Assembly: GCF_033170385.1 (NCBI RefSeq)
Contig: NZ_CP126170.1
Coordinates: forward strand, 3,434,001 to 3,498,000
Direction: 5' to 3'
Origin: Xanthomonas rydalmerensis
Lineage (GTDB): Bacteria; Pseudomonadota; Gammaproteobacteria; Xanthomonadales; Xanthomonadaceae
DNA: 64,000 bases
This document shows, in pieces, positions 1 through 64,000 of the stretch. The position numbers were made by a program, and so were the translations under genes. How positions within the stretch are numbered: the first letter of the stretch is position 1; each line of letters opens with the position of its first letter. The notes under the pieces are model-generated. The model saw only the letters and a program-made list of their open reading frames with translations, was not told the DNA's origin and ran no database searches.

Positions 1-53
1 CGTCCTGGCCGGATGTGTTGATTTGATTTCCAGCCCGATCGAGTAGTACGAGC

Positions 54-650
54 ATGCGCGGACGCGACGAAGACACCGGTGAATTCCGCGGCGAAAGCCG
101 CAGCCAGCAACGCCGCGAGGCGCTGGAAGTGCTGAGCCTGGGCGAGAAGCTGGTGGCGCTGACCCCGGCGCAGCTGGCCAAGCTGCCGGTGCCCGAGTCG
201 CTGATCCCGCACATCGAGGAAGCCAAGCGCATCACCGCGCACATCGCGCACAAGCGGCAACTGGCGTTCCTGGCCAAGCAGATGCGGCGCGAGGACGAGG
301 CGGTGCTGGAGGCGATCCGCGAGGCCATGGACGTCAACAGCGACAGCGCGCGCCGCGAAGTGGCGGCCATGCACCGGGTCGAGGACTGGCGCGAGCGGCT
401 GCTTGCCGACGGCGACAGCGCGCTGACCGAACTGCTGAACGACCACCCCGACGCCGACCGCCAGCGCCTGCGCCAACTGATCCGCAACGCGAAGGAAGAA
501 CGGCTCAAGAACAAGCCGCCGCATGCCTATCGCGAGTTGTTCCGGGAACTGCGCGAGCTGATCCTGGGTGCCGCGTCGGCAATGGGAAATGGAGAATCGG
601 GAGTCGAACAAGCCGATGACGACGAGGCGCTCGACGACACGCGCGACTGA
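54..650 (+). CDS. darP: DarP (YjgA), DUF615 ribosome-associated protein
   Basis: 198 residues, charged and mostly helical, matching the DUF615/YjgA family throughout (core about residues 12-170). Family knowledge: DarP binds pre-50S ribosomal particles and helps late assembly of the large subunit near the peptidyl-transferase centre. The start ATG at 54 precedes an N-terminus ([11 protein letters not shown]) of the family type. The gene converges on tldD, 159 bases away; in enterobacteria yjgA neighbours the tldD partner pmbA, so the linkage makes sense. Oddity: the acidic tail from about residue 176 is encoded by a decayed copy (about 584-605) of the GGGATTC-type heptamer array scattered through this window, so the C-terminus has probably drifted. 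Identity is confident. Confidence 0.93.
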
Positions 651-777
651 GGCGCGGAAACGTCGGCTGCCGCGCACGGCCGCCGACACATTCCCGGCCC
701 CGTAGCGGGTGCGGCGCGCGATGAACCCATCCGCCAGACCGGCAACGCCACAGCGCACCGCGGCGCCCGCTTTACCG

Positions 778-809
778 AATCCCGATTCCCGAATCCCCAC
801 TCCCGGCTC
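778..809. repeat. GGGATTC-type heptamer array
   Basis: About four to five head-to-tail heptamers of the AATCCCG/ACTCCCG type abut the stop codon of tldD (TAG at 812-810). This is one of more than a dozen such arrays in the window, nearly all at gene ends. Confidence 0.8.
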
Positions 810-2252
810 CTAGGCCGTCCCGCCCACGGTCAGTCCGTCGATCAGCAGCGACGGCTGGCCCACGCCCACCGGCACGCTCTGCCCATCCTTGCCGCAGACG
901 CCGACGCCTTCATCCAGCGCCAGGTCGTGGCCGATCATGCGCACCTTCTGCATGGTCTCCGGGCCGTTACCGATCAGGGTGGCGCCCTTCACCGGCGCGG
1001 TGACCTTGCCATCCTCGATCAGGTAGGCCTCGGTGGCCGAGAACACGTACTTGCCGCTGGTGATGTCGACCTGACCGCCGCCGAAGTTGACCGCGTACAG
1101 GCCCTTCTTCACCGAGCGGATCATCTCCTGCGGGTCGTGCTGGCCGGCGCGCATGTAGGTGTTGGTCATGCGCGGCATCGGCAGATGCGCGAACGATTCG
1201 CGGCGGCCGTTGCCGGTCGGCGCCACGCCCATCAGCCGCGCGTTGAGCGTGTCCTGCATGTAGCCGACCAGCACACCGTCCTCGATCAGGGTGGTGCAAT
1301 TGGTCGCGGTCCCCTCGTCGTCAACGTTGAGCGAACCGCGGCGGCCGTCCAGGGTGCCGTCGTCGACGATGGTGACGCCGGGCGAGGCCACGCGCTGGCC
1401 GATGCGGCCGGCGTAGACGCTGGTGCCCTTGCGGTTGAAGTCGCCCTCCAGGCCATGGCCGACCGCCTCGTGCAGCAGCACGCCGGGCCAGCCCGGGCCG
1501 AGCACCACCTGCATCACCCCGGCCGGTGCCGGCACCGCCTCCAGGTTCACCAGCGCCTGGCGCAGCGCCTCGCGGGCGAAGGCTTCCGGGCGGCCGTCGG
1601 CGAACAGCGTGTCGTAGTCGTAGCGACCACCACCGCCGGCATAGCCGGACTCGCGGCGGCCCTGCTGTTCGACGATCACCTGCACGTTCAAGCGCACCAG
1701 CGGGCGCACGTCGGCGGCGAGCACGCCGTCGCTGCGCGCCACCAGCACGGTGTCCACCGCGCCGGACAGGCTCACCATCACCTGCTGCACGCGCGGATCG
1801 GCGGCGCGCAGGTACTGGTCCAGCCGCCGCAACAGCTCCACCTTGTGCGCGTTGTCCATCGCGTCCACCGGATCCAGCGCCGGGTACAGCGCACGGCCGC
1901 CGCCGCGCTGCAGCGCCTGCGCCGGCTGCGCGCCGCCGTCGCGGGAGATGGCCCGCGCCGACTGCGCGGCGGCCAGCAGCGCATCGCGGTGGATGTCGTC
2001 GGAATAGGCGAAGCCGGTCTTCTCGCCGGAGATCGCGCGCACCCCCACGCCCTGCTCGATGGAGTGGGCGCCGTCCTTGACGATGCCGTCCTCCACGCTC
2101 CAGCTCTCGCGCCGGGAATGCTGGAAATACAGGTCGCCGAAGTCGATGCCGGGGCCGAGCAGCGTGCCGAAGGCGCGCTCCAGGCTGGGGGCATCCAGGC
2201 CGGCGGGAAGCAACAGGCGGGTTTCGGCAAGACTCAGGGCGTGATCGTTCAT
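810..2252 (-). CDS. tldD: TldD metalloprotease subunit
   Basis: 480 residues from the ATG at 2252, close to the 481 of E. coli TldD; an upstream in-frame start would add 18 unrelated residues. TldD forms a heterodimer with TldE (PmbA) that degrades unfolded peptides, matures microcin B17 and acts on CcdA. The zinc motif HEAVGH lies at residues 261-266 and is followed by GLEGD, which marks the catalytic TldD subunit rather than the PmbA paralogue. A PmbA gene is not in the window. It is the last gene of the minus-strand run maf-rng-yhdP-tldD, the order seen in enterobacteria. Gap to yhdP: 126 bases. Confidence 0.95.
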
Positions 2253-2378
2253 GGGCTCAACATGGGGGACGAAGGCGCGCAGCGCAAGCGGCAGACTCCG
2301 CAGCACGCGCGACCGCCACCAATCCCCAATTCCGGGCTTTCAACAGCCGCAGGCTGGTCATCCCCGATCCCCGCCCGC

Positions 2379-5300
2379 TCAGGGCGTACCGGCCGGCGCC
2401 GGCTGGCGCGCGGATTCGCGCTCGATCACGTCCACCTTGGGATCCTTCCACGGTCCGGTGACCCGGTAGGTGCGCGCGCCGATGTTACCCAGCGGCTTGC
2501 CCAGCACCGCGTTGGCGGCCGCGCCGACCGCCGCACCGACCGGTCCGCCCGCCACCGCGCCGACCACGGTCAGCAGGTTGCCGGACTTGGGATTGACGTC
2601 GATGGTCTGGTCGAACTGCTGGGCGCGCAGGTCGGCCTCGCCACGCACCTTGATCTCCGCGGCCGGGCCATCGATGACCATGCCCTCGCTGCGCGCCACG
2701 CCGTCGCCGAAGCGGATCTGGCCGTCGATGCGGTTGAAGGCGAAGCCCTTGGAGAAGAAATCGCGGAAATCGAACATCAGCCGCCGCGGCAACTGCGCCA
2801 CGCTGAGCAGGCCGAGCACGCGCCCGGCCCCCGGATTCAGTTCCAGCAGCTGGCCGTTGCGCGCGGCGACGTCGAGCTGGCCCTGCACCGTGGCCAGTTG
2901 CAGGCCGGACGGCGTGCCCGGCCAGGCCGCGCTGAGCGTCAGCTGACCTTCGCCGCCACGCACCTGCCCGCCGAAGTCCAGGTTCTGCATCAGCTCGCCC
3001 AGGTCGCGGCTGTCGACGCTGGCGTTGAGTTGGGTACGGGCGGTGGCGCCCTTGCCGCGCCAGTCGCCGCTGATGTCGATCTTCTGCTTGTCCGAGCGCA
3101 GGTGCAGTTGGTCCACCTGCATGCCGTCGGCGAGCTTGCGCGTGCGCAGCGAGGCCGCACCGAGGGTCATCGCACCGAAGCGCAGGTCGTCCACGTCCAG
3201 CGCCAGCGCCGGGATCGCCGCCGGGTCCAGGCTGTCGGCGAACGGGCCGGCCGGGACCGGGCCGGCGCTGCCGGCGACCCCGCTGTCGGCAGGCGTGGCG
3301 ACCACCGCCGTCGGCGTGCCGTCCGCCGTCGGCAACGTGGCCGTGGCCGAGCGCCAGTGCACCCGCGCCAGGCGCCCGCCGAGCACGCCGCCGTCCTTGG
3401 TCGGCACGCTGAGGTCGCCGGCCAGGGCCGGGCCGTCCAGGTGCACGTCGATACTGTCGGCCTGCGGCAGCAGGCGCAGGCGGGTGTTGTCGAACACCCC
3501 GCCGAGCAACAGCAGATGGTCGGCGAGGATCTCGATGCGACGCAGCGGCATCGGGTCTTCGCCGCCATTGGCCGCGGCGGCGTTCGGATCCGGGCGGCTG
3601 ACCACGCCGATCCAGTCGATGGCGTTCAACGCGGCGGTGCGCCCGCTCACCACCAGGCCGCTGGCGGGCGGATCGTCGGCGACGTGGTCGCTGCCCATCA
3701 CCACGCGCACGCCGGTCTTGCCGTCCTGGCTGCGCGCGGCCAGCGCCATCAACTTGCCGAAGGCCACCTCGATGCGGCCGCTGCCGACCGGCAGCGGCAC
3801 GTTGACCGAAGTGGCCAGCGGTGTCGCCGGCGCCTTGTCCATCGGCGCCGGCATCAACAGCTCGGTGCCGACCAGGTCAGAGCGCAGTTGCAGCCGGGTC
3901 GGCGGCTGCGCGCCACCGTCGGGAGTCTTGGGCAGGCCGACGCCGATGTTCCAGCGCGAGCGGCCCTGCACGTAGGGCTTGAGCCAGGCCATTTCCGGCA
4001 CCCGGTCGAGCAGTTCGTTCGCATCCAGCGTCGCGCTCAGCGCGGCCTCGAAGGCCTGTTGCGGATCCTGCACACCGTCGCCGGCGCGCAGCGCCAGTTC
4101 GCCCTGGTGGCCCTGGTAGGACACGCTCAGCTTCTGCGCGGCGAATCCGGTGTCGCTGTAGTTGGCGCTGCCGCGCATGTCGTCGAAGGCCAGGTCCCAG
4201 CGCTTGTCGGCGATGTGCGCGCCGAGCAGGTCGACCGTGCCGCGCAGGTGGTGGGTGCCGATGTCGGCACGCAGCGGCTGCAGCAGGTCGAAGGTGACGT
4301 CGGCCGGGCCCGAGGCGCTGAGCGCATCCAGGGTGTCGCCGTAACGGGCGCGCAGCGGGCTCTGCCGCAGCATCGCCAGCAGCTTGCCGGTCTCGGCGCG
4401 GGTGCTGGCCAGCACGCTGAGCTGGCCTTCCTTGTAGTCGGGCAGCGCCGCCGACAGTTGCTCCACCGGCACCCCGCCCATGCTGCCGCGGCCGTGCACC
4501 TCGAAGCCGTTGCCGATGAAGGCGACGCTGGCGTCCACGTTCTCCACCGCCGGCCAGTCGTGCTGGAAGCGCACCTTGGCGTCCTCCAGCCGCGCGGTCG
4601 CCTCGAAGCGCCCGTTGTGGTCGGCGAACGGCCAGTCGTCCAGATCGCCGGACACCAGCGCATGGCCGTCGCGCAGGCGCCCGCCCTGCAGCGCGGCGTC
4701 GAGCCAGTCGGTGGCGGCCTTGCTCATCTTGGAATGGACCCAGAACGTCTTCGCCGCCACCACCGGCGCGTCCTGCAGATCGGCGGCCAGGTCGATCCAC
4801 GGCCGCGAGCCATCGCCCTGGAAGCGCAGCCCGCCGCGCACGTCGGCGCCGTAGTCGCTGCCCTGCACGCGCAGCCCCGGGGTCGCCACGCGCAGGCCGT
4901 CGCCGTCGCGGAACGCCACGATGCGCCCGGCCAGTTGCACCTGGTGAACCACGCCGAAGCCGCTGGGCCAGTCGACGCGCACCGGACTGCCGGCCTCCAG
5001 CGCCAGTTCGCCGGCCTGGGCATCGCCGTCGAAGCGGCCGCGCAGCCCACTCACCCCGGGCGCGCCCCCGGCCGGCGCGAACGCCAGCTCGGTCAGGCGG
5101 CCCTGGCCGTACAGCGCACCGCCGGGCACCCCGCTCACCGCCACCTGGGTCAGTTGCAGGCGCGGCCGCGCCACCGCCAACCAACTGCGCAAGCTTGGTG
5201 AGAGGCGGTCGCTGAGCCCGGCCACGGCGATCAGCGGCGCCACGTCGAGCTGGTCGCCATACAGGGCGAAGCGGCGCCCGCCGGCCACGGTCAGCCCGTC

Positions 5301-6272
5301 CAGGCGTTGCAGCGGCTGTCCGGCCTGGCCGAACTGCAGCTGCGGCGCATCCAGCCGCCAGCCGCCGTCGATCTGGCGCCAGCGCGCCTTCGCGCGGAAA
5401 GTGGTGAAGGCCAGTTGCGGCCGGGTACGGCCGTCGGCCAGCGGCGCGCCGCGCAGGCGCAGCTCGCGCAGCGTGGCATCCACGGTCACTCCGGCGACCC
5501 GGCGCTGCTGCAGATCCAGCCAGGCCTGGACTTCGCCGACACCGCCCTGCAGTTCGATGCCGGCCGCATGCAGCAGGCCGGCCCAGCCGGCCAGCTCCGC
5601 CGGGCGCACCGCCAGGTAGGCCTGGCCGTCGCCGCTGTGGCGGTCCAGGTCCAGCACCGCCGTCAGCGGCGCCTGTTGCAGATCGCTCCAGCCCTGCACG
5701 CCCACCTGCAGGCGCTCGCCGTTCACGCGCATCCGCAGGTCGATCTTCGGTACCTGCGCCTCCAGGCCCAGCGACGGGGCATGCACACGCAGGCGGCCAT
5801 CGATAACCTGCAGTTCGCCCAACCCTTCCAGCGCATCCAGCGGATCGCCGCCCTGCCCCGAGGTCGGCAGGCCCTGCACGCTCCAGTTGCCGTCGTCGGC
5901 GCGCAGCAGGGTCAGCGCCAGGCCGCGCAGGCGCAGCTCGGTGAACGAGCGCCCCGGCAGCAGTCCCGCATACATCGACACCAGCACTTCGGCCTGGCCG
6001 ATGCGCACGCCGTCGCCGGCACCGATGCGCAGGCCGTCCAGGCGCAGCAGCGGGCCGCGCCGGGTCCAGGCCGTCTCCAGCCGGTCGAAGCGGATCGGCC
6101 GCCCGGCACGCTCGCTCAGCCACGCCGCCACCTGCTGCGGATGCCGCTCGACGAACGGCAGCGCCTGGCTCAACGCGCCCACCGCCAGCGCCACGCACAC
6201 CAGCCCGATCGCCACCGCGTAGAACGCGAAACGGCGAGCCAGGCGCAGGCGGCGGCGCAGGGGGGTGTGCAT
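2379..6272 (-). CDS. yhdP: YhdP, AsmA-like envelope lipid-transport protein
   Basis: 1297 residues, the usual size for YhdP (about 1270). A short basic N-terminus (MHTPLRRRLRLARR) is followed by one membrane anchor (about residues 15-37) and a very long periplasmic part, predicted from the family to be a beta-rich groove spanning the envelope. The C-terminal AsmA-like region contains VVGAVAGGPVGAAVGAAANA and ends in a Pro-rich tail. Family knowledge: with TamB and YdbH, YhdP carries phospholipids from the inner to the outer membrane. It sits between rng and tldD as in E. coli. The gap to rng (6273-6429) contains two heptamer arrays. Several long open frames on both strands here are shadows of this gene caused by high GC. 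Confidence 0.93.
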   Translation of the reverse strand: MHTPLRRRLRLARRFAFYAVAIGLVCVALAVGALSQALPFVERHPQQVAAWLSERAGRPIRFDRLETAWTRRGPLLRLDGLRIGAGDGVRIGQAEVLVSMYAGLLPGRSFTELRLRGLALTLLRADDGNWSVQGLPTSGQGGDPLDALEGLGELQVIDGRLRVHAPSLGLEAQVPKIDLRMRVNGERLQVGVQGWSDLQQAPLTAVLDLDRHSGDGQAYLAVRPAELAGWAGLLHAAGIELQGGVGEVQAWLDLQQRRVAGVTVDATLRELRLRGAPLADGRTRPQLAFTTFRAKARWRQIDGGWRLDAPQLQFGQAGQPLQRLDGLTVAGGRRFALYGDQLDVAPLIAVAGLSDRLSPSLRSWLAVARPRLQLTQVAVSGVPGGALYGQGRLTELAFAPAGGAPGVSGLRGRFDGDAQAGELALEAGSPVRVDWPSGFGVVHQVQLAGRIVAFRDGDGLRVATPGLRVQGSDYGADVRGGLRFQGDGSRPWIDLAADLQDAPVVAAKTFWVHSKMSKAATDWLDAALQGGRLRDGHALVSGDLDDWPFADHNGRFEATARLEDAKVRFQHDWPAVENVDASVAFIGNGFEVHGRGSMGGVPVEQLSAALPDYKEGQLSVLASTRAETGKLLAMLRQSPLRARYGDTLDALSASGPADVTFDLLQPLRADIGTHHLRGTVDLLGAHIADKRWDLAFDDMRGSANYSDTGFAAQKLSVSYQGHQGELALRAGDGVQDPQQAFEAALSATLDANELLDRVPEMAWLKPYVQGRSRWNIGVGLPKTPDGGAQPPTRLQLRSDLVGTELLMPAPMDKAPATPLATSVNVPLPVGSGRIEVAFGKLMALAARSQDGKTGVRVVMGSDHVADDPPASGLVVSGRTAALNAIDWIGVVSRPDPNAAAANGGEDPMPLRRIEILADHLLLLGGVFDNTRLRLLPQADSIDVHLDGPALAGDLSVPTKDGGVLGGRLARVHWRSATATLPTADGTPTAVVATPADSGVAGSAGPVPAGPFADSLDPAAIPALALDVDDLRFGAMTLGAASLRTRKLADGMQVDQLHLRSDKQKIDISGDWRGKGATARTQLNASVDSRDLGELMQNLDFGGQVRGGEGQLTLSAAWPGTPSGLQLATVQGQLDVAARNGQLLELNPGAGRVLGLLSVAQLPRRLMFDFRDFFSKGFAFNRIDGQIRFGDGVARSEGMVIDGPAAEIKVRGEADLRAQQFDQTIDVNPKSGNLLTVVGAVAGGPVGAAVGAAANAVLGKPLGNIGARTYRVTGPWKDPKVDVIERESARQPAPAGTP

Positions 6273-6279
6273 CAGGGGC

Positions 6280-6308
6280 GGGGATTGGGGATTCGGGATT
6301 GGGGATTC
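6280..6308. repeat. GGGATTG/GGGATTC heptamer array
   Basis: Four heptamers just upstream of the yhdP start; a second array in opposite orientation lies at 6399-6425, just after the rng stop. The pair forms an inverted arrangement in the rng-yhdP spacer and could fold into a hairpin in the transcript. Confidence 0.75.
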
Positions 6309-6398
6309 GCAACAGCAGATCGCGAACCGCCTACTACCACGTGAAATTCAGCCAGAAAATCCCAGGATGAGTCAGCGCCGACAGCGCGCTTTTCCACC

Positions 6399-6425
6399 AA
6401 TCCCCAATCCCCAATCCCGACTCCC
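6399..6425. repeat. AATCCCC/AATCCCG heptamer array
   Basis: About four heptamers directly downstream of the rng stop codon at 6430, inverted relative to the array at 6280-6308. Confidence 0.75.
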
Positions 6426-6429
6426 TGCC

Positions 6430-7920
6430 TCACAACAGCACCACGTCGAACTGCTCCTGCAGGTATTGTTCGTCGGCCTGGAAGCGGATGGTCTTGCCGA
6501 GGAACTCCTCCAGTTCGGCCACCGCTGCCGATTCCTCGTCGGTGATGCGTGCCACCACCTTGGTCGAGGCGATCACCAGCAGCCGCGCCGCGTCGAACTG
6601 GCGCACCGCGCGGGTGATCTCGCGGAAGATCTCGTAGGTCACGGTCTCGGCGGTCTTGATCGAGCCGCGGCCGCTGCATTCCGGGCACGGCTCGGACAAC
6701 TGCCGCTCCAGGCTCTCCACGGTGCGCTTGCGGGTCATCTCCACCAGGCCCAGCGGCGAGAACTCGTACACCGTGGTCTTGGCATGGTCGCGCGAGAGCG
6801 CCTTCTCCAACGTGCGCAGCACCTGGCGGCGATGCTCGGCATCGTCCATGTCGATGAAATCGATGATGATGATGCCGCCGAGGTTGCGCAGCCGCAGCTG
6901 CCGCGCCACCGCCTGCGCCGCCTCCAGGTTGGTGCGGAACACCGTCTCCTCGAGGTTGCGCTGGCCCAGGAACGAGCCGGTGTTGACGTCGATGGTGGTC
7001 ATCGCCTCGGTCTGGTCGATGACCAGGTAGCCGCCGGACTTCAGCGGCACCTGCTTGTCCAGTGCGCGCGCGATCTCGTCCTCGACCCCGTACAGGTCGA
7101 AGATCGGGCGGTCGCCGGTGTACAGCTCCAGGCGCTCGGCCAGCACCGGCATGTACTTGGCGACGAAGGCCTGCAGCCGCTCGAAGGTCTCGTGCGAATC
7201 GACCTTGACCTTTTCCACGTCCTTGCGGATCAGGTCGCGCACCGCGCGCAGCGGCAGGCTCAGGTCCTCGTAGATGATGCTGGCCGGGGCGCCGTCGCGG
7301 CCGCGCCGCTCGACCACGTTCCAGACCCGCGACAGGTAGGCGATGTCCTCGGCCAGGGCCTCGGCCGGCTGGCCCTCGGCATTGGTGCGGATGATGTAGC
7401 CGAAGCCGCCGTGGCTGGCCGCCAGGTCGGCGACCAGGGTCTTCAGGCGCAGCCGTTCGGCCTCGTCCTCGATCCGCGCCGAGACCCCGATCACCCGCGA
7501 CTGCGGCAGCAGCACCAGGTAGCGCGAGGGAATGCTGATCTGCGTGGTCAGCCGCGCGCCCTTGCTGCCGATCGGGTCCTTGACCACCTGCACCACGATG
7601 TCCTGGCCGTCGCGCAGCAGTTCCACGATCGGCACTGCGGCCGAGACCGGCAGCGGCGTCGCTTCCTCGGTGTCGCCGTTGCCGACCGGCGCCGGCCGCA
7701 CCACGTCGTTGGCGTGCAGGAACGCGGCGCGCTCCAGCCCGACCTCGACGAAGGCCGCCTGCATGCCGGGCATCACCCGCTGCACCCGGCCCTTGTAGAT
7801 GTTGCCGACCACCCCGCGACGCCAGCCGCGCTCGATGTGCAGCTCCTGCAGCATGCCGTTCTCGATGACCGCCACCCGGGTCTCGCGTGGTGTGACGTTG
7901 ACCAGGATCTCTTGCGACAT
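6430..7920 (-). CDS. rng: Ribonuclease G
   Basis: 496 residues from the ATG at 7920 (E. coli RNase G has 489). Order: S1 RNA-binding domain (about residues 38-130), the RNase H-like and 5'-sensor region, the catalytic DNase I-like domain with DVNTGS and DFIDMDD (metal-binding Asp residues), and the Zn-link CPEC at 412-415 followed by SGRG. It cleaves 5'-monophosphorylated RNA, matures the 5' end of 16S rRNA and turns over some mRNAs. The maf stop and this start share one base (TGATG), so the two are probably translationally coupled. A GTG one codon upstream is also possible. It lacks the long C-terminal scaffold of RNase E. Confidence 0.96.
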   Translation of the reverse strand: MSQEILVNVTPRETRVAVIENGMLQELHIERGWRRGVVGNIYKGRVQRVMPGMQAAFVEVGLERAAFLHANDVVRPAPVGNGDTEEATPLPVSAAVPIVELLRDGQDIVVQVVKDPIGSKGARLTTQISIPSRYLVLLPQSRVIGVSARIEDEAERLRLKTLVADLAASHGGFGYIIRTNAEGQPAEALAEDIAYLSRVWNVVERRGRDGAPASIIYEDLSLPLRAVRDLIRKDVEKVKVDSHETFERLQAFVAKYMPVLAERLELYTGDRPIFDLYGVEDEIARALDKQVPLKSGGYLVIDQTEAMTTIDVNTGSFLGQRNLEETVFRTNLEAAQAVARQLRLRNLGGIIIIDFIDMDDAEHRRQVLRTLEKALSRDHAKTTVYEFSPLGLVEMTRKRTVESLERQLSEPCPECSGRGSIKTAETVTYEIFREITRAVRQFDAARLLVIASTKVVARITDEESAAVAELEEFLGKTIRFQADEQYLQEQFDVVLL

Positions 7921-8486
7921 CACAGCACTCCGAAGGTGCGCAGCAGGTGGTGGGTCTGGTGCAGGGGCAGGCCCATCACCCCGGAATAACTGCCGTCGAG
8001 ACGGCTGACGAAGCGCTCGGCCCCGCCCTGGATCGCATAGGCGCCGGCCCGCCCCATCGGCTCGCCGCTGGCCACGTAGTCGGCGATGTCGCGCGCGGAC
8101 AGGTCGGCGAAGGTCACCGCCGTCGGCACCAGCACCAGTTCCTCGCGGCCGGCGGCGACCAGTGCCACTGCGGTCATCGCCTGGTGGGTGCGCCCGGACA
8201 AGGCCGCCAGCATCGTTGCGGCGTCCTCGGCGTCGGTCGGCTTGCCGAATACGCGGTCGTCCAGCACCACTTCGGTGTCGGCGCCGAGCACCACCGCGTC
8301 GGCGGCGTCGGCCAGTTGCGCCAAGCCGGCGCGGGCCTTGTCCAGCGCAACGCGGCGCACATAGGCCTGCGCCGACTCATCCGCCGCGCGCACTTCCGGC
8401 ACCTCGAGATCGAGGATCCGGAATTGCACGCCGAGGCGGGTCAGCAGTTCGTTTCTGCGAGGGGAACGGGACGCGAGATACAGCAT
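7920..8486 (-). CDS. maf: Maf-family nucleoside triphosphate pyrophosphatase (YhdE type)
   Basis: 188 residues from the ATG at 8486, the normal Maf length. The longer open frame upstream adds 64 residues with no family match. The N-terminal signature LASRSPRR (residues 4-11), the central [16 protein letters not shown] and the late [15 protein letters not shown] are all present. Family knowledge: these enzymes hydrolyse dTTP, UTP and modified nucleotides to monophosphates, keeping them out of nucleic acids, and some affect septum formation. It is the first gene of the minus-strand run with rng, yhdP and tldD. In E. coli this run follows mreBCD, but here the upstream gene is a divergent SIMPL protein. 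Confidence 0.94.
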
Positions 8487-8619
8487 GGCCGAAGGATAAC
8501 CCGAGCGGACTGACTGAACGATCGCCAATGACGGGACGATCGCGTCGACCCCGAAGAAGATCACGACGCGTTCATCGTCGCAGCAACACCCTCGCCCAAT
8601 CTTCACAAGGAGAACATCG

Positions 8620-9357
8620 ATGCGCGCATTGTCCGTCCGCCCGCTGCTGCTGGCCCTGTCCCTCGCCCTAGGAGGCACGATGACCGCCCACGCCCAATCC
8701 GCCGCGCCCGGCTACGCCGTGCCCGCCGACGGCACCCTGCTCAACATCGCCGCGCAGGCCGAGGCCAAGCGCGCGCCCGACGTCGCCGCCATCTCGGCCG
8801 GCGTGGTCACCCAGGCCACCGACAGCGCCGCGGCGATGCGCCAGAACGCCGAGCAGATGACCAAGGTGCTGGCCGCGATCCGCGCCGCCGGCATCGCCGA
8901 CAAGGACGTGCAGACCAGCGGCGTCAGCCTCAACCCGCAGTACAAGTATGTCGAGAACCAGGCGCCGCAGATCACCGGCTACCAGGCCAACAACTCGGTG
9001 AACCTCAAGGTGCGCGACATCGCCAAGCTCGGCAAGGTGCTCGATGCGCTGGCCGCGCAGGGCGCCAACCAGATCAACGGCCCGACCTTCGAGATCGACG
9101 ATCCGGAACCGCTGTACGACCAGGCCCGCGTCGATGCGCTGAAGAAGGCGCAGGCGCGCGCGCAGAGCTACGCCAAGGCGCTGGGCCTGCGTGTGCGGCG
9201 CATCGTCAGCATTTCCGAGGGCGGCGGCGGCGGGGTGCGTCCGCCCATGCCGATGATGCGCGCGATGGCGATGAAGGCCGAGGCCGACACGCCGGTCGCC
9301 CCGGGCGAGAGCAGCGTCTCGGTCAACCTGGACGTGGTATTCGAACTGGGCAAGTAA
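8620..9357 (+). CDS. Exported SIMPL-domain (DUF541) protein
   Basis: 245 residues. A signal peptide (about residues 1-25, cut after AHA) leads into one SIMPL domain with the usual start [22 protein letters not shown] and the late segment [20 protein letters not shown] purine-rich ribosome site (AAGGAGAA, about 8607-8614) supports the ATG. Members are periplasmic or outer-membrane proteins; the E. coli member YggE reduces oxidative stress and others form ring-shaped oligomers. The C-terminal part has a glycine run (GGGGG, about residue 203) and a Met-rich stretch ([13 protein letters not shown]), which could bind metal or be oxidised; that is inference. It stands alone, followed by a hairpin at 9381-9404. 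Confidence 0.88.
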
Positions 9358-9380
9358 GCGACTGCCCGGACCACACCTCA

Positions 9381-9404
9381 CGACGGCGCCTGCGGGCGCC
9401 GTCG
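9381..9404 (+). terminator. GC-rich hairpin after the SIMPL gene
   Basis: A 10-bp perfect stem (CGACGGCGCC with GGCGCCGTCG) and a 4-base loop, 24 bases after the stop. It has no real T run, so it could be a rho-independent terminator of the weak-tail type or a 3' stabiliser. Confidence 0.6.
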
Positions 9405-9553
9405 TCGTCTCCGGATTCGGCAGCGCCGCCGCCCTCATTGCCGCACCCAGCGCCAGTCGCGGCCACCCTCTTGCCAAAGCGCCCACGACCGGCGCACTGT
9501 CGAAACGCGAACGGGCGCGATGACCCCATCCGCCGCGCCCGTGCGTTCAGAGT

Positions 9554-9633
9554 GGCGAACGAACCGTCGCGAGCAACCGCCAGGCGGGTGCCGTCCGCGC
9601 CCGCCTGGCGGTTGCGCAGCAGGTTGGTTCGCC
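9554..9633. repeat. Long imperfect inverted repeat upstream of tonB
   Basis: An inner 16-bp perfect inverted repeat (9573-9588 with 9600-9615) around an 11-base loop is flanked by a second arm pair (9554-9565 with 9622-9633, 11 of 12 matching), separated by a small internal loop. The transcript would fold into one stem of about 28 pairs ending 50 bases before the tonB ATG. It may be a regulatory hairpin or a small palindromic element. Confidence 0.7.
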
Positions 9634-9683
9634 GCTCTTAGCCGTACCGCAGTCCACGACACTCCTATCGCAGAGGTGGATCC

Positions 9684-10355
9684 ATGGTTCGCACGCAACT
9701 CCCCGCCCCGTCCTTCCGCATCGACCTGTCCCGGGTCCTGGCCTACAGCACCGCGCTCGCCTTGCACCTGCTGGCCGCCCTGTTGCTGCTGCTTCCGCTC
9801 TCGCACGTGACCGCGCCACCGGAACCGGCGCAGGTGCAGCCGCGCTGGCAGCAACCCGTGGTGGTCCCGGTCACTCCGCCGCCGACCATGCCGGTGACCG
9901 AGAAACAGACGCCGCCGCAACCGCGCACCCCGACCGCGGTGCCCGTGCCCGTGCCGGTGCCGACCCCGACGCCGGTCGACAGCAGCCCGGTTGCCCTGGA
10001 CACCGCGCCCAGCGTCGACCCCGCACCCAGCATCGCCGCGCCGAGCCTGCCGCCGGCCAGCGTGAGCGCGCCGGTGGAGGGCATGCAGTTGCAGTACCTG
10101 CGTGCACCGGCCCCGCCGTATCCACGCGACGGGCTGCGCGACCGCCTGCAGGGCAGCGTGCTGCTGCGGGTGCTGGTCGGCACGGACGGGCAACCGCTGC
10201 AGGTCAGCGTCGAGAAGAGCAGCGGCCACCGGGTGCTGGACCAGGCGGCGCGCGATCAGGTGCTCAAGCGCTGGGCGTTCAAGCCGGCGCTGCAGAACGG
10301 CACGCCGGTGCAGGCGTATGGGTTGGTGCCGATCGATTTTTCGCTCGATCGCTGA
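9684..10355 (+). CDS. tonB: TonB energy transducer
   Basis: 223 residues. Order: cytoplasmic N-terminus, a single membrane anchor (about residues 15-38), a Pro-rich periplasmic spacer (PPPTMP, PVPVPVPTPTP, about 65-120) and the C-terminal TonB domain (about 135-223) with PPYPRDG, GSVLLRVLVGTDG and the RWAFKPA segment. TonB carries proton-motive force from ExbB-ExbD to outer-membrane receptors. No exbB or exbD is in the window. The gene lies 162 bases upstream of a TonB-dependent receptor, with a strong hairpin between them, so it may serve that receptor but is probably transcribed separately. Xanthomonads usually carry several TonB paralogues. Confidence 0.92.
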   Translation: MVRTQLPAPSFRIDLSRVLAYSTALALHLLAALLLLLPLSHVTAPPEPAQVQPRWQQPVVVPVTPPPTMPVTEKQTPPQPRTPTAVPVPVPVPTPTPVDSSPVALDTAPSVDPAPSIAAPSLPPASVSAPVEGMQLQYLRAPAPPYPRDGLRDRLQGSVLLRVLVGTDGQPLQVSVEKSSGHRVLDQAARDQVLKRWAFKPALQNGTPVQAYGLVPIDFSLDR

Positions 10356-10364
10356 GGCGCTGTG

Positions 10365-10398
10365 ACACGACCGGCCGCCATCGCCGGCCGGTCGTGTT
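10365..10398 (+). terminator. Terminator after tonB
   Basis: A 13-bp perfect stem (10365-10377 with 10385-10397) and a 7-base loop, starting 10 bases after the tonB stop and followed by TTAA. The base of the stem is ACAC/GTGT and the core is GC-rich. Confidence 0.75.
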
Positions 10399-10517
10399 AA
10401 TCCAAAATTCACGCATTATTCACGATAGATACACCTAGATGAGAGACAGCCGGCCACCAAGACGTCGGCACTTTCGTCAGAAAGTCACAACCTGCGTTTC
10501 CAGTTAGGAGAGAAACT
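10399..10517 (+). promoter_or_regulatory. AT-rich leader of the TonB-dependent receptor gene
   Basis: This stretch is clearly richer in A and T than its surroundings and probably holds the receptor promoter. It contains a direct repeat ATTCACG at 10407-10413 and 10418-10424, centres 11 bases apart, about one helical turn, which could be an operator. A ribosome site TAGGAGAG (10505-10512) sits 5 bases before a GTG start at 10518. No Fur-like box is recognisable by eye. Confidence 0.45.
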
Positions 10518-13283
10518 GTGAACACCCCGACCCAACGGCGTGCAACCCGCCGTACCCTGCTGTGTGCCTCCGTCGCCGGCGTTCTCGCCACCCTCGCAGG
10601 CCCTGCCGCCTTCGCCCAGGAAGCGGCCACCAATCTCGACCGCATCACCGTCACCGGTTCCAACATCCCGCGCACCAATACCGAGACCCCGGCACCGGTG
10701 CAGGTGGTGAGCCGCCAGGAAATCGACCGCAGCGGCAAGACCTCGCTGGGCGAGTACCTGCAGACCCTGACCGCCAATGGCGCTGGTGCGGTTCCGAAGA
10801 GCTTCGGCCAAGGTTTCGCCGGCGGCGGCTCCGGCATTTCGCTGCGCGGCCTGGGTGCCGGTTCCACCCTGGTACTGCTGAACGGCCGACGCATGGCCAC
10901 CTACGGCCTGGCCGACGACGGACAGAAGGTCTTCACCGACCTGAGCACGATCCCGCTGGACGCGGTCGAGCGGGTCGAAGTGCTGAAGGACGGTGCCTCG
11001 GCGATCTACGGCTCCGACGCCATCGCCGGTGTGGTCAACATCATCCTGCGCAGCGACTTCCAGGGCGCGATCCTGCGCGGCTCCTACGGCATCTCCGGCG
11101 ATGGCGACGGCGATGCGCGCAAGGCGACCCTGACCGCCGGTACCGGCGACCTGTCCCGCGACGGCTGGAACGCATTCTTCAGCCTGGACGTGGGCAAGAC
11201 CGACGCGATCAAGATCGGCGACCGCAAGGATCGCAAGTGGATCGGCACCGGCGACATCCGCCGCTGGGGCTACGCGGCGCAGGACGCGCAGTTTCTCGGC
11301 GGCGCCTACCGCAGCGGCGGCACCAACATCGGCAGCCTGAACGGCCCGAACGGCTCGGTGTTCGACACCAGCGGGCAACTGGTCGCGCTGCCCGGCTGCG
11401 CCGGCCTGACCACCATCCCGGGGCAGAACGAGGCTACCTCGCAGGCGCAGGGTTGCCTGTGGGATCCGGTGCAGCAGTTCCGCGACCTGTCACCCGAAGA
11501 GAAGTACGTCAACGTGTTCGGCCGCGCCAGCTTCGCCTTCGGCGAGGGCGGCGAGATCTACACCGAGATCGGCTACTCGAAGAAGAACACGGTCTTTTCC
11601 AATACCCCCTCCAACGTGTCCGGCGGCTGGGGCTACCCGGGCGGCCCGGTCAACGCCAACAGCGGCCCCGGTGCCACCGTGCTCTACGCCGGCCATCCGG
11701 ACAACCCGCTGCCCTACGACGCGCGCGTGCGCTACAGCGCCTGGGACGTGGGTCCGCGCGTCACCGACAACACCAACGAGTTCAACCGCTTCCTGGTCGG
11801 CGTGAAGGGCAACTGGGGCGACTGGAGCTACGACACCGGCTATTTGCACTCCGGCACCGTCCTGACCAGCACGCGCACCGGCTTCCTGCGCTATAGCGCG
11901 GTGCGTTGCGTGCTGGGCAATCCGGCCTGCCCGGCCGGCACCTGGCGCATCGGCGACAACGCCAACCTGAACTCGCAGGCGCTCTACGACTACATCTCGC
12001 CGACCATCAACGCGCGTGCCAAGTCTGGCCTGGACATGTTCAACTTCACCGTCTCGCGCAGCCTGGCCGACCTCAAGGGCGGACCGCTGGGCCTGGCGCT
12101 GGGCGCGGAATGGCGCAAGACCAGCAACAGCCTGACCCCGCAGACCTACACCGACATCGGCGACATCATCGGCCTGGGCTATTCGGCCTACGACGGCACC
12201 CAGAACGTCTATGCCGGCTACGTCGAATTGTCCGCACCGGTGCTGGAACAACTGGAACTGTCGGCGGCACTGCGCTACGACAAGTACGACGGCGGCGACG
12301 GCAAGGCCACGCCGAAGCTTGGCGTGAAGTGGACCCCGGCCGAGTGGATCGCGCTGCGCGCCAGCTATGCGGAAGGCTTCCGGGCGCCGAACCCGGCCGA
12401 AAACGGCAACGGCGGCCTGGCCGCGTTTTCCAATGCGGCCGATCCGGTGCGCTGCGCGATCAGTGCCAGCGAGTGCGGGACGCGTTCGGTGGCGATCATC
12501 ACCCGCCCGAACCCGGCGCTGAAGCCCGAGGAATCCAAGAGCTACTCGGTGGGCTTCGTGCTGCAGCCGACATCGACGACCTCGCTGACCGTGGACGGCT
12601 GGGAGATCAAACGCACCAACGAGATCGCCCCGAGCAGTACCCGCGATGCGATCCTTGCCGGCAACGTGCTGCGCGACAGCAACAACATCGGCGGCGTCCC
12701 CAACAGCGGCACCATCCTGGCAGTCAACACCGGTTACGTGAACGCGAACTCCTCGCGCGTGCGCGGCATCGACACCGACATCCGCCAGACCTTCGCGATC
12801 GGCCCGGGCCAGTTGGAGCTGGACGCGCAGTGGAGCCACCTGCTCAAGTTCGAGCGCACCGAAGGCGGCAGCACCGTCGACTACGTGGGCACGCACGGCA
12901 ACTGCGACGTGACCAACTGCATCGGCACGCCGCAGGACCGCATCAACTTCGGCACCACCTGGAAGCAGGGCAGCTGGAGCGTGAGCGGCGTGGTGAACTA
13001 CATCGACAGCATCGAGAACAAGGACAGCCGCGGCGGCGAGTACCAGGCGTTCTACGCCGACGGCACGCCGGTCAAGAAGATCGCCTCGTTCACCACCTTC
13101 GATCTGTCGGGCCGCTGGAACATCACCGAGGCGTTCGAACTGAGCGCGTCGGTGGAGAACGTGTTCGACCGGATCGCGCCGCTGGATCCGACCACCTACG
13201 GTGCGGTCAACTACAACCCGCTGCACGTCAGCGGTGCGATCGGCCGCTACTTCACGGTGGGCGCGAAGTACACGTTCAACTGA
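10518..13283 (+). CDS. TonB-dependent outer-membrane receptor
   Basis: 921 residues, GTG start chosen by its ribosome site. A signal peptide of about 34 residues ends at AFAQ. The plug domain begins with ITVTGSNIPRTNTETPAPVQVV (TonB-box region near residues 42-50) and includes RGLGAGSTLVLLNGRR and IPLDAVERVEVLKDGASAIYGSDAIAGVVNII. A 22-strand-type barrel follows, ending GRYFTVGAKYTFN. The substrate cannot be told from sequence; this subfamily (large plug, ASAIYGSDAIAGV signature) is widespread in Xanthomonas and often takes up plant carbohydrates or oligopeptides. Cysteine pairs in barrel loops (for example LPGCAG and QGCLW) suggest disulphides. The tonB gene lies just upstream. A strong terminator closes the gene. 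Confidence 0.92.
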   Translation: MNTPTQRRATRRTLLCASVAGVLATLAGPAAFAQEAATNLDRITVTGSNIPRTNTETPAPVQVVSRQEIDRSGKTSLGEYLQTLTANGAGAVPKSFGQGFAGGGSGISLRGLGAGSTLVLLNGRRMATYGLADDGQKVFTDLSTIPLDAVERVEVLKDGASAIYGSDAIAGVVNIILRSDFQGAILRGSYGISGDGDGDARKATLTAGTGDLSRDGWNAFFSLDVGKTDAIKIGDRKDRKWIGTGDIRRWGYAAQDAQFLGGAYRSGGTNIGSLNGPNGSVFDTSGQLVALPGCAGLTTIPGQNEATSQAQGCLWDPVQQFRDLSPEEKYVNVFGRASFAFGEGGEIYTEIGYSKKNTVFSNTPSNVSGGWGYPGGPVNANSGPGATVLYAGHPDNPLPYDARVRYSAWDVGPRVTDNTNEFNRFLVGVKGNWGDWSYDTGYLHSGTVLTSTRTGFLRYSAVRCVLGNPACPAGTWRIGDNANLNSQALYDYISPTINARAKSGLDMFNFTVSRSLADLKGGPLGLALGAEWRKTSNSLTPQTYTDIGDIIGLGYSAYDGTQNVYAGYVELSAPVLEQLELSAALRYDKYDGGDGKATPKLGVKWTPAEWIALRASYAEGFRAPNPAENGNGGLAAFSNAADPVRCAISASECGTRSVAIITRPNPALKPEESKSYSVGFVLQPTSTTSLTVDGWEIKRTNEIAPSSTRDAILAGNVLRDSNNIGGVPNSGTILAVNTGYVNANSSRVRGIDTDIRQTFAIGPGQLELDAQWSHLLKFERTEGGSTVDYVGTHGNCDVTNCIGTPQDRINFGTTWKQGSWSVSGVVNYIDSIENKDSRGGEYQAFYADGTPVKKIASFTTFDLSGRWNITEAFELSASVENVFDRIAPLDPTTYGAVNYNPLHVSGAIGRYFTVGAKYTFN

Positions 13284-13308
13284 TGGCCGAGGTCGCACTG
13301 CAGTAACG

Positions 13309-13339
13309 AAAAGCCCGGGCGAAAGCCCGGGCTTTTTTT
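13309..13339 (+). terminator. Rho-independent terminator after the receptor gene
   Basis: A perfect GC-rich stem (AAGCCCGGGC with GCCCGGGCTT) with a GAAA tetraloop, followed by a run of seven T. A textbook intrinsic terminator 26 bases after the stop. Confidence 0.95.
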
Positions 13340-13406
13340 CTGCATGAGCGGCTCACACGCATCGGTAGTCACGCGCACGGTGCCGCCGCGCGAGCGCTCG
13401 CAGTCC

Positions 13407-13448
13407 GCGATCAGCGATCAGCGATCAGCGACCAATGATCAGCGATCA
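13407..13448. repeat. Tandem GCGATCA heptamer repeat, six copies
   Basis: Six head-to-tail 7-base units, four of them exactly GCGATCA and two degenerate (13428-13441). The last unit contains the rlmH stop codon (TCA at 13446-13448 on the plus strand). Arrays of this kind in Xanthomonas vary in copy number between strains. Confidence 0.9.
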
Positions 13449-13916
13449 GGCGCGGTGGTAGGGATGATTGGCCAGCATCGCCGCAGCGCGGTACAGCTGC
13501 TCGGCCACCACCAGCCGGACCAGCATGTGCGGCAGGGTCAGCGGCCCCAGCGACCAGGATTCGCTGGCAACCGCCAGCACTTCCGGCGAATGGCCCTCGG
13601 GCCCGCCGATCAGAAAGGCCAGATCGCGCCCCTGCCCACGCCAGTGCTCCATGCGTTGCGCCAGTTGCTCGGAACTGTGCTGCTTGCCCGGCACGTCCAG
13701 CGCCACCACCAACGCGTTCTTCGGCAGCGCGGCCAGGACCCGGCGGCCCTCGTCCTCGATGGCGCGTTGCGCATCGCGGCCCTTGCCGCGCAGGCCAGGC
13801 TCGATCTCGACCAGGTCCAGCGGCAGCCAGTGCGAGAGCCGCTTGCGATACTCGGCGAAGCCCTGCGCCACCCAGGCCGGAGCACGCTCGCCGGTGGCGA
13901 TGAGGCGCGCCTTCAT
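13446..13916 (-). CDS. rlmH: RlmH, 23S rRNA pseudouridine-1915 N3-methyltransferase
   Basis: 156 residues from the ATG at 13916 (E. coli 155). A SPOUT-fold enzyme that methylates pseudouridine 1915 of helix 69 on the assembled 70S ribosome. The SAM-binding knot shows LIGGPEGH (about residues 101-108), then SLGPLTLPHMLVRLVVAEQLYRA and a C-terminal YHR, all typical. It lies 22 bases downstream of a J-domain gene that separates it from rsfS; in most gammaproteobacteria rsfS and rlmH are direct neighbours. The stop codon falls within a tandem GCGATCA heptamer array, so slippage there would change the 3' flank but not the protein unless the final unit is lost. Confidence 0.95.
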   Translation of the reverse strand: MKARLIATGERAPAWVAQGFAEYRKRLSHWLPLDLVEIEPGLRGKGRDAQRAIEDEGRRVLAALPKNALVVALDVPGKQHSSEQLAQRMEHWRGQGRDLAFLIGGPEGHSPEVLAVASESWSLGPLTLPHMLVRLVVAEQLYRAAAMLANHPYHRA

Positions 13917-13938
13917 CGCCGCGCGCGCCGAGGGCGCA

Positions 13939-15102
13939 TCACCAGCGCTGGTCCAGAAGCATGGCGTCGTACATCGCGTCGTCCAGTTCCTGCTCGGCCA
14001 GCCGCGCTCGCTCGCGCTCACGCTTCAACCATTGCTTGAGCGTATCGGCGCTCCGCACGGCAGCGCGATCGTCTGCACAGGAGCGGATCTCCTCCTGCAC
14101 TTGCCGCTTGATCTGCGCCAACAGCGCATCCAGACGCTGCGGTTGCGGGGCGCGACCGTCGTAAAGACCGTAACGCCCCATGAAGTCATCGACCAGCCCG
14201 GCCAATGTCTGCTCGACCTGCTGCAGTTGCGTGGCGAACAGGCTGTTGTAATCGCGGATGCGCTCCTCCGCCATCGCCGCGATGCCGGCCTGATCCAACT
14301 GACCGATCTCCAGTTGCAGTTCCAGCAACGCCAGCAGATCGTCGTCCTGATAGGCCTGGTTGAGGCGCTGCATCAAGGCGGTCTTGCGCGCGCGCTGCTG
14401 CGGATCGGGTTCGCGGTCCGGATGCAGCGCAGCCACCAGGTTGCGATACAGCGCGCGCCGTGCCTGTTGCGGGTCGGCAGCGACCTGCGTGGCCTTGCCG
14501 GCACCGGCACGGCGGCGCCTGTCGCGCTGCTGGGCGCGCCCGGCCGCATGCGCCTGCTGTGCGTGCAGACGCTCCTGGACCTGCGCATACAACGCCTCGG
14601 GGGACTGGATGTGCGCCAGTTCTTCTTCGGTCAGCCCGAACTCCTCGCCGACCACCGACTTCAACAGCGCCTCGGATTCGGCCTGTCCCTGCTCGAAGCC
14701 GATCGGGCTATGGCGATCGTAGATGTCCTTCAGCGCGTCGTTGTCGCCGTCCTCGATCAACAGCGCGGCCAGTTCGCAGATGCACTCGGACAGATCGGCG
14801 CGATCGCGCTTGCTCAACTTGTAGGCCGCATGCGCCGCATCCAGTTCCCGCAGCAACTGCCCCTGCGCAGCGTCGCGCTCTCGCAGCAAGGGATCGACCT
14901 GCTCGTGGAAACGCTGCTCCCACCGCGGCAATGCGTCCTGCCACGCATGCAACTGGGCGCGGGCGCGCTCCAGACGCTTGATCAGGGAATCGAACCGCTT
15001 GCGCGCCGGCGTCGCGCGTGTCGATGCGACGGCGCCGACGCGGCCACGGACCGGCAACGCATCGCCGGCCGTGGTGCACGAGGGGTCCTGCCGCTTAGGC
15101 AT
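13939..15102 (-). CDS. J-domain (DnaJ-like) protein inserted between rsfS and rlmH
   Basis: 387 residues from the ATG at 15102, which overlaps the rsfS stop (TAA 15097-15095) by 8 bases, so it is coupled to rsfS. Residues 35-110 are a charged, probably coiled-coil segment. A Gln/Arg-rich linker (about 180-205) precedes a J-domain-like region (about 213-255) with [15 protein letters not shown]; the HPD at 227-229 is the motif that stimulates DnaK ATPase. A helical C-terminal region with several KR-rich stretches follows. No zinc-finger, G/F or substrate-binding domain of classical DnaJ is present. Context suggests a DnaK co-chaperone acting near ribosomes or in envelope processes, but that is inference. 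Confidence 0.8.
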
Positions 15103-15514
15103 CGCGTGCCGTGTCGTCGCCGTCGTCGTCGCCTGGCGGCTGGTCGCCGACCGTCCACAGCCGCTCCAGCGCATAGAACTCGCGCACCCGCGGCAGCATC
15201 ACGTGCACCACCACGTCGCCGAGATCGACCAGCACCCACTCGGCCTCGCGCTCGCCTTCCACGCCCAGCGGCATCACGTCCAGGCGCTTGGCGAACTTGA
15301 TCACTTCGTCGGCGATCGACTTGACGTGGCGGGTGGAGGTACCGGACACGATGACCAGGTAATCGGTGACGCTGGACTTGCCGCGCACGTCGATTTCCGC
15401 GATGTCCTTGGCCTTGAGTTCCTCGACCGCCTCGCGGACGTGGGCGAGCAGGACCGGCAGCGGCGGCGGCGGATTGGGGACTTGGGTCTTGATGACGTGG
15501 GCTTGACTGGACAA
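15095..15514 (-). CDS. rsfS: RsfS ribosomal silencing factor
   Basis: 139 residues if translation begins at the TTG at 15514 ([11 protein letters not shown]); there is no ATG or GTG close by in frame, so the start is uncertain. The core (about residues 22-125) is a clear RsfS/Iojap domain: [64 protein letters not shown]. RsfS binds uL14 on the 50S subunit and blocks subunit joining during starvation. It has an Asp-rich tail. The segment PNPPPPLP at residues 13-20 lies where a decayed heptamer repeat (about 15470-15490) enters the frame. It is coupled downstream to the J-domain gene and sits 56 bases after nadD. Confidence 0.88.
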
Positions 15515-15570
15515 AGCGGCGAACTCGATGGAATGGGGCGAATTATAGGCGACCCCGGCAGGGCACGTAT

Positions 15571-16341
15571 TCAGCCAGCGGGGGCGGCGCCGGGCGCATA
15601 CAGGCCATGGTCGCGGATGTAGGCGGCCACCGGCGCCGGCAGCAAGGCCGCCCAGTCCTCGCCGGCGGCGATGCGCGCGCGCACCAGGCTGGCCGATTCG
15701 CTGCGCAGCGGTTGCCGCAGGCACCACAGCCGCCCGCCCGGCGCGCGGGTCAGCGCCTGCGGCGTGTCGGCCCAGCGCCCGGCCACCGCCTGCGCCAGTT
15801 CCGCCGGCACCGCCCGCTCCCAGCCACTGCCGGCGCGGTCGGCGACGATCAGATGCGCGGCCTCGAGCAGCGCCCGCCATTCGCGCCAGCCGCTGAAGCC
15901 GACGAAGCTGTCGCTGCCGATCAGCAGCGCCAGCGGCGCGTCGGCACCGAGCTCGGCCCGCAGTTCGCGCACCGTGTCGATGCTGTAGGACGCCACGCCG
16001 GGCCGGGCCTGCGCGCGGCGCAGCTCGTGCAGGTCCAGCAGCAGCCCGGGCGTGTCGGCGATCGCCAGCGCCAGCATCGCGCAGCGCTGCTGCGCATCGG
16101 CGCCGGGCGCCGGGCGGTGCGGCGGATCGGCCGCCGGCATCAGCCGCACCGGCACCCCGAACGCATCCCGCGCCGCCCGCGCGATCGCCAGGTGGCCGTT
16201 GTGGATGGGATCGAAGGTGCCGCCGTAGACGAGGGTGAGAGGCCGGGATTCGGGATTCGGGATTCGGGATGAACCAGCCGCCTGCGCGGGATCGCCGCTG
16301 TTGCCAATCCCCAATCCCGACTCCCCAATCCCAGCCGTCAT
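15571..16341 (-). CDS. nadD: NadD, nicotinate-nucleotide adenylyltransferase, with repeat-derived N-terminus
   Basis: 256 residues from the ATG at 16341, whose first bases overlap the holA stop (ATGA). The catalytic domain starts only near residue 36 with [18 protein letters not shown], containing the nucleotidyl-transferase motif [11 protein letters not shown]; the late [11 protein letters not shown] corresponds to the family SxxSxxxR motif. It makes deamido-NAD from nicotinate mononucleotide and ATP. The first 35 residues ([12 protein letters not shown] ... SRIPNPESR) are the direct translation of two heptamer arrays (16306-16330 and 16245-16270). No other ATG lies between the coupled start and the domain; a TTG at codon 10 is the only obvious alternative. 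Loss or gain of one heptamer would put the enzyme out of frame with its start. Confidence 0.9.
16245..16270. repeat. GGGATTC heptamer array inside nadD
   Basis: Three exact GGGATTC units plus a partial fourth, read on the coding strand as RIPNPESR just before the catalytic domain. Confidence 0.85.
16306..16330. repeat. Heptamer array at the start of nadD
   Basis: Units of the AATCCCC/AATCCCG/ACTCCCC type, encoding [10 protein letters not shown] on the minus strand directly after the coupled ATG; inverted relative to 16245-16270. Confidence 0.8.
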
Positions 16342-17372
16342 ACCACCAACAACCGCACCGCCCGCGCCTCGGCGATCGCCAGCAGCAGGCGCTCCAGGGC
16401 GATCCAGGCGTCGCCGTCGGCGCGGCCCTTGGCGATGCGGTCGATGCGACCGGCCTCGGCGGCGAAGCGTTCCCAGCGGCGCGGTTCGGCGTGCCGCTGC
16501 AGGGCGCGCTTGAACGGCGCCTGCCGCGATTCCCAGATGCCCTGCCCTTTCATCTCCGCCGCCAGGTTGCCCCCGGCGGCCTGCACCTTGGCCAGGGCGG
16601 CGGTGCGCAGCAGTTCCTTGATCAGGATCGGCAGCAGCGCGGCCACTGCCTCGCCCTCGGCGCGCAGGCCGGCAAGCATGCGCCGCACCGCCGGCGCCTG
16701 GCCGCCGAGGGTGGCCTCGGCCAGGCGGAACACGTCGTAGCGCGCGGCATCGGCGACCAGCGACTCCATCGCCGCCACGTCCAGGCCCTGGCCGTCGGCC
16801 AGCAGCGCCAGCTTGTCGATCTCCTGCGCCGCCGCCAGCAGGTTGCCTTCCACCCGCTCGGCCAGGCGTTGCACCGCGCCGGCATCGGCGCGCAGGCCCT
16901 TGCTGCGCAGGCGCCGCTCGATCCAGTCGCCCAGTTCGTGCGGCTTGATCGCCCAGGCCACGGCGATGGTGCCGATGCGCCCGACGGCGTCGGCCCACTT
17001 GCCCTGGTGCGCCTTGCTCCACTCGTTGCAGGTGATCAGCAGCACCACGTCCGGCGGCGGGTCGGCGCAGAACGCAGCGATGACCTCGCCGCCCTCCTTG
17101 CCGGGCTTGCCGCTGGGCAGGCGAAGCTCGATCAGGCGTTGCGCGCTGAACAGGCTGGGCGCATTGAAACTGGAATACAGCTGGCCCCAGTCGAAATCGC
17201 GGCCGTCGGCATCGAACACCTCGCGCTCACTGATGCCGGCGGCGCGCGCGCGCGCGCGCACCGCGTCGGCCGCCTCGAGCACGCGCAGGGTTTCCGGTCC
17301 GGCGATCAGGTAGACCGGCTGCAGCGGCTGCGATGCCGGCTGGGTGGCGAGTTGTTCGGGACGCAGTTCCAT
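16338..17372 (-). CDS. holA: HolA, DNA polymerase III delta subunit
   Basis: 344 residues (E. coli 343). Delta opens the beta sliding clamp as part of the clamp loader. The N-terminal AAA+-like fold (about residues 18-140) keeps YLIAGPE and the clamp-binding wedge region [11 protein letters not shown] (about 73-83); the C-terminal collar domain (about 215-340) is helical. The protein lacks a P-loop, as expected for delta. The gene is downstream of lptE with an 83-base gap and overlaps nadD by ATGA. Oddity: an 18-base run of alternating G and C (17242-17259) encodes RARARA near residues 38-44; such a run may slip in replication and would frameshift an essential gene. Confidence 0.95.
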
Positions 17373-17455
17373 GGCGACAGCCTACGCTGCGGCGGCCGCA
17401 TGCGGCGAGCGCCGCGCGCCCGCGCGGGGCGGCGGCGATGGCAGCGGACGGACGC

Positions 17456-18055
17456 TCAAGGCTGCGGCGTGGTCGCCGGCTTGCCGTCGACCGGCTTCCC
17501 TTCGACCGGCGTGCCGTCGGTGGACGGCGGCGCGGCGTTGACGTCCTTGCCGTCGCGCACCTGCGCCCGCACCACGCTGTCGATCCGGCGCAGCATCGAC
17601 GCCGACATCTCGCGGCGCAGTTCGTCGGCGAGGATCTCGCGCTCGGTGGAGGTACCGGTGGCGTCGGTCGGCGGCGACACGTAGTCGCGCGACAGTTCGA
17701 TCACCTGCTGCGGCACCAGCACGCTGCCGTCGGCGCGCAGGAATACGAAGATCGCCGCGTAGCGCAGGCTGTATTCCTGGGCACGGCCCTCGGCGTCGAG
17801 CGCGATCGGCAGGTCGCCCCAGCGCTCGGACAGCACTTCCAGGCGGGCCACGCCGGTATTGACGTCCTTGGGTGCGATCTCGGCGCCGGCCGCGCGCAGG
17901 CCGCGCTCGAGCAGCTTGGCCAGCTCGCTGTACGGTGCCGAGGACACCACCTTCACCGACGGCGTGTCGGCCGGCAGGGTCAGCTTGTTGCGCAGGTGGA
18001 AACCGCAGGCGGTCAGGGACGCCGCGAGGACGAAAGCGAGCAGGAGTCGGGTCAT
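17456..18055 (-). CDS. lptE: LptE, LPS-assembly lipoprotein
   Basis: 199 residues from the ATG at 18055; a GTG two codons upstream is possible. A lipoprotein signal MTRLLLAFVLAASLTAC puts the lipidated Cys at position 17, followed by the family-typical GFHLRN. LptE plugs the LptD barrel and helps insert lipopolysaccharide into the outer leaflet. The C-terminal tail after about residue 170 is Pro-, Gly- and Asp-rich with near repeats (GKPVDGKPATTPQP) and is longer than in E. coli LptE (193 in total there). It lies between leuS (124 bases upstream) and holA, the conserved gammaproteobacterial order. Confidence 0.94.
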   Translation of the reverse strand: MTRLLLAFVLAASLTACGFHLRNKLTLPADTPSVKVVSSAPYSELAKLLERGLRAAGAEIAPKDVNTGVARLEVLSERWGDLPIALDAEGRAQEYSLRYAAIFVFLRADGSVLVPQQVIELSRDYVSPPTDATGTSTEREILADELRREMSASMLRRIDSVVRAQVRDGKDVNAAPPSTDGTPVEGKPVDGKPATTPQP

Positions 18056-18179
18056 GGACACAGTCTGGAGGAGCCGGCTGGGCGCGGCAACAGGCGGCTA
18101 GCCTGCCGCACGCTGCGTGAACGCGGGTTGAGACCTGCCGCACCGCGCGGCCGCGGCGCGACCGGAGCGGCGCGCCGGC

Positions 18180-20993
<2,814 letters not shown>

Positions 20994-21044
20994 TCAGCTG
21001 CGCCGCAGCCCGCCGCGCCGGCCGACTGCGCAAGCCCGGCAGGG

Positions 21045-21668
21045 TCAACCGCGCTGCGGCACCGCCTGCGGCCCCGGCCAGCAGGCCAGCAACGCCAGCC
21101 AGCCCCACCACAGCAGGAACACCAGCCGCTGCGCCAGCGCCGGCGACAGCAACCGGTCCAGCGCGAACGCGCCCAGCGCCACCAGCAGCGCCATCGCCAA
21201 CGCCAACGCGGCCCAGCCGCGCGCGGCGGGATCGCGGCGCGCGCCCAGCCCCAGCAGGGCCGCGGCCGCCACCAGCGCCACCACCCACAGCAACCAGGCG
21301 CTGGCATGCAACTGGGTCGCGCGCGCCTCCAGGTCGGTCGGGTCCAGCGGCAGCAGGCCCATGCCGGCGAAGGCCAGGCCGGCCAACAGCAGCAGTTGCC
21401 CACCGACCCGCAGCGACCAGGGCGCGTGGCGGCCGGCGCGGCGCAACAGCCGCAGCGCCAGCGCCATCGCCAGGCACCCCGGCAGCACGAACGCCAGCAG
21501 ATTGAACGCCCAGGCATGCGGGATGCCGCGCGCGCCGAGCAGGGCCAGCGGATGCGACCACGGCAGATAGCCCGGCAGGACCGCGCCGAAACCCAGCATC
21601 GCCGCCACCGCGGCCAACGCCAGCAGCGGTCCGACCCAGCGCACCACCCGTTCGCTCACTTCGCCCAT
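21045..21668 (-). CDS. DUF998 family membrane protein
   Basis: 207 residues from the ATG at 21668, preceded by GGAGGG at a good distance. About six hydrophobic segments: residues 12-30, 48-70, 83-105, 122-142, 150-170 and 178-195. The pattern and the PWSHPLALLGARGIPHAWAFN segment fit the DUF998 integral membrane family, of unknown function. A second, different DUF998-like gene lies at 47989-48681. It stands alone between leuS, on the same strand (222-base gap), and the divergent cnoX-like gene. Confidence 0.72.
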   Translation of the reverse strand: MGEVSERVVRWVGPLLALAAVAAMLGFGAVLPGYLPWSHPLALLGARGIPHAWAFNLLAFVLPGCLAMALALRLLRRAGRHAPWSLRVGGQLLLLAGLAFAGMGLLPLDPTDLEARATQLHASAWLLWVVALVAAAALLGLGARRDPAARGWAALALAMALLVALGAFALDRLLSPALAQRLVFLLWWGWLALLACWPGPQAVPQRG

Positions 21669-21822
21669 CCGCTGCCCTCCTTTCGCGCCGCCATGGCGCC
21701 TCCAGCCGGGCATTGTCGCCGCTGCGGCCACGGCCGGCACGCGTGGCGCGGCGCCGCCACCCTTGCATCGGCGGCGCGGTGCCTCCATACAGAGCGTCCT
21801 CTCGCCTGCGATGACGCCGCCC

Positions 21823-22683
21823 ATGTCCGATACGCCCCACGTTTTCGACGCCAAGACCGAGACCTTCGAAGCCGAGGTGCTGCAGCGCTCGCTGCAGACC
21901 CCGGTGCTGGTGGACTTCTGGGCGCCCTGGTGCGGCCCGTGCAAGACCCTGAGCCCGATCCTGGAAAAGCTGGCGGCCGAGTACAACGGCGGCTTCGTGC
22001 TGGCCAAGGTCGACGTGGACCAGGAGCAGCAGATCGCCGCGGCGTTCCAGATCCGCTCGGTGCCGACGGTGTTCCTGGTCCAGGGTGGGCAACTGGTCGA
22101 CGGCTTCCCCGGCGCCCTGCCCGAGGGCCAGTTGCGCGAGTTCCTGACCCAGCACGGGATCACCCCGCTGGCGGCGCAGGAACCGGCCGAGGACGTGCCG
22201 GCGGCGCCGCTGGATCCGCACGCCGAGGTGCAGCGCCTGCGCGAGGCGGTGGCGGCCGAGCCGGACAAGGACGAGCTGAAACTGGATCTGGCCTTGGCCC
22301 TGGTCAAGATCGGCGCCGCCGCCGAGGCCGAGTCCCTGATCGACGCGCTGCCGGCCAACCTGGCCACCGACGAGCGCGCGGTGCGCGCCCGGGCGCGACT
22401 GGGCTTCGTCGGCGCGCTGCAGGCCGCGCCGCCGCTGGAAACGCTGCAGACCACGCTGGCGCAGGATCCGGCCGACCTGAAGGCACGCTACCTGCTGGGC
22501 GTGCGCCACCTGGTCGGCGGCGACGACGCGGCCGCGCTGGAGCAGTTCCTGGAGATGCTGCGCCAGGACCGCACGTTCGAGGATGGCCTGCCGAAGAAGG
22601 CGTTGATCGACGCGTTCCGGGTGATCGAGGACGAGGACCTGGTGGGGCAATACCGCCGCAAGATGTCCGCCCTGTTGTTCTGA
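21823..22683 (+). CDS. cnoX: CnoX-like thioredoxin-TPR chaperedoxin (YbbN)
   Basis: 286 residues from the ATG at 21823; an ATG 12 bases upstream is less likely. An N-terminal thioredoxin fold (about residues 10-112) with an intact active site WCGPC (36-40) is followed by a TPR-like C-terminal part (about 135-280) with YLLGVRHLVGGDDAAALEQFLEMLRQD. This is the CnoX/YbbN architecture: a holdase that protects substrates from over-oxidation and passes them to DnaK and GroEL. E. coli CnoX has SxxC in place of CxxC and lacks reductase activity; this copy keeps both cysteines and may be a true oxidoreductase, as in alphaproteobacteria. Confidence 0.9.
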   Translation: MSDTPHVFDAKTETFEAEVLQRSLQTPVLVDFWAPWCGPCKTLSPILEKLAAEYNGGFVLAKVDVDQEQQIAAAFQIRSVPTVFLVQGGQLVDGFPGALPEGQLREFLTQHGITPLAAQEPAEDVPAAPLDPHAEVQRLREAVAAEPDKDELKLDLALALVKIGAAAEAESLIDALPANLATDERAVRARARLGFVGALQAAPPLETLQTTLAQDPADLKARYLLGVRHLVGGDDAAALEQFLEMLRQDRTFEDGLPKKALIDAFRVIEDEDLVGQYRRKMSALLF

Positions 22684-22829
22684 GATTACAATCTCAGGTC
22701 CAGCGGCTGACCACGGCGTCTCCAGCCACTGCGACGGACGGACGCGCCCCGGCCTGACCCCAGGATGCCGCGATCAGGGACGAACGCTGCCTGCCGCCCC
22801 GCAGGAGCGCCGGCCTGATCTTTTGCCGG

Positions 22830-24515
22830 ATGTATGCCGTGAACCAGTTCGATCGCCGTATGGCCTTGCCCACCCGCACATCGTGGGCAGGCGCGCGCAG
22901 GCTGGGCGGCCTGCTGTGCTGGGTCGGCCTGCTGCTCGCCCCCACCGCGCTGGCGCAGGACTGGCACTACCGGGTGCGCCCCGGCGACACGCTCTGGGAT
23001 CTCGGCAGGCTGTACCTGCGTCCGGGCATGGACTGGGCGCGGTTGGGCCAGCACAACCAGGTCGCCGATCCGCAGCGGCTGGTACCGGGATCGCGCCTGC
23101 GTTTTCCGATCGCCTGGTTGCGCGTGCAACCGGCGCCGGCGCGGCTGGTCGCCCTGCGTGGACAGATCAGCGTGCAGACCGCCGACCAGGCGACGCTCTC
23201 GGCGCAGCAAGGCATGCCGCTGCCGATCGGCAGCGCCCTGCAGACCGGCGCCGATGCCAGCGCGACCGTGCAGTTCGCCGACGGCTCGCGCATGCAGGTG
23301 CGCGAGAACAGCCTGGTGCGCTTCGACCAGCTCGTCCGCTACGGCGCCACCGGCATGGTCGATACCCGGGTGCGGCTGGAGAAGGGCCGCACCAGCAACG
23401 ACGTCATCCCCGCCACCGGCCCCGCCTCGCGCTACATCATCCAGACCCCGAGCAGCACCAGCAGCGTGCGCGGCACCCGCTTCCGGGTCGGCGCCGGCAG
23501 CGGCAGCGCGTTCGCCAGCACCGAGGTGCTGCAGGGCGCGGTGCGCGTCGGCGGCCACGGCGGCCAGCGCCTGCTGCAGCCAGGCGAGGCGGCGCGGGTC
23601 GCCACCGGATCGGCGCCGCAGCAGGAAGCGCTGCTGCCGGCGCCGATCCTGGACCTGGCGCACAGCCATCTGAAACGCCCGCCCTATCTGCTGGCCTGGG
23701 CGCCGCTGGCCGGCGCCAGCCGCTACCGCCTCGAGGCGGTGGACGCGCAGCAACGCGAGGTGCTGCGCTTCGCCCAGGAAACAGAGGCCACCGCACTGGC
23801 GCTGGACGCGCTGCCGGCCGGCGACCTGCGGCTGCTGCTGCGCGGCATCACCGCCACCGGCGTGGAAGGCGAGGACGCCGAGCAGCCGCTGCAGGTCTCG
23901 GCCACGCCGCTGCCGCCGCTGACCGTGCAACCGCTGCACGAGCAACAGCTACGTATCGCGCGGCCGCGCTTTGCCTGGACCCGCAACCCGGAGGCAAGCA
24001 GCAGCGTGCTGCAACTGGCGCGCGATGCGCGGTTCCAGGACCTGCTGCTGGAGCAGGAGACCGACGCGACCCATCTGCGCGCGCCGCAGCCACTGCCGCC
24101 CGGCACCTACTTCTGGCGCCTCGCCTCGCGCGATGCGCAAGGCCGGCAAGGCCCGTTCGGGCAGGCGCTGACGCTGCATCTGAGCGATACGCCGGTCGAT
24201 CCCGGCCTGGCGCCGGCGCAGGCCGAGCGCGGCACGCTGACCCTGCGCTGGCAGCCGGATCCGGACGCGCGCCATTACCGGGTGCAGTTGGCGCGCGATC
24301 CCGCGTTCCGCCGCGGCCTGCTCGAACGCACCGTGACGCAGCCACAGGTCGCGCTGCCGCGGCCGCGCCGCGGCACCTGGTACGTGCGCATCCAGACCCT
24401 GGACGCGGAGGGCGAGGCCGCGCCGTTCTCGACGCCGCAGACGCTGGACCTGCCCTGCCGCTACTGCAAGCTCGGCACGGCCGGCGGCGCGCTGCTGCTA
24501 TGGCTGGCGTTGTGA
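22830..24515 (+). CDS. LysM-FecR domain exported protein
   Basis: 561 residues. The signal peptide (about 1-43) ends LLLAPTALAQ. A LysM domain (about 44-95, YRVRPGDTLWDLGRLYL) should bind peptidoglycan. A FecR domain (about 110-250) contains VQFADGSRMQVRENSLVRF and TPSSTSSVRGTRFRV. The C-terminal half has two or three FN3-like repeats (PYLLAWAPLAGASRYRLEA; RPRFAWTRN; LTLRWQPDPDARHYRVQLARD), and the tail GTAGGALLLWLAL may be a short membrane segment. This LysM-FecR-FN3 type is typically next to CHASE2 proteins, and here it overlaps the CHASE2-GGDEF start by 16 bases. It probably senses or relays an envelope state to the cyclase; no transported ligand or sigma factor is implied. Confidence 0.85.
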   Translation: MYAVNQFDRRMALPTRTSWAGARRLGGLLCWVGLLLAPTALAQDWHYRVRPGDTLWDLGRLYLRPGMDWARLGQHNQVADPQRLVPGSRLRFPIAWLRVQPAPARLVALRGQISVQTADQATLSAQQGMPLPIGSALQTGADASATVQFADGSRMQVRENSLVRFDQLVRYGATGMVDTRVRLEKGRTSNDVIPATGPASRYIIQTPSSTSSVRGTRFRVGAGSGSAFASTEVLQGAVRVGGHGGQRLLQPGEAARVATGSAPQQEALLPAPILDLAHSHLKRPPYLLAWAPLAGASRYRLEAVDAQQREVLRFAQETEATALALDALPAGDLRLLLRGITATGVEGEDAEQPLQVSATPLPPLTVQPLHEQQLRIARPRFAWTRNPEASSSVLQLARDARFQDLLLEQETDATHLRAPQPLPPGTYFWRLASRDAQGRQGPFGQALTLHLSDTPVDPGLAPAQAERGTLTLRWQPDPDARHYRVQLARDPAFRRGLLERTVTQPQVALPRPRRGTWYVRIQTLDAEGEAAPFSTPQTLDLPCRYCKLGTAGGALLLWLAL

Positions 24516-26182
24516 ACGCCGGGCCGCTGCGGGGCGTGCTGGTGGCGCTCGCCGCAGCCGCACTGGCCGCGGCACTGAGCCTGGGCGACTTCACCGGACG
24601 ACTGGACAACGCGTTGTACGACGCGGCGATCGCGCAGGCGCCGCGTCCGGCCGATCCGCGCCTGCTGCTGATCGCGATCGACGACCGCAGCCTGCAGATG
24701 CTGGGCCAGTGGCCATGGCGGCGCGACCTGCACGCGCGCCTGCTCGACCGGCTCAGCGCAGCGGGCACCGAGCGGGTGGCGCTGGACCTGCTGTTCAGCG
24801 AACCCGACCAGCAACACCCGGACGACGATGCGCGCCTGGCCGCGGCACTGCGGCGCAACGGCCGCACCGTGCTGCCGGTGATCGGCAGCGCCAGCGACGC
24901 GGACATGCCGCAAGAGCTGCTGCCGATCCCCGCCATCGCCACCGCCGCGGCGGCGCTGGCGCACACCGACATCGCGATCGATGCCGACGGCGTCGCGCGC
25001 GGCGTCTACCTGCGCGCCGGGCTCGGCGGTGCGCACTGGCCGGCATTGGCCGCGGCCCTCACCGGCCGCGCGCTGCCGCCGGCGCCGGCCACCACCGACG
25101 CACCCTATGCCTGGCATCGCGCCGACTACGTCGGCCTGCGTTTCGCCGCGCCGTCGGCACCGTTCGCGCAGGTGTCCTATGTCGACGTCGTACAGGGCCG
25201 GATTCCGCTGCAGTCGCTGGGCGGACGCCTGGCGATCGTCGGCGTCACCGCCACCGGCCTGGGCCAGCGGGTGATGACGCCGATGTCCGATGCGCGCTGG
25301 ATGAGCGCGCCCGAATACCAGGCCAACGTCGCGGCGATGCTGTTGCGCGGCGACCCGATCCTGCCGTCGTCGCGCACTGCCCAGGTGGCCGGGTCCGCGC
25401 TGCTGGTGCTGCTGGCCTGCCTGGGCACGCACTGCGCGGGCGGGCACCGATGGCGCTGGCTGGCACCCCTGGCGAGCATGGCGGTGGTCGCCGGCGGCAG
25501 CCTGCTGTGGCTGCTGCTCAGCAGCCGCTGGTTCGCGCCAGGAGCGGCCCTGCTCGCCCTGGCCGTCGTCGCGGCCGGCCAGTTGTGCCTGCACGCGGCG
25601 CACTGGCGCCGTCAGGCCCATCGCGATGCCCTGACAGGGCTGGTCAACCGCCACGGCTTCGAACATGCCTTCGCCCAGGCGCTGGACGAGGCGCGGCGCA
25701 GCGGGCGGCCGCTGACGCTGATCATCGTCGATGTGGATCATTTCAAGCGCTACAACGACACCCTGGGCCATCGCACCGGCGACCGCGCGCTGAAGCTGGT
25801 GGCCGCCGCGGTGGCGCGGCATGCGCGGCATCCGCGCGAGGTCGCCGTGCGCTTCGGCGGCGACGAGTTCGCCATGATCCTGCCCGCCACCGATGCCGCC
25901 GATGCCGGCCGCATCGCCGCGGCGCTGGTCGAGGAGATCCGCGGGCTGTCGCTGCGCGCGCCCAACGGCAGCCTCGCCATCACCGCCAGCCTCGGCGTGC
26001 ACAGCGCCTGCGTCGCCGCGGACACCCGCGAGCGCGACTTCTTCGAGCTGGCCGACACCGCGCTGTACCGCGCCAAGCGCGCCGGACGCGACGGTTATGC
26101 GCTGAGCGACGACCCGGCGGAGCACCATACGCATGCGTCTGGTAACCTGCCGCCCACCGTTCCGCCCACCGCCGCACCATGA
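24500..26182 (+). CDS. CHASE2-GGDEF diguanylate cyclase
   Basis: 560 residues from an ATG inside the end of the preceding gene. Order: N-terminal membrane helix (about 10-30), periplasmic CHASE2 sensor (about 35-285, with LLLIAIDDRSLQMLGQWPWRR and GRLAIVGVTATGLGQ), three membrane helices (about 297-365) and a cytoplasmic GGDEF domain (about 375-530). DALTGLVNR starts at residue 376 and the active-site GGDEF is intact at 453-457, so it should make cyclic di-GMP. The inhibitory site five residues upstream reads HPRE in place of RxxD, so product inhibition at that site is probably lost. It ends with a Pro/Thr tail; the stop overlaps the next start (ATGA). Confidence 0.93.
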   Translation: MAGVVNAGPLRGVLVALAAAALAAALSLGDFTGRLDNALYDAAIAQAPRPADPRLLLIAIDDRSLQMLGQWPWRRDLHARLLDRLSAAGTERVALDLLFSEPDQQHPDDDARLAAALRRNGRTVLPVIGSASDADMPQELLPIPAIATAAAALAHTDIAIDADGVARGVYLRAGLGGAHWPALAAALTGRALPPAPATTDAPYAWHRADYVGLRFAAPSAPFAQVSYVDVVQGRIPLQSLGGRLAIVGVTATGLGQRVMTPMSDARWMSAPEYQANVAAMLLRGDPILPSSRTAQVAGSALLVLLACLGTHCAGGHRWRWLAPLASMAVVAGGSLLWLLLSSRWFAPGAALLALAVVAAGQLCLHAAHWRRQAHRDALTGLVNRHGFEHAFAQALDEARRSGRPLTLIIVDVDHFKRYNDTLGHRTGDRALKLVAAAVARHARHPREVAVRFGGDEFAMILPATDAADAGRIAAALVEEIRGLSLRAPNGSLAITASLGVHSACVAADTRERDFFELADTALYRAKRAGRDGYALSDDPAEHHTHASGNLPPTVPPTAAP

Positions 26183-26628
26183 AGCCATCGCTGTTCCGCC
26201 TCGGCCTGAACCTGTGGCCGCCGTTCCTGTGCGCTGGCATCCATGTGACCGCGCTGAGCGCGGACTATCGCCACGCGCGGGTCGAACTGCGCATGCGCCC
26301 GTGGAACCGCAACTACGTGGGCACCCATTTCGGCGGCAGCCTGTTCGCCATGACCGATCCGTTCTGGATGCTGCTGACCATGCAGAACCTGGGCCGCGAC
26401 TACTACGTCTGGGACAAGGCCGGCAGCATCGAGTTCGTGCGCCCGGGCCGCGGCACGGTCAGCGCGCAGTTCGACCTGGACCAGGCGCTGCTGGACGACC
26501 TGCGCGCCGCCACCGCCGGCGGCGACAAGCATCTGCGCTGGTTCGAGACAGACGTCGTCGACGCGCAGGGCGAGGTGGTGGCGCGGGTGCGCAAGCAGCT
26601 GTACGTCAAGCGCAAGCCGCCGCGCTAG
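26179..26628 (+). CDS. DUF4442 hotdog-fold protein
   Basis: 149 residues, the typical size of the DUF4442 family (YiiD-C-like, hotdog thioesterase superfamily). NYVGTHFGGSLFAMTDPFWMLLTMQNLG (about residues 43-70) carries the central helix region of a hotdog fold, where the HFGGS/T motif replaces the acidic catalytic residue of many thioesterases. It probably acts on an acyl-CoA or acyl-carrier substrate, unproven. Its ATG overlaps the stop of the diguanylate cyclase gene (ATGA), so the two are co-translated; whether they share a pathway is unclear. Confidence 0.8.
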   Translation: MKPSLFRLGLNLWPPFLCAGIHVTALSADYRHARVELRMRPWNRNYVGTHFGGSLFAMTDPFWMLLTMQNLGRDYYVWDKAGSIEFVRPGRGTVSAQFDLDQALLDDLRAATAGGDKHLRWFETDVVDAQGEVVARVRKQLYVKRKPPR

Positions 26629-26838
26629 CGCGCCTGCCGCCCGCGGGTTCGCCAAGGCCGGCGCCGCATCTGCGCAGGCGGACACATAGCGCATGCGACA
26701 CCGACCGCGCCGTCAGTGTGCGCGGCGCCGCGACGCGGGCCGCATGGGCGGGCCCCGGCCCAATCGCAGCTGCACGGCCGCGCCGCGAGACCATGCGGCG
26801 CCGCACCAACGGCCATCACGCGCCGCTACACTACGCGG

Positions 26839-27516
26839 ATGTCGCCCGATCTCTCCGCTCCCGCTCCGCGCCCGTCCCTGCAACGGCTGTTCTTCACCGG
26901 CCTGCTGACCCTGTTGCCGATCTGGCTGACCTGGGTCGTGGTCAAGTTCGTGTTCGTGCTGCTCTCGGGCATCAGCAGCCCCTGGGTGGTGCCGCTGTCG
27001 GTCCGCATCGCCGCCTCGTTCCCGCGCGAACTGGGCTGGGCCACCGCACAATGGGTGCAGAACACCATCGCCCTGATCGCCACCCTGGCGGTGATCCTGC
27101 TGGTCGGCATCCTCAGCCGGCGCATGATCGGCCAGCGCCTGCTGCGCTGGTTCGAGGCGGTGATGCGCCGCATCCCGCTGGCCAGCGTGGTCTACGACAG
27201 CGTGCGCAAACTGGTGGACATCCTGCAGACCCAGCCCGGCAGCACCCAGCGCGTGGTGCTGATCGACTTCCCGCACCGGGACATGAAGTCGGTGGGCCTG
27301 GTGACGCGGGTGATCAAGGAACAGGGCACCGGCCGCGAACTGGCCGCGGTGTACGTGCCGACCACGCCCAACCCGACCTCCGGCTATCTGGAGATTGTGC
27401 CGGTGGAACTGCTCACGCCCACCGACTGGAGCGTGGACCAGGCCATGAGCTTCATCATCTCCGGCGGTGCGGTGGCGCCGGAGAGCGTGCCCTTCACCCG
27501 GACCATGGACCGCTGA
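26839..27516 (+). CDS. DUF502 membrane protein
   Basis: 225 residues from the ATG at 26839; the longer reading frame upstream is dissimilar. Two strong membrane helices (about residues 18-40 and 73-98) separated by a periplasmic loop, then a cytoplasmic domain with the family signatures IPLASVVYDSVRKLVDILQ, VVLIDFPHRDMKSVGLVT and VPTTPNPTSGYLEIVP. DUF502 proteins are widespread and uncharacterised; plant homologues (COV) affect vascular patterning. Five bases separate it from the next gene, so the two probably form an operon. Confidence 0.9.
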   Translation: MSPDLSAPAPRPSLQRLFFTGLLTLLPIWLTWVVVKFVFVLLSGISSPWVVPLSVRIAASFPRELGWATAQWVQNTIALIATLAVILLVGILSRRMIGQRLLRWFEAVMRRIPLASVVYDSVRKLVDILQTQPGSTQRVVLIDFPHRDMKSVGLVTRVIKEQGTGRELAAVYVPTTPNPTSGYLEIVPVELLTPTDWSVDQAMSFIISGGAVAPESVPFTRTMDR

Positions 27517-27521
27517 CGCCC

Positions 27522-28295
27522 ATGCGCCGCGGCACGCTCGACGATCGCGCCGTCCGCCTGTTCATCGCCCTGGCGGCGTTCTTCTGCGTCAATGCCGCGC
27601 TGGCCGAGTTCATCGGGGTCAAGATCTTCGCCTTCGAAGACACCCTGGGCATCGCGCCGCTGAACTGGAACCTGTTCGGGCAGACCGGCTCGATGAACTT
27701 CACCGCCGGCACCCTGCTGTGGCCGCTGGTGTTCATCCTCACCGACACCATCAACGAGTTCTTCGGCCGCCGCGGCGTGCGCTTCATCTCCTGGCTGGCG
27801 GTGGCGCTGATCGGCTATGGCTTTCTGTTCGCGTTCGCTGCGATCGCGCTGGCCCCGGCCGGTTTCTGGGTCACCGCCGCGCAGAACCAGGGCGTGCCCG
27901 ACTACCAGGCCGCATTCGCCGCGGTGTTCGGCCAGGGCATGTGGACCATCGCCGGCTCGCTGGTCGCGTTCATGGCCGGCCAGTTGATCGACGTGGCGGT
28001 GTTCCACCGCATCCGCAGCGTGACCGGCGAAAAACACGTGTGGCTGCGCGCCACCGGCTCCACCGCGGTCTCGCAGCTGATCGACAGCTTCGTGGTGATC
28101 TACATCGCCTTCGTGCTCGGCCCGCAGCACTGGTCGATGCAGCTGTTCCTGGCGGTGAGCACGCTGAACTACATCTGCAAGATGCTGCTGGCCGTACTGC
28201 TGATCCCGCTGCTGTACCTGATGCGCCGGCTGATCACCGACTACCTGACCCCCGAGCGCGCCGAGCAATTGCGCGAGGAAGCCGCCGCCGACTGA
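27522..28295 (+). CDS. yhhQ: YhhQ-family queuosine precursor transporter
   Basis: 257 residues with about six membrane helices. Family marks (VUT, vitamin uptake transporter; DUF165): LAEFIGVKIFAF, LVFILTDTINEFFGRRGVR and the late GSTAVSQLIDSFVVIYIAF. E. coli YhhQ imports preQ0 and preQ1 for queuosine synthesis. This copy is longer than E. coli YhhQ (221), with a loop NQGVPDYQAAFAAVFGQG (about 126-143) before a helix. It lies 5 bases after the DUF502 gene. Substrate is inferred from the family only. Confidence 0.87.
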   Translation: MRRGTLDDRAVRLFIALAAFFCVNAALAEFIGVKIFAFEDTLGIAPLNWNLFGQTGSMNFTAGTLLWPLVFILTDTINEFFGRRGVRFISWLAVALIGYGFLFAFAAIALAPAGFWVTAAQNQGVPDYQAAFAAVFGQGMWTIAGSLVAFMAGQLIDVAVFHRIRSVTGEKHVWLRATGSTAVSQLIDSFVVIYIAFVLGPQHWSMQLFLAVSTLNYICKMLLAVLLIPLLYLMRRLITDYLTPERAEQLREEAAAD

Positions 28296-28495
28296 ACGCC
28301 GGCACATGCGCGAGCGCGCAGCACGGCGTTGCGCGTCGGCGTCGTGCAATGCCGCAGAGGCCGGCGCTGCCTGGCCCTCCCCTCCACGGCGCAGGCTGGC
28401 GGCAGGGGCAGCAGGAGCCCGCCGAGACCGGCCACGGGTGGCCTCCGCGGTGCGGATCGGGCAAGCTCCCCGCTCGCTTGTCGTTGGAGCCCGCA

Positions 28496-30370
28496 ATGCC
28501 GCCCCGCTTTTCCCGCCTGCTGTCCCTCGCCATCGCTACCGCCCTGAGCCTGTCGCTGGCGGCCCCGGCGGACGCGGCCAAGAAGAAGACCACCAAGCAG
28601 ACCACCGCGCAGACCCGCGCCAAGGCGAGCAAGGCCCGCAAGGCGCGGCCGGCACCGGCACCGGTGGTGCTGACCAAGGCGCAGCAGTTGAACCGGCTGT
28701 ACGACGATTACTGGGAAGCCTCGCTCAAGCTCAATCCGCTGCAGGCCACCTTCCAGGGCGACAGCCGCTACAACGACCAGTTGCCGAACTTCCTCTCGGC
28801 CGCGTTCCGCCAGCAATCGCACGACTTCACCGTGGAGTGGCTGGGCAAGGCCGAGGCGATCGGCAAGGACGGCCTCAGCGGCCAGGACCTGCTCAGCTAC
28901 GAGATCTTCGTCGGCGACGCGCGCAACGCGCTGGAGGCGGAGAAGTACCCGAGCTGGATGCAGCCGGTGAACCAGTTCTACAACGTCGGCAGCATCATGG
29001 TGATGCTCGGCTCGGGCACCGGCGCGCAGCCGTTCCGCACGGTCAAGGACTACGACAACTGGTCGCGGCGCGCGCTCGGCATCCCGGCACTGTTCGACCA
29101 GGCCATCGCCAACATGCGCGAAGGCATGAAGGCCGGCGTGGTGCAGCCGCGCGCGCTGATGGAGAAGGTGCTGCCGCAGCTGGATGCGATCATCAAGCCG
29201 ACCGCCGAGGAGAGCCTGTTCTGGGGTCCGGTGCGCAACCTGCCGGCGGACATCCCCGAGGCCGAGAAGCAGCGCATCACCGCCGAGTACAAGCGCCTGA
29301 TCGAATACCGGATCATGCCCGCCTACCGCTCCCTGCGCGGCTTCATCGCCACCGAGTACCTGCCGGCCACGCGCACCACCGCCGGTGTCGGCGCCCTGCC
29401 CGGCGGCGATGCCTGGTACGCCTGGAACGTGCGCCAAAGCACCACCACCGACCTGACCCCCGCGCAGATCCACCAGATCGGCCTGGACGAGGTGGCGCGC
29501 ATCCAGGGCCAGATCCAGGCGGTGATGAAGCAGGTGCGCTTCCGCGGCTCGATGCAGAAGTTCTTCAAGTTCATGCAGACCGACAAGCGCTTCGCCTTCA
29601 AGAGCGAAGACGAGCTGCTGACCTATTATCGCGGCCTGGAAGGCCGGGTCGACGCGGCGGTGCCGCGCATGTTCTCGCTCAAGCCCAAGGCCGCGTTCGA
29701 GATCCGCCCGGTCGAACCGTACCGCGCGCAGTCGGCCGCCAGCGGCTCGTACATGCGCTCCAGCGAGGACGGCCGCCCCGGCATCTTCTACGTCAACACC
29801 TACGACCTGCCCAGCCGCAAGACCTGGGATGCGGAAGACCTGTACCTGCACGAGGCCATTCCCGGCCACCACTTCCAGCTCGGCCTGCAGCAGGAGCTGA
29901 CCAACCTGCCCAAGTTCCGCCGCTTCGGCGGCGAGACCGCCTTCATCGAAGGCTGGGGCCTGTATGCCGAATCGCTGGGCAAGGACCTGGGCCTGTACCA
30001 GGATCCGTACAACTATTTCGGCTACCTGCAGAACGAGCTGTGGCGCGCGATCCGCCTGGTGGTGGACACCGGCGTACACAGCAAGGGCTGGACCCGCGAG
30101 CAGGTGATCGATTACATGCTGCAGAACTCGGCCACCAGCCGCACCGATGCCGAAGCCGAGGCCGAGCGCTACATGGCCATCCCCGGCCAGGCGCTGTCCT
30201 ACAAGATCGGCGAGATGAAGATCATGCAGCTGCGCGACTACGCCCGCGCGCAACTCGGCGCCAAGTTCGACATCCGCGAATTCCATGCCGAAGTGCTGAA
30301 GGACGGCTCGGTGCCGCTGAACGTCCTGCAGGAAAAGATCGAGCGCTGGGTGGCGAGCAAGAAGGGGTGA
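28496..30370 (+). CDS. DUF885 family exported metalloprotein
   Basis: 624 residues. A signal peptide (about 1-27, ending PADAA) is followed by a Lys/Thr-rich linker (KKKTTKQTTAQTRAKASKARKAR). The DUF885 body runs to the end. The putative zinc site HEAIPGHH is at 452-459, with a downstream acidic partner likely in TAFIEGWGLYAESLGKDLG (about 480-498). The fold resembles gluzincin-type helical peptidases, and members are annotated as predicted periplasmic proteases; a true substrate is unknown. No clear ribosome site precedes the ATG at 28496; an in-frame upstream frame has no family match. Preceded by a 200-base gap and followed by the repeat-rich spacer. Confidence 0.88.
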   Translation: MPPRFSRLLSLAIATALSLSLAAPADAAKKKTTKQTTAQTRAKASKARKARPAPAPVVLTKAQQLNRLYDDYWEASLKLNPLQATFQGDSRYNDQLPNFLSAAFRQQSHDFTVEWLGKAEAIGKDGLSGQDLLSYEIFVGDARNALEAEKYPSWMQPVNQFYNVGSIMVMLGSGTGAQPFRTVKDYDNWSRRALGIPALFDQAIANMREGMKAGVVQPRALMEKVLPQLDAIIKPTAEESLFWGPVRNLPADIPEAEKQRITAEYKRLIEYRIMPAYRSLRGFIATEYLPATRTTAGVGALPGGDAWYAWNVRQSTTTDLTPAQIHQIGLDEVARIQGQIQAVMKQVRFRGSMQKFFKFMQTDKRFAFKSEDELLTYYRGLEGRVDAAVPRMFSLKPKAAFEIRPVEPYRAQSAASGSYMRSSEDGRPGIFYVNTYDLPSRKTWDAEDLYLHEAIPGHHFQLGLQQELTNLPKFRRFGGETAFIEGWGLYAESLGKDLGLYQDPYNYFGYLQNELWRAIRLVVDTGVHSKGWTREQVIDYMLQNSATSRTDAEAEAERYMAIPGQALSYKIGEMKIMQLRDYARAQLGAKFDIREFHAEVLKDGSVPLNVLQEKIERWVASKKG

Positions 30371-30424
30371 GCGGGAGGCCGCTCCTCCCGCGGAACATGC
30401 GACCTGAAACGTCGCGGGATTTTT

Positions 30425-30448
30425 GTAGGAGCGGCTTCAGCCGCGACC
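30425..30448. repeat. GTAG-type REP palindrome
   Basis: GTAGGAGCGGCTTCAGCCGC followed by GACC: a conserved GTAG head and a GC-rich imperfect hairpin, the hallmark of REP sequences mobilised by RAYT (TnpA-REP) transposases. The same core recurs at 47507-47529, 47550-47573 and 51977-51999. Confidence 0.85.
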
Positions 30449-30528
30449 GGGCACGCGGTCATGCCTGGTCGCGGTTGACCCACACAACACGCCAATTTCA
30501 TCACACCGGCGACGGTGCATACCCCATT

Positions 30529-30593
30529 GTGGGAGGGGCTTCAGCCCCGGCGACGTTGAGTACCACGCGTCGGGACTGAAGTCCCTTCCACAG
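30529..30593. repeat. Inverted pair of REP-like palindromes
   Basis: TGTGGGAGGGGCTTCAGCCC (from 30529) and the inverted GGGACTGAAGTCCCTTCCACA (from about 30573), separated by a short spacer: a head-to-head doublet of the same repeat family with variant stems. Confidence 0.75.
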
Positions 30594-30751
30594 TGCAATC
30601 CCCGGCATGCCGAGCCGCTGAAATCGCACCGCGACAGCGGCAGGAACTGCAACGACGTTCGTTTAGTGCTATCGCCCTCCCGTTGCTCCCATCCCACTCG
30701 GTGCGGACAGCACGCCAGTTCCATCAGGGCATTGGGCGCGCATGAACCCAC

Positions 30752-30819
30752 TTGTGGGAGGGACTTCAGTCCCGACGCCTTTCACTGCAACGCGTCAGTA
30801 CTGAAGTCCCTCCTACAAA
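30752..30819. repeat. Second inverted pair of REP-like palindromes
   Basis: TTGTGGGAGGGACTTCAGTC (30752 on) faces AGTACTGAAGTCCCTCCTAC (about 30797 on). Same layout as the pair at 30529-30593, stems differing by matched base changes. Confidence 0.75.
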
Positions 30820-30906
30820 AGCCGGAGGCGACTGACCAGCCCCGACATCCGCTGAACCACCAGCGAAGACGTCGTGCGGTCAAGTACGAGATAACCGGCC
30901 TCATCG

Positions 30907-31845
30907 CTACACCGATGCCAAACCCCGCGCCAGCTGCGCGATGTCCTGCGGCGTAGTGCGACAACAACCACCGATCAGGCGAGCGCCAGCCACACGCCAG
31001 TCGGAGAGGTGGTCGGCCAGGGTGCCGGCATCGGCACTGTCGGCCTGCCAGCATTTACGCTCGGCGTCGTAGTGTTCGCCCGCGTTCGGATACACCACCA
31101 GCGGCAACCGCGCCAGCGTCCCCAGCTGGCGCAACGCTGCGGTGGCGAGCGATGGCGCGACGCAATTGACGCCGAGCGCGACCACCTGCGGGTGCCCGTC
31201 GAGCAACGCCACCGCCTCGCGCAAGGGCGTGCCATCGCTGAGATGCGCAGCATCGCGCAAGGTGCCGGCGAACCAGGCGACAATCTGTGGAAATTCTTCC
31301 AGCACCTGCAGCAACGCTGCCATTTCCGCCAGCGACGGTTGCGTTTCGCAGGCCAGCAGATCCACGCCGGCCGCAACCAGGGCGGCGATGCGCGGGCGGT
31401 GGAACTCACGCATCCGCGCCGGCGCCAGCACGTAGTCGCCGCGATACTCCGCGCCGTTGGCCAGGAAGGCGCCGTACGGACCGACCGAGCCGGCGATCAG
31501 CAAGGTGCCCGCCTGCGGATGCCGCGCGAGATGCGCCTGCCGCGCCTGCTGTGCCAGTTCCACGCTGCGCGCGATCAGGCGCTGCGATTGCGCGAGGTCG
31601 ATCCCGCGCGCGGCGAAGCCCTGCGGCGTGGCCTGGTAGCTGGCGGTGATCGCGCACTGCGCGCCGGCGGCGAAATAGTCCTGATGCACCTGGCGGATCA
31701 GGTCCGGCTGTTCCAATAGGATCTTCGCCGACCACAGCGGATCGCGCAGATCGCAGCCGCGCCGTTCCAGTTCGGTGGCCAACGCGCCATCGAGCACCAG
31801 GCACCGGTCCTCGGCCAGCAGCGCGGCGAGCGGGTTGTGCGGCAT
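30907..31845 (-). CDS. mmuM: Homocysteine S-methyltransferase
   Basis: 312 residues (E. coli MmuM 310). It transfers a methyl group from S-methylmethionine, or SAM, to homocysteine, giving methionine. Zinc ligands are the Cys in LGVNCVAP (about residue 227) and the pair in GGCCRTTP (about 293-300). The N-terminal VLDGALATELERRG is typical. No mmuP-type permease adjoins it, so the methyl donor may come from elsewhere in the genome. It stands alone, divergent from two VOC genes. Confidence 0.92.
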   Translation of the reverse strand: MPHNPLAALLAEDRCLVLDGALATELERRGCDLRDPLWSAKILLEQPDLIRQVHQDYFAAGAQCAITASYQATPQGFAARGIDLAQSQRLIARSVELAQQARQAHLARHPQAGTLLIAGSVGPYGAFLANGAEYRGDYVLAPARMREFHRPRIAALVAAGVDLLACETQPSLAEMAALLQVLEEFPQIVAWFAGTLRDAAHLSDGTPLREAVALLDGHPQVVALGVNCVAPSLATAALRQLGTLARLPLVVYPNAGEHYDAERKCWQADSADAGTLADHLSDWRVAGARLIGGCCRTTPQDIAQLARGLASV

Positions 31846-31960
31846 GGCGCGGCCTCGCAGCGACGGAATGCGCAGTGTCGCAGACGACAGCGATGCGGTC
31901 GCGACGCTGCGCTATCCTCCGCAGATGGATCGCTCGATTTCGCTCGCACCGGCTCAAGCC

Positions 31961-32326
31961 ATGACCTTCACTGCACTGACCCCGATGTTGCGCTGCGCCG
32001 ACCTGGCTACGGCGCTGGCGTTCTATACCGATACGCTGGCGTTTCGCCTCGACGGTGGCGCGGTGGCGACGGGCTGGGTGTCGCTGCGGCACGGCCCGCT
32101 GGCACTGATGCTGGCCGCGCAACACACCGAGGCCGACACCACCGCTGCCAGCACTGCCTCCTCGCTGTACTTCCGCACCGACGAGGTCGATGCCTGGTGG
32201 CAGCGGCTGCAGCCACATGGGCGCATCGTCTATCCGCTGCAAGACTTCGCCTACGGCATGCGCGAGTTCGCGCTCCGCGATCCGGACGGCCATCTGCTGC
32301 AGTTCGGCCAGGCGCTGTGCCGATGA
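31961..32326 (+). CDS. VOC-family (glyoxalase/bleomycin-resistance fold) protein
   Basis: 121 residues from the ATG at 31961; an ATG at 31925 would add 12 residues. One vicinal-oxygen-chelate module: LTPMLRCADLATALAFYTDTLAF at the start, LYFRTDEVDAWWQRL in the middle and EFALRDPDGHLLQFGQAL at the end. The usual first metal ligand (His or Gln near the start) is not obvious, so it may bind rather than transform a ligand. The stop overlaps the next start (ATGA), pairing it with a second VOC gene. Confidence 0.82.
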   Translation: MTFTALTPMLRCADLATALAFYTDTLAFRLDGGAVATGWVSLRHGPLALMLAAQHTEADTTAASTASSLYFRTDEVDAWWQRLQPHGRIVYPLQDFAYGMREFALRDPDGHLLQFGQALCR

Positions 32327-32718
32327 GCCTGACCCTGGACGGCCTGCACCACGTGGCGATCATCGCCTCCGACTACGCGCGCTCCAAGGACTTCTATAGC
32401 CGCATCCTGGGCCTGCCGGTGATCGCCGAGGTCTACCGCGACGCGCGCGACTCCTGGAAGCTGGACCTGGCCCTGCCCGATGGCAGCCAACTCGAACTGT
32501 TCTCCTTCCCTGCGCCACCACCGCGACCCAGCCGTCCGGAGGCCTGCGGGCTGCGCCACCTGGCGCTGCGCGTGCGCGACCTGGATGCGGCCGTCGCGCA
32601 CCTGCACACACACGGCGTGGAGGTCGAACCGATCCGCATGGACGCGTACACCGGCCGCCGCTTCACCTTCTTCGCCGACCCCGACGACCTGCCACTGGAA
32701 CTGTACGAGCGCGGCTGA
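32323..32718 (+). CDS. GloA2/YaeR-type VOC protein
   Basis: 131 residues. LDGLHHVAIIASDYARSKDFYSRILGLPVI, QLELFSFP, GLRHLALRV and LPLELYE place a His, a Glu, a His and a Glu at the four usual metal positions, so it may be an active glyoxalase-like lyase or isomerase. Closest family by eye is GloA2/SMU1112c/YaeR (about 130 residues). Substrate unknown. Coupled by ATGA to the upstream VOC gene. Confidence 0.87.
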   Translation: MSLTLDGLHHVAIIASDYARSKDFYSRILGLPVIAEVYRDARDSWKLDLALPDGSQLELFSFPAPPPRPSRPEACGLRHLALRVRDLDAAVAHLHTHGVEVEPIRMDAYTGRRFTFFADPDDLPLELYERG

Positions 32719-32845
32719 ACGCCTGCCGCCGGCCACGCTGAACCGCATGCCGCAGTGCGGATTCCCAGCACCATACGCTTGGGTATACAGTCGGATCAGG
32801 CTGGCTATCGCGCCGGCCGCACCGAACATCCCTCGGGAGGGGAAC

Positions 32846-33298
32846 ATGCGCACGACCTTCAAGACCCTGATGCTGGCCCTGCCGCTGAGCGCGGCGGCAT
32901 TCATGGCGCACGCCGCCGACACCTCGCCGGTCGGCCGCTGGCAGACCATCGACGACGAAACCGGCAAGCCCAAGTCGATCGTGCAGATCGAACAGGCCGC
33001 CAACGGCACGCTGAGCGGCAAGGTGGTCGAGATCCTGCAGTCCAACCACGGCCCGAACCCGATGTGCGACAAGTGCGACGGCGAGCGCAAGGGCAAGCCG
33101 ATCAAGGGCATGACCATCCTGTGGGGCCTCAAGCCCGACGGCACGGCGGTGTGGGACGGCGGCTCGGTGCTGGACCCGGCCAAGGGCAAGACCTACAAGG
33201 CCAAGGTCACCCTCACCGACGGCGGCAAGAAGCTGCAGATGCGCGGCTACATCGGCATCGAAGCGCTGGGCCGGACGCAGACCTGGATCAGGGAGTGA
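32846..33298 (+). CDS. Exported DUF2147 protein
   Basis: 150 residues with a signal peptide of about 24 (ending AHAA) and a strong ribosome site (GGGAGGGG, about 32835-32842). The DUF2147 domain begins SPVGRWQTIDDETGKPKSIVQI and contains the paired-Cys segment NPMCDKCDGERKGKPIKGM and a late IGIEALGRTQTWIR. The fold is lipocalin-like in the family; it acts in the periplasm, function unknown. A rho-independent terminator lies at 33382-33407. Confidence 0.9.
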   Translation: MRTTFKTLMLALPLSAAAFMAHAADTSPVGRWQTIDDETGKPKSIVQIEQAANGTLSGKVVEILQSNHGPNPMCDKCDGERKGKPIKGMTILWGLKPDGTAVWDGGSVLDPAKGKTYKAKVTLTDGGKKLQMRGYIGIEALGRTQTWIRE

Positions 33299-33306
33299 CA
33301 GAAGCC

Positions 33307-33335
33307 GGGATTCGGAAGTCGGGATTGGGGATTCG
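33307..33335. repeat. GGGATTC-type heptamer array
   Basis: About four heptamers just after the DUF2147 stop, inverted relative to the array at 33450-33481. Confidence 0.75.
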
Positions 33336-33381
33336 CAGAAGGGGTGCCGCTGCCTGATTTCCGTTCTGCAAGCACTCTATT

Positions 33382-33407
33382 GAAGGCGCCTGCACAGGCG
33401 CCTTTTT
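33382..33407 (+). terminator. Rho-independent terminator after the DUF2147 gene
   Basis: AAGGCGCC / GGCGCCTT stem with a TGCACA-containing loop, followed by five T. Confidence 0.9.
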
Positions 33408-33449
33408 ACTGGGCGCGCGGATTTGCAGGCGCCGACCAAGCGCTTGACC

Positions 33450-33481
33450 AATCCCGACTCCCCAATCCCCAATCCCGGCTC
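33450..33481. repeat. AATCCCG-type heptamer array upstream of metG
   Basis: Four to five heptamers ending about 38 bases before the metG ATG. Confidence 0.75.
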
Positions 33482-33519
33482 CATGCAATAATCCCCGGCC
33501 CCCAGCATCGCCGGCCGCC

Positions 33520-35568
33520 ATGACCACCGCTCTCGTCACCACCGCCCTGCCCTATGCCAACGGACCGCTGCATCTGGGGCATCTGGTCGGCTACATCCAG
33601 GCCGATATCTGGGTGCGCGCGCGGCGGCTGCGCGGCGACCGTACCTGGTTCGTGTGCGCCGACGACACGCACGGCACGCCGATCATGCTGGCCGCGGAGA
33701 AGGCCGGGGTCACCCCGGAAAGCTTCATCGCCGCCATCCAGGCCAGCCACGAGCGCGACTTCGCCGCGTTCGGCGTGGCCTTCGACCACTACGACTCGAC
33801 CAACTCGGCCGCCAACCGCGCCCTGACCGAGGCGTTCTACGCCAAGCTCGAGGCCGGCGGCCACATCGCGCGGCGCTCGGTGGCGCAGTTCTACGACCCG
33901 GCCAAGGGCATGTTCCTGCCCGACCGCTACATCAAGGGCATCTGCCCGAACTGCGGCAGCGCCGACCAGTACGGCGACAACTGCGAGGTCTGCGGCGCCA
34001 CCTATTCCCCGACCGAACTGAAGGAACCGAAGTCGGTGATCTCGGGCGCCACGCCGGAGCTGCGCGATTCGGAGCACTTCTTCTTCGAGGTCGGCCGCTT
34101 CGACGGCTTCCTGCGGCAGTGGCTGGCCGGCGACGTCGCCCTGCCCGGGGTCAAGGCCAAGTTGATGGAATGGCTGGACAGCGAAGGCGGCCTGCGCGCC
34201 TGGGACATCTCCCGCGATGCGCCGTACTTCGGCTTCCAGATTCCCGGCCAGCCGGGCAAGTATTTCTACGTGTGGCTGGACGCGCCGATCGGCTATCTGA
34301 GCAGCTTCCAGACCCTGTGCGCGAGCCTGGGCGAAGCGTTCGAGCCGCACCTGGCCGCCGGCACCGCCACCGAGCTGCACCACTTCATCGGCAAGGACAT
34401 CGTCAACTTCCACGGCCTGTTCTGGCCGGCGGTGCTGCACGGCACCGGCCACCGCGCGCCGACCCGGCTGCACGTCAACGGCTACCTGACCGTCGACGGC
34501 GCCAAGATGTCCAAGTCGCGCGGCACCTTCGTCATGGCCCGCACCTACCTGGACGTGGGCCTGGAGCCGGAAGCGCTGCGCTATTACTTCGCGGCCAAGT
34601 CCTCCGGCGGCGTCGACGATCTCGACCTGAACCTGGGCGACTTCGTGGCGCGGGTCAATGCGGACCTGGTCGGCAAGTTCGTCAACCTGGCCAGCCGCTG
34701 CGCCGGCTTCATCGACAAGCGCTTCGCCGGCAAGCTCGCCGACGCGCTGCCGGACCCGGCGCAGTACACGCGCTTCGTCGCCGCGCTGGCGCCGATCCGC
34801 GACGCCTACGAGCGCAACGACCCGGCCAGCGCGATCCGCCAGACCATGGCCCTGGCCGACGAGGCCAACAAGTACATCGACGAACACAAACCCTGGGTGC
34901 TGGCCAAGCAGGACGGCGCCGGGGCGCACCTGCAGGCGGTGTGCACGCAGGGGCTGAACCTGTTCCGGGTACTGGCCGCCGCGCTCAAGCCAGTGCTGCC
35001 GCGCACCTGCGCCGAAGCCGAAGCGTTCCTGTCGGCCCCGCTCGGCGCCTGGGACGACCTGCAGGCGCCGCTGCTGGCGCATGTGATCCAGCCCTACACC
35101 CCCTTGTTCACCCGTATCGACCCGAAACTGCTCGACGCCATGACCGACGCCTCCAAGGACACCCTCGCCCCCGCCCCGGCCGCCAAACAGGAAGCGAAGG
35201 CCGCCACCAATCCCGAATCCCCACTCCCGAATCCCGGCGTCATCGGCATCGACGACTTCGCCAAGCTCGACCTGCGCATCGGCAAGGTGCTGGTCTGCGA
35301 ATTCGTCGAAGGCTCGGACAAGCTGCTGCGCTTCGAACTGGATGCCGGCGAACTGGGCAAGCGCCAGATCTTCTCCGGCATCCGTGGCAGCTACGGCGAG
35401 CCGGACAAGCTGGTCGGCCGCAACGTGGTGTTCATCGCCAACCTGGCCCCGCGCAAGATGCGCTTCGGCCTCAGCGAGGGCATGATCCTGTCGGCGGGCT
35501 TCGACGGCGGCGCCCTGGCCCTGCTCGACGCCGACAGCGGCGCGCAACCGGGCATGCCGGTGCGTTGA
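33520..35568 (+). CDS. metG: Methionyl-tRNA synthetase
   Basis: 682 residues (E. coli 677). Class I core with HLGH at 18-21 (HIGH motif) and KMSKS starting at residue 329; a zinc-binding insert has CPNC and CEVC (about 146-162); an alpha-helical anticodon domain follows (about 390-555). A C-terminal EMAP-II-like tRNA-binding/dimerisation domain (about 580-682) begins IDDFAKLDLRIGKVL. It charges both initiator and elongator tRNA-Met. Oddity: the linker joining the two parts (residues 564-573, NPESPLPNPG) is encoded by a 28-base block of four heptamers (35209-35236), an in-frame capture of the intergenic repeat of this genome. Confidence 0.97.
   Translation: MTTALVTTALPYANGPLHLGHLVGYIQADIWVRARRLRGDRTWFVCADDTHGTPIMLAAEKAGVTPESFIAAIQASHERDFAAFGVAFDHYDSTNSAANRALTEAFYAKLEAGGHIARRSVAQFYDPAKGMFLPDRYIKGICPNCGSADQYGDNCEVCGATYSPTELKEPKSVISGATPELRDSEHFFFEVGRFDGFLRQWLAGDVALPGVKAKLMEWLDSEGGLRAWDISRDAPYFGFQIPGQPGKYFYVWLDAPIGYLSSFQTLCASLGEAFEPHLAAGTATELHHFIGKDIVNFHGLFWPAVLHGTGHRAPTRLHVNGYLTVDGAKMSKSRGTFVMARTYLDVGLEPEALRYYFAAKSSGGVDDLDLNLGDFVARVNADLVGKFVNLASRCAGFIDKRFAGKLADALPDPAQYTRFVAALAPIRDAYERNDPASAIRQTMALADEANKYIDEHKPWVLAKQDGAGAHLQAVCTQGLNLFRVLAAALKPVLPRTCAEAEAFLSAPLGAWDDLQAPLLAHVIQPYTPLFTRIDPKLLDAMTDASKDTLAPAPAAKQEAKAATNPESPLPNPGVIGIDDFAKLDLRIGKVLVCEFVEGSDKLLRFELDAGELGKRQIFSGIRGSYGEPDKLVGRNVVFIANLAPRKMRFGLSEGMILSAGFDGGALALLDADSGAQPGMPVR
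35209..35236. repeat. Four heptamers inside metG
   Basis: AATCCCG, AATCCCC, ACTCCCG and AATCCCG in a row within the linker of the synthetase. 28 bases is not a multiple of three, so the flanks compensate. Confidence 0.88.
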
Positions 35569-35573
35569 CGGCC

Positions 35574-35602
35574 AGGATTCGGGAGTCGGGATTGGGGATT
35601 GG
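35574..35602. repeat. GGGATTC-type heptamer array after metG
   Basis: About four heptamers directly after the metG stop; a shorter inverted set (35644-35673) overlaps the start of the next gene. Confidence 0.75.
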
Positions 35603-35664
35603 TTGAGCGCACACCCTCGGCCCAGTCGAGCCCATGAACTGCTGTTGCGAATCCCTAATCCCAA

Positions 35665-36267
35665 ATGCCGAATCCCAGCGCCCTCGCGCTCTTCGACTTC
35701 GACCACACGGTCACCACCGCCGATACCTATTCGGGGTTCCTGCGCCGTGTGGCCACGCCGGCGCAGCAGGCGCGGGCGCGCTGGACGGTCGGGCCGTGGC
35801 TGGCCGGCTATCGGCTGGGCCTGGTGTCGGCGGCGGCGTTGCGCACGCGGGTCACCCGGCTGGTGTTCGCCGGACGCGACGCGGACGACATCGCCCGCGA
35901 GGCCGAGCACTACGCGCGGGAGGCGCTGCCGTCGCTGTTGCGGCCGGAGATGATGCAGCGGATCGCCTGGCACCAGGACCAGGGGCACGCCGTGGCGCTG
36001 GTCTCGGGTTCGCTGGATCTGTATCTGCAGCCCTGGTGCAAGCAGCATGGGCTGCACCTGATCTGCAATCGCCTGGAAGTGCAGGACGGGCGCCTGACCG
36101 GCCGCTATCGCCACGGCGACTGCGGGCCGCGCAAGGCCGCGCTGATCCGCGTGCAATACGACCTGAGCACCTATCGGCGCATCTACGCGTATGGCGACAG
36201 CCGCGAGGATCGGCCCATGCTGGCACTGGCGCACGAGCGCTGGTACCGCGGGCGCCGGATCGCCTGA
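35665..36267 (+). CDS. HAD-superfamily (subfamily IB) phosphatase
   Basis: 200 residues. HAD motif I DFDHT (about residues 10-14), motif II SGS (about 113-115), a late Lys in PRKAALI and motif III/IV GDSREDRPML (about 174-183). Subfamily IB hydrolases include SerB-like phosphoserine and acyl-phosphate phosphatases; the specific substrate is unclear. The start region MPNPSA is written by the end of a heptamer array. It is followed after 4 bases by the membrane-fusion-like gene. Confidence 0.85.
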   Translation: MPNPSALALFDFDHTVTTADTYSGFLRRVATPAQQARARWTVGPWLAGYRLGLVSAAALRTRVTRLVFAGRDADDIAREAEHYAREALPSLLRPEMMQRIAWHQDQGHAVALVSGSLDLYLQPWCKQHGLHLICNRLEVQDGRLTGRYRHGDCGPRKAALIRVQYDLSTYRRIYAYGDSREDRPMLALAHERWYRGRRIA

Positions 36268-36271
36268 GCCG

Positions 36272-36868
36272 ATGACGCTGCGCCAGACACCGCCGCCCCT
36301 GCCGCCCGCGACGCAGCGCGTGGCCGCCTCCGCGGCACGCAGCGACGCCGAGGCGACGCCACCGCGCGACCGCAGCGCGGTCGTCGCCTTGTCGATCGTG
36401 GCGCTGGCGATCCCGCTCGGCATCGCATTCGCCGTCAGCGTGTGGGGGTGGCGCATCCACCCCGCGGCGCGCAGCGACGACGCCTGGGTGGCGATGCCGG
36501 CGCCGCGCCCCGGTGGCGCCATGCCCGGCGCGCCGGCCGCCGTCTCCACGCGTGCGCCCACGAACGACCCGACCGTAGTGATCGCCCGGTTCCGCGAGGA
36601 CGTGCTGCCGGCGATCCGGGTCGGCCAGGCCGCGCAGGTGCGCCTGGCCGACGCTGCCGACATCGCCTGGATTGGCCACGTGCAGGCGATCGGTGCCGGC
36701 GCGGACGCGGACACCGCGATCGACACGGCCGCGCAGGCCGGCAACCATGTCCAGCGCGTGCGGCGGCAGCCGGTGCGAATCGTGCTGGACCGTGCGCAGG
36801 CCGCGCCCGCCACGTTGGAACCGGGCACCGCGGTCCAGGTCGTGATCAACACCAGCAGCGCGCGCTAG
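36272..36868 (+). CDS. Short membrane-fusion-protein-like (HlyD/EmrA barrel) protein
   Basis: 198 residues from the ATG at 36272. An N-terminal Pro/Ala-rich tail leads into one membrane helix (about residues 38-60). The rest resembles only the C-terminal beta-barrel part of EmrA/HlyD adaptors: DPTVVIARFREDVLPAIRVGQAAQVRL, then a turn and PVRIVLDRAQ...LEPGTAVQVVINTS. The lipoyl and coiled-coil hairpin domains are missing and replaced by a short Ala/Pro linker. It could be a remnant or a minimal adaptor; no partner pump is nearby. Resemblance judged by eye only. Confidence 0.55.
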   Translation: MTLRQTPPPLPPATQRVAASAARSDAEATPPRDRSAVVALSIVALAIPLGIAFAVSVWGWRIHPAARSDDAWVAMPAPRPGGAMPGAPAAVSTRAPTNDPTVVIARFREDVLPAIRVGQAAQVRLADAADIAWIGHVQAIGAGADADTAIDTAAQAGNHVQRVRRQPVRIVLDRAQAAPATLEPGTAVQVVINTSSAR

Positions 36869-36973
36869 GGTCGGGCCGCGACGAGGCCGCGCTACACTGT
36901 GCCGGCCAGCCACGCCGGCGTTTCCGCTTCTTCGCCCCTGCTCCACGCCGTGCGCTGCCGCGCCGCCTCCGTC

Positions 36974-37384
36974 ATGACGCCCGCCCACGACACCCTGCTC
37001 GAACGCCTCGATCGCCTGCTGCCGCAGACCCAATGCGGCCAGTGCGGGTTCGACGGCTGCCGTCCCTACGCCGAGGCGATGGCAGCCGGCACGGCGCAGG
37101 TGGACCGCTGCCCGCCCGGCGGCGATGCCGGCGCGCGCGCCCTGGCGCGGGTGCTCGGGGTCCCCGCCCTGCCCTATGACCGCAGCCGCGGCACGCACGC
37201 GCCGCCGCAGGTGGCGTGGGTGGTCGAGGCCGACTGCATCGGCTGCACCAAGTGCATCCAGGCTTGCCCGGTCGACGCCATCGTTGGCGGCGCCAAGCAC
37301 ATGCACACGGTACTGGCGCCCTTGTGCACCGGTTGCGCGCTGTGCCTGCCGGCCTGCCCGGTGGACTGCATCGTCCTGCGCTGA
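36974..37384 (+). CDS. RnfB-like ferredoxin without membrane anchor
   Basis: 136 residues. The N-terminal Fe4S4 module has Cys 21, 24, 29 and 46 (CGQCGFDGC ... RCPPGG), as in RnfB/RsxB; a double ferredoxin domain has Cys 88, 91, 94, 98 and 118, 121, 124, 128 (CIGCTKCIQACP, CTGCALCLPACP). The usual N-terminal membrane helix of RnfB is absent, and no rnfA, C, D, G or E gene is nearby. It probably acts as a soluble electron carrier with three clusters. In enterobacteria the rsx operon lies near nth and metG-linked genes, so this may be a remnant locus. Confidence 0.85.
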   Translation: MTPAHDTLLERLDRLLPQTQCGQCGFDGCRPYAEAMAAGTAQVDRCPPGGDAGARALARVLGVPALPYDRSRGTHAPPQVAWVVEADCIGCTKCIQACPVDAIVGGAKHMHTVLAPLCTGCALCLPACPVDCIVLR

Positions 37385-37475
37385 GACTGCCGCTGCAGCG
37401 CGGCCGCCACGGCGGGCGCATCCGGATCGGCACCGGCCGCGTATGTCCTGGTGTCATCCCACCGGAGCGCCGTGC

Positions 37476-38264
37476 ATGCCGACGTCGACCGCCGCCTTCC
37501 CGTTCACCCGACCGTCCCTGCCGCTGGCCCTGGCTCTGGGCAGCGCCGCCCTGGTCGCCGCCACGCCGGCGCGGGCGATGCTGCACTACGAGGGCATCGC
37601 CTATGCCGCAGACGGCAAACAGGTGCTGTACCGCGAAAGCCACTGGGTGCGCGAGGATGGCGCGCGCCTGGTGCTGTACCAGTGCGCGGACGGCGCCGCG
37701 TTCGCGCGCAAGCGCGTGGACGACGGCAGCGCCGCGCCGGACTTCGAACTGGTCGATGCGCGCAGCGGCTACCGCGAGGGCGTGCGCCGCAGCGGCAGCG
37801 GGCGCGAGATGTTCAGCCAGGCCAAGGGCCAGGCCGAACGCCGCGCGCCGCTGCCGAAGAGCGCCCAGGCGCAGGTGATCGACGCCGGCTTCGACGCCTA
37901 CCTGCGCCAGCGCTGGGACAGCCTGGGCAGCGGCGCGCCGCAGCGCATCGCCTTCGTGCTGCCCAGCGAACTGCGCACGCTCGACTTCCGCATCACCCCC
38001 GGCCCGGCCGATGCCGAGGTGCAGCGCTACACGCTGAGCCTGGCCGCCTGGTACGGCACGCTGCTGCCCGACCTCAGCGTCGCCTACACGCGCAAGGACC
38101 GGCGCCTGCTGGAGTTCCGCGGCGTCGGCAACATCCGCGACGCACGCGGCCGCTACCCGAGCGTGCGCATCGAGTTTCCCGAACGCCTGCGCGGCCAGGC
38201 CGACGCCGGCGCGTGGGAGCAGGCGCTGCAGCAACCCCTGGTCGCGCAATGCAGCGCGCGCTGA
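37476..38264 (+). CDS. Exported protein of unknown function
   Basis: 262 residues with a signal peptide (about 1-34, ending ATPARA). The mature part starts MLHYEGIAYAADGKQVLYRESHWV and is mixed beta with many charged residues. Features: two cysteines (about residues 69 and 259) that could pair, RSGSGREMFSQAKGQ in the middle, and an LDFRITPGPADAEVQRYTLSL segment. I do not recognise the family; it looks like a stand-alone periplasmic protein. Ninety-one bases separate it from the RnfB-like gene. Confidence 0.75.
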   Translation: MPTSTAAFPFTRPSLPLALALGSAALVAATPARAMLHYEGIAYAADGKQVLYRESHWVREDGARLVLYQCADGAAFARKRVDDGSAAPDFELVDARSGYREGVRRSGSGREMFSQAKGQAERRAPLPKSAQAQVIDAGFDAYLRQRWDSLGSGAPQRIAFVLPSELRTLDFRITPGPADAEVQRYTLSLAAWYGTLLPDLSVAYTRKDRRLLEFRGVGNIRDARGRYPSVRIEFPERLRGQADAGAWEQALQQPLVAQCSAR

Positions 38265-38352
38265 GCCGCGCCACCAGCGCATTCACGCCGGCCCCTGCCG
38301 CACCCGCTACAACCATGCCTGCGCATCGCCCGCGCATCGACGAGGACACCTC

Positions 38353-38724
38353 ATGGCCAAGGCCTACCTGTGGTTCAACGCTGCGCTGTACGCGCTGCTG
38401 GCAGTCTGGTGCACGCTGCTGCCGGCGCAAACCGCCGCGGCGGTGGGCTATGTCGGCCTGGACCGCTCCGGCCAGTCCGAATACCTGGTCATCTACGGCG
38501 GCCTGCAACTGGGCATGGCCTTCCTGTTCGGCTACTTCGCCCGCACCGGGCAACTGCGCACCGGCTTGCTCCTGGCGCTGGCCTTCTACGTCCCCATCGT
38601 GCTCTACCGCAGTGCCAGCCTGTTGCGGCTGTGGCCGGTGGGCCCGACCACGACCGGGCTGGCCGCGTTCGAGATCGTCCTGCTGCTCGCCGCAGTCGTC
38701 CTGTGGCGACGCCAGCGCGCCTGA
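38353..38724 (+). CDS. Small four-helix membrane protein
   Basis: 123 residues with four hydrophobic helices (about 3-25, 44-62, 67-87 and 97-118). The pattern, with YLVIYGGLQLGMAFLFGYFAR between helices, resembles DUF4345-type small membrane proteins. Function unknown. It lies 58 bases before the ECF sigma gene and might belong to the same regulated region. Confidence 0.72.
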   Translation: MAKAYLWFNAALYALLAVWCTLLPAQTAAAVGYVGLDRSGQSEYLVIYGGLQLGMAFLFGYFARTGQLRTGLLLALAFYVPIVLYRSASLLRLWPVGPTTTGLAAFEIVLLLAAVVLWRRQRA

Positions 38725-38782
38725 GCGACGCCCGCGGCGAAAGCCTGTAGCATCGCGCCGACCTTCGCCACCGTCTCCAGGC

Positions 38783-39340
38783 ATGACCGAGTCGCCCGAT
38801 CACGACGAAGCAGGACAATTGCTGGTCGCCACCGCCACCGGCGACAGCGCTGCGTTCGAACGCCTGTACCGCACCACCTCCTCGCGCCTGTTCGGCGTGT
38901 GCCTGCGCATCGTGCCGCAGCGCGGCGAAGCCGAGGACGTGTTGCAGGAGGTGTTCTCCGCGGTCTGGCGCAAGGCCGCGCAATTCGATCCGCAGCGCGC
39001 ACGCGGCCTCACCTGGCTCACCATGATCGCCCGCAACAAGGCCATCGATTATCTGCGCGCACGCGCGCCTGCGCGGCAGTCGGTGGCGCTGGACGACGCC
39101 GGCGAGCTGCAGGACGAAGGCCGCGATCCGCTCGCCGACACCGAGTGGCGGGTGGCCGGCCGACGCCTGGACGTGTGCATGGGCGAACTGGAGCCGCCGC
39201 GCGGCGAGCTGATCCGCACCGCGTTCTTCGAAGGCATCACCTATGAGGAACTGGCCCAGCGCAGCGGCACGCCGCTGGGTACGGTCAAGAGCTGGATCCG
39301 CCGCAGCCTGGCCAAACTGAAAGCGTGCCTGGAACGATGA
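38783..39340 (+). CDS. ECF-family RNA polymerase sigma factor
   Basis: 185 residues. Region 2 (about residues 25-95) has FERLYRTTSSRLFGVCLRIV, the -10-binding EDVLQEVFSAVWRKA and GLTWLTMIARNKAIDYLRARAP; region 4 (about 125-183) has TYEELAQRSGTPLGTVKSWIRRSLAKLK for -35 binding. No region 1.1 or 3, as expected. The stop overlaps the anti-sigma start (ATGA). With the lipid-modification cluster that follows on the same strand, it is the likely regulator of those genes. Similar sigma/anti-sigma pairs control CFA-type genes in other proteobacteria during singlet-oxygen or membrane stress (RpoE-ChrR in Rhodobacter). Confidence 0.93.
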   Translation: MTESPDHDEAGQLLVATATGDSAAFERLYRTTSSRLFGVCLRIVPQRGEAEDVLQEVFSAVWRKAAQFDPQRARGLTWLTMIARNKAIDYLRARAPARQSVALDDAGELQDEGRDPLADTEWRVAGRRLDVCMGELEPPRGELIRTAFFEGITYEELAQRSGTPLGTVKSWIRRSLAKLKACLER

Positions 39341-40125
39341 ACGCCTCCGTGCCCGATCCGCAGGAAACCCCGCCGCCGCGCGACGTGCTGGCCGGCGAGT
39401 ACGTGCTCGGCGTGCTCGACGCGCAGGAGCGCCGTGCCGCCGAGGCGCGCATCGACAGCGACCACGAGTTCGCCGCAGCGGTGCTGCAGTGGCAACAGCA
39501 CCTGATGCCACTGGCCGACGAGATCGCCCCGGTGGAGGTACCCGAACGCGTGTGGGTGCGCATCCGCGCCTCGCTGGGCCTGGATGCGCTGGCGCCGCGC
39601 GCGCGCCCTGCCGCACCCGGGTTCTGGGACAGCGTGCGGACCTGGCGCTGGCTCAGCGCCGGCGGCTTCGCCACCGCCACCGCCTGCCTGCTGGCGCTGC
39701 TGCTGGCGCGCGCGCCGGTGCCGCCGCCGGCTACGCAGCCGCCGCCGGTCGCCACCACCACGCCCAAGCCCAGCGGCATCGCGATGACCTCCACGCTGAT
39801 GCAGGACGACGGCAAGCCCGGCTATGTGGCGCTGATGGACGCCGACAAGCGCAGCATCACCCTCACCCCGCTGGGCGGCAACCGCGACAACGCCCGCGTG
39901 CCTGAGCTGTGGCTGATCCCGGCCGACGGCAAGGCGCGCTCGATGGGCGTGTTCGACGAGGCCAAGGCGCGCGTGGCACGCATTCCCGATGCGTTGATGC
40001 CCTTGCTCAGCGACGGCGCCGTGCTGGCAGTGACCATGGAACCGCCCGGCGGCGCGCCCGGCGGTGTGGCCACCGGCCCGGTCGTGGCCAAGGGCGGCAT
40101 CAGCACCTTGCAACTGGCGCCGTAG
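39337..40125 (+). CDS. RskA-type anti-sigma factor
   Basis: 262 residues from the ATG at 39337. The cytoplasmic anti-sigma domain (about 10-85, LAGEYVLGVLDAQERRAAEARI) is followed by one membrane helix (about 102-124) and a periplasmic RskA domain (about 140-262, with PELWLIPADGKARSMGVF and AVTMEPPGG). It should hold the ECF factor inactive at the membrane until an envelope signal triggers release, by proteolysis in the better-known members. There is no HxxxCxxC zinc motif and only one Cys, in the helix, so it is not a ChrR-type sensor. Two in-frame upstream codons could also start it. Confidence 0.9.
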   Translation: MNASVPDPQETPPPRDVLAGEYVLGVLDAQERRAAEARIDSDHEFAAAVLQWQQHLMPLADEIAPVEVPERVWVRIRASLGLDALAPRARPAAPGFWDSVRTWRWLSAGGFATATACLLALLLARAPVPPPATQPPPVATTTPKPSGIAMTSTLMQDDGKPGYVALMDADKRSITLTPLGGNRDNARVPELWLIPADGKARSMGVFDEAKARVARIPDALMPLLSDGAVLAVTMEPPGGAPGGVATGPVVAKGGISTLQLAP

Positions 40126-40615
40126 ACAATTCCCCTTCTCCCATCGGGGCATGGATTTCCCTTCTCCCCTCGGGACCATGGCCCCCTTTTCGGGGGAAGG
40201 TGCCCCGAAGGGGCGGATGAGGGTACGGGCGAAGCCTCGTGGACCTGATTCCGCGAGCGCTTCGCTCCGTACCCTCACCCCAACCCCTCTCCCGATGGGA
40301 GAGGGGCAATAACGCCTCGGCGCTCCAGGCGCCTTGCATCGCCGCGGAGAAGCCGTGCCACGCGTAGGCTGTGCCGTTCTCACCTGAAAGAACACGGCGC
40401 GCATTCACCCGCTCACCACTCGTCTGCCGTCAGCATCGACGCCGCCATCGCGCATCCGCACGACAGCCGAGATCTTCCGATTCGCGCAACGCCTGCGCTG
40501 CGCTGTCGTGGCCGCAATGCCTCGCAAGCAGCTGTGCAGGGGAAATGCGACGCGGGTGCATCCGTCTTCCGGTTTCGCTCGTATCGCTCCCCAAGTCCCC
40601 CAATGAGACGCGCTT
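40126..40615. other. 490-base spacer between anti-sigma gene and lipid cluster
   Basis: The first 185 bases are a large palindromic repeat (listed separately). The rest (about 40313-40615) has no convincing gene on either strand and probably carries the promoter of the desaturase operon. I could not recognise a clear ECF-type -35/-10 pair by eye. Confidence 0.6.
40129..40312. repeat. Large palindromic intergenic repeat
   Basis: The ends are inverted copies (CCCCTTCTCCCATCGGG near 40131, CCCGATGGGAGAGGGG near 40292), and inner parts GGATGAGGGTACGGG and CCGTACCCTCACCCC also pair. A related copy is at 51817-51906. Such 'CCCTCACCCCAACCCCTCTCCC' elements are common in xanthomonads. Confidence 0.75.
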
Positions 40616-41593
40616 GTGCCGAGTCCCGTTCCGGAACCCCGCCCTGCCTCAACCCCGCCTGCGCCGCCTGGCCGCATCCTGCGCACCTTGCGGCGCTGGT
40701 TCGACACCAGCGCCGAGATCGAGCTGGACCCGGCGCGCGCCGACCGCATCGACTGGCTGCGCGCCGCGCCCTACATCGGCCTGCACCTGGCGTGCCTGGG
40801 CGTGTTCTGGGTCGGCGTGTCGTGGTTCGCCGTCGGCATGGCCGTGGCGATGTACGCGGTGCGCATGTTCGCGCTCACCGGCTTCTACCACCGCTATTTC
40901 GCCCACCGCGCGTTCAAGACCTCGCGCCCGGTGCAGTTCCTGTTCGCCGCGATCGGCGCCACCTGCGTGCAACGCGGGCCGCTGTGGTGGGCGGCGCACC
41001 ACCGCAACCATCATCGCCACACCGACACGCCGGCCGATCCGCATTCGCCGCGCCAGCACGGCTTCTGGTGGAGCCATAGCGGCTGGTTCCTGACCCCGCG
41101 CGGTTTCCGCACCGATTGGGAAGCGATCCCGGACCTGCGCCGCTTCCCCGAACTGCGCTTCCTCGACCGCTTCGACCTGCTGCTGCCGGTGCTGCTGGCG
41201 CTGGCGCTGTTCCTGCTCGGCGGGTGGCTGCAGCAGCACGTGCCGCAGCTCGGCACCGATGGCCCGCAGTTGTTGGTGTGGGGCTTCTTCGTCTCCACCG
41301 TGGCGCTGTTCCATGCCACCTTCACCATCAACTCGCTGGCGCACCGCTTCGGCAGCCGCCGCTTCGACACCCGCGACGACAGCCGCAACAACCTGTGGCT
41401 GGCGCTGCTGACCTTCGGCGAAGGCTGGCACAACAACCATCATTTCTTCCCCGGTGCCGCACGCCAGGGTTTCCGCTGGTGGGAACTGGACCTGACCTGG
41501 TATGGGCTGAAGGCGCTGTCGTGGACCCGCGTGATCCGCGAGCTCAAGCCGGTGCCGGCCGGGCTGGTGCGCGCACAGGCGCGGACTCGATGA
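40616..41593 (+). CDS. Membrane acyl-lipid/acyl-CoA desaturase
   Basis: 325 residues, GTG start (40616). Three histidine boxes bind the di-iron centre: HRYFAHR at 92-98, HHRNHHRH at 128-135 and HNNHH at 272-276. Hydrophobic segments at about 50-90 and 185-250 form the membrane anchor. This is the delta-9 desaturase type, which puts a cis double bond in saturated acyl chains. It starts the polycistronic cluster; the stop overlaps the next ATG. A supply of unsaturated chains is what the downstream CFA-type methyltransferases need. No cytochrome b5 domain is fused. Confidence 0.93.
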   Translation: MPSPVPEPRPASTPPAPPGRILRTLRRWFDTSAEIELDPARADRIDWLRAAPYIGLHLACLGVFWVGVSWFAVGMAVAMYAVRMFALTGFYHRYFAHRAFKTSRPVQFLFAAIGATCVQRGPLWWAAHHRNHHRHTDTPADPHSPRQHGFWWSHSGWFLTPRGFRTDWEAIPDLRRFPELRFLDRFDLLLPVLLALALFLLGGWLQQHVPQLGTDGPQLLVWGFFVSTVALFHATFTINSLAHRFGSRRFDTRDDSRNNLWLALLTFGEGWHNNHHFFPGAARQGFRWWELDLTWYGLKALSWTRVIRELKPVPAGLVRAQARTR

Positions 41594-42843
41594 GCCGGAT
41601 CGCGGTGGTGGGCTCGGGGATCGCCGGCCTCGGCGCGGCGTGGCTGCTGTCGCAGCGTCACGAGGTGACGCTGTACGAAGCGGCCGATTATCTCGGCGGC
41701 CATACCCATACCCATGCGATCGAACTGGACGGCGTGGAGTACGCGGTGGACAGCGGCTTCATCGTGTTCAATCCACAGCACTACCCGCTGCTGAGCGCGC
41801 TGTTCGCGCGGCTCGGGGTGGCGTCGCAGCCGACCACGATGAGTTTCTCGGTGCACGAGGAACGCACCGGACTGGAGTACAACGCCGGCACGCTCGATGG
41901 GCTGTTTAGCCAGCGCCGCAACCTGCTGTCGCCGCGCTTCTGGCGCATGCTGCGCGACCTCCGGCGGTTCTACCGGGAGGCGCCGCAGGCGCTGCACGAC
42001 GCCACCCTGGCGCAACTGACCCTCGGCGAGTTCCTGCAGCGCCACGGCTACTCCGAGGTATTCCGCGACGCGCACCTGGTGCCGATGGCCTCGGCGCTAT
42101 GGTCCTCGCCCTCGCGGCAGATCCTCGACTTCCCGATGCGCCAGCTGATCGGCTTCATGGCCAACCACCACATGCTGCAGGTCAGCGGCCGTCCGCAGTG
42201 GCAGGTGGTGCGTGGCGGCTCGAACAGCTATGTGCGTGCGCTGCGCAGCCGCTGGCGCGTGCGCGAGCGGCTGGGCACGCCGGTGCGCGCGCTGCAGCGG
42301 ACCGCGCACGGCAGCGTCGCGATCGCCTGCGATGCCGACACCCAGCAATACGACCATGCGGTGCTGGCCTGCCACGCCGACGACGCGCTGCGCCTGCTCA
42401 CCGATCCCAGCGAGGACGAAACCGAGATCCTCGGCGCGATCGGCTACCAGGACAACGAGACCGTGCTGCACACCGACGCGCGCGTGCTGCCGCGCGACCG
42501 CCGCGCCTGGGCCGCCTGGAACGCGCACGTGCCGGCCGATCCGGACGCGCCGTGCACGGTCAGCTACTGGATGAACGCCCTGCAGTCGCTGCAGGCGCCG
42601 CAGCCGTTCATCGTCAGCCTCAACCGCAGCGACGCGATCGATCCGGCCAAGGTGCTGCGGCGCATGCGCTACCGCCATCCGCTGCAGACCCAGGCGTCGG
42701 TGGCGGCGCAGGCACGCAAGGGCGAGATCCAGGGCCAGCGCAACACCTGGTTCGCCGGTGCCGGCTGGGGCTTCGGCTTCCACGAGGACGGCCTGCGCAG
42801 CGCGGTCGACGTGGCCGCGGCACTGGGGGTACCCTGGTCATGA
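41590..42843 (+). CDS. FAD-dependent oxidoreductase (amine-oxidase/desaturase-like)
   Basis: 417 residues. The dinucleotide-binding fold starts the protein: IAVVGSGIAGLGAAWLLSQRHEVTLYEAADYLGGHTHTH. The substrate region has VDSGFIVFNPQHYPLLSALFARLGV, and the C-terminal FAD segment is NTWFAGAGWGFGFHEDGLRSA. It belongs to the COG2907 family of NAD/FAD-binding proteins that almost always lie beside DUF1365 and CFA synthase genes. Members may oxidise or isomerise the acyl chain; related proteins act in methylated and furan fatty acid routes. Coupled to both neighbours by ATGA. Confidence 0.9.
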   Translation: MSRIAVVGSGIAGLGAAWLLSQRHEVTLYEAADYLGGHTHTHAIELDGVEYAVDSGFIVFNPQHYPLLSALFARLGVASQPTTMSFSVHEERTGLEYNAGTLDGLFSQRRNLLSPRFWRMLRDLRRFYREAPQALHDATLAQLTLGEFLQRHGYSEVFRDAHLVPMASALWSSPSRQILDFPMRQLIGFMANHHMLQVSGRPQWQVVRGGSNSYVRALRSRWRVRERLGTPVRALQRTAHGSVAIACDADTQQYDHAVLACHADDALRLLTDPSEDETEILGAIGYQDNETVLHTDARVLPRDRRAWAAWNAHVPADPDAPCTVSYWMNALQSLQAPQPFIVSLNRSDAIDPAKVLRRMRYRHPLQTQASVAAQARKGEIQGQRNTWFAGAGWGFGFHEDGLRSAVDVAAALGVPWS

Positions 42844-43709
42844 CGCTGATGCGCCGCGCTGCCGTGCCCGCCCCGCCGGCTGGCGCCGTCTCGACAACGT
42901 CGGCGGCGGCGGGCACGACCTTGCATGGTCTGCACAGCGCGGTGTACACCGGCTGGGTGCGGCATCGCCGCTATGCGCCCAAGGCGCTGGCGTTCCGTTA
43001 TCCGCTGTTCCTGCTGTACCTGGACCTGGACGAACTGGAGCAGGTGTTCGCGCGGCGCTGGCTGTGGTCGGTGAACCGGCGCAACGTGGCCGAGTTCCGC
43101 CGCAGCGACTATCTGGGCGACCCCGCGCAGCCGCTGGACGAGGCGGTGCGCGACCGCGTGCAGCAGCACACCGGCGAGCGCCCGCTGGGCCCGGTGCGCA
43201 TGCTCACCCACCTGCGCTACTTCGGCCACTGCTTCAATCCGGTCACGTTCTACTACTGCCACGATGCGCAGCAGCGGCTGCACAGCATCGTCGCCGAGAT
43301 CACCAACACGCCATGGCGGCAACGCCACGCCTACGTGCTGCCGATGGCAGAAGCGCGTAGTCACGGCGCCACGCACGCCTGGCGCTTCGCCAAGCGCTTC
43401 CACGTCTCGCCGTTCATGGCGATGGCGCACACCTACGCCTGGCGCTTCAGCGAGCCCGGCGCGCAACTGCGCGTGCACATGGACGTGCTCGATCCCACGC
43501 CGGCGACGACGCGGCGGCGCTTCGACGCCACCCTGGTGCTCGAGCGCCGCGCCCTCGACGGCGCCAGCCTGGCGCAGGCGCTGCTGCGCTATCCGGCGAT
43601 GACCCTGCAGGTCATGGCCAAGATCCACTGGCAGGCGCTGCGGCTGTGGCTGCGTGGCAACCCGGTGCACGACCATCCCGACCATTCCCTTCCGCGAGAA
43701 CGCCGATGA
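42840..43709 (+). CDS. DUF1365 family protein
   Basis: 289 residues. Recognisable DUF1365 blocks: LHSAVYTGWVRHRRYAPKALAFRYPLFLLYLDLDEL, LTHLRYFGHCFNPVTFYYCHD, EITNTPWRQRHAYVLP and the FAKRFHVSPFMAMAHTYAWRF region, with a C-terminal hydrophobic IHWQALRLWLRG. The function is unproven, but it is encoded with CFA synthase and the FAD protein in many proteobacteria, and related genes are induced by singlet oxygen in Rhodobacter. The Ala/Pro-rich first 28 residues are not conserved. Confidence 0.9.
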   Translation: MTLMRRAAVPAPPAGAVSTTSAAAGTTLHGLHSAVYTGWVRHRRYAPKALAFRYPLFLLYLDLDELEQVFARRWLWSVNRRNVAEFRRSDYLGDPAQPLDEAVRDRVQQHTGERPLGPVRMLTHLRYFGHCFNPVTFYYCHDAQQRLHSIVAEITNTPWRQRHAYVLPMAEARSHGATHAWRFAKRFHVSPFMAMAHTYAWRFSEPGAQLRVHMDVLDPTPATTRRRFDATLVLERRALDGASLAQALLRYPAMTLQVMAKIHWQALRLWLRGNPVHDHPDHSLPRERR

Positions 43710-45019
43710 ACGCTCCGCATGCGCCCTCTTCCGCCGCCGCGCTGACCCCGGCCGCCGCCCCGATGCGCGGTCTCGATCGCCTGCTGCGGCAACGCCTGCT
43801 CGCCACGCTGGACGGCCTGCGCGAGGGCCAGTTGCGCATCGAGGAGGCCGGCACGCTGACCACGCTGGGCGATGCCAGCGCCGGCGCCGACGCGCTGCAG
43901 GCGCACCTGCGCATCCACGACCCGCGCTTCTACCGCCAGGCCGCGCTCAACGGCAGCGTCGGCGTCGGCGAGGCGTACATGGACGGGCTGTGGGACTGCG
44001 ACGACCTGGTCGCGCTGGTGCGCCTGCTGGTACGCAACCGCGACCGCCTGGACGCGATGGAAACCGGTCTGGCCCGGCTCGGCGGCCTGGCGATGCGTGG
44101 CCTGCACGCGTTCGCGCGCAACACCCGCGCCGGCAGCCGCCGCAACATCGCCGCGCACTACGACCTGGGCAACCAGCTGTTCGAACTGTTCCTGGATCGC
44201 AACCTGATGTACTCCTCGGCGATCTTTCGCGAGGCCGACGCCGCCTTGGGCGAGGCTGCGCTGGAGCGCGCGGCCGAACGCAAGCTGCAGCGCATCTGCG
44301 CCAAGCTCGACCTGCAGCCGCACCACCACCTGGTCGAGATCGGCACCGGTTGGGGTGGCTTCGCGCTATATGCCGCCAAGCACCACGGCTGCCGCGTCAC
44401 CACCACCACCATCTCGCGCGAGCAGTACGAACTGGCCCGACAGCGCATCGCCGTCGCCGGGCTGTCGGACCGGGTCGAGGTGCTGCTGCGCGACTACCGC
44501 GATCTCGACGGCCGCTACGACCGCCTGGTCTCGATCGAGATGATCGAGGCGATCGGCCACCAGTACCTGGACACCTACTTCGGCAAGGTCGGCAGCCTGC
44601 TCAAGGACGACGGCCAGGCGCTGATCCAGGCCATCACCATCGAGGATCATCGCTACGCGCAGGCGCTCAAGTCGGTGGACTTCATCAAGCGCCACATCTT
44701 CCCGGGCAGCTTCATTCCCTCGGTGGCGGCGATGACCGGCGCGATCGGCCGCGCCAGCGACCTGCGCCTGTTCAACCTGGAAGACATCGGCCCCAGCTAC
44801 GCGTTGACCCTGCGCGCCTGGCGCGAGCGCTTCATGGCCAAGTTGCCGCAGGTGCGCGCGCTCGGCTACGACGAACGTTTCATCCGCATGTGGGAGTTCT
44901 ACCTGGCGTACTGCGAAGGCGGCTTCCTGGAGCGTTCGATCGGCGACGTGCACCTGTGGCTGAGCAAGCCGCGCGCGCGGCCGGCGCAGTTCGCGCCGGC
45001 GCTGGCGGACGACGCATGA
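43706..45019 (+). CDS. cfa: Cyclopropane-fatty-acid-phospholipid synthase family methyltransferase
   Basis: 437 residues. N-terminal lipid-binding domain (about 20-125, GSVGVGEAYMDGLWDCDDL), then NIAAHYDLGNQLFELFLDRNLMYSSAIF, SAM site VEIGTGWGGFALYAA (about 210-224), TISREQYELARQRI, SIEMIEAIGHQYLDTYF and the C-terminal NLEDIGPSYALTLRAWRERF, all typical of CFA synthase. It adds a methylene (or in some relatives a methyl) group across cis double bonds of membrane lipid chains. Because it lies in a sigma-controlled cluster with an FAD protein and DUF1365, its product may be processed further. Confidence 0.93.
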   Translation: MNAPHAPSSAAALTPAAAPMRGLDRLLRQRLLATLDGLREGQLRIEEAGTLTTLGDASAGADALQAHLRIHDPRFYRQAALNGSVGVGEAYMDGLWDCDDLVALVRLLVRNRDRLDAMETGLARLGGLAMRGLHAFARNTRAGSRRNIAAHYDLGNQLFELFLDRNLMYSSAIFREADAALGEAALERAAERKLQRICAKLDLQPHHHLVEIGTGWGGFALYAAKHHGCRVTTTTISREQYELARQRIAVAGLSDRVEVLLRDYRDLDGRYDRLVSIEMIEAIGHQYLDTYFGKVGSLLKDDGQALIQAITIEDHRYAQALKSVDFIKRHIFPGSFIPSVAAMTGAIGRASDLRLFNLEDIGPSYALTLRAWRERFMAKLPQVRALGYDERFIRMWEFYLAYCEGGFLERSIGDVHLWLSKPRARPAQFAPALADDA

Positions 45020-45561
45020 GCAACCTGATCAACTACCTCGCCCTGCAGGGGCTGTGGCTGGCCGCAGTGGTCGGCGCCGCGCACGGGCTGGCCTGGGCCG
45101 GCCCGGCGGCGCTGGCGCTGTTCGCGCTGTACCAGTTGTGGCCGCGCCGCCGTGCCCGCGGCGACGCCGCGCTGATCGCACTGGCGCTGCCGCTGGGCGC
45201 CGGTGTCGATGCCGCCATGCGCGCCGGCGACTGGGTGCGCTACGCCGCCGCGCCGCCATCGCCGTGGCCGCCGCTGTGGATCCTGGCGCTGTGGGCCGGC
45301 TTCGCGCTGACCTTCCAGCATTCGCTGGCCTGGGTGATGCGCCATCCCTGGCGCGCGGCGCTGTTCGGCGCCACTGCCGGCCCGTTGGGCTATGTGCTGG
45401 CCGCACGCGGCTGGCAAGCGGTGACGCTGGTGCAGCCATTGCCGCAGGCGCTGCTGGCGCTGGCCCTGGGCTGGGCCGCGGCACTGACCCTGCTGAGCCT
45501 GGCCACGCGGCGCCTGAGCGCCGCCGCGCCGGTGCTGTCGGCAACCGGAGCGGCGCGATGA
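45016..45561 (+). CDS. DUF2878 membrane protein
   Basis: 181 residues with about six hydrophobic segments starting LINYLALQGLWLAAVVGAAHGL. The pattern and RAGDWVRYAAAPPSPWPPLWILALWAGFALTFQHSLAWV match the DUF2878 family, which accompanies CFA clusters in many bacteria. Function unknown; perhaps it helps the lipid-modifying enzymes in the inner membrane. ATGA overlaps on both sides. Confidence 0.85.
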   Translation: MSNLINYLALQGLWLAAVVGAAHGLAWAGPAALALFALYQLWPRRRARGDAALIALALPLGAGVDAAMRAGDWVRYAAAPPSPWPPLWILALWAGFALTFQHSLAWVMRHPWRAALFGATAGPLGYVLAARGWQAVTLVQPLPQALLALALGWAAALTLLSLATRRLSAAAPVLSATGAAR

Positions 45562-46340
45562 ACGCCTGGCCGTTGTTGCATGTGGGCGTGTTCACCGTGC
45601 TGGTCATGCTCGCCGGCTGGGCCTGGCAGCGGCAGACCCGCAACGCCGGCGTGGTCGACGTGCTGTGGTCGGCGTGCATGGCGCTGACCGCGGTGTACTG
45701 CGCCTGGCGCGTCGACGGCGCGCTGCTGCCGCGCGTGCTGACCGCGGTGCTGGGTGGACTATGGGGCGCGCGCCTGGCCTGGCACCTGGGCGTGCGCGTG
45801 TTCGGCGATGCCCACGAGGATGGCCGCTATCGCGCCCTGCGCGAGCACTGGCACGGCGACCAGCGCAAGTTCCTGGCGTTCTTCCTCGGCCAGGCGCTGG
45901 TGGTGCTGGCATTCGCGGTGCCGCTGTCGGTGGCCGCGCACAATCCGCAGCCGCAGTGGAGCGTGTGGACCACCCTGGCGGTGGCGACCTGGCTGATCGC
46001 GGTGGGCGGGGAAAGCCTGGCCGACCGGCAACTGGCCGCGTTCCGCGCCGACCCGGCGAACAAGGGCAAGACCTGTCGCCAAGGCCTGTGGCGCTATTCG
46101 CGGCATCCGAACTACTTCTTCGAATTCGTGCACTGGTTCGCCTATGTGTTCCTTGCGGTGGGCAGCGGCGCGCTGTGGGTCGGCGTTGCCGCGCTGGGGC
46201 CGGCGCTGATGTTCGCCTTCCTGTACCGGGTCACCGGGATTCCCTACACCGAACAGCAGGCCCTGCGCTCGCGCGGCCGCGACTACGCCGACTACCAGCG
46301 CAGCACCAGCGCCTTCTTCCCCATGCCGCCGCGGCACTGA
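45558..46340 (+). CDS. DUF1295 (steroid-reductase-like) membrane protein
   Basis: 260 residues with about six membrane helices. The C-terminal block CRQGLWRYSRHPNYFFEFVHWFAYVFLAV, then RVTGIPYTEQQALRSRGRDYADYQRSTSAFFP, is the DUF1295 signature, related to steroid 5-alpha-reductase and isoprenylcysteine methyltransferase folds. It may reduce or modify an unsaturated lipid using NADPH; that is inference. Coupled by ATGA to DUF2878; 21 bases before the second methyltransferase. Confidence 0.87.
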   Translation: MNAWPLLHVGVFTVLVMLAGWAWQRQTRNAGVVDVLWSACMALTAVYCAWRVDGALLPRVLTAVLGGLWGARLAWHLGVRVFGDAHEDGRYRALREHWHGDQRKFLAFFLGQALVVLAFAVPLSVAAHNPQPQWSVWTTLAVATWLIAVGGESLADRQLAAFRADPANKGKTCRQGLWRYSRHPNYFFEFVHWFAYVFLAVGSGALWVGVAALGPALMFAFLYRVTGIPYTEQQALRSRGRDYADYQRSTSAFFPMPPRH

Positions 46341-46361
46341 GCCGCGCCAGGAGATCCGCCG

Positions 46362-47438
46362 ATGTCCAGCACCTTCGCCACCTCTTCCCCGCCCGCCGCG
46401 CCAGCCGAGCCGCTGGCCACGCGCCTGGCCGAATCCGGCCTGCTGCCCGACGCCGTGCTGCGCGCGGCGATGCGCCGGCTGTGCACGCAGCGCCTGCGCG
46501 ACGAGCGCGACGGCGGCGCCGACGCGGCCTGGGAACGCCAGCGCCTGCTGATCGAATCGCTGCGCGAGAGCGCCATCGCGATCGAGACCGACGCGGCCAA
46601 CCGCCAGCACTACGAAGTGCCGCCGCGTTTCTTCGAGCTATGCCTGGGCAAGCGCCTGAAGTACAGCAGTTGCTACTGGGATGCGAGCACGCCGGACCTG
46701 GACGCGGCGGAAGAGCGCATGCTGCAGCTGTACGCCGAACGCGCGCAGCTGCGCGATCGCCAGCGCATCCTCGAACTGGGCTGCGGCTGGGGCTCGCTGA
46801 CCTTGTGGATGGCCGAGCATTTCCCCGGCGCGCGCATCACCGCGGTGTCCAACTCGCGGCCGCAGCGCGAACACATCGAAGCGCAGTGCCGCGCACGCGG
46901 GCTGAGCAACGTCAAGGTCATCACCCACGATGCCAACACACTGACCCTGCCCACCGAGAGCTACGACCGCGTGGTCTCGATCGAGATGTTCGAGCACATG
47001 CGCAACTACCGCGAACTGCTCAAGCGGGTCAGCCACTGGCTGGTGCCGGGCGGACGGCTGTTCGTGCACATCTTCTGCCATCGCGACCTGGCCTACCCGT
47101 TCGAGGTGCAGGGCGAGGACAACTGGATGGGCCGGCACTTCTTCACCGGCGGCTTGATGCCGGCGGCCGACACCCTGCTGCAGTTCCAGGACGACCTGGC
47201 GATCGAACGCCGCTGGCTCCTGTCCGGCCAGCACTACGAGAAGACCGCCAACGCCTGGCTGCACAACCAGGACCGCCATCGCGATGCGCTGATGCCGGTG
47301 CTGCAGGCCACCTACGGCGCCGACGCCAAGATCTGGTGGCAACGCTGGCGCATGTTCTGGATGGCCTGCGCGGAACTGTTCGGCTACGAACAGGGCCAGC
47401 AGTGGGGCGTGGCGCATTACCGGTTTGTGAGGCGCTGA
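46362..47438 (+). CDS. Second CFA-like SAM-dependent methyltransferase
   Basis: 358 residues. SAM site ILELGCGWGSLTLWMAE at 136-152; AVSNSRPQREHIEAQC, SIEMFEHMRNYRELLKRVSHWL and GGRLFVHIFCHRDLAYPFE are typical of the branch related to coclaurine N-methyltransferase rather than true CFA synthases. The N-terminal lipid-binding domain of CFA is replaced by a different helical part (about 15-80). It ends the cluster, with its own spacing and a start context GGAGATCCGCCG. It could methylate the acyl chain, or an unsaturated intermediate, at a second step. Confidence 0.88.
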   Translation: MSSTFATSSPPAAPAEPLATRLAESGLLPDAVLRAAMRRLCTQRLRDERDGGADAAWERQRLLIESLRESAIAIETDAANRQHYEVPPRFFELCLGKRLKYSSCYWDASTPDLDAAEERMLQLYAERAQLRDRQRILELGCGWGSLTLWMAEHFPGARITAVSNSRPQREHIEAQCRARGLSNVKVITHDANTLTLPTESYDRVVSIEMFEHMRNYRELLKRVSHWLVPGGRLFVHIFCHRDLAYPFEVQGEDNWMGRHFFTGGLMPAADTLLQFQDDLAIERRWLLSGQHYEKTANAWLHNQDRHRDALMPVLQATYGADAKIWWQRWRMFWMACAELFGYEQGQQWGVAHYRFVRR

Positions 47439-47444
47439 GGCGCC

Positions 47445-47472
47445 GGGATTGGGGAGTGGGGATTGGGGATTG
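47445..47472. repeat. GGGATTG-type heptamer array
   Basis: Four heptamers immediately after the last gene of the lipid cluster; an inverted set at 47613-47643 precedes the ridA stop. Confidence 0.75.
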
Positions 47473-47506
47473 GCAAGGCGGCTTGCTGCCGCCTGATCGT
47501 CTACGC

Positions 47507-47573
47507 GTAGGAGCGGCTTCAGCCGCGAGGGGCGTTACCGGTGATGCCTGTCGCGGCTGAAGCCGCTCCTACC
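47507..47573. repeat. Inverted doublet of GTAG-type REP palindromes
   Basis: GTAGGAGCGGCTTCAGCCGC at 47507 and its inverted copy (to 47573) with a 20-base spacer: a complete REP doublet, the arrangement thought to be the unit moved by RAYT transposases. The transcript would form a very stable stem between the convergent genes. Confidence 0.88.
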
Positions 47574-47647
47574 AAGATCAAGGGATACGCGAGCGACGTC
47601 GTGGCGGCAAGACGAATCCCCAATCCCCAATCACCACTCCCGGCCGC

Positions 47648-47992
47648 TCAAGCGGCCGCCGTAATGACGATCTCGATCTTCCAGGCCGGGTCGGCCAGCT
47701 TGGCCTGCACGGTGGCGCGGGCCGGGGTGTTGCCCGGGCTGACCCATTCTTCCCAGACCTTGTTCATTTCGGCGAACTCGGCCAGGTCGGTCATGTAGAT
47801 CTCGGCGCGCAGGATCCGGCTCTTGTCGGTGGCGGCGAGCGCCAGCAGCCGGTCGATCGCCGCCAGCACCTCGCGGGTCTGGCCGGCGATGTCGGCGCTG
47901 GTGTCCTCGGCGATTTGCCCGGCCAGGTAGGCCACGCCGTTGTGCACGGTCATTTCCGACATCCGCGGGCCGGTATCGAAACGCTGGATCAT
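47648..47992 (-). CDS. RidA-family enamine/imine deaminase
   Basis: 114 residues. Start MIQRFDTGPRMSEMTVHNGVAYLAGQIAED, and the catalytic Arg sits in SRILRAEIYMTDL (about residue 70). The late VSPGNTPARATVQAKLADPAWKIEIVITA is the RidA/YjgF signature. It hydrolyses reactive 2-aminoacrylate or related imines. This subgroup (Rid6/7-like, with GNTPARATVQ) is not the housekeeping RidA that usually lies beside thrB/ilv or spoT. The ATG overlaps the stop of the DUF998 gene upstream (ATGA), so they are co-translated. Confidence 0.9.
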   Translation of the reverse strand: MIQRFDTGPRMSEMTVHNGVAYLAGQIAEDTSADIAGQTREVLAAIDRLLALAATDKSRILRAEIYMTDLAEFAEMNKVWEEWVSPGNTPARATVQAKLADPAWKIEIVITAAA

Positions 47993-48681
47993 GATGCGCT
48001 GTCCTGTAGTGGGAAGACCGCGCCATTGTCGCGCGATTGCGCCGCGGCTGCAGGCGCCGGCCGCCACAGGCGATACGCCACCGGCAGCAGCCAGGCCAGG
48101 ATCAGCACGATCGCCAGCTTCTGGGTCAGCCCGCGCGGCGGCGCGCGCCACAGCACATGTACCCACAGCGCCACGAATCCCAGCACCGCCAGCAGCAACA
48201 ACGGCCCGGCACGGCGCTGCCACGCCTGCTGCCGGCGCAGCCAGGCACTTTGCAACAGCATCGCCGTGGTCACGCACAGGAACGCGGTCTGCGCGGATAG
48301 CCCGTGCACCAGCGGCGCCAGCAGCGGCGCGCGCTGCGGCAGGTAGCTGTCACCGACTGCGACCCCGCATAACCCCAGCGCCGCACAGCCGAACAGCAGT
48401 ACGGGCGCGCCGCTGCGCGCGCGTGGCGGCGCCTGCGCATACAAGCCGGCGGCCAACGCCATCACGCCGGCGGCCAGCAAAACGTAGACGGTGCGCAGCA
48501 CCAAGCCGCCAGGGCCATGCAGGTACTGGCTGAGCGTGGCCTGCTGCCAATGCAGATCGGCGCGCACGACCTGCAACGCCATCGCCACGCCGAGGAACAG
48601 CAGCGCCAGCAGCAGCGCCGCGGCACCGGCCAGGCGCGTCCAGCGCGGCGGCGCGGGAAAGGGAGATGCGGACAACGGCAT
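47989..48681 (-). CDS. DUF998-like membrane protein
   Basis: 230 residues from the ATG at 48681. About six hydrophobic segments, from TRLAGAAALLLALLFLGVAMALQVV onward, with a DLHWQQATLSQYLHGPGGLVLRTVYVLLAAG segment typical of DUF998, and a C-terminal loop rich in Ala and Gln. Function unknown. It resembles the family of the gene at 21045-21668, but not closely. Start supported by the divergent promoter gap; coupled to ridA. Confidence 0.75.
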   Translation of the reverse strand: MPLSASPFPAPPRWTRLAGAAALLLALLFLGVAMALQVVRADLHWQQATLSQYLHGPGGLVLRTVYVLLAAGVMALAAGLYAQAPPRARSGAPVLLFGCAALGLCGVAVGDSYLPQRAPLLAPLVHGLSAQTAFLCVTTAMLLQSAWLRRQQAWQRRAGPLLLLAVLGFVALWVHVLWRAPPRGLTQKLAIVLILAWLLPVAYRLWRPAPAAAAQSRDNGAVFPLQDSAS

Positions 48682-49175
48682 GACAGGCTCCGGAACCCAA
48701 CACAGACCATCGCCGCAAGCGCCGGCCATGGCCCCTGCCGCGGCCCCGACGCCGTGGCGACGTACGATTCCACTATCATGCGCGTCGCCGGCGTGGCCGG
48801 TATAGCCTAGAGCGCGTGATGCACGGTGAGAGGAGCGGCATGGTGATGGAGGGATCGGCATGCGCTGCGACGCGCGGCCAGGGATGGCACCAAGCCAACC
48901 CGCGCAGGGCCGGCTTCGCTCCGCTGTCGGGACGTGGCACGTTGCGTGCATCGAGGGGTTGCGCGACAGGCTGGGGCAACCCGCCTTGCTCCGGCACCTC
49001 ACACACCGCGTCGTAACCACCTGTCCATAGCCTTCTCCATGTTCCTTACACGCTCTCACCCAACCGGTATCGCGATGGCCTCTCTTCGTTCCGCTCTTCG
49101 TTCCGCCTGCAGTTCCGCTCCGACTCCGTCGCGCACCGCGCGCCGCGCGTCGTGGTGCCTGGCCGCCCGTCTGCA
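48682..49175. other. 494-base divergent spacer, no gene
   Basis: Between the divergent DUF998-ridA pair and mprF. No frame here looks coding. A short direct repeat (CTTCGTTCCGCT at about 49084 and 49096) lies just before mprF. The long leader could carry regulatory sequence for mprF. Confidence 0.5.
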
Positions 49176-51740
49176 ATGACCGACGCCACGCCCTCCGCTC
49201 CCGCGTCCACCCCCGGCTGGCGCCGTGCGCTGCCGGTGCTGGCCAGCCTGGCGATCCTGGCCCTGGCGCTGCATGCGCTGGCCACGGAGTTCAGTACCCA
49301 CGGCTACAGTGCGATCCGTCACGCCTTCAACCAGCTGAGCCTCAGCCAGATCGTGCTGACCCTGTTGCTGGGCCTGAGCAGCTATGCCTGCCTGATCGGC
49401 TTCGATGCCGTCGGCCTGCGCCGCAGCGGGCGCAAGCTGCACCCGATGCGGATCAGCATCACCGCGTTCCTGGCGCATGCGGTCGGGCAGACCCTGGGCT
49501 TCGCCGCGCTGACCGGCGGCGCGGTGCGCCTGCGCGGCTACGGCCGGGTCGGGCTGAGCCTGGCCGAGATCGGCCAGGTGGTGCTGATGAGCACGCTCGG
49601 CTTCGTGTTCGGCGCCTGGCTGCTGCTGGCGCTGGCCCTGACCCTGGAGCCGGCCGCGGCGGCGCTGGCGCTGCCGGTCGGCGCCACCGCGGTGCGCGCG
49701 ATCGGCATCGCGCTGTTGGTCGGCTTCGCCACGATGCTGCTGCTGGCCGGCCGCGACGGCCGCACCTTGCGTTGGCGCAACCATGAGCTGTGGCTGCCGG
49801 ACCGACGCACCACCCTGGGCGTGACCGCGTTGAGCGTGGTCGAGTTGGGTCTGGCCAGCGCCGCGTTCTACGTGCTGTTGCCCAACGAATCGGGGATCGA
49901 ATACATCGGTTTCGTCGGCCTGTACCTGGTCGCGGTGGTGGCGGGCCTGGTGTCGACCGTGCCGGCCGGCCTGGGTGTGTTCGAATGGAGCCTGCTCAAG
50001 CTGCTGCCCGGCGTGGCGCCGGCGGCGGTGCTGGCGGCGGCGCTCATCTACCGCATCACCTACTACGTGGTGCCGCTGCTGCTGTCGGTGCTGATGGCCT
50101 CGCTGTCCGGCCTGCGCCGGCCGCTGGTCGCCAGTGCCGGCGGGGTGCGCGTGGCCTGGCGCACGCTGCGCCCGTGGCTGCCACAGATCATCGCGTTGGC
50201 GGTGTTCGCGGTCGGCGCGGCGCTGGTCATCGACGGCACCCTGCCCACCCCCAAGCGCCGCCAGGACATGGCGCCGCTGTCGATCATGGAAACCTCGCAC
50301 CTGCTGGCCAGCCTCGGCGGCGTGGTGCTGCTGCTGATCGGCCAGGGCCTGCAGCGGCGCAGCCACGCGGCCTGGGTGCTGGCGATCGGCATCTGCGTGC
50401 TGCTGCCGTTGCCGGCCTGGCTGCGCGGCGGTCATGTCTCGGTGGCGTTGTCCTCGCTGGTGGTGGCGGTCGGCCTGTGGGGCGCGCGCCGCGAGTTCTA
50501 TCGCGAAGGCGCGCTGCTCGACGAGGCCTGGTCGTGGCCGTGGCTGCGCAACCTCGGCCTGGTACTGATCGCCACGATCTGGCTGCTGTTCTTCGTCTAC
50601 AGCCACGTCGAATACCAGAACGAGCTGTGGTGGGAGTTCGCCACTTCGGCCAATGCGCCGCGCGCGCTGCGCGCGGTGCTGCTGGTCAGCGTGGCGGTGG
50701 TGGTGTTCGGGCTGGCGCGGTTGCTGCACAGCACCCGCTCGCCGTTGCCGCCGGCCGATGGCGCGCAGCTGGACGCGCTGGCGCCGGTGCTGGCCGAGGC
50801 CACCGACACCCAGGCCTGCCTGGTGCTGACCGGCGACAAGGCCCTGCTGCAGGCCGAGGATGGCCCCGGTTTCGTGATGATGCAGCGCTATGGCGGCTCG
50901 CTGGTGGCAATGGGCGATCCGGTCGGCGCGCCGGAAGTGGCCCGCGCGCTGATCTGGCGCTTCCGCGAGGAAGCCGACCGCATGGGCCTGCGCCCGGTGT
51001 TCTACCAGGTCGGCGAGCAGCACTGGCAGACCTACCTGGACCTGGGCCTGACCCTGGTCAAGCTCGGCGAGGAAGCGATGGTGTCGCTGGAGGGTTTCCA
51101 CCTGGAGGGCCGCGACCGCGCCGACCTGCGCCAGGCCTGGAACCGCGGCAAGCGCAGCGGGCTGAGCTTCCGCATCGTCGAAACCGAGGCGGTGGACGCG
51201 CTGATGCCGGTGCTGGCCGAAGTCTCGCAGCAGTGGCTTGAGGACAAGGCCGGCGCCGAGAAGGGCTTCTCGCTGGGCAGCTTCGACCCGGCCTACCTGC
51301 GCCGCTTCCCGATCGCGGTGGTGGAGTTCGAGGGCAAGGTCGTGGCCTTCGCCAACCTGTGGCAGGCCCCGGCCGGCCACGAGCTGTCGGTGGACCTGAT
51401 GCGGCACATCGCCGATGCGCCGAAGGGCACCATGGATTTCCTGTTCATCGAGCTGTTCCTGTGGGGCCGCGACCAGGGCTACAAGCGCTTCTCGCTGGGC
51501 ATGGCGCCGCTGTCGGGCCTGGCCCAGCACCGCCTGGCCGGCCGCTGGAACCGCTTCGGCAACCTGATCGTGCGCCACGGCGAACGCTTCTACGGCTTCA
51601 CCGGCCTGCGCCGCTTCAAGTCCAAGTTCGCCCCCACCTGGCGCACCCGCTACCTCGCCGCGCCCGGCGGCATGCACCTGCCTGCTGCTCTGTTGGATGT
51701 GACCCGGTTGATCTCGCTGGATCCGCGCAAGCCGGAGTGA
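49176..51740 (+). CDS. mprF: MprF, lysyl-phosphatidylglycerol synthase and flippase
   Basis: 854 residues. About 13-14 membrane helices (residues 15-530) form the flippase, with the typical LTGGAVRLRGYG and YLVAVVAGLVSTVPAGLGVFE; the cytoplasmic DUF2156 synthase domain (about 545-850) has FVMMQRYGGSLVAMGDPVGAPE, EMVSLEGF-like motifs and YKRFSLGMAPLSGLAQHR. It moves lysine (or alanine in some) from tRNA to phosphatidylglycerol and flips the product outward, lowering surface charge and giving resistance to cationic peptides and acid. A convergent VirJ/AcvB-type gene follows. Confidence 0.93.
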   Translation: MTDATPSAPASTPGWRRALPVLASLAILALALHALATEFSTHGYSAIRHAFNQLSLSQIVLTLLLGLSSYACLIGFDAVGLRRSGRKLHPMRISITAFLAHAVGQTLGFAALTGGAVRLRGYGRVGLSLAEIGQVVLMSTLGFVFGAWLLLALALTLEPAAAALALPVGATAVRAIGIALLVGFATMLLLAGRDGRTLRWRNHELWLPDRRTTLGVTALSVVELGLASAAFYVLLPNESGIEYIGFVGLYLVAVVAGLVSTVPAGLGVFEWSLLKLLPGVAPAAVLAAALIYRITYYVVPLLLSVLMASLSGLRRPLVASAGGVRVAWRTLRPWLPQIIALAVFAVGAALVIDGTLPTPKRRQDMAPLSIMETSHLLASLGGVVLLLIGQGLQRRSHAAWVLAIGICVLLPLPAWLRGGHVSVALSSLVVAVGLWGARREFYREGALLDEAWSWPWLRNLGLVLIATIWLLFFVYSHVEYQNELWWEFATSANAPRALRAVLLVSVAVVVFGLARLLHSTRSPLPPADGAQLDALAPVLAEATDTQACLVLTGDKALLQAEDGPGFVMMQRYGGSLVAMGDPVGAPEVARALIWRFREEADRMGLRPVFYQVGEQHWQTYLDLGLTLVKLGEEAMVSLEGFHLEGRDRADLRQAWNRGKRSGLSFRIVETEAVDALMPVLAEVSQQWLEDKAGAEKGFSLGSFDPAYLRRFPIAVVEFEGKVVAFANLWQAPAGHELSVDLMRHIADAPKGTMDFLFIELFLWGRDQGYKRFSLGMAPLSGLAQHRLAGRWNRFGNLIVRHGERFYGFTGLRRFKSKFAPTWRTRYLAAPGGMHLPAALLDVTRLISLDPRKPE

Positions 51741-51742
51741 GC

Positions 51743-51771
51743 CGGGATTGGGGAGTCGGGATTGGGGATTG
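51743..51771. repeat. GGGATTG/GGGAGTC heptamer array
   Basis: Four heptamers directly after the mprF stop; an inverted array is at 52042-52080 after the VirJ stop. Confidence 0.75.
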
Positions 51772-51816
51772 GCGCGGCGCCCCCGTTTGCCGGGGCATTG
51801 CGAGGCTGCGCGCCGC

Positions 51817-51906
51817 ACCCTCATCCGCCCCTGCGGGGCACATTCTCCCACAGGGAAAACGATTAGCCCCTCTCCCCCCGGGAGAGGGGTTGGGGTGAGG
51901 GTACGA
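51817..51906. repeat. Palindromic 'CCCTCA ... TGAGGG' repeat
   Basis: Related to the larger element at 40129-40312: ACCCTCATCCGCCCC at one end and GGAGAGGGGTTGGGGTGAGG at the other, with an internal pairing region. Lies between the convergent mprF and virJ genes. Confidence 0.75.
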
Positions 51907-51976
51907 CCGCCATGGAGCGCCCGGCGGCGGCCAGCCACGCTCGCCGCCTTGCAGGACCGATGTTTCAGTGGTCCGC

Positions 51977-51999
51977 GTCGCGGCTGAAGCCGCTCCTAC
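51977..51999. repeat. GTAG-type REP palindrome, reverse orientation
   Basis: GTCGCGGCTGAAGCCGCTCC followed by TAC: reverse copy of the REP core, single rather than paired. Confidence 0.85.
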
Positions 52000-52041
52000 G
52001 ACGACGCTAGCAGGCAAGTCCGCACCGGCGAACCAGCCCAC

Positions 52042-52080
52042 CAATCCCCAACCCCCAATCCCGCCCCCCCAATCCCGGCT
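52042..52080. repeat. AATCCCC-type heptamer array
   Basis: Five heptamers with some G/C-only decay, adjoining the stop of the VirJ-like gene. Confidence 0.75.
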
Positions 52081-52081
52081 T

Positions 52082-53506
52082 CTACTGAATCCGCTGCAGG
52101 ATCTGCTTGGCCAGCGTCGCGTAATCACCCTGGAAATGATGGTCGCCGGGCAGCTTGACCAGTTGCGGCCCGCCCTTGGGCAGGTCCGGGCACAGCGCGT
52201 CGTCATCGTCCTCGCCGTAGATGCACAGGGTCTGCGCCGGCGGCATCTTCGCCACTTCCGGGGCGATCGGCAGGCCGTCGTCGCCGGAACTGATCCAGTT
52301 GGACACGTGGAACTCGTAGTCGGCGGTCTTGCCGACCGACAGCAAGGCGGTGAGCTGCACCTGGTCGCGCATCGCTTCCGGCAATTGGTTGTAGGCCGCC
52401 GGCAGCACGTCGGCGCCCTGCGAGAAGCCGATCAGCACCACGCGCCCGCGCTGCCACAGGTGGCTGTAGTGGCGGTAGATGCGGTCCAGGTCGGTAGCGA
52501 AGCCCTGCGGCGTGCGCTCGCTCCAGAAGTAGCGCAGCGAATCCACGCCCACCACCGGGATGCCGGCCTTGGCCAGGGCGCCGGCGACCTGCTGGTCGAG
52601 CCCGGCCCAGCCGCCGTCGCCGGAGACGAAGATCGCGAACACGTTGCCGTTGTCGGCATCGCCCGCGCCCGCGGCGGCCGGCACGTCGACCACCGGCAGC
52701 CCGGCCAGGTCGGCCGGCGTCGGCGGCAGGCTGACGCCGGGCCGATCGCCCAGCGAACGCACCGCCGCGCGCAGCCCAGGCAACGCATCGCCGCTGGCGC
52801 TGCGGCGGAACTGCCGCGCCTGCGCCACCTTCTGCACGAACGCGTCGCTCTGCTGGGTGCAGCGGTCGCGGCGGCTCTTGGCGTCGAGCGCCGCCAGCCA
52901 CGGCACCGGCAGCGCGGTCGGCTTCAACGCACGCGCCGGCGCGGTGATGCCGGCGCCGCAGATCTGGTCGTCCAGCACCTGCACCGGGCAGAAATCCTCG
53001 GTCAGCAGGCCCGCCAGCAGATGCTTGGGCGCCTGCGCGGCGACCGCGTAGGCCAGCGCGGCGCCATCGCCATCGCCGACCAGCAACGGCAGGTGGTAGG
53101 TCGGCACGTGGAAATAGGCCTGCACGTAGCGCGAGAAGTTCTCCACGTCGCCGGCGGAGAAGCCGCAGGTGCCGTCGATCTTGGCCAGTACCGCCTGCAG
53201 GTGCGCGCTGTCGATCACCGCGACCATCGCGCCATCGTCGCGCAGCGCCTCGATCTGGCGCGTGCGCTCGGCGTCGGCGTGCTTGCCGCCGGCGAACCAC
53301 AGCACCACGCGCTGTGCGTTGCCCTTGGGCAACAGCACCGGCACCTGCTCGAAGCGGCCGTGGCTGAGCTTTTCCGGCGCCGCGGCCGGTGCGCCGGCAC
53401 GCGGTGCGGCAGCGGCCGCAGCGCCAGGTGCTGCGCCGGCGACGCCGGCCGCGAGCAGTCCGCCCAATGCACATCCCCACATCCAACCGCCACGCTTCTG
53501 CATCAT
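52082..53506 (-). CDS. VirJ/AcvB-family periplasmic hydrolase
   Basis: 474 residues from the first of two adjacent ATG codons (53506, 53503). Signal peptide (about 1-35). Two alpha/beta-hydrolase-like halves: the first (about 50-250) with VLWFAGGK; the second (about 275-474) with AIFVSGDGGWAGLDQQVAGAL, VVGVDSLRYFWSERTPQG, the nucleophile elbow GFSQGAD, and GDHHFQGDY supplying the His. Family knowledge: AcvB of Agrobacterium hydrolyses lysyl-phosphatidylglycerol in the periplasm and is encoded with the lysyl-PG synthase gene. Its position facing mprF fits that role well. Confidence 0.88.
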   Translation of the reverse strand: MMQKRGGWMWGCALGGLLAAGVAGAAPGAAAAAAPRAGAPAAAPEKLSHGRFEQVPVLLPKGNAQRVVLWFAGGKHADAERTRQIEALRDDGAMVAVIDSAHLQAVLAKIDGTCGFSAGDVENFSRYVQAYFHVPTYHLPLLVGDGDGAALAYAVAAQAPKHLLAGLLTEDFCPVQVLDDQICGAGITAPARALKPTALPVPWLAALDAKSRRDRCTQQSDAFVQKVAQARQFRRSASGDALPGLRAAVRSLGDRPGVSLPPTPADLAGLPVVDVPAAAGAGDADNGNVFAIFVSGDGGWAGLDQQVAGALAKAGIPVVGVDSLRYFWSERTPQGFATDLDRIYRHYSHLWQRGRVVLIGFSQGADVLPAAYNQLPEAMRDQVQLTALLSVGKTADYEFHVSNWISSGDDGLPIAPEVAKMPPAQTLCIYGEDDDDALCPDLPKGGPQLVKLPGDHHFQGDYATLAKQILQRIQ

Positions 53507-53628
53507 CCAGCCATCCTGAAAAGGCGCGTTAAAGATAATCCCGAACGGCGGCGACGCGAAGCGCGGCGCGCCCTGCGGTTCATGCCAGGTACGCCGGACC
53601 TGGGCCATCGCCCTGCATCGGCGGGCCG

Positions 53629-53814
53629 TCAGGCGTCCGCGTCGGCACCGGGATGACGCAGCCGCCAGGCCGCCAGTGCCTGCCGATAGCGCTCCAGTTC
53701 CTCGTGGTAGAGGTCGTAGACGCACAACGGGCAGCCGCTATCGCAGCAGTCGCTGGGACCGGGCGGCAGCGGCGCCTGCGGGCGGGGATCGGCGTTGGCG
53801 GCAGGGTCGGACAT
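53629..53814 (-). CDS. Oxidoreductase-like domain small protein
   Basis: 61 residues. The core DCCDSGCPLCVYDLYHEELERY (about 22-43) is the short Cys-rich 'oxidoreductase-like' domain found at the N-terminus of some reductases and as stand-alone bacterial proteins. Four Cys, three closely spaced, may bind zinc or a cluster. Pro-rich head. No partner is evident. Confidence 0.8.
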   Translation of the reverse strand: MSDPAANADPRPQAPLPPGPSDCCDSGCPLCVYDLYHEELERYRQALAAWRLRHPGADADA

Positions 53815-53892
53815 GAGGCTCCGTGGCAGCGGCCGGGGCGGACCGGCGCGGCAGTGTAGAAGAAGGCGGTGCTGGCCGCGGTCACTACTCCG

Positions 53893-54492
53893 TCAGCCGA
53901 CGGCCTGGCGCAGGTTGGCGCGCGCGGCCGCGTCGTAGCGCGTGTGGAACCGCTCGCTGAGGAAGATGCGCGGCTGCGCCAGCACGGTACGCAGGAAGGC
54001 GCGGCGCTTGCGCCGGTACAACCAGCCCGGCACTACCCCGCGGTACTCCTCGGCAATGGCGCGGTCGTAGGCGGCAAAGGCCTCGGGCGTAGCGCCGAGG
54101 ATCGCCATGTCGCAATCCAGGAACAGCGCCGCGTCCGCATCCACCGACGCCGTGGTCAATTGCCCATGACGCGCGGTGAGTTCGATCAGCGCAGCCACCC
54201 GCGCCACATCTACGCCGGCGTCCGGCAGCCACTGCGCGATCGCCGCCTCGGCCAGGCGCGCGGACTGCGCTTCGTTGTCGCCGCGGCCAGCGCGGTACAC
54301 CGCATCGTGATAGAGCACGGCCAGGTAGACCTCGCGCGGCTGCTGCCAGCCGCTGTCGACAGCGACCTCGGCGTAATGCGCCAGCACTGCCTCGACGTGG
54401 CCGAAATGGTGATACGCCCGCGGCGGCTCGGCGTAGGCGGCCCGCAGTTGCGTCCATTGCGCATCGGGCAGCGCGAGCGGCGCCGCGTTCAT
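53893..54492 (-). CDS. HD-domain metal-dependent phosphohydrolase
   Basis: 199 residues. HD-superfamily ligands: H28-H29 in AYHHFGHVE, the HD pair in VLYHDAVYRAG (about residues 62-63), and a downstream D in LDCDMAILG (about 130). It resembles the COG4339 group of predicted metal-dependent phosphohydrolases, related to nucleotide-hydrolysing HD enzymes. The ATG overlaps the thpR stop (ATGA), suggesting that the two act on RNA- or nucleotide-derived products. Confidence 0.85.
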   Translation of the reverse strand: MNAAPLALPDAQWTQLRAAYAEPPRAYHHFGHVEAVLAHYAEVAVDSGWQQPREVYLAVLYHDAVYRAGRGDNEAQSARLAEAAIAQWLPDAGVDVARVAALIELTARHGQLTTASVDADAALFLDCDMAILGATPEAFAAYDRAIAEEYRGVVPGWLYRRKRRAFLRTVLAQPRIFLSERFHTRYDAAARANLRQAVG

Positions 54493-55160
54493 GCGTTGCG
54501 CTGCGCAGGGTCGGCGCGCAAAGGCCAGTGGGCTTCGTGCAGATAGCGTCCCTGGCCCTGCACGCTGCGGATCAGACTCAGCGACCCCGCCTGCCAGGGC
54601 AACGCCGACACGCGCTGCGGCGCCAGCGTCTGGTCGACATAGGCCAGGGTCATGTGCGGCAGATAGGCGCCGTCGGCGCGCGGCGCCACACCGTGTCGAA
54701 CCAACAGCTGTTGCAGCGCTTGGCGCAGGGCCAGCAGCGGCGCGGGCTCGCCGTCACCGCGCAGCACCAGCGGTCGGCTGCGCGCGCGGCTATCGAAGGT
54801 CGCCGCCTGATCGAACGCCATTGCGAATGGTGCGGCCGCAAGCGCCTGTCCCGCAGCGCAGGCCTGCTCTAGCAAGCGTGGCGGGATCCCGGCGTACTCG
54901 CCGAGATAGTGCAAGGTCACATGCAGCCGCTCCGGCGGCAGCGCGCGTCCCTGCAATCCGTGCTCGTGGCAAAGCTGCCGACCAAGGCGATGCACCGCCT
55001 GCGCCGTCTGCGCGTCCGGCAACAAGGCGAAGAACAGGCTTTCGCGCGCGGCGGGCGCGTCGAAACCGAGCGAGAACTGGGCGCCGGCAGGCGCGGCATC
55101 GGGATACATGGCGGAAGCGGCAAACGCCGCAATCGGGTCGGGCAGCGGTCGAGCGTGCAT
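54489..55160 (-). CDS. thpR: ThpR, RNA 2',3'-cyclic phosphodiesterase
   Basis: 223 residues from the ATG at 55160; a GTG four codons upstream is possible. The 2H phosphoesterase fold starts at about residue 41 (SLFFALLPDAQTAQAV). Catalytic HxT motifs: HVTLHYLGEY (His 80) and HMTLAYVDQ (about 172). It hydrolyses 2',3'-cyclic phosphate to 2'-phosphate on RNA ends. The first 40 residues are an extension compared with E. coli ThpR (176) and may be partly unneeded; MYPDAAPAG at residue 18 is an internal alternative start. Coupled to the HD gene. Confidence 0.9.
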   Translation of the reverse strand: MHARPLPDPIAAFAASAMYPDAAPAGAQFSLGFDAPAARESLFFALLPDAQTAQAVHRLGRQLCHEHGLQGRALPPERLHVTLHYLGEYAGIPPRLLEQACAAGQALAAAPFAMAFDQAATFDSRARSRPLVLRGDGEPAPLLALRQALQQLLVRHGVAPRADGAYLPHMTLAYVDQTLAPQRVSALPWQAGSLSLIRSVQGQGRYLHEAHWPLRADPAQRNA

Positions 55161-55200
55161 GGTAGCAAGCACGCCCTACCGCTGCAGACCATCGGCACGC

Positions 55201-55238
55201 CGACCCGGCCAGCGCCGCGATGGCGGCGCTCCGGGTCG
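55201..55238 (-). terminator. Hairpin after the PA2169-type gene
   Basis: Strong imperfect stem CGACCCGG-CC-AGCGCCGC with GCGGCGCT-CCGGGTCG and a 4-base loop, 15 bases beyond the stop on the minus strand. No T run. Confidence 0.6.
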
Positions 55239-55252
55239 GCGGCAGGCGGCGA

Positions 55253-55708
55253 TTACGCCGCGTTCTTCATCGCGTGCTTGCGGGTGCGCATCACGTCGTG
55301 GCAGGCGCGCACTTCCGGCAGCAGGCGGGTGGCGGCGTCGCGCGCGGCGACCGGGGTATCGGCATCGGCAATGGTCTCGTTGAAGGCCTTCAGCAGGCGA
55401 TCCTCGGACTCTTCCAGCTCGGCGACGTAGCCGTACTTGGTGTCGCCCAGCGCGGCACGGACCTTACCGTACATCTGCTGCATGCTGCCGACCATGGTGC
55501 CGTGGTCTTCCGGCTTGCCGCCGACCGACTGCACCACCGCACTCAGGCTGCTGACGATGTCCGCCTTGACGCCGGCGATGCGCAGGAACAGCGCGGAGAG
55601 CTCGGCGTCGCCCACCTTCTTCGCGGCTTCTTCGTAGAAGTCCTTGCCGTCGCGGGAAATGGCGATGAGGTCGTTGAGGCTGTGGGTGGTCTTGCTCTGA
55701 ATGCTCAT
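55253..55708 (-). CDS. PA2169-family four-helix-bundle (DUF2383) protein
   Basis: 151 residues from the ATG at 55708, preceded by AGGAGTTCTCC. Ferritin-like helices: LNDLIAISRDGKDFYEEAAKKV, ELSALFLRIAGVKADIVSSL, YGYVAELEESEDRLLKAFNETI and LLPEVRACHDVMRTRKHAM. A Glu/His pattern (EE at about 26, E at about 100 and 103, H at 137) could bind metal. Family members are stress-induced and of unclear function. It stands alone with its own hairpin. Confidence 0.9.
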   Translation of the reverse strand: MSIQSKTTHSLNDLIAISRDGKDFYEEAAKKVGDAELSALFLRIAGVKADIVSSLSAVVQSVGGKPEDHGTMVGSMQQMYGKVRAALGDTKYGYVAELEESEDRLLKAFNETIADADTPVAARDAATRLLPEVRACHDVMRTRKHAMKNAA

Positions 55709-56156
55709 GGAGAACTCCTGTGGCGAGGCCAGCGATATCGCGCAACGGGCACACGGGGGTGAACCTGGATATCGCACGGCGCGTTCGAAAGGATTGCCGC
55801 GTTGCGTAGTGGTAGCGATGCTGGGCACAGGCGCATAAAGCGCACGTGAGCCATCGGCATTCGCTCGTCACGCCGCATTGCCGGTGGTGAACACGCGTTC
55901 ATTGGCCGCACTGCGCAGTCAGGCATGTGCTGAAGTTTTCACCATCCTGTCTTCGCGCATTGCAGCGCTTGGTATGCCGCGACTTATCCACATGGTTGCC
56001 CCACGGTCGTCCACAGCGATTGTGGATGACGGCCGCCGCCGATCGCGTCGGCCCGCGACCGTTCGTCGGCGCCGCCGCAACGTCCTCCGCGCCCCGCCAG
56101 CAAGCGCCTATAGTGCAGGCAAGCCCTCGCCACTGCAGGGCACCGCGAGGTGCGTC
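55709..56156. other. Divergent spacer with DnaA-box-like sites
   Basis: 448 bases between the PA2169-type gene and the TPR gene, with no supported gene. TTATCCACA at 55984-55992 is a perfect DnaA-box consensus and is followed by a near-box in the other orientation (TGTGGATGA, about 56021-56029). The early part is more AT-rich than its neighbours. Confidence 0.5.
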
Positions 56157-57332
56157 ATGTTCGCCTGGACCGCGTTCGCCCTGCTCGCCGCCGCTGCTGC
56201 GGCCACCACGTCGCCGCCCACGTTGCCAGTGCCGCCAGCGCACCCGGCAGCGGCGATGCAGGCAGACGCGACGCCGCCACCCCCTGCGACGTCCCCCGCG
56301 CCGACGCCGACGCCGACGCCGACGCCTGAGCAGATCATGCAGCTACCGCCCGCGCTGCACGCGCTGCTGCAGCAGCGCATCGACCCGCACGCCGACCCCG
56401 AGCACCGCCTGCAGCAACTGGTAGCGCTGGCCTTCGATGCCAAGGGCCTGAACCTGCAGTACGACCCCAAGGCCACCCACAGCGTCGCTGAGAGCTACGC
56501 CACTCGCCACGTCAACTGCCTGTCCTTCACCCTGCTGTTCGTGGCGATGGCGCGCGACGTCGGGCTGCAGGCGCAGGTCCAGGAAGTGCGCCGCGTGCTG
56601 ACTTGGTACGAAGACGGCGATGCGCTGTACAACGTCGGCCACGTCAACGCCGGCGTGCGCGTGGACAGCGGGCGCGGCAGCATCGACCTGGACCGCAGCG
56701 TGCTGATGGACCGGCGCGGGCCGCAACCCATCTCCGACCGCCGCGCCCTCGCCCACTACTACAACAACCGCGGCGCCGAGCTGATGGTCGACGGCGACCT
56801 GGACGGCGCCCGCGCGCATCTGGCGATGGCGCTGCAGATGGACCCGCGCTTCGCCGGGGCCTGGAACAACCAGGGCGTGCTGGCGATGCGCGATGGCGAC
56901 AGCGGCGCCGCCGCACGCGACTACGCCAAGGCGCTGGAGATCGATCCGGAGCATCTGCCGGCGCTGTCCAACGCCGTCGGCCTGGCCCGGCGCCTGGGCG
57001 ACAGCGCGCGCGCGGCCGCACTGCAGCGGCAGATGGAACACGTGCGCCAGCGCGATCCGTTCCAGCAATATCTGCTCGGCACCGAGGCCGAGCGGCGCCA
57101 GGACTACACCGCGGCGATCGCCTACTACCGGCATGCGCTGCACCTGTACGACGGCGCCCACCTGCTGTACTTCGCCCTGGCCCGCGCCTACCTGCACAGC
57201 GGCGACACCCGCCGCGCCAGCGTGGCGCTGCGCGAGGCCATGGCGCACGCCGATCCGGCCACCCAACCGCGCTACCAGGGCAAGCTGGACGCGCTGCGGC
57301 GGCTGTCCTCGACCGCGCGGCCGCTGCGCTAA
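56157..57332 (+). CDS. TPR protein with transglutaminase-like N-terminal domain
   Basis: 391 residues from the ATG at 56157 (GCGAGG ribosome site). A signal peptide or anchor (FAWTAFALLAAAAAA) and a Pro/Thr-rich linker with PTPTPTPTP lead to a domain resembling bacterial transglutaminase-like cysteine proteases (RHVNCLSFTLLFVAMARDVGL, about residues 120-140; VGHVNAGVRV supplies a His). Four to five TPR units follow (about 200-380): YYNNRGAELMVDGDLDGARAH, AWNNQGVLAMRDGDSGAAARDY and so on. Likely periplasmic scaffold with a papain-like domain; target unknown. Confidence 0.8.
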   Translation: MFAWTAFALLAAAAAATTSPPTLPVPPAHPAAAMQADATPPPPATSPAPTPTPTPTPEQIMQLPPALHALLQQRIDPHADPEHRLQQLVALAFDAKGLNLQYDPKATHSVAESYATRHVNCLSFTLLFVAMARDVGLQAQVQEVRRVLTWYEDGDALYNVGHVNAGVRVDSGRGSIDLDRSVLMDRRGPQPISDRRALAHYYNNRGAELMVDGDLDGARAHLAMALQMDPRFAGAWNNQGVLAMRDGDSGAAARDYAKALEIDPEHLPALSNAVGLARRLGDSARAAALQRQMEHVRQRDPFQQYLLGTEAERRQDYTAAIAYYRHALHLYDGAHLLYFALARAYLHSGDTRRASVALREAMAHADPATQPRYQGKLDALRRLSSTARPLR

Positions 57333-57338
57333 CGCGCG

Positions 57339-58541
57339 CTAGCCTGCCGCGTGCGCGCAGGCGCCGCGCCGTGCCGCCTGGCGCGCCCACAGGTAGATCA
57401 ACAGGCCGCCCACGGCCATCGCCGCGCCGACATAGCCGGTGGAGGTCCAGCCCAGGCCGGCACCGATCGCGATCCCACCCAGCCACGGCCCCAGCGCGTT
57501 GGCCAGGTTGAATGCCGCGTGGTTGGACGCCGCGGCCAGGGTCTGCGCGTCGCTGGCCACATCCATCAAGCGGGTCTGCAGCACCGGCGCCAGCGCGCCC
57601 ATGCTGCCCACCGCGACCACCGCCGGCAGCACCGCCCACGGCGAGGTCGCCGCCAGCGGGAACACCAGCAGCACCGCCAGCGACCACAGCAGCACCAGCG
57701 GCACCGCGCGGAACTGCATGCGGTCGAACAGCCAGCCGCCGGCCAGATTGCCGAGCAATCCGCCCAGCCCGAAGGCGGCCATCGCCACCGGGATCCAGTG
57801 TTCGGACACGCCGGTGACCTCCATCAGGGTCGGCGCCAGATAGCTGAAGACGCAGAACATGCCGGCGAAGCCGATCGCGCCGATGCCCAGCGCCAGCCAC
57901 ACCTGCGTGCGGTTGAAGGCGCGCAGTTCGCGCAGCGGCGAGGGCCGCGCCTCCTGCGGATCGGCCGGCAGCAGACGCCACACCAGCACCACGGTCAACA
58001 CCGCGATCGCCGCGACCAGGGCGTAGGCGTAGCGCCATTCCGCCACCTGGCCGAGCCAGGTCGCCAGCGGGTTGCCGACCAGCACCGCCAGGTTCAGGCC
58101 CAGCAGCACCCGGCTGACCGCCGCGCCACGCTGGTCGGGCGGGCCGATGGACGCGGCCACCAGGGTCGCCACACCGAAATAGGCGCCATGCGGCAGGCCG
58201 GCGACGAAGCGCGCCAGCAGCATGCTGTGATAGTCCGGCGCCAGCGCGCTGGCGAGATTGCCGAACGCATAGAAGCCCATCAGCGCCAGCAGCAGATGCC
58301 GGCGCGACCAGCGCGCGCCGAGGATCGCCAGCAGCGGCGCGCCCACCACCACCCCCAGCGCATAGGCGCTGATCAGATGCCCGACCTGTGGCGCATCGAT
58401 GTCCAGGCCACGGCCGATGTACGGCATCAGGCCCATGGTGGAGAACTCGCTGGTGCCGATCGCGAAACCACCCATCGCCAGCGCGAACAGGATCAGCACG
58501 TAGCCGCGCCGCGACAGCGGCGCCGTAGCGGATGAGGTCAT
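57339..58541 (-). CDS. MFS exporter (DHA1, AraJ/YdhP type)
   Basis: 400 residues from the ATG at 58541; an ATG 42 bases upstream is possible. Twelve helices; MFS motif A-like GARWSRRHLLLALMGFYAFGN after helix 2, the start GFAIGTSEFSTMGLMPYIGRGL and RFVAGLPHGAYFGVATLVAAS are typical of the arabinose/purine efflux branch. Substrate cannot be assigned. Ends 6 bases from the convergent TPR gene; starts divergent from the OYE gene with a 267-base gap. Confidence 0.9.
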   Translation of the reverse strand: MTSSATAPLSRRGYVLILFALAMGGFAIGTSEFSTMGLMPYIGRGLDIDAPQVGHLISAYALGVVVGAPLLAILGARWSRRHLLLALMGFYAFGNLASALAPDYHSMLLARFVAGLPHGAYFGVATLVAASIGPPDQRGAAVSRVLLGLNLAVLVGNPLATWLGQVAEWRYAYALVAAIAVLTVVLVWRLLPADPQEARPSPLRELRAFNRTQVWLALGIGAIGFAGMFCVFSYLAPTLMEVTGVSEHWIPVAMAAFGLGGLLGNLAGGWLFDRMQFRAVPLVLLWSLAVLLVFPLAATSPWAVLPAVVAVGSMGALAPVLQTRLMDVASDAQTLAAASNHAAFNLANALGPWLGGIAIGAGLGWTSTGYVGAAMAVGGLLIYLWARQAARRGACAHAAG

Positions 58542-58808
58542 GCGCACATCCCACAAGAGGAAGGGCTGCCCATTGTTGTGCATTGCAGCAAATATTGCAG
58601 CCCCACGCGCGCAACGCCGCGTTGCGGTACGCCGGTCGCGGCGTCTCAGGCGGCGACACCCTCCTGAAGAAGATGCCGCGGCAGCAACGCACTGTCCCAT
58701 CGCACCGCCGCGAAACCGCCGGGTGCGTCCCCATGTCTTGCACGCATGCTTCCGTGCAGCGCCGCGCTGCAGGGTTGCCCGCCCCACCCCACACCGAGAG
58801 ATCCACCG

Positions 58809-59897
58809 ATGACCGATACCGCTTCCCCGCTGTTCACGCCGCTGCGCCTGGGTGCGATCGCACTGGCCAACCGCATCGTGATGGCACCCCTGACCCGCAA
58901 CCGCGCAGAAGGCGAAGGCCGCATCCCCTCGCCGCTGGCCGCCGAGTACTACGGCCAGCGCGCCAGCGCCGGCCTGCTCATCGCCGAGGCGACCCAGATC
59001 AGCCCGATGGGCCAGGGCTACAAGGACACCCCGGGGATCTACAGCGACGCGCAGGTCGCGGCCTGGAAGACAGTCACCGACGAAGTGCATCGACGCGGCG
59101 GCAAGATCGTGCTGCAGCTGTGGCACGTCGGCCGCATCTCGCACGTCAGCCTGCTGCCGGACGGCGCCGCGCCGGTGGCGCCCAGCGCGCTGCGCGCCGA
59201 CGCCAAGACCTTCACCGCCGAGGGCTTCACCGATGTCTCCGCGCCGCGCGCGCTGCGCCTGGACGAAATCCCCGGGCTGATCGAGGACTTCCGCCGCGCC
59301 GCCCGCAACGCCATCGCCGCCGGCTTCGACGGCGTGGAAGTGCACGCCGCCAACGGCTACCTGATCGACCAGTTCCTGCGCGACGGCAGCAACCACCGCG
59401 ACGACGCCTACGGCGGCAGCATCGAGAACCGCACCCGCCTGCTGTTCGAAGTGGTGCAGGCGGTGGCGCAGGAAATCGGCGCCGACCGCACCGGCGTGCG
59501 CCTGTCGCCGGTGACCCCGGCCAACGATGCCCGCGACAGCGACCCGCAGCCGCTGTTCGAGCGCGCGGTGGAACGCCTGGATCCGCTGGGCCTGGCCTTC
59601 GTGCACGTGATCGAAGGCGCCACCGGCGGCCCGCGCGACAACATCGCCTTCGACTACGCGGCGCTGCGCGCCAAGTTCCATGGCCCGTGGCTGGTCAACA
59701 ACGGCTACGACAAGGCGCTGGCCGAAAAGACCGTGGCCTCCGGCCGCGCCGACGCGGTGGCGTTCGGCCGCCCGTTCATCGCCAACCCGGACCTGGTGGA
59801 ACGGCTGCGCCGCGACGCGCCCTTGAACCAGGTGGACGCCGACACGCTCTACGGCGGCGGCGCCAAGGGCTACACCGACTACCCGACGCTGGACTGA
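58809..59897 (+). CDS. Old-yellow-enzyme family alkene reductase (NemA/XenB-like)
   Basis: 362 residues. FMN-dependent TIM barrel: LFTPLRLGAIALANRIVMAPLTRNRA at the start, QLWHVGRISH, GFDGVEVHAANGYLIDQFLRDGSN with the substrate-binding His and Asn, DDAYGGSIENR, GVRLSPVTPAND and the C-terminal FGRPFIANPDLVERL. It reduces electrophilic alkenes, maleimides, nitro-esters or aromatics with NAD(P)H. It lies next to a LysR gene, its possible regulator. A good hairpin terminator follows (59906-59935). Confidence 0.93.
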   Translation: MTDTASPLFTPLRLGAIALANRIVMAPLTRNRAEGEGRIPSPLAAEYYGQRASAGLLIAEATQISPMGQGYKDTPGIYSDAQVAAWKTVTDEVHRRGGKIVLQLWHVGRISHVSLLPDGAAPVAPSALRADAKTFTAEGFTDVSAPRALRLDEIPGLIEDFRRAARNAIAAGFDGVEVHAANGYLIDQFLRDGSNHRDDAYGGSIENRTRLLFEVVQAVAQEIGADRTGVRLSPVTPANDARDSDPQPLFERAVERLDPLGLAFVHVIEGATGGPRDNIAFDYAALRAKFHGPWLVNNGYDKALAEKTVASGRADAVAFGRPFIANPDLVERLRRDAPLNQVDADTLYGGGAKGYTDYPTLD

Positions 59898-59905
59898 TTG
59901 CCCTG

Positions 59906-59935
59906 GGCTGGCGGCACCGCGCAGTGCCGCCAGCC
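59906..59935 (+). terminator. Hairpin after the OYE gene
   Basis: 12-bp perfect stem GGCTGGCGGCAC / GTGCCGCCAGCC with a 6-base loop, 9 bases after the stop. Weak T tail. Confidence 0.7.
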
Positions 59936-60028
59936 TTGCGTCCAGGCAGCGCCGTCTTCTGCGGCGCGCGCTCAGGCGCGATGCGCATCGAGCACGGGCC
60001 GCGGCGCATCCGGCGCAGAGAGCTCGCC

Positions 60029-60931
60029 CTAGAACGTCAACCGCTCGCCGAGGAAATCGACGAACACGCGCAGCTTCGGCAGCATGTGCCGGCTCGACGG
60101 CCACAACAGATGGAAGGTGCCGGTGGAGTCGACATAGTCGTCGAGCAGCGTGCGCAGCGTGCCGGCCGCCAGTTCCGCGCGTACCGAGTGCTCCGGCAGG
60201 AAGGCGATGCCACAGCCGCGCAAGGCGAAGCTGAGCCGCGTCTCGATGTTGTTGCACACCATCGACACCGGCAACGGCAGGCCAGCCGCCGCCGCACCCA
60301 GCGGCCAGGCTTCCAGGCGCCCGCTGCTGCGGAAACGGTAGTGCAGACACTGATGGGCCAGCAGGTCCTGCGGCTGGAGCGGCGTGCCGCAGCGCTGCAG
60401 GTAATCGGGCGAGGCCACCAGGCAGCGGCGGAAACTGCCCAGGCGGCGCGAGGCCAGCCGCGAATCGTCCGGCTCGGCCACGCGCAACACGGCATCGAAA
60501 CCTTCTTCGATCACGTCCACCAGGCGATCGTCGAAATCCAGGTCCAGCTGGACCTGCGGATAGGCGCGCATGAAGTCGCCCAGCACCGGCAACAGCACGT
60601 TGTTGTTCATCGGCAGACTGATCCGCAGCCGCCCCTTCGGCGTCGCCGCCAGGCTACCCAGCTCGCCGCGCGCCGCTTCGACCTCGGCCAGGATGCGCCG
60701 GCAGCGCGGCAGGAACAGCTGGCCTTCGGCGGTCAGGGTCAGGCTGCGGGTGCTGCGATGGAATAGGCGCACGCCCAGCGACTGTTCCAGCCGCGCCACG
60801 CTCTTGGCCATCGCCGAAGCGGACAGGCCCAGCACCCGCCCGGCCTCGGCGAAGCCGCCGCTCTCCATCACCTGCACGAAGCCACGCAGGCTCCCCAGAC
60901 TGTCCATCGCAGCGCCACCGATTGCGGACAT
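60029..60931 (-). CDS. LysR-family transcriptional regulator
   Basis: 300 residues from the ATG at 60931, chosen for its GAGGA ribosome site; MDSLGSLRGFVQV at 60907 is an alternative. Helix-turn-helix (about residues 15-68: FVQVMESGGFAEAGRVLGLSASAMAKSVARLEQSLG), then the effector-binding domain (about 95-295) of the CrgA/DmlR type. It is divergent from a serine hydrolase gene, 89 bases apart, so it may control that operon; it may also affect the OYE gene on its other side. Confidence 0.92.
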   Translation of the reverse strand: MSAIGGAAMDSLGSLRGFVQVMESGGFAEAGRVLGLSASAMAKSVARLEQSLGVRLFHRSTRSLTLTAEGQLFLPRCRRILAEVEAARGELGSLAATPKGRLRISLPMNNNVLLPVLGDFMRAYPQVQLDLDFDDRLVDVIEEGFDAVLRVAEPDDSRLASRRLGSFRRCLVASPDYLQRCGTPLQPQDLLAHQCLHYRFRSSGRLEAWPLGAAAAGLPLPVSMVCNNIETRLSFALRGCGIAFLPEHSVRAELAAGTLRTLLDDYVDSTGTFHLLWPSSRHMLPKLRVFVDFLGERLTF

Positions 60932-61020
60932 TTCCGTCCTCGCAGCGAGGAACTTTACCCGTCTTTTTCCGCAATCGGCAGGCGTCCACGCTGCACCTCC
61001 CTCCTCCATGCACAGCGCCG

Positions 61021-62217
61021 ATGCCCATGCCCACCTCCATCCCCGATCCTGCACCGATGCGCTCGCCGCGCCAGGCTGCTCCGCTCGATGCCGCGATCGA
61101 CCGCGCGTTGCACGAACGCCGGCTCGTCGGCGCAGTGGTGCTGGTCGCCCATCGCGGCGCCTGTATCTATCGCCGCGCCGCCGGCTGGGCCGACCGCGAA
61201 GCGCAACGGCCGATGCGCCAGGAGACGACGTTCCGCCTGGCCTCGGTCAGCAAACCGATCGTGGCGACCGCGGCGCTGGCGCTGGTCGCGCAGGGCCGCC
61301 TGGCGCTGGATGCGCCGATCGCCGGCTGGCTGCCGTGGTTCCGGCCGGCCCTGCCCGACGGACGCGTGCCGGACATCAGCCTGCGCCAGTTGCTCAGCCA
61401 TAGCGCCGGGCTCGGCTACCGCTTCCTCGAACCCGAAGACGGTGCGCATGCGCGCGCCGGCGTCTCCGACGGCATGGACCGCAGCGGCCTGAGCCTGGAA
61501 GAAAACCTGCGCCGGCTGGCGCAGGTGCCACTGCAGTACCCGCCGGGCACCGGTTGGGGCTACTCGCTGGCGATCGACGTCGCCGGCGCGGTGCTGGAGG
61601 CCGCCAGCGGGCAGCCGCTGCCGCAGTTGGTCCACGATCTGGTCACCGCGCCGCTGGGGATGCAGGCCACCGCGTTCCATGCCGAGGATGCCGCCAACCT
61701 GGCAGTGCCCTACGTCGGCGACGTGCCGATGCCGCACCGGCTGGGCGAAGGCGAGGTGGTCGCGCCGTTCGCCGACGGCGCCGGCATCGTCTTCCATCCC
61801 TCGCGCGCGCTGGATCGCACCGCGTTTCCCTCCGCCGGCGCCGGCATGGTCGGCAGCGCCGGCGACGTGCTGCGCCTGCTGGAGACGCTGCGCGGCGGCG
61901 GCGCGCCGCTGTTGCCGGCCGATCTGGTCGCCGAGATGGGGCGCGCGCAGACCGGCGACTTCGGCCCACCGGACGGACCGGGCTGGAGCTACGGCCTGGG
62001 CTTTGCGGTGCTGCGCGACCCGGCGCCGACCGCGACGCCGGAGGCGCCCGGCACCTGGCGCTGGGGTGGCGCCTACGGGCACAGCTGGTTCGTCGATCCG
62101 GCGCATCAACTGAGCGTGGTGGCGCTGACCAACACGCTGTACGAAGGCATGTCCGGCGCGTTCGTGGTCGAACTGCGCGACGCGGTCTACGCCAGCCTGC
62201 GCGAACGGGCGGCATGA
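61021..62217 (+). CDS. Serine hydrolase, class C beta-lactamase family
   Basis: 398 residues; an ATG six bases downstream is also possible. SxxK nucleophile SVSK at 75-78 (FRLASVSKPIVATAALALV), the Tyr motif in GWGYSLAID (about 182-187) and the third motif near WGGAYGHSWFVD (about 342-353; GHS in place of KTG). No signal peptide is clear, so it may be cytosolic and act as an esterase or peptidase rather than a beta-lactamase. The stop overlaps the MFS start (ATGA). Confidence 0.9.
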   Translation: MPMPTSIPDPAPMRSPRQAAPLDAAIDRALHERRLVGAVVLVAHRGACIYRRAAGWADREAQRPMRQETTFRLASVSKPIVATAALALVAQGRLALDAPIAGWLPWFRPALPDGRVPDISLRQLLSHSAGLGYRFLEPEDGAHARAGVSDGMDRSGLSLEENLRRLAQVPLQYPPGTGWGYSLAIDVAGAVLEAASGQPLPQLVHDLVTAPLGMQATAFHAEDAANLAVPYVGDVPMPHRLGEGEVVAPFADGAGIVFHPSRALDRTAFPSAGAGMVGSAGDVLRLLETLRGGGAPLLPADLVAEMGRAQTGDFGPPDGPGWSYGLGFAVLRDPAPTATPEAPGTWRWGGAYGHSWFVDPAHQLSVVALTNTLYEGMSGAFVVELRDAVYASLRERAA

Positions 62218-63389
62218 GCGGCCAGGGCCTGGAGTGCGGCGCGCCGTCGCGCCCGCCCGAGGCGCGACGCCTGCCCTGGAGCGGATTGCTGGCACTGGCC
62301 TGCGCCGGCTTCGTCACCATCCTCACCGAGACGCTGCCGGCCGGGCTGCTGCCGGCAATGGCGGACCGGCTGGGCGTCGGCGAGGCCTGGATCGGCCAGT
62401 TGGTCAGCGTGTACGCACTGGGCTCGCTGCTGGCGGCCATCCCGCTCACCGCCGCCACCCGGCGCCAGCGCCGGCGCCGGTTGCTGCTGCTCGCCATCGC
62501 CGGCTTCGCCGTCGCCAACACGGTCACCGCGGTGTCCAGCCGCTATGCGCCGATCCTGGTCGCGCGCCTGCTCGCCGGGGTCAGCGCCGGGTTGCTGTGG
62601 GCGCTGCTGGCCGGCTACGCGAGCCGGATGGTGGCGCCGGCCCAGCAGGGCCGCGCCATCGCGGTGGCGATGGTCGGCACGCCGTTGGCACTGGCGCTGG
62701 GCGTGCCGGCGGGTACATGGCTCGGGCAGCAGGTGGGCTGGCGCTGGAGTTTCGGCGCGATGTCCCTGCTGAGCCTCGGCCTGCTCGGCTGGGCCCGCGC
62801 CGCACTGCCGGATTTCGCCGGCCAGGCGGCGCATGCGGCGCTGCCGCTGCGCCGCGTGCTGCGCCTGCCCGGCATCGCCCGGGTGCTGGCGGTGATGCTG
62901 CTGTTCGTGCTCGCGCACAACCTGCTCTACACCTACGTCGCGCCGCTGCTGGCGCGGTCCGGCGCCGCGGTGGCGGTGGATCGCGCTCTGCTGCTGTTCG
63001 GCGTGGCCGCGCTGCTGGGCATCGTCGTGGTCGGGACGTGGATCGATCGCTGGCTGCGGCCCCTGTTGCTGGCCAGCATCGCCTTGTTCGCGCTGGCGGC
63101 GCTGACGCTGGCGCTGTGGCCGCGCTCGCCGACGCTGCTGGCGGTGGCCCTGGCGCTGTGGGGATTGGCGTTCGGCGGCTGCGCGACGCTGTTCCAGACC
63201 GCGATCGCCCGCCGTGCCGGCGACGCCGCCGATCTGGCGCAGTCGCTGGTGGTCACCGGCTGGAACCTGGCCATCGCCAGCGCCGGCCTGCTCGGCGGCG
63301 CACTGCTGCAACGGCATGGCGCCGCCGCGCTGCCCTGGACCGCGCTGGGGCTGCTGTTGCCGGCGTGGGCCTGCGCGCATCGCCACTAG
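62214..63389 (+). CDS. MFS exporter
   Basis: 391 residues, about 12 helices. GFVTILTETLPAGLLPAMADRLGV, then the motif A-like TRRQRRRRLLLLAIAGFAVAN, and RLLAGVSAGLLWALLAGYASRMV fit the DHA1 family (a drug/sugar efflux type). Coupled to the serine hydrolase. Substrate unknown; together they may handle one compound under the divergent LysR regulator. Confidence 0.9.
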   Translation: MSGQGLECGAPSRPPEARRLPWSGLLALACAGFVTILTETLPAGLLPAMADRLGVGEAWIGQLVSVYALGSLLAAIPLTAATRRQRRRRLLLLAIAGFAVANTVTAVSSRYAPILVARLLAGVSAGLLWALLAGYASRMVAPAQQGRAIAVAMVGTPLALALGVPAGTWLGQQVGWRWSFGAMSLLSLGLLGWARAALPDFAGQAAHAALPLRRVLRLPGIARVLAVMLLFVLAHNLLYTYVAPLLARSGAAVAVDRALLLFGVAALLGIVVVGTWIDRWLRPLLLASIALFALAALTLALWPRSPTLLAVALALWGLAFGGCATLFQTAIARRAGDAADLAQSLVVTGWNLAIASAGLLGGALLQRHGAAALPWTALGLLLPAWACAHRH

Positions 63390-63456
63390 AACGTCGACAC
63401 CTGCGCAGCGTCGGCGCTCGCACGACCGCAGCGTGCCGCCGGCCCCGCGGCGCGGC

Positions 63457-63798
63457 TCAGGCCTTGCGCAGGAAGCAGGTCTTCAGCACCAGGCCCTTGA
63501 TCTTGTCCGAGTTGCCTTCGATGTGTTCGGCATCGTCCTCGACCAGGCGGATGCCGCGGATCACCGTGCCCTGCTTCAGCGGGATCGACGAGCCCTTGAC
63601 CTTCAGGTCCTTGATCACGACCACCGTATCGCCGGCCTGCAGCACGTTGCCGTTGCTGTCGCGTACCACCGTCGCCGCGTCGTTGGCGGCCTCGGCCGCG
63701 GCCGGCCACTCGTGGCCGCAGTCCGCGCACACCCAGTTGGCGCCGTCGACATAAGTGTTTTCCAGGGTGCATTGCGGGCAGGCGGGTGCGGCGGGCAT
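63457..63798 (-). CDS. yjdM: YjdM (PhnA-type) zinc-ribbon protein
   Basis: 113 residues from the ATG at 63798. Zinc ribbon with CPQC (about 7-10) and CADCGHEW (about 24-31), then the PhnA domain DTVVVIKDLKVKGSS and IKGLVLKTCFLRKA. Historically linked to alkylphosphonate operons, but not needed for phosphonate use in E. coli; function unsettled. No phn genes nearby. Confidence 0.93.
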   Translation of the reverse strand: MPAAPACPQCTLENTYVDGANWVCADCGHEWPAAAEAANDAATVVRDSNGNVLQAGDTVVVIKDLKVKGSSIPLKQGTVIRGIRLVEDDAEHIEGNSDKIKGLVLKTCFLRKA

Positions 63799-63888
63799 GG
63801 GAGTCCTTGATACGGCGACGACGGCGAGCCGCCTATTGTAGCCGCCCGCCCCGTGCCGCCGTGCGGCCACGCCAGCCGCAGGAATCCT

Positions 63889-64000
63889 ATGTCCGCTTCG
63901 TCCGGGTCCCGCCTCGCGATCTACGCCGCGCTCGCCGGCAATCTGGCCATCGCCATCGCCAAGTTCGTCGCCGCGGCGCTCTCCGGCAGTTCGGCGATGC
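63889..64000 (+). CDS. Cation diffusion facilitator, N-terminal part
   Basis: 37 codons are visible before the window ends: MSASSGSRLAIYAALAGNLAIAI, then AKFVAAALSGSSAM. The first helix and the SSAM segment (the start of the SSAMLAEAIHS-type motif) fit CDF metal/proton antiporters. Preceded by AGGAATCC. Partial; identity from the N-terminus only. Confidence 0.7.
   Translation, partial: MSASSGSRLAIYAALAGNLAIAIAKFVAAALSGSSAM

Follow-up and report, generated by a model that had tools for sequence, protein, structure and literature searches.

A putative stress-inducible furan fatty acid operon behind a SigK/RskA-type sigma factor pair in Xanthomonas rydalmerensis

Introduction

Furan fatty acids are antioxidants whose synthesis in plants is largely unknown (PMC10940516); in Rhodobacter and Rhodopseudomonas, UfaM, UfaD (an FAD enzyme), UfaO (a DUF1365 protein) and FufM are proven enzymes of the furan pathway, and in R. 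palustris the FAD enzyme, the DUF1365 protein and the CFA-type methyltransferase are encoded in one row (PMC7380195). A triple mutant of R. sphaeroides in ufaM, ufaD and ufaO is available (PMC7380195). When a UfaM of Halomonas, encoded beside ufaD and ufaO, was produced in E. coli, 11-methyloctadec-12-enoate was formed (PMC12089945). FufM (UniProt Q6NBA4; UfaM is Q3J4I7) is 38% identical to LIME1 of Arabidopsis (PMC10940516). Genes of the FAD, DUF1365-position and CFA types are also known from the RpoE-ChrR core regulon and from PSPTO_1043 of P. syringae, where they stand under an ECF factor with a ChrR-type sensor and a TGATCC-N16-CGTA promoter; a desaturase and a second methyltransferase are not seen in the passages describing that system (PMC5507510).

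A 2025 paper describes a counterpart of this locus, smlt2375-smlt2367 with rpoEc-chrR-chrA of the opportunistic pathogen Stenotrophomonas maltophilia, as a cyclopropane cluster under ChrR control (PMC11832516). Its expression rises 165- to 697-fold in a chrR mutant and drops back without the sigma factor; the regulator has no effect on tolerance to singlet oxygen or hydrogen peroxide, and the cluster affects menadione tolerance and ceftazidime susceptibility (PMC11832516). Two of its products, Smlt2371 and Smlt2368, are read there as cyclopropane synthases, and furan is not mentioned (PMC11832516). No paper linking furan fatty acids with Stenotrophomonas was found in the open literature, nor, by title and abstract, any on furan fatty acids in the lipids of Xanthomonas-like bacteria.

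Gene content and conservation of the locus

The window, a 64 kb stretch of the X. rydalmerensis genome, carries nine genes in the order sigma factor, anti-sigma factor, desaturase, FAD oxidoreductase, DUF1365, CFA-like enzyme, DUF2878, DUF1295 and second methyltransferase (Table 1). Their place and order, as well as the ATGA overlaps of 4 bases said to join the first six lipid genes, had been proposed from the sequence, and exact reading frames and Pfam searches bear both out: five such overlaps are present, and every one of the nine genes scores above the cut-off of one or more Pfam families. The sigma and anti-sigma genes overlap in the same manner, and the seventh lipid gene begins 21 bases after the sixth. 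Absent from the original prediction were a gap of 490 bases between the anti-sigma and desaturase genes, which contains a long inverted repeat, a promoter-like site at the end of this gap, and two further genes that lie before the sigma gene and follow a second copy of that site. The first of these encodes a 262-aa protein with no Pfam or NCBIfam match, counterparts of which lie upstream of the sigma gene in 21/35 RskA-type loci and, in the place of Smlt2375, upstream of the desaturase in 11/22 ChrR-type loci.

Table 1. Genes and predicted sites of the sigma factor and lipid operons (positions in the window).
Feature	Position	Strand	Basis or remark
Predicted ECF promoter 1, GCATCC-N16-CGTA	37418..37443	+	precedes sigma-factor operon
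262-aa protein	37476..38264	+	signal-like N terminus by eye
DUF4345-like protein	38353..38724	+	22.2 bits, below cut-off 26.5
ECF sigma factor, SigK-like	38783..39340	+	Cys132 and Cys182 about where SigK redox cysteines sit
RskA-type anti-sigma factor	39337..40125	+	RskA_C, 72 bits
Long imperfect inverted repeat	40129..40310	.	29-nt arms, 79%; anti-sigma/desaturase gap
Predicted ECF promoter 2, GCATCC-N16-CGTA	40558..40583	+	32 nt before desaturase start; kept in relatives
Membrane acyl-chain desaturase, SCD1/Ole1 type	40616 (GTG)..41593	+	three His boxes by eye
FAD oxidoreductase, UfaD-like	41590..42843	+	Pfam Amino_oxidase, NAD_binding_8
DUF1365 protein, UfaO-like	42840..43709	+	DUF1365 domain
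CFA-family methyltransferase, UfaM-like	43706..45019	+	Gln replaces bicarbonate ligand His266
DUF2878 protein	45016..45561	+	Pfam
DUF1295 protein, steroid-reductase/ICMT-like	45558..46340	+	Pfam
Coclaurine-N-methyltransferase-like methyltransferase, proposed FufM-like	46362..47438	+	sequence match

Compared by its published description, the S. maltophilia cluster holds genes of like kinds in like order where these are named, among them the desaturase, the FAD oxidoreductase and two CFA-type enzymes (PMC11832516). The two differ in that the S. maltophilia regulatory pair is divergent and ChrR-type whereas the window pair is collinear and RskA-type, in that the former cluster ends in a lipocalin gene, a family without a match in the window, and in that sigma control is experimental there and predicted here (PMC11832516). 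With R. sphaeroides and R. palustris, the window shares the FAD enzyme, the DUF1365 protein, the CFA-type methyltransferase and a second methyltransferase; unlike these, it has a single operon in which the second methyltransferase stands together with a desaturase of the operon's own, DUF2878 and DUF1295, and an RskA-type regulator (PMC7380195).

The lipid genes, where detected, stand in the same order without exception in 94 family loci with a desaturase, so that the arrangement is not due to chance. The comparison of gene content that the original prediction had called for also finds the layout in other gammaproteobacterial families, and the desaturase and second methyltransferase, which had been taken as marks of a special version, are conserved with it. 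Uniqueness to this genome is accordingly rejected, and with the Stenotrophomonas counterpart in print the cluster is neither unique nor unknown.

The sigma factor pair and its predicted promoters

The original prediction had pointed to Rhodobacter, where the regulator is of the ChrR type; the regulator here is of the RskA/SigK type. The anti-sigma factor, encoded beside the ECF sigma factor, matches RskA_C (PF10099) well over its cut-off of 29.4, and no protein of the genome exceeds the cut-off of 124.5 for a ChrR anti-sigma factor (zinc-binding N terminus plus cupin), the best score being 20.3 bits, nor does the family's own ChrR alignment find one at E 1e-12. Among NCBIfam models, the generic NF009186 fits the sigma factor best (350.8 bits, cut-off 267), and the SigK model (cut-off 226) falls short at 135.7 bits. 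Cys132 and Cys182 are present in 36/36 RskA-type sigma factors and in 0/22 of the ChrR type, their match to cysteines 133 and 183 of mycobacterial SigK being judged by numbering, from an alignment without SigK; sigma factors of the two types share only 22-33% identity. The pair resembles SigK-RskA of Mycobacterium and Yersinia, which likewise combine an RskA_C anti-sigma factor with a sigma factor that has a pair of cysteines at similarly numbered positions; unlike there, no mpt83-type gene is seen beside it (PMC7509140). Self-regulation is predicted for the window pair; in mycobacteria, sigK controls its own expression through the Rv0449c promoter.

The motif GCATCC-N16-CGTA, close to the P. 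syringae promoter (PMC5507510), has only two exact matches in the 64 kb window, both strands included, one before the sigma factor operon and one before the desaturase, and also occurs upstream of sigma genes in many related loci. Across 92 family genomes, it lies upstream of the desaturase in 59/61 with an RskA- or ChrR-type pair and in 0/31 without, figures obtained after the rule was widened to GCATC[CT] when one genus showed GCATCT, with a 300-bit limit for the RskA pair chosen once the hits were known, and which overstate independence because the loci are related. The shared motif supports the earlier proposal of ECF control, and the lipid row is probably switched on by this stress-responsive sigma factor, the predicted targets of which are the lipid operon and, probably, msrP. 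Another reading, that the pair controls itself alone and the motif before the lipid genes serves another sigma factor, fits the 490-base gap and inverted repeat that separate the two gene groups, and draws on the 12 exact motif matches genome-wide against 5 for a reversed control, which make single sites weak evidence. It appears very improbable to us, given that the only two copies of the motif in the 64 kb are those before the two operons, and that across genomes it tracks an RskA or ChrR pair even where the pair lies elsewhere (4/4 loci). These four loci also led us to reject adjacency as the sole sign of control.

On one tree, six exchanges between RskA-type and ChrR-type pairs at the lipid operon are required, with the promoter retained. 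Relatives seem to place this gene row under either of two stress sensors with a common promoter. We tentatively suggest, with slightly less than even confidence, that the unrelated RskA/SigK and ChrR sensors have repeatedly been interchanged over one complete dimethyl-furan operon with its own double bond, and that they could replace each other because both sigma factors read GCATCC-N16-CGTA. Nature would thereby offer a set of repeated sensor swaps at a promoter that stayed the same, so that the exchange of regulators without rewiring of targets becomes directly testable.

The CFA-like enzyme: cyclopropane synthase or UfaM

In CFA synthase, His266 (E. coli numbering) is one of the residues that bind bicarbonate (PMC11387697). 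Of the bicarbonate ligands Glu239, His266 and Tyr317, the CFA-like enzyme of the window keeps Glu and Tyr and aligns Gln with His266; His240 and Cys139 are replaced as well, by Ala and Ser respectively, and 20/20 controls are canonical at these positions, His266 included. Among readable CFA-like copies from FAD-DUF1365 loci, 185/186 have Gln at this position (family 95/95, class 35/36, wide set 55/55), the single exception with His266 being locus L206; Cys139 is retained in 5/36 class copies. The rule separating UfaM-type enzymes from cyclopropane synthases by His or Gln was derived in this analysis and not taken from a paper.

The neighbouring genes point the same way. The FAD enzyme is an NAD/FAD-binding, amine-oxidase/phytoene-desaturase-like protein over the cut-offs of both its Pfam families, and adjoins a protein with a DUF1365 domain of 288 bits (cut-off 25); FAD-family alignments reach non-gamma copies that adjoin DUF1365 genes and ChrR pairs. 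Judged by domain, gene order and active-site signature, the FAD, DUF1365 and CFA-like proteins thus match UfaD, UfaO and UfaM, which supports the link to furan fatty acid enzymes drawn in the original prediction, and the active-site change argues for its suggestion of a product beyond cyclopropanation. Of the 80 loci retained from the FAD-family alignments, none carried the name of R. sphaeroides or R. palustris.

An ordinary cyclopropane cluster, in which both methyltransferases make rings from an unsaturated substrate that the remaining genes provide or adjust, is the published view of smlt2371 and smlt2368 (PMC11832516). Both window enzymes exceed the CMAS cut-off, the second retains the ligand residues by alignment (Glu, His, His and Tyr, as in CFA synthase), and the two are the only matches to E. 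coli Cfa in this genome at E 1e-20, so that any cyclopropane chains of the strain would probably come from them; a third CMAS match lies just over cut-off, at 36.7 bits. We nevertheless regard such a cluster as quite unlikely, in view of the three substitutions in the CFA-like enzyme, the tight linkage of its gene to UfaD- and UfaO-like genes, and the nearness of the second methyltransferase to coclaurine N-methyltransferase. The product most likely consists of furan fatty acids, which are antioxidants, and not of cyclopropane fatty acids, a reading that departs from the label of the Stenotrophomonas counterpart. A first methyltransferase of this kind can readily be taken for a cyclopropane synthase, as happened in 2025 (PMC11832516); the one-residue test (His266 or Gln) would separate the furan from the cyclopropane type and change the reading of that cluster.

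The second methyltransferase

This enzyme, described in the original prediction as CFA-like, is closer to plant coclaurine N-methyltransferase (255 bits) than to E. coli CFA synthase (90 bits), and a second ordinary CFA synthase was rejected on these scores. Since it resembles coclaurine-type enzymes, it is probably FufM, the maker of dimethyl-furan chains, an assignment in two steps that joins FufM to LIME1 in the literature and the window enzyme to plant enzymes here. In 27/86 loci, mostly from other proteobacteria, a coclaurine-type methyltransferase is encoded no more than about 4 kb away from the FAD gene, and 23 of these 27 also have DUF1295.

The operon might instead end at a mono-methyl furan acid or methyl diene, the last methyltransferase acting elsewhere, for example on an amine head group. 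Its nearest solved relatives methylate nitrogen, its likeness to FufM runs through LIME1 and plant enzymes, and in Rhodopseudomonas fufM (RPA0924) is apart by gene number from ufaM-ufaO-ufaD (RPA2569-2571) (PMC7380195). Against this, the type stays with furan genes in distant proteobacteria, as the 27 loci attest, and no close relative is found in two same-genus genomes that lack the FAD gene (G111 and G186); an end at the mono-methyl stage is therefore held to be unlikely.

A proposed pathway

Taken together, the locus is, on balance, probably a stress-induced operon whose enzymes equip membrane phospholipids with (di)methyl furan fatty acids. We infer the following course, from signal and promoter reading to reactions and products, from the sequence. 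An envelope or redox signal would free the SigK-type sigma factor from the membrane protein RskA, and the freed factor would read the two GCATCC-N16-CGTA promoters, that of its own operon (37476-40125) and that of the lipid operon (40616-47438). The desaturase would then make a cis double bond, which the UfaM-like enzyme would methylate without ring closure; the UfaD-like FAD enzyme would produce the methylated conjugated diene, the UfaO-like DUF1365 protein would add oxygen from O2 to give the furan, and the last, FufM-like methyltransferase would add the second methyl group, with DUF2878 and DUF1295 as presumed accessory proteins. If true, dimethyl furan fatty acids could readily be obtained from one operon that combines enzymes of the desaturase, UfaD, UfaO, UfaM and FufM types. 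Should the desaturase act at C9 of a C16 chain, these would be of the 7M5/7D5 type, with a carboxyl arm shorter than in the known 9M5/9D5 acids and with methyl esters near 294 and 308 Da.

Gene Content and Distribution of the Cluster

The original prediction of a lipid modification cluster behind an ECF sigma/anti-sigma pair stands as an observation; its nine genes, from the sigma gene to the last methyltransferase gene, were all found in place and in the predicted order, and the ATGA overlaps claimed for the first six lipid genes are present, five in number, with another joining the sigma and anti-sigma genes. Over their Pfam cut-offs, the proteins match, in gene order, Sigma70_r2/r4, RskA_C (PF10099; the anti-sigma factor), FA_desaturase, Amino_oxidase (the FAD protein), DUF1365, CMAS, DUF2878, DUF1295 and again CMAS (the last methyltransferase); the desaturase belongs to the SCD1 type, at 91 bits. 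Two further genes belong to the front of the cluster. The anti-sigma and desaturase genes are separated by 490 bases holding a long inverted repeat; since the length of this gap differs between close relatives, the repeat may be an inserted repeat element. The source genome is a single contig of 5.04 Mb.

Features of the cluster and of the msrP locus (window positions unless a contig is named; G000, the window's own genome)
Feature	Position	Strand	Remarks
GCATCC-N16-CGTA	37418-37443		exact match, before sigma operon
Protein gene	37476-38264		no family match; in front of sigma gene
DUF4345-like gene	38353-38724		match below cut-off; in front of sigma gene
Inverted repeat	40129-40310		long, imperfect; between rskA and desaturase genes
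GCATCC-N16-CGTA	40558-40583		exact match, before desaturase
DUF1365 gene	42840-43709		structure model m5849dcc1b5c7
msrP (methionine sulfoxide reductase gene), locus L141	G000:C1 ~2249240-2250285	minus	GCATCC-N16-CGTA 54 bases before start

A close match to the last methyltransferase (at least 60% identity) is present in 106 of 198 family genomes by hand count from the match listing, other listed matches reaching at most 36%, and the FAD protein is present in 109. Regions were retrieved for 100 of the 105 other genomes with such a match. A desaturase was detected in 94, and in all of these the detected lipid genes share the window's order and strand, with no DUF2878 detected in 13 and no DUF1295 in six; among the six regions without desaturase, the contig ends first in five and locus L048 has the methyltransferase alone. 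More widely, the FAD protein occurs in 81/274 class genomes and 72/249 phylum genomes, both counts including family members. In a hand-picked set of 40 class loci, the FAD, DUF1365 and CFA-like genes are all seen in 38; seven are collinear from the desaturase through to the last methyltransferase (one without a DUF2878 match), two more are so with an insertion of ~4 kb (one without a DUF1295 match) and three have the set permuted. The cluster is therefore an old, shared module. A start from its own desaturase and an end on a second methyltransferase, once thought to mark this version, are both real, but they are conserved across the family rather than peculiar to this genome.

In L191 and L192, both from a single family, an insertion of ~4 kb parts DUF1365 from the CFA-like gene. 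Two genomes of the window's own genus (G111 and G186) have no close match to four features at once: last methyltransferase, RskA protein, FAD gene and msrP promoter site.

A Probable Furan Fatty Acid Pathway

The furan fatty acid pathway of R. sphaeroides and R. palustris starts with methylation of cis-vaccenate by UfaM; UfaD (the FAD protein) yields a methylated diene, O2 is the source of the oxygen that UfaO (DUF1365) introduces, and a further methyl group comes from FufM (PMC7380195). The UfaD-, UfaO- and CFA-type genes are consecutive in the window, as they are in R. palustris and Halomonas; the Halomonas UfaM, when expressed in E. coli, gave a methyl-branched chain as expected (PMC12089945). 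Bicarbonate in E. coli Cfa (whose numbering is used here) is held by Glu239, His266 and Tyr317 (PMC11387697), and the window CFA-type enzyme differs from cyclopropane synthases at this site. Position 266 is Gln in 95/95 family copies from FAD-DUF1365 loci (including L070, whose FAD gene falls beyond the contig end), in 35/36 class copies from such loci and in all 55 wide-set copies that can be read there (the other two of 57 are gapped); in the same sets, 95, 34 and 54 copies have Ala at position 240. In contrast, canonical residues occupy positions 139, 239, 240, 266 and 317 in 20/20 controls, which are CFA-family proteins away from any FAD gene or from genomes without one, eight near E. coli Cfa and 12 roughly as distant as the window protein. 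Because the His266 ligand is missing, ring closure would be expected to be less likely, with proton loss elsewhere instead, as in UfaM. The operon probably makes a furan fatty acid of the methyl or dimethyl kind. The DUF1365 model, a high-confidence prediction, is mostly beta with a long C-terminal helix; its weak fold matches are to a spirocyclase and to fatty-acid-binding-like and nitrobindin barrels.

The closest solved relatives of the last methyltransferase are plant coclaurine, pavine and tetrahydroprotoberberine N-methyltransferases (6gkv, 255 bits), E. coli CFA synthase scoring well below them at 90 bits. Arabidopsis AT4G33110/LIME1 is a coclaurine-methyltransferase-like protein. FufM is reported to share 38% identity with it (PMC10940516). 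In 86 further loci (80 picked by likeness to an alphaproteobacterial query, plus six others), 27 have a like methyltransferase (45-54% identity) no more than ~4 kb from the FAD gene, and 23 of these also have DUF1295; ChrR is nearby in 57 of the 86 and RskA in four. From the coclaurine-type similarity, the LIME1 link and the FAD-gene linkage, we propose that the last methyltransferase may have FufM function, the likeness to FufM running through LIME1/coclaurine-type relatives only; its canonical Glu, His, His and Tyr, retained by alignment, speak against this assignment.

One Promoter Motif and Two Sensor Types

Exact GCATCC-N16-CGTA occurs at two sites only on both strands of the 64 kb, ahead of the sigma operon and of the desaturase. 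By neighbour, the 94 family loci fall into type A, with a collinear RskA-type pair (35), type B, with a ChrR-type pair (22), and type C, with neither adjacent (37); 26, 22 and four of them, respectively, have the exact site no more than 150 bases from the desaturase, against chance expectations of 0.0, 0.005 and 0.035 (first-order resampling). Seven of the nine type A loci without it, all from one genus, carry GCATCT, and in two the site extends past the assumed start; in the four type C loci having it, the pair sits elsewhere in the genome. When a pair is counted anywhere in the genome (RskA of at least 300 bits, a limit chosen after the scores were seen, or ChrR), a GCATC[CT] site is found in 59/61 genomes with a pair versus 0/31 without, two short contigs being excluded (Fisher 1.8e-22, kinship ignored). 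Two loci run counter to this: L087 has a match at -169 and no pair, and L055 lacks the site in spite of a lower-scoring RskA (222 bits). The sigma factor likely controls the operon. The upstream neighbours in type C loci are OsmC-like, pseudouridine synthase or kbl-like genes, and in seven pairless ones (L050, L054, L062, L063, L065, L073 and L089) GCATCC-N17-CGTA precedes the desaturase, possibly serving another regulator.

Sigma factors share 46-100% identity within the RskA type and 47-95% within the ChrR type, versus 22-33% between types, and the two types occupy opposite sides of a branch in the sigma tree. Cysteines at 40, 132 and 182 are present in 36/36 RskA-type and 0/22 ChrR-type sigmas; in SigK, cysteines 133 and 183 affect its hold by RskA (PMC7509140). 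The ChrR-type factor of Pseudomonas syringae uses TGATCC-N16-CGTA-like promoters (PMC5507510). No ChrR was found in the window's genome. The lipid-protein tree (FastTree, five lipid proteins, 90 rows, local support rather than bootstrap) has six RskA/ChrR label changes, or ten when "none" is counted. On this evidence, sensors appear to have been exchanged repeatedly while the promoter was kept; the enzymes and regulator families are known ones, here joined in a fuller operon.

The window cluster is the RskA-associated form of the Stenotrophomonas maltophilia smlt2375-smlt2367 type, nine genes including a desaturase, an oxidoreductase, two CFA-type enzymes and, last, a lipocalin; unlike it, the window as searched has no lipocalin. 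In S. maltophilia, the cluster is up 165-697 fold in a chrR mutant and down again in a mutant that lacks the sigma gene as well, and deleting the cluster almost undoes the chrR-mutant phenotypes of menadione tolerance and ceftazidime susceptibility; the enzymes are named cyclopropane synthases, the word furan being absent from the main text (PMC11832516). Of the 22 ChrR-type family loci, 19 have a lipocalin after the last methyltransferase and 11 have a Smlt2375-like protein ahead of the desaturase.

Across the whole genome, exact GCATCC-N16-CGTA occurs at 12 sites versus five for the reversed control, one of them being before msrP. By one strict pattern, the site accompanies an msrP start in 10/198 family genomes, six from the window's own genus and four without the FAD gene. 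The RskA protein is found in all ten (two lower-scoring) versus 60/198 overall, and this co-occurrence with a promoter site before msrP hints that the signal may be oxidative damage.
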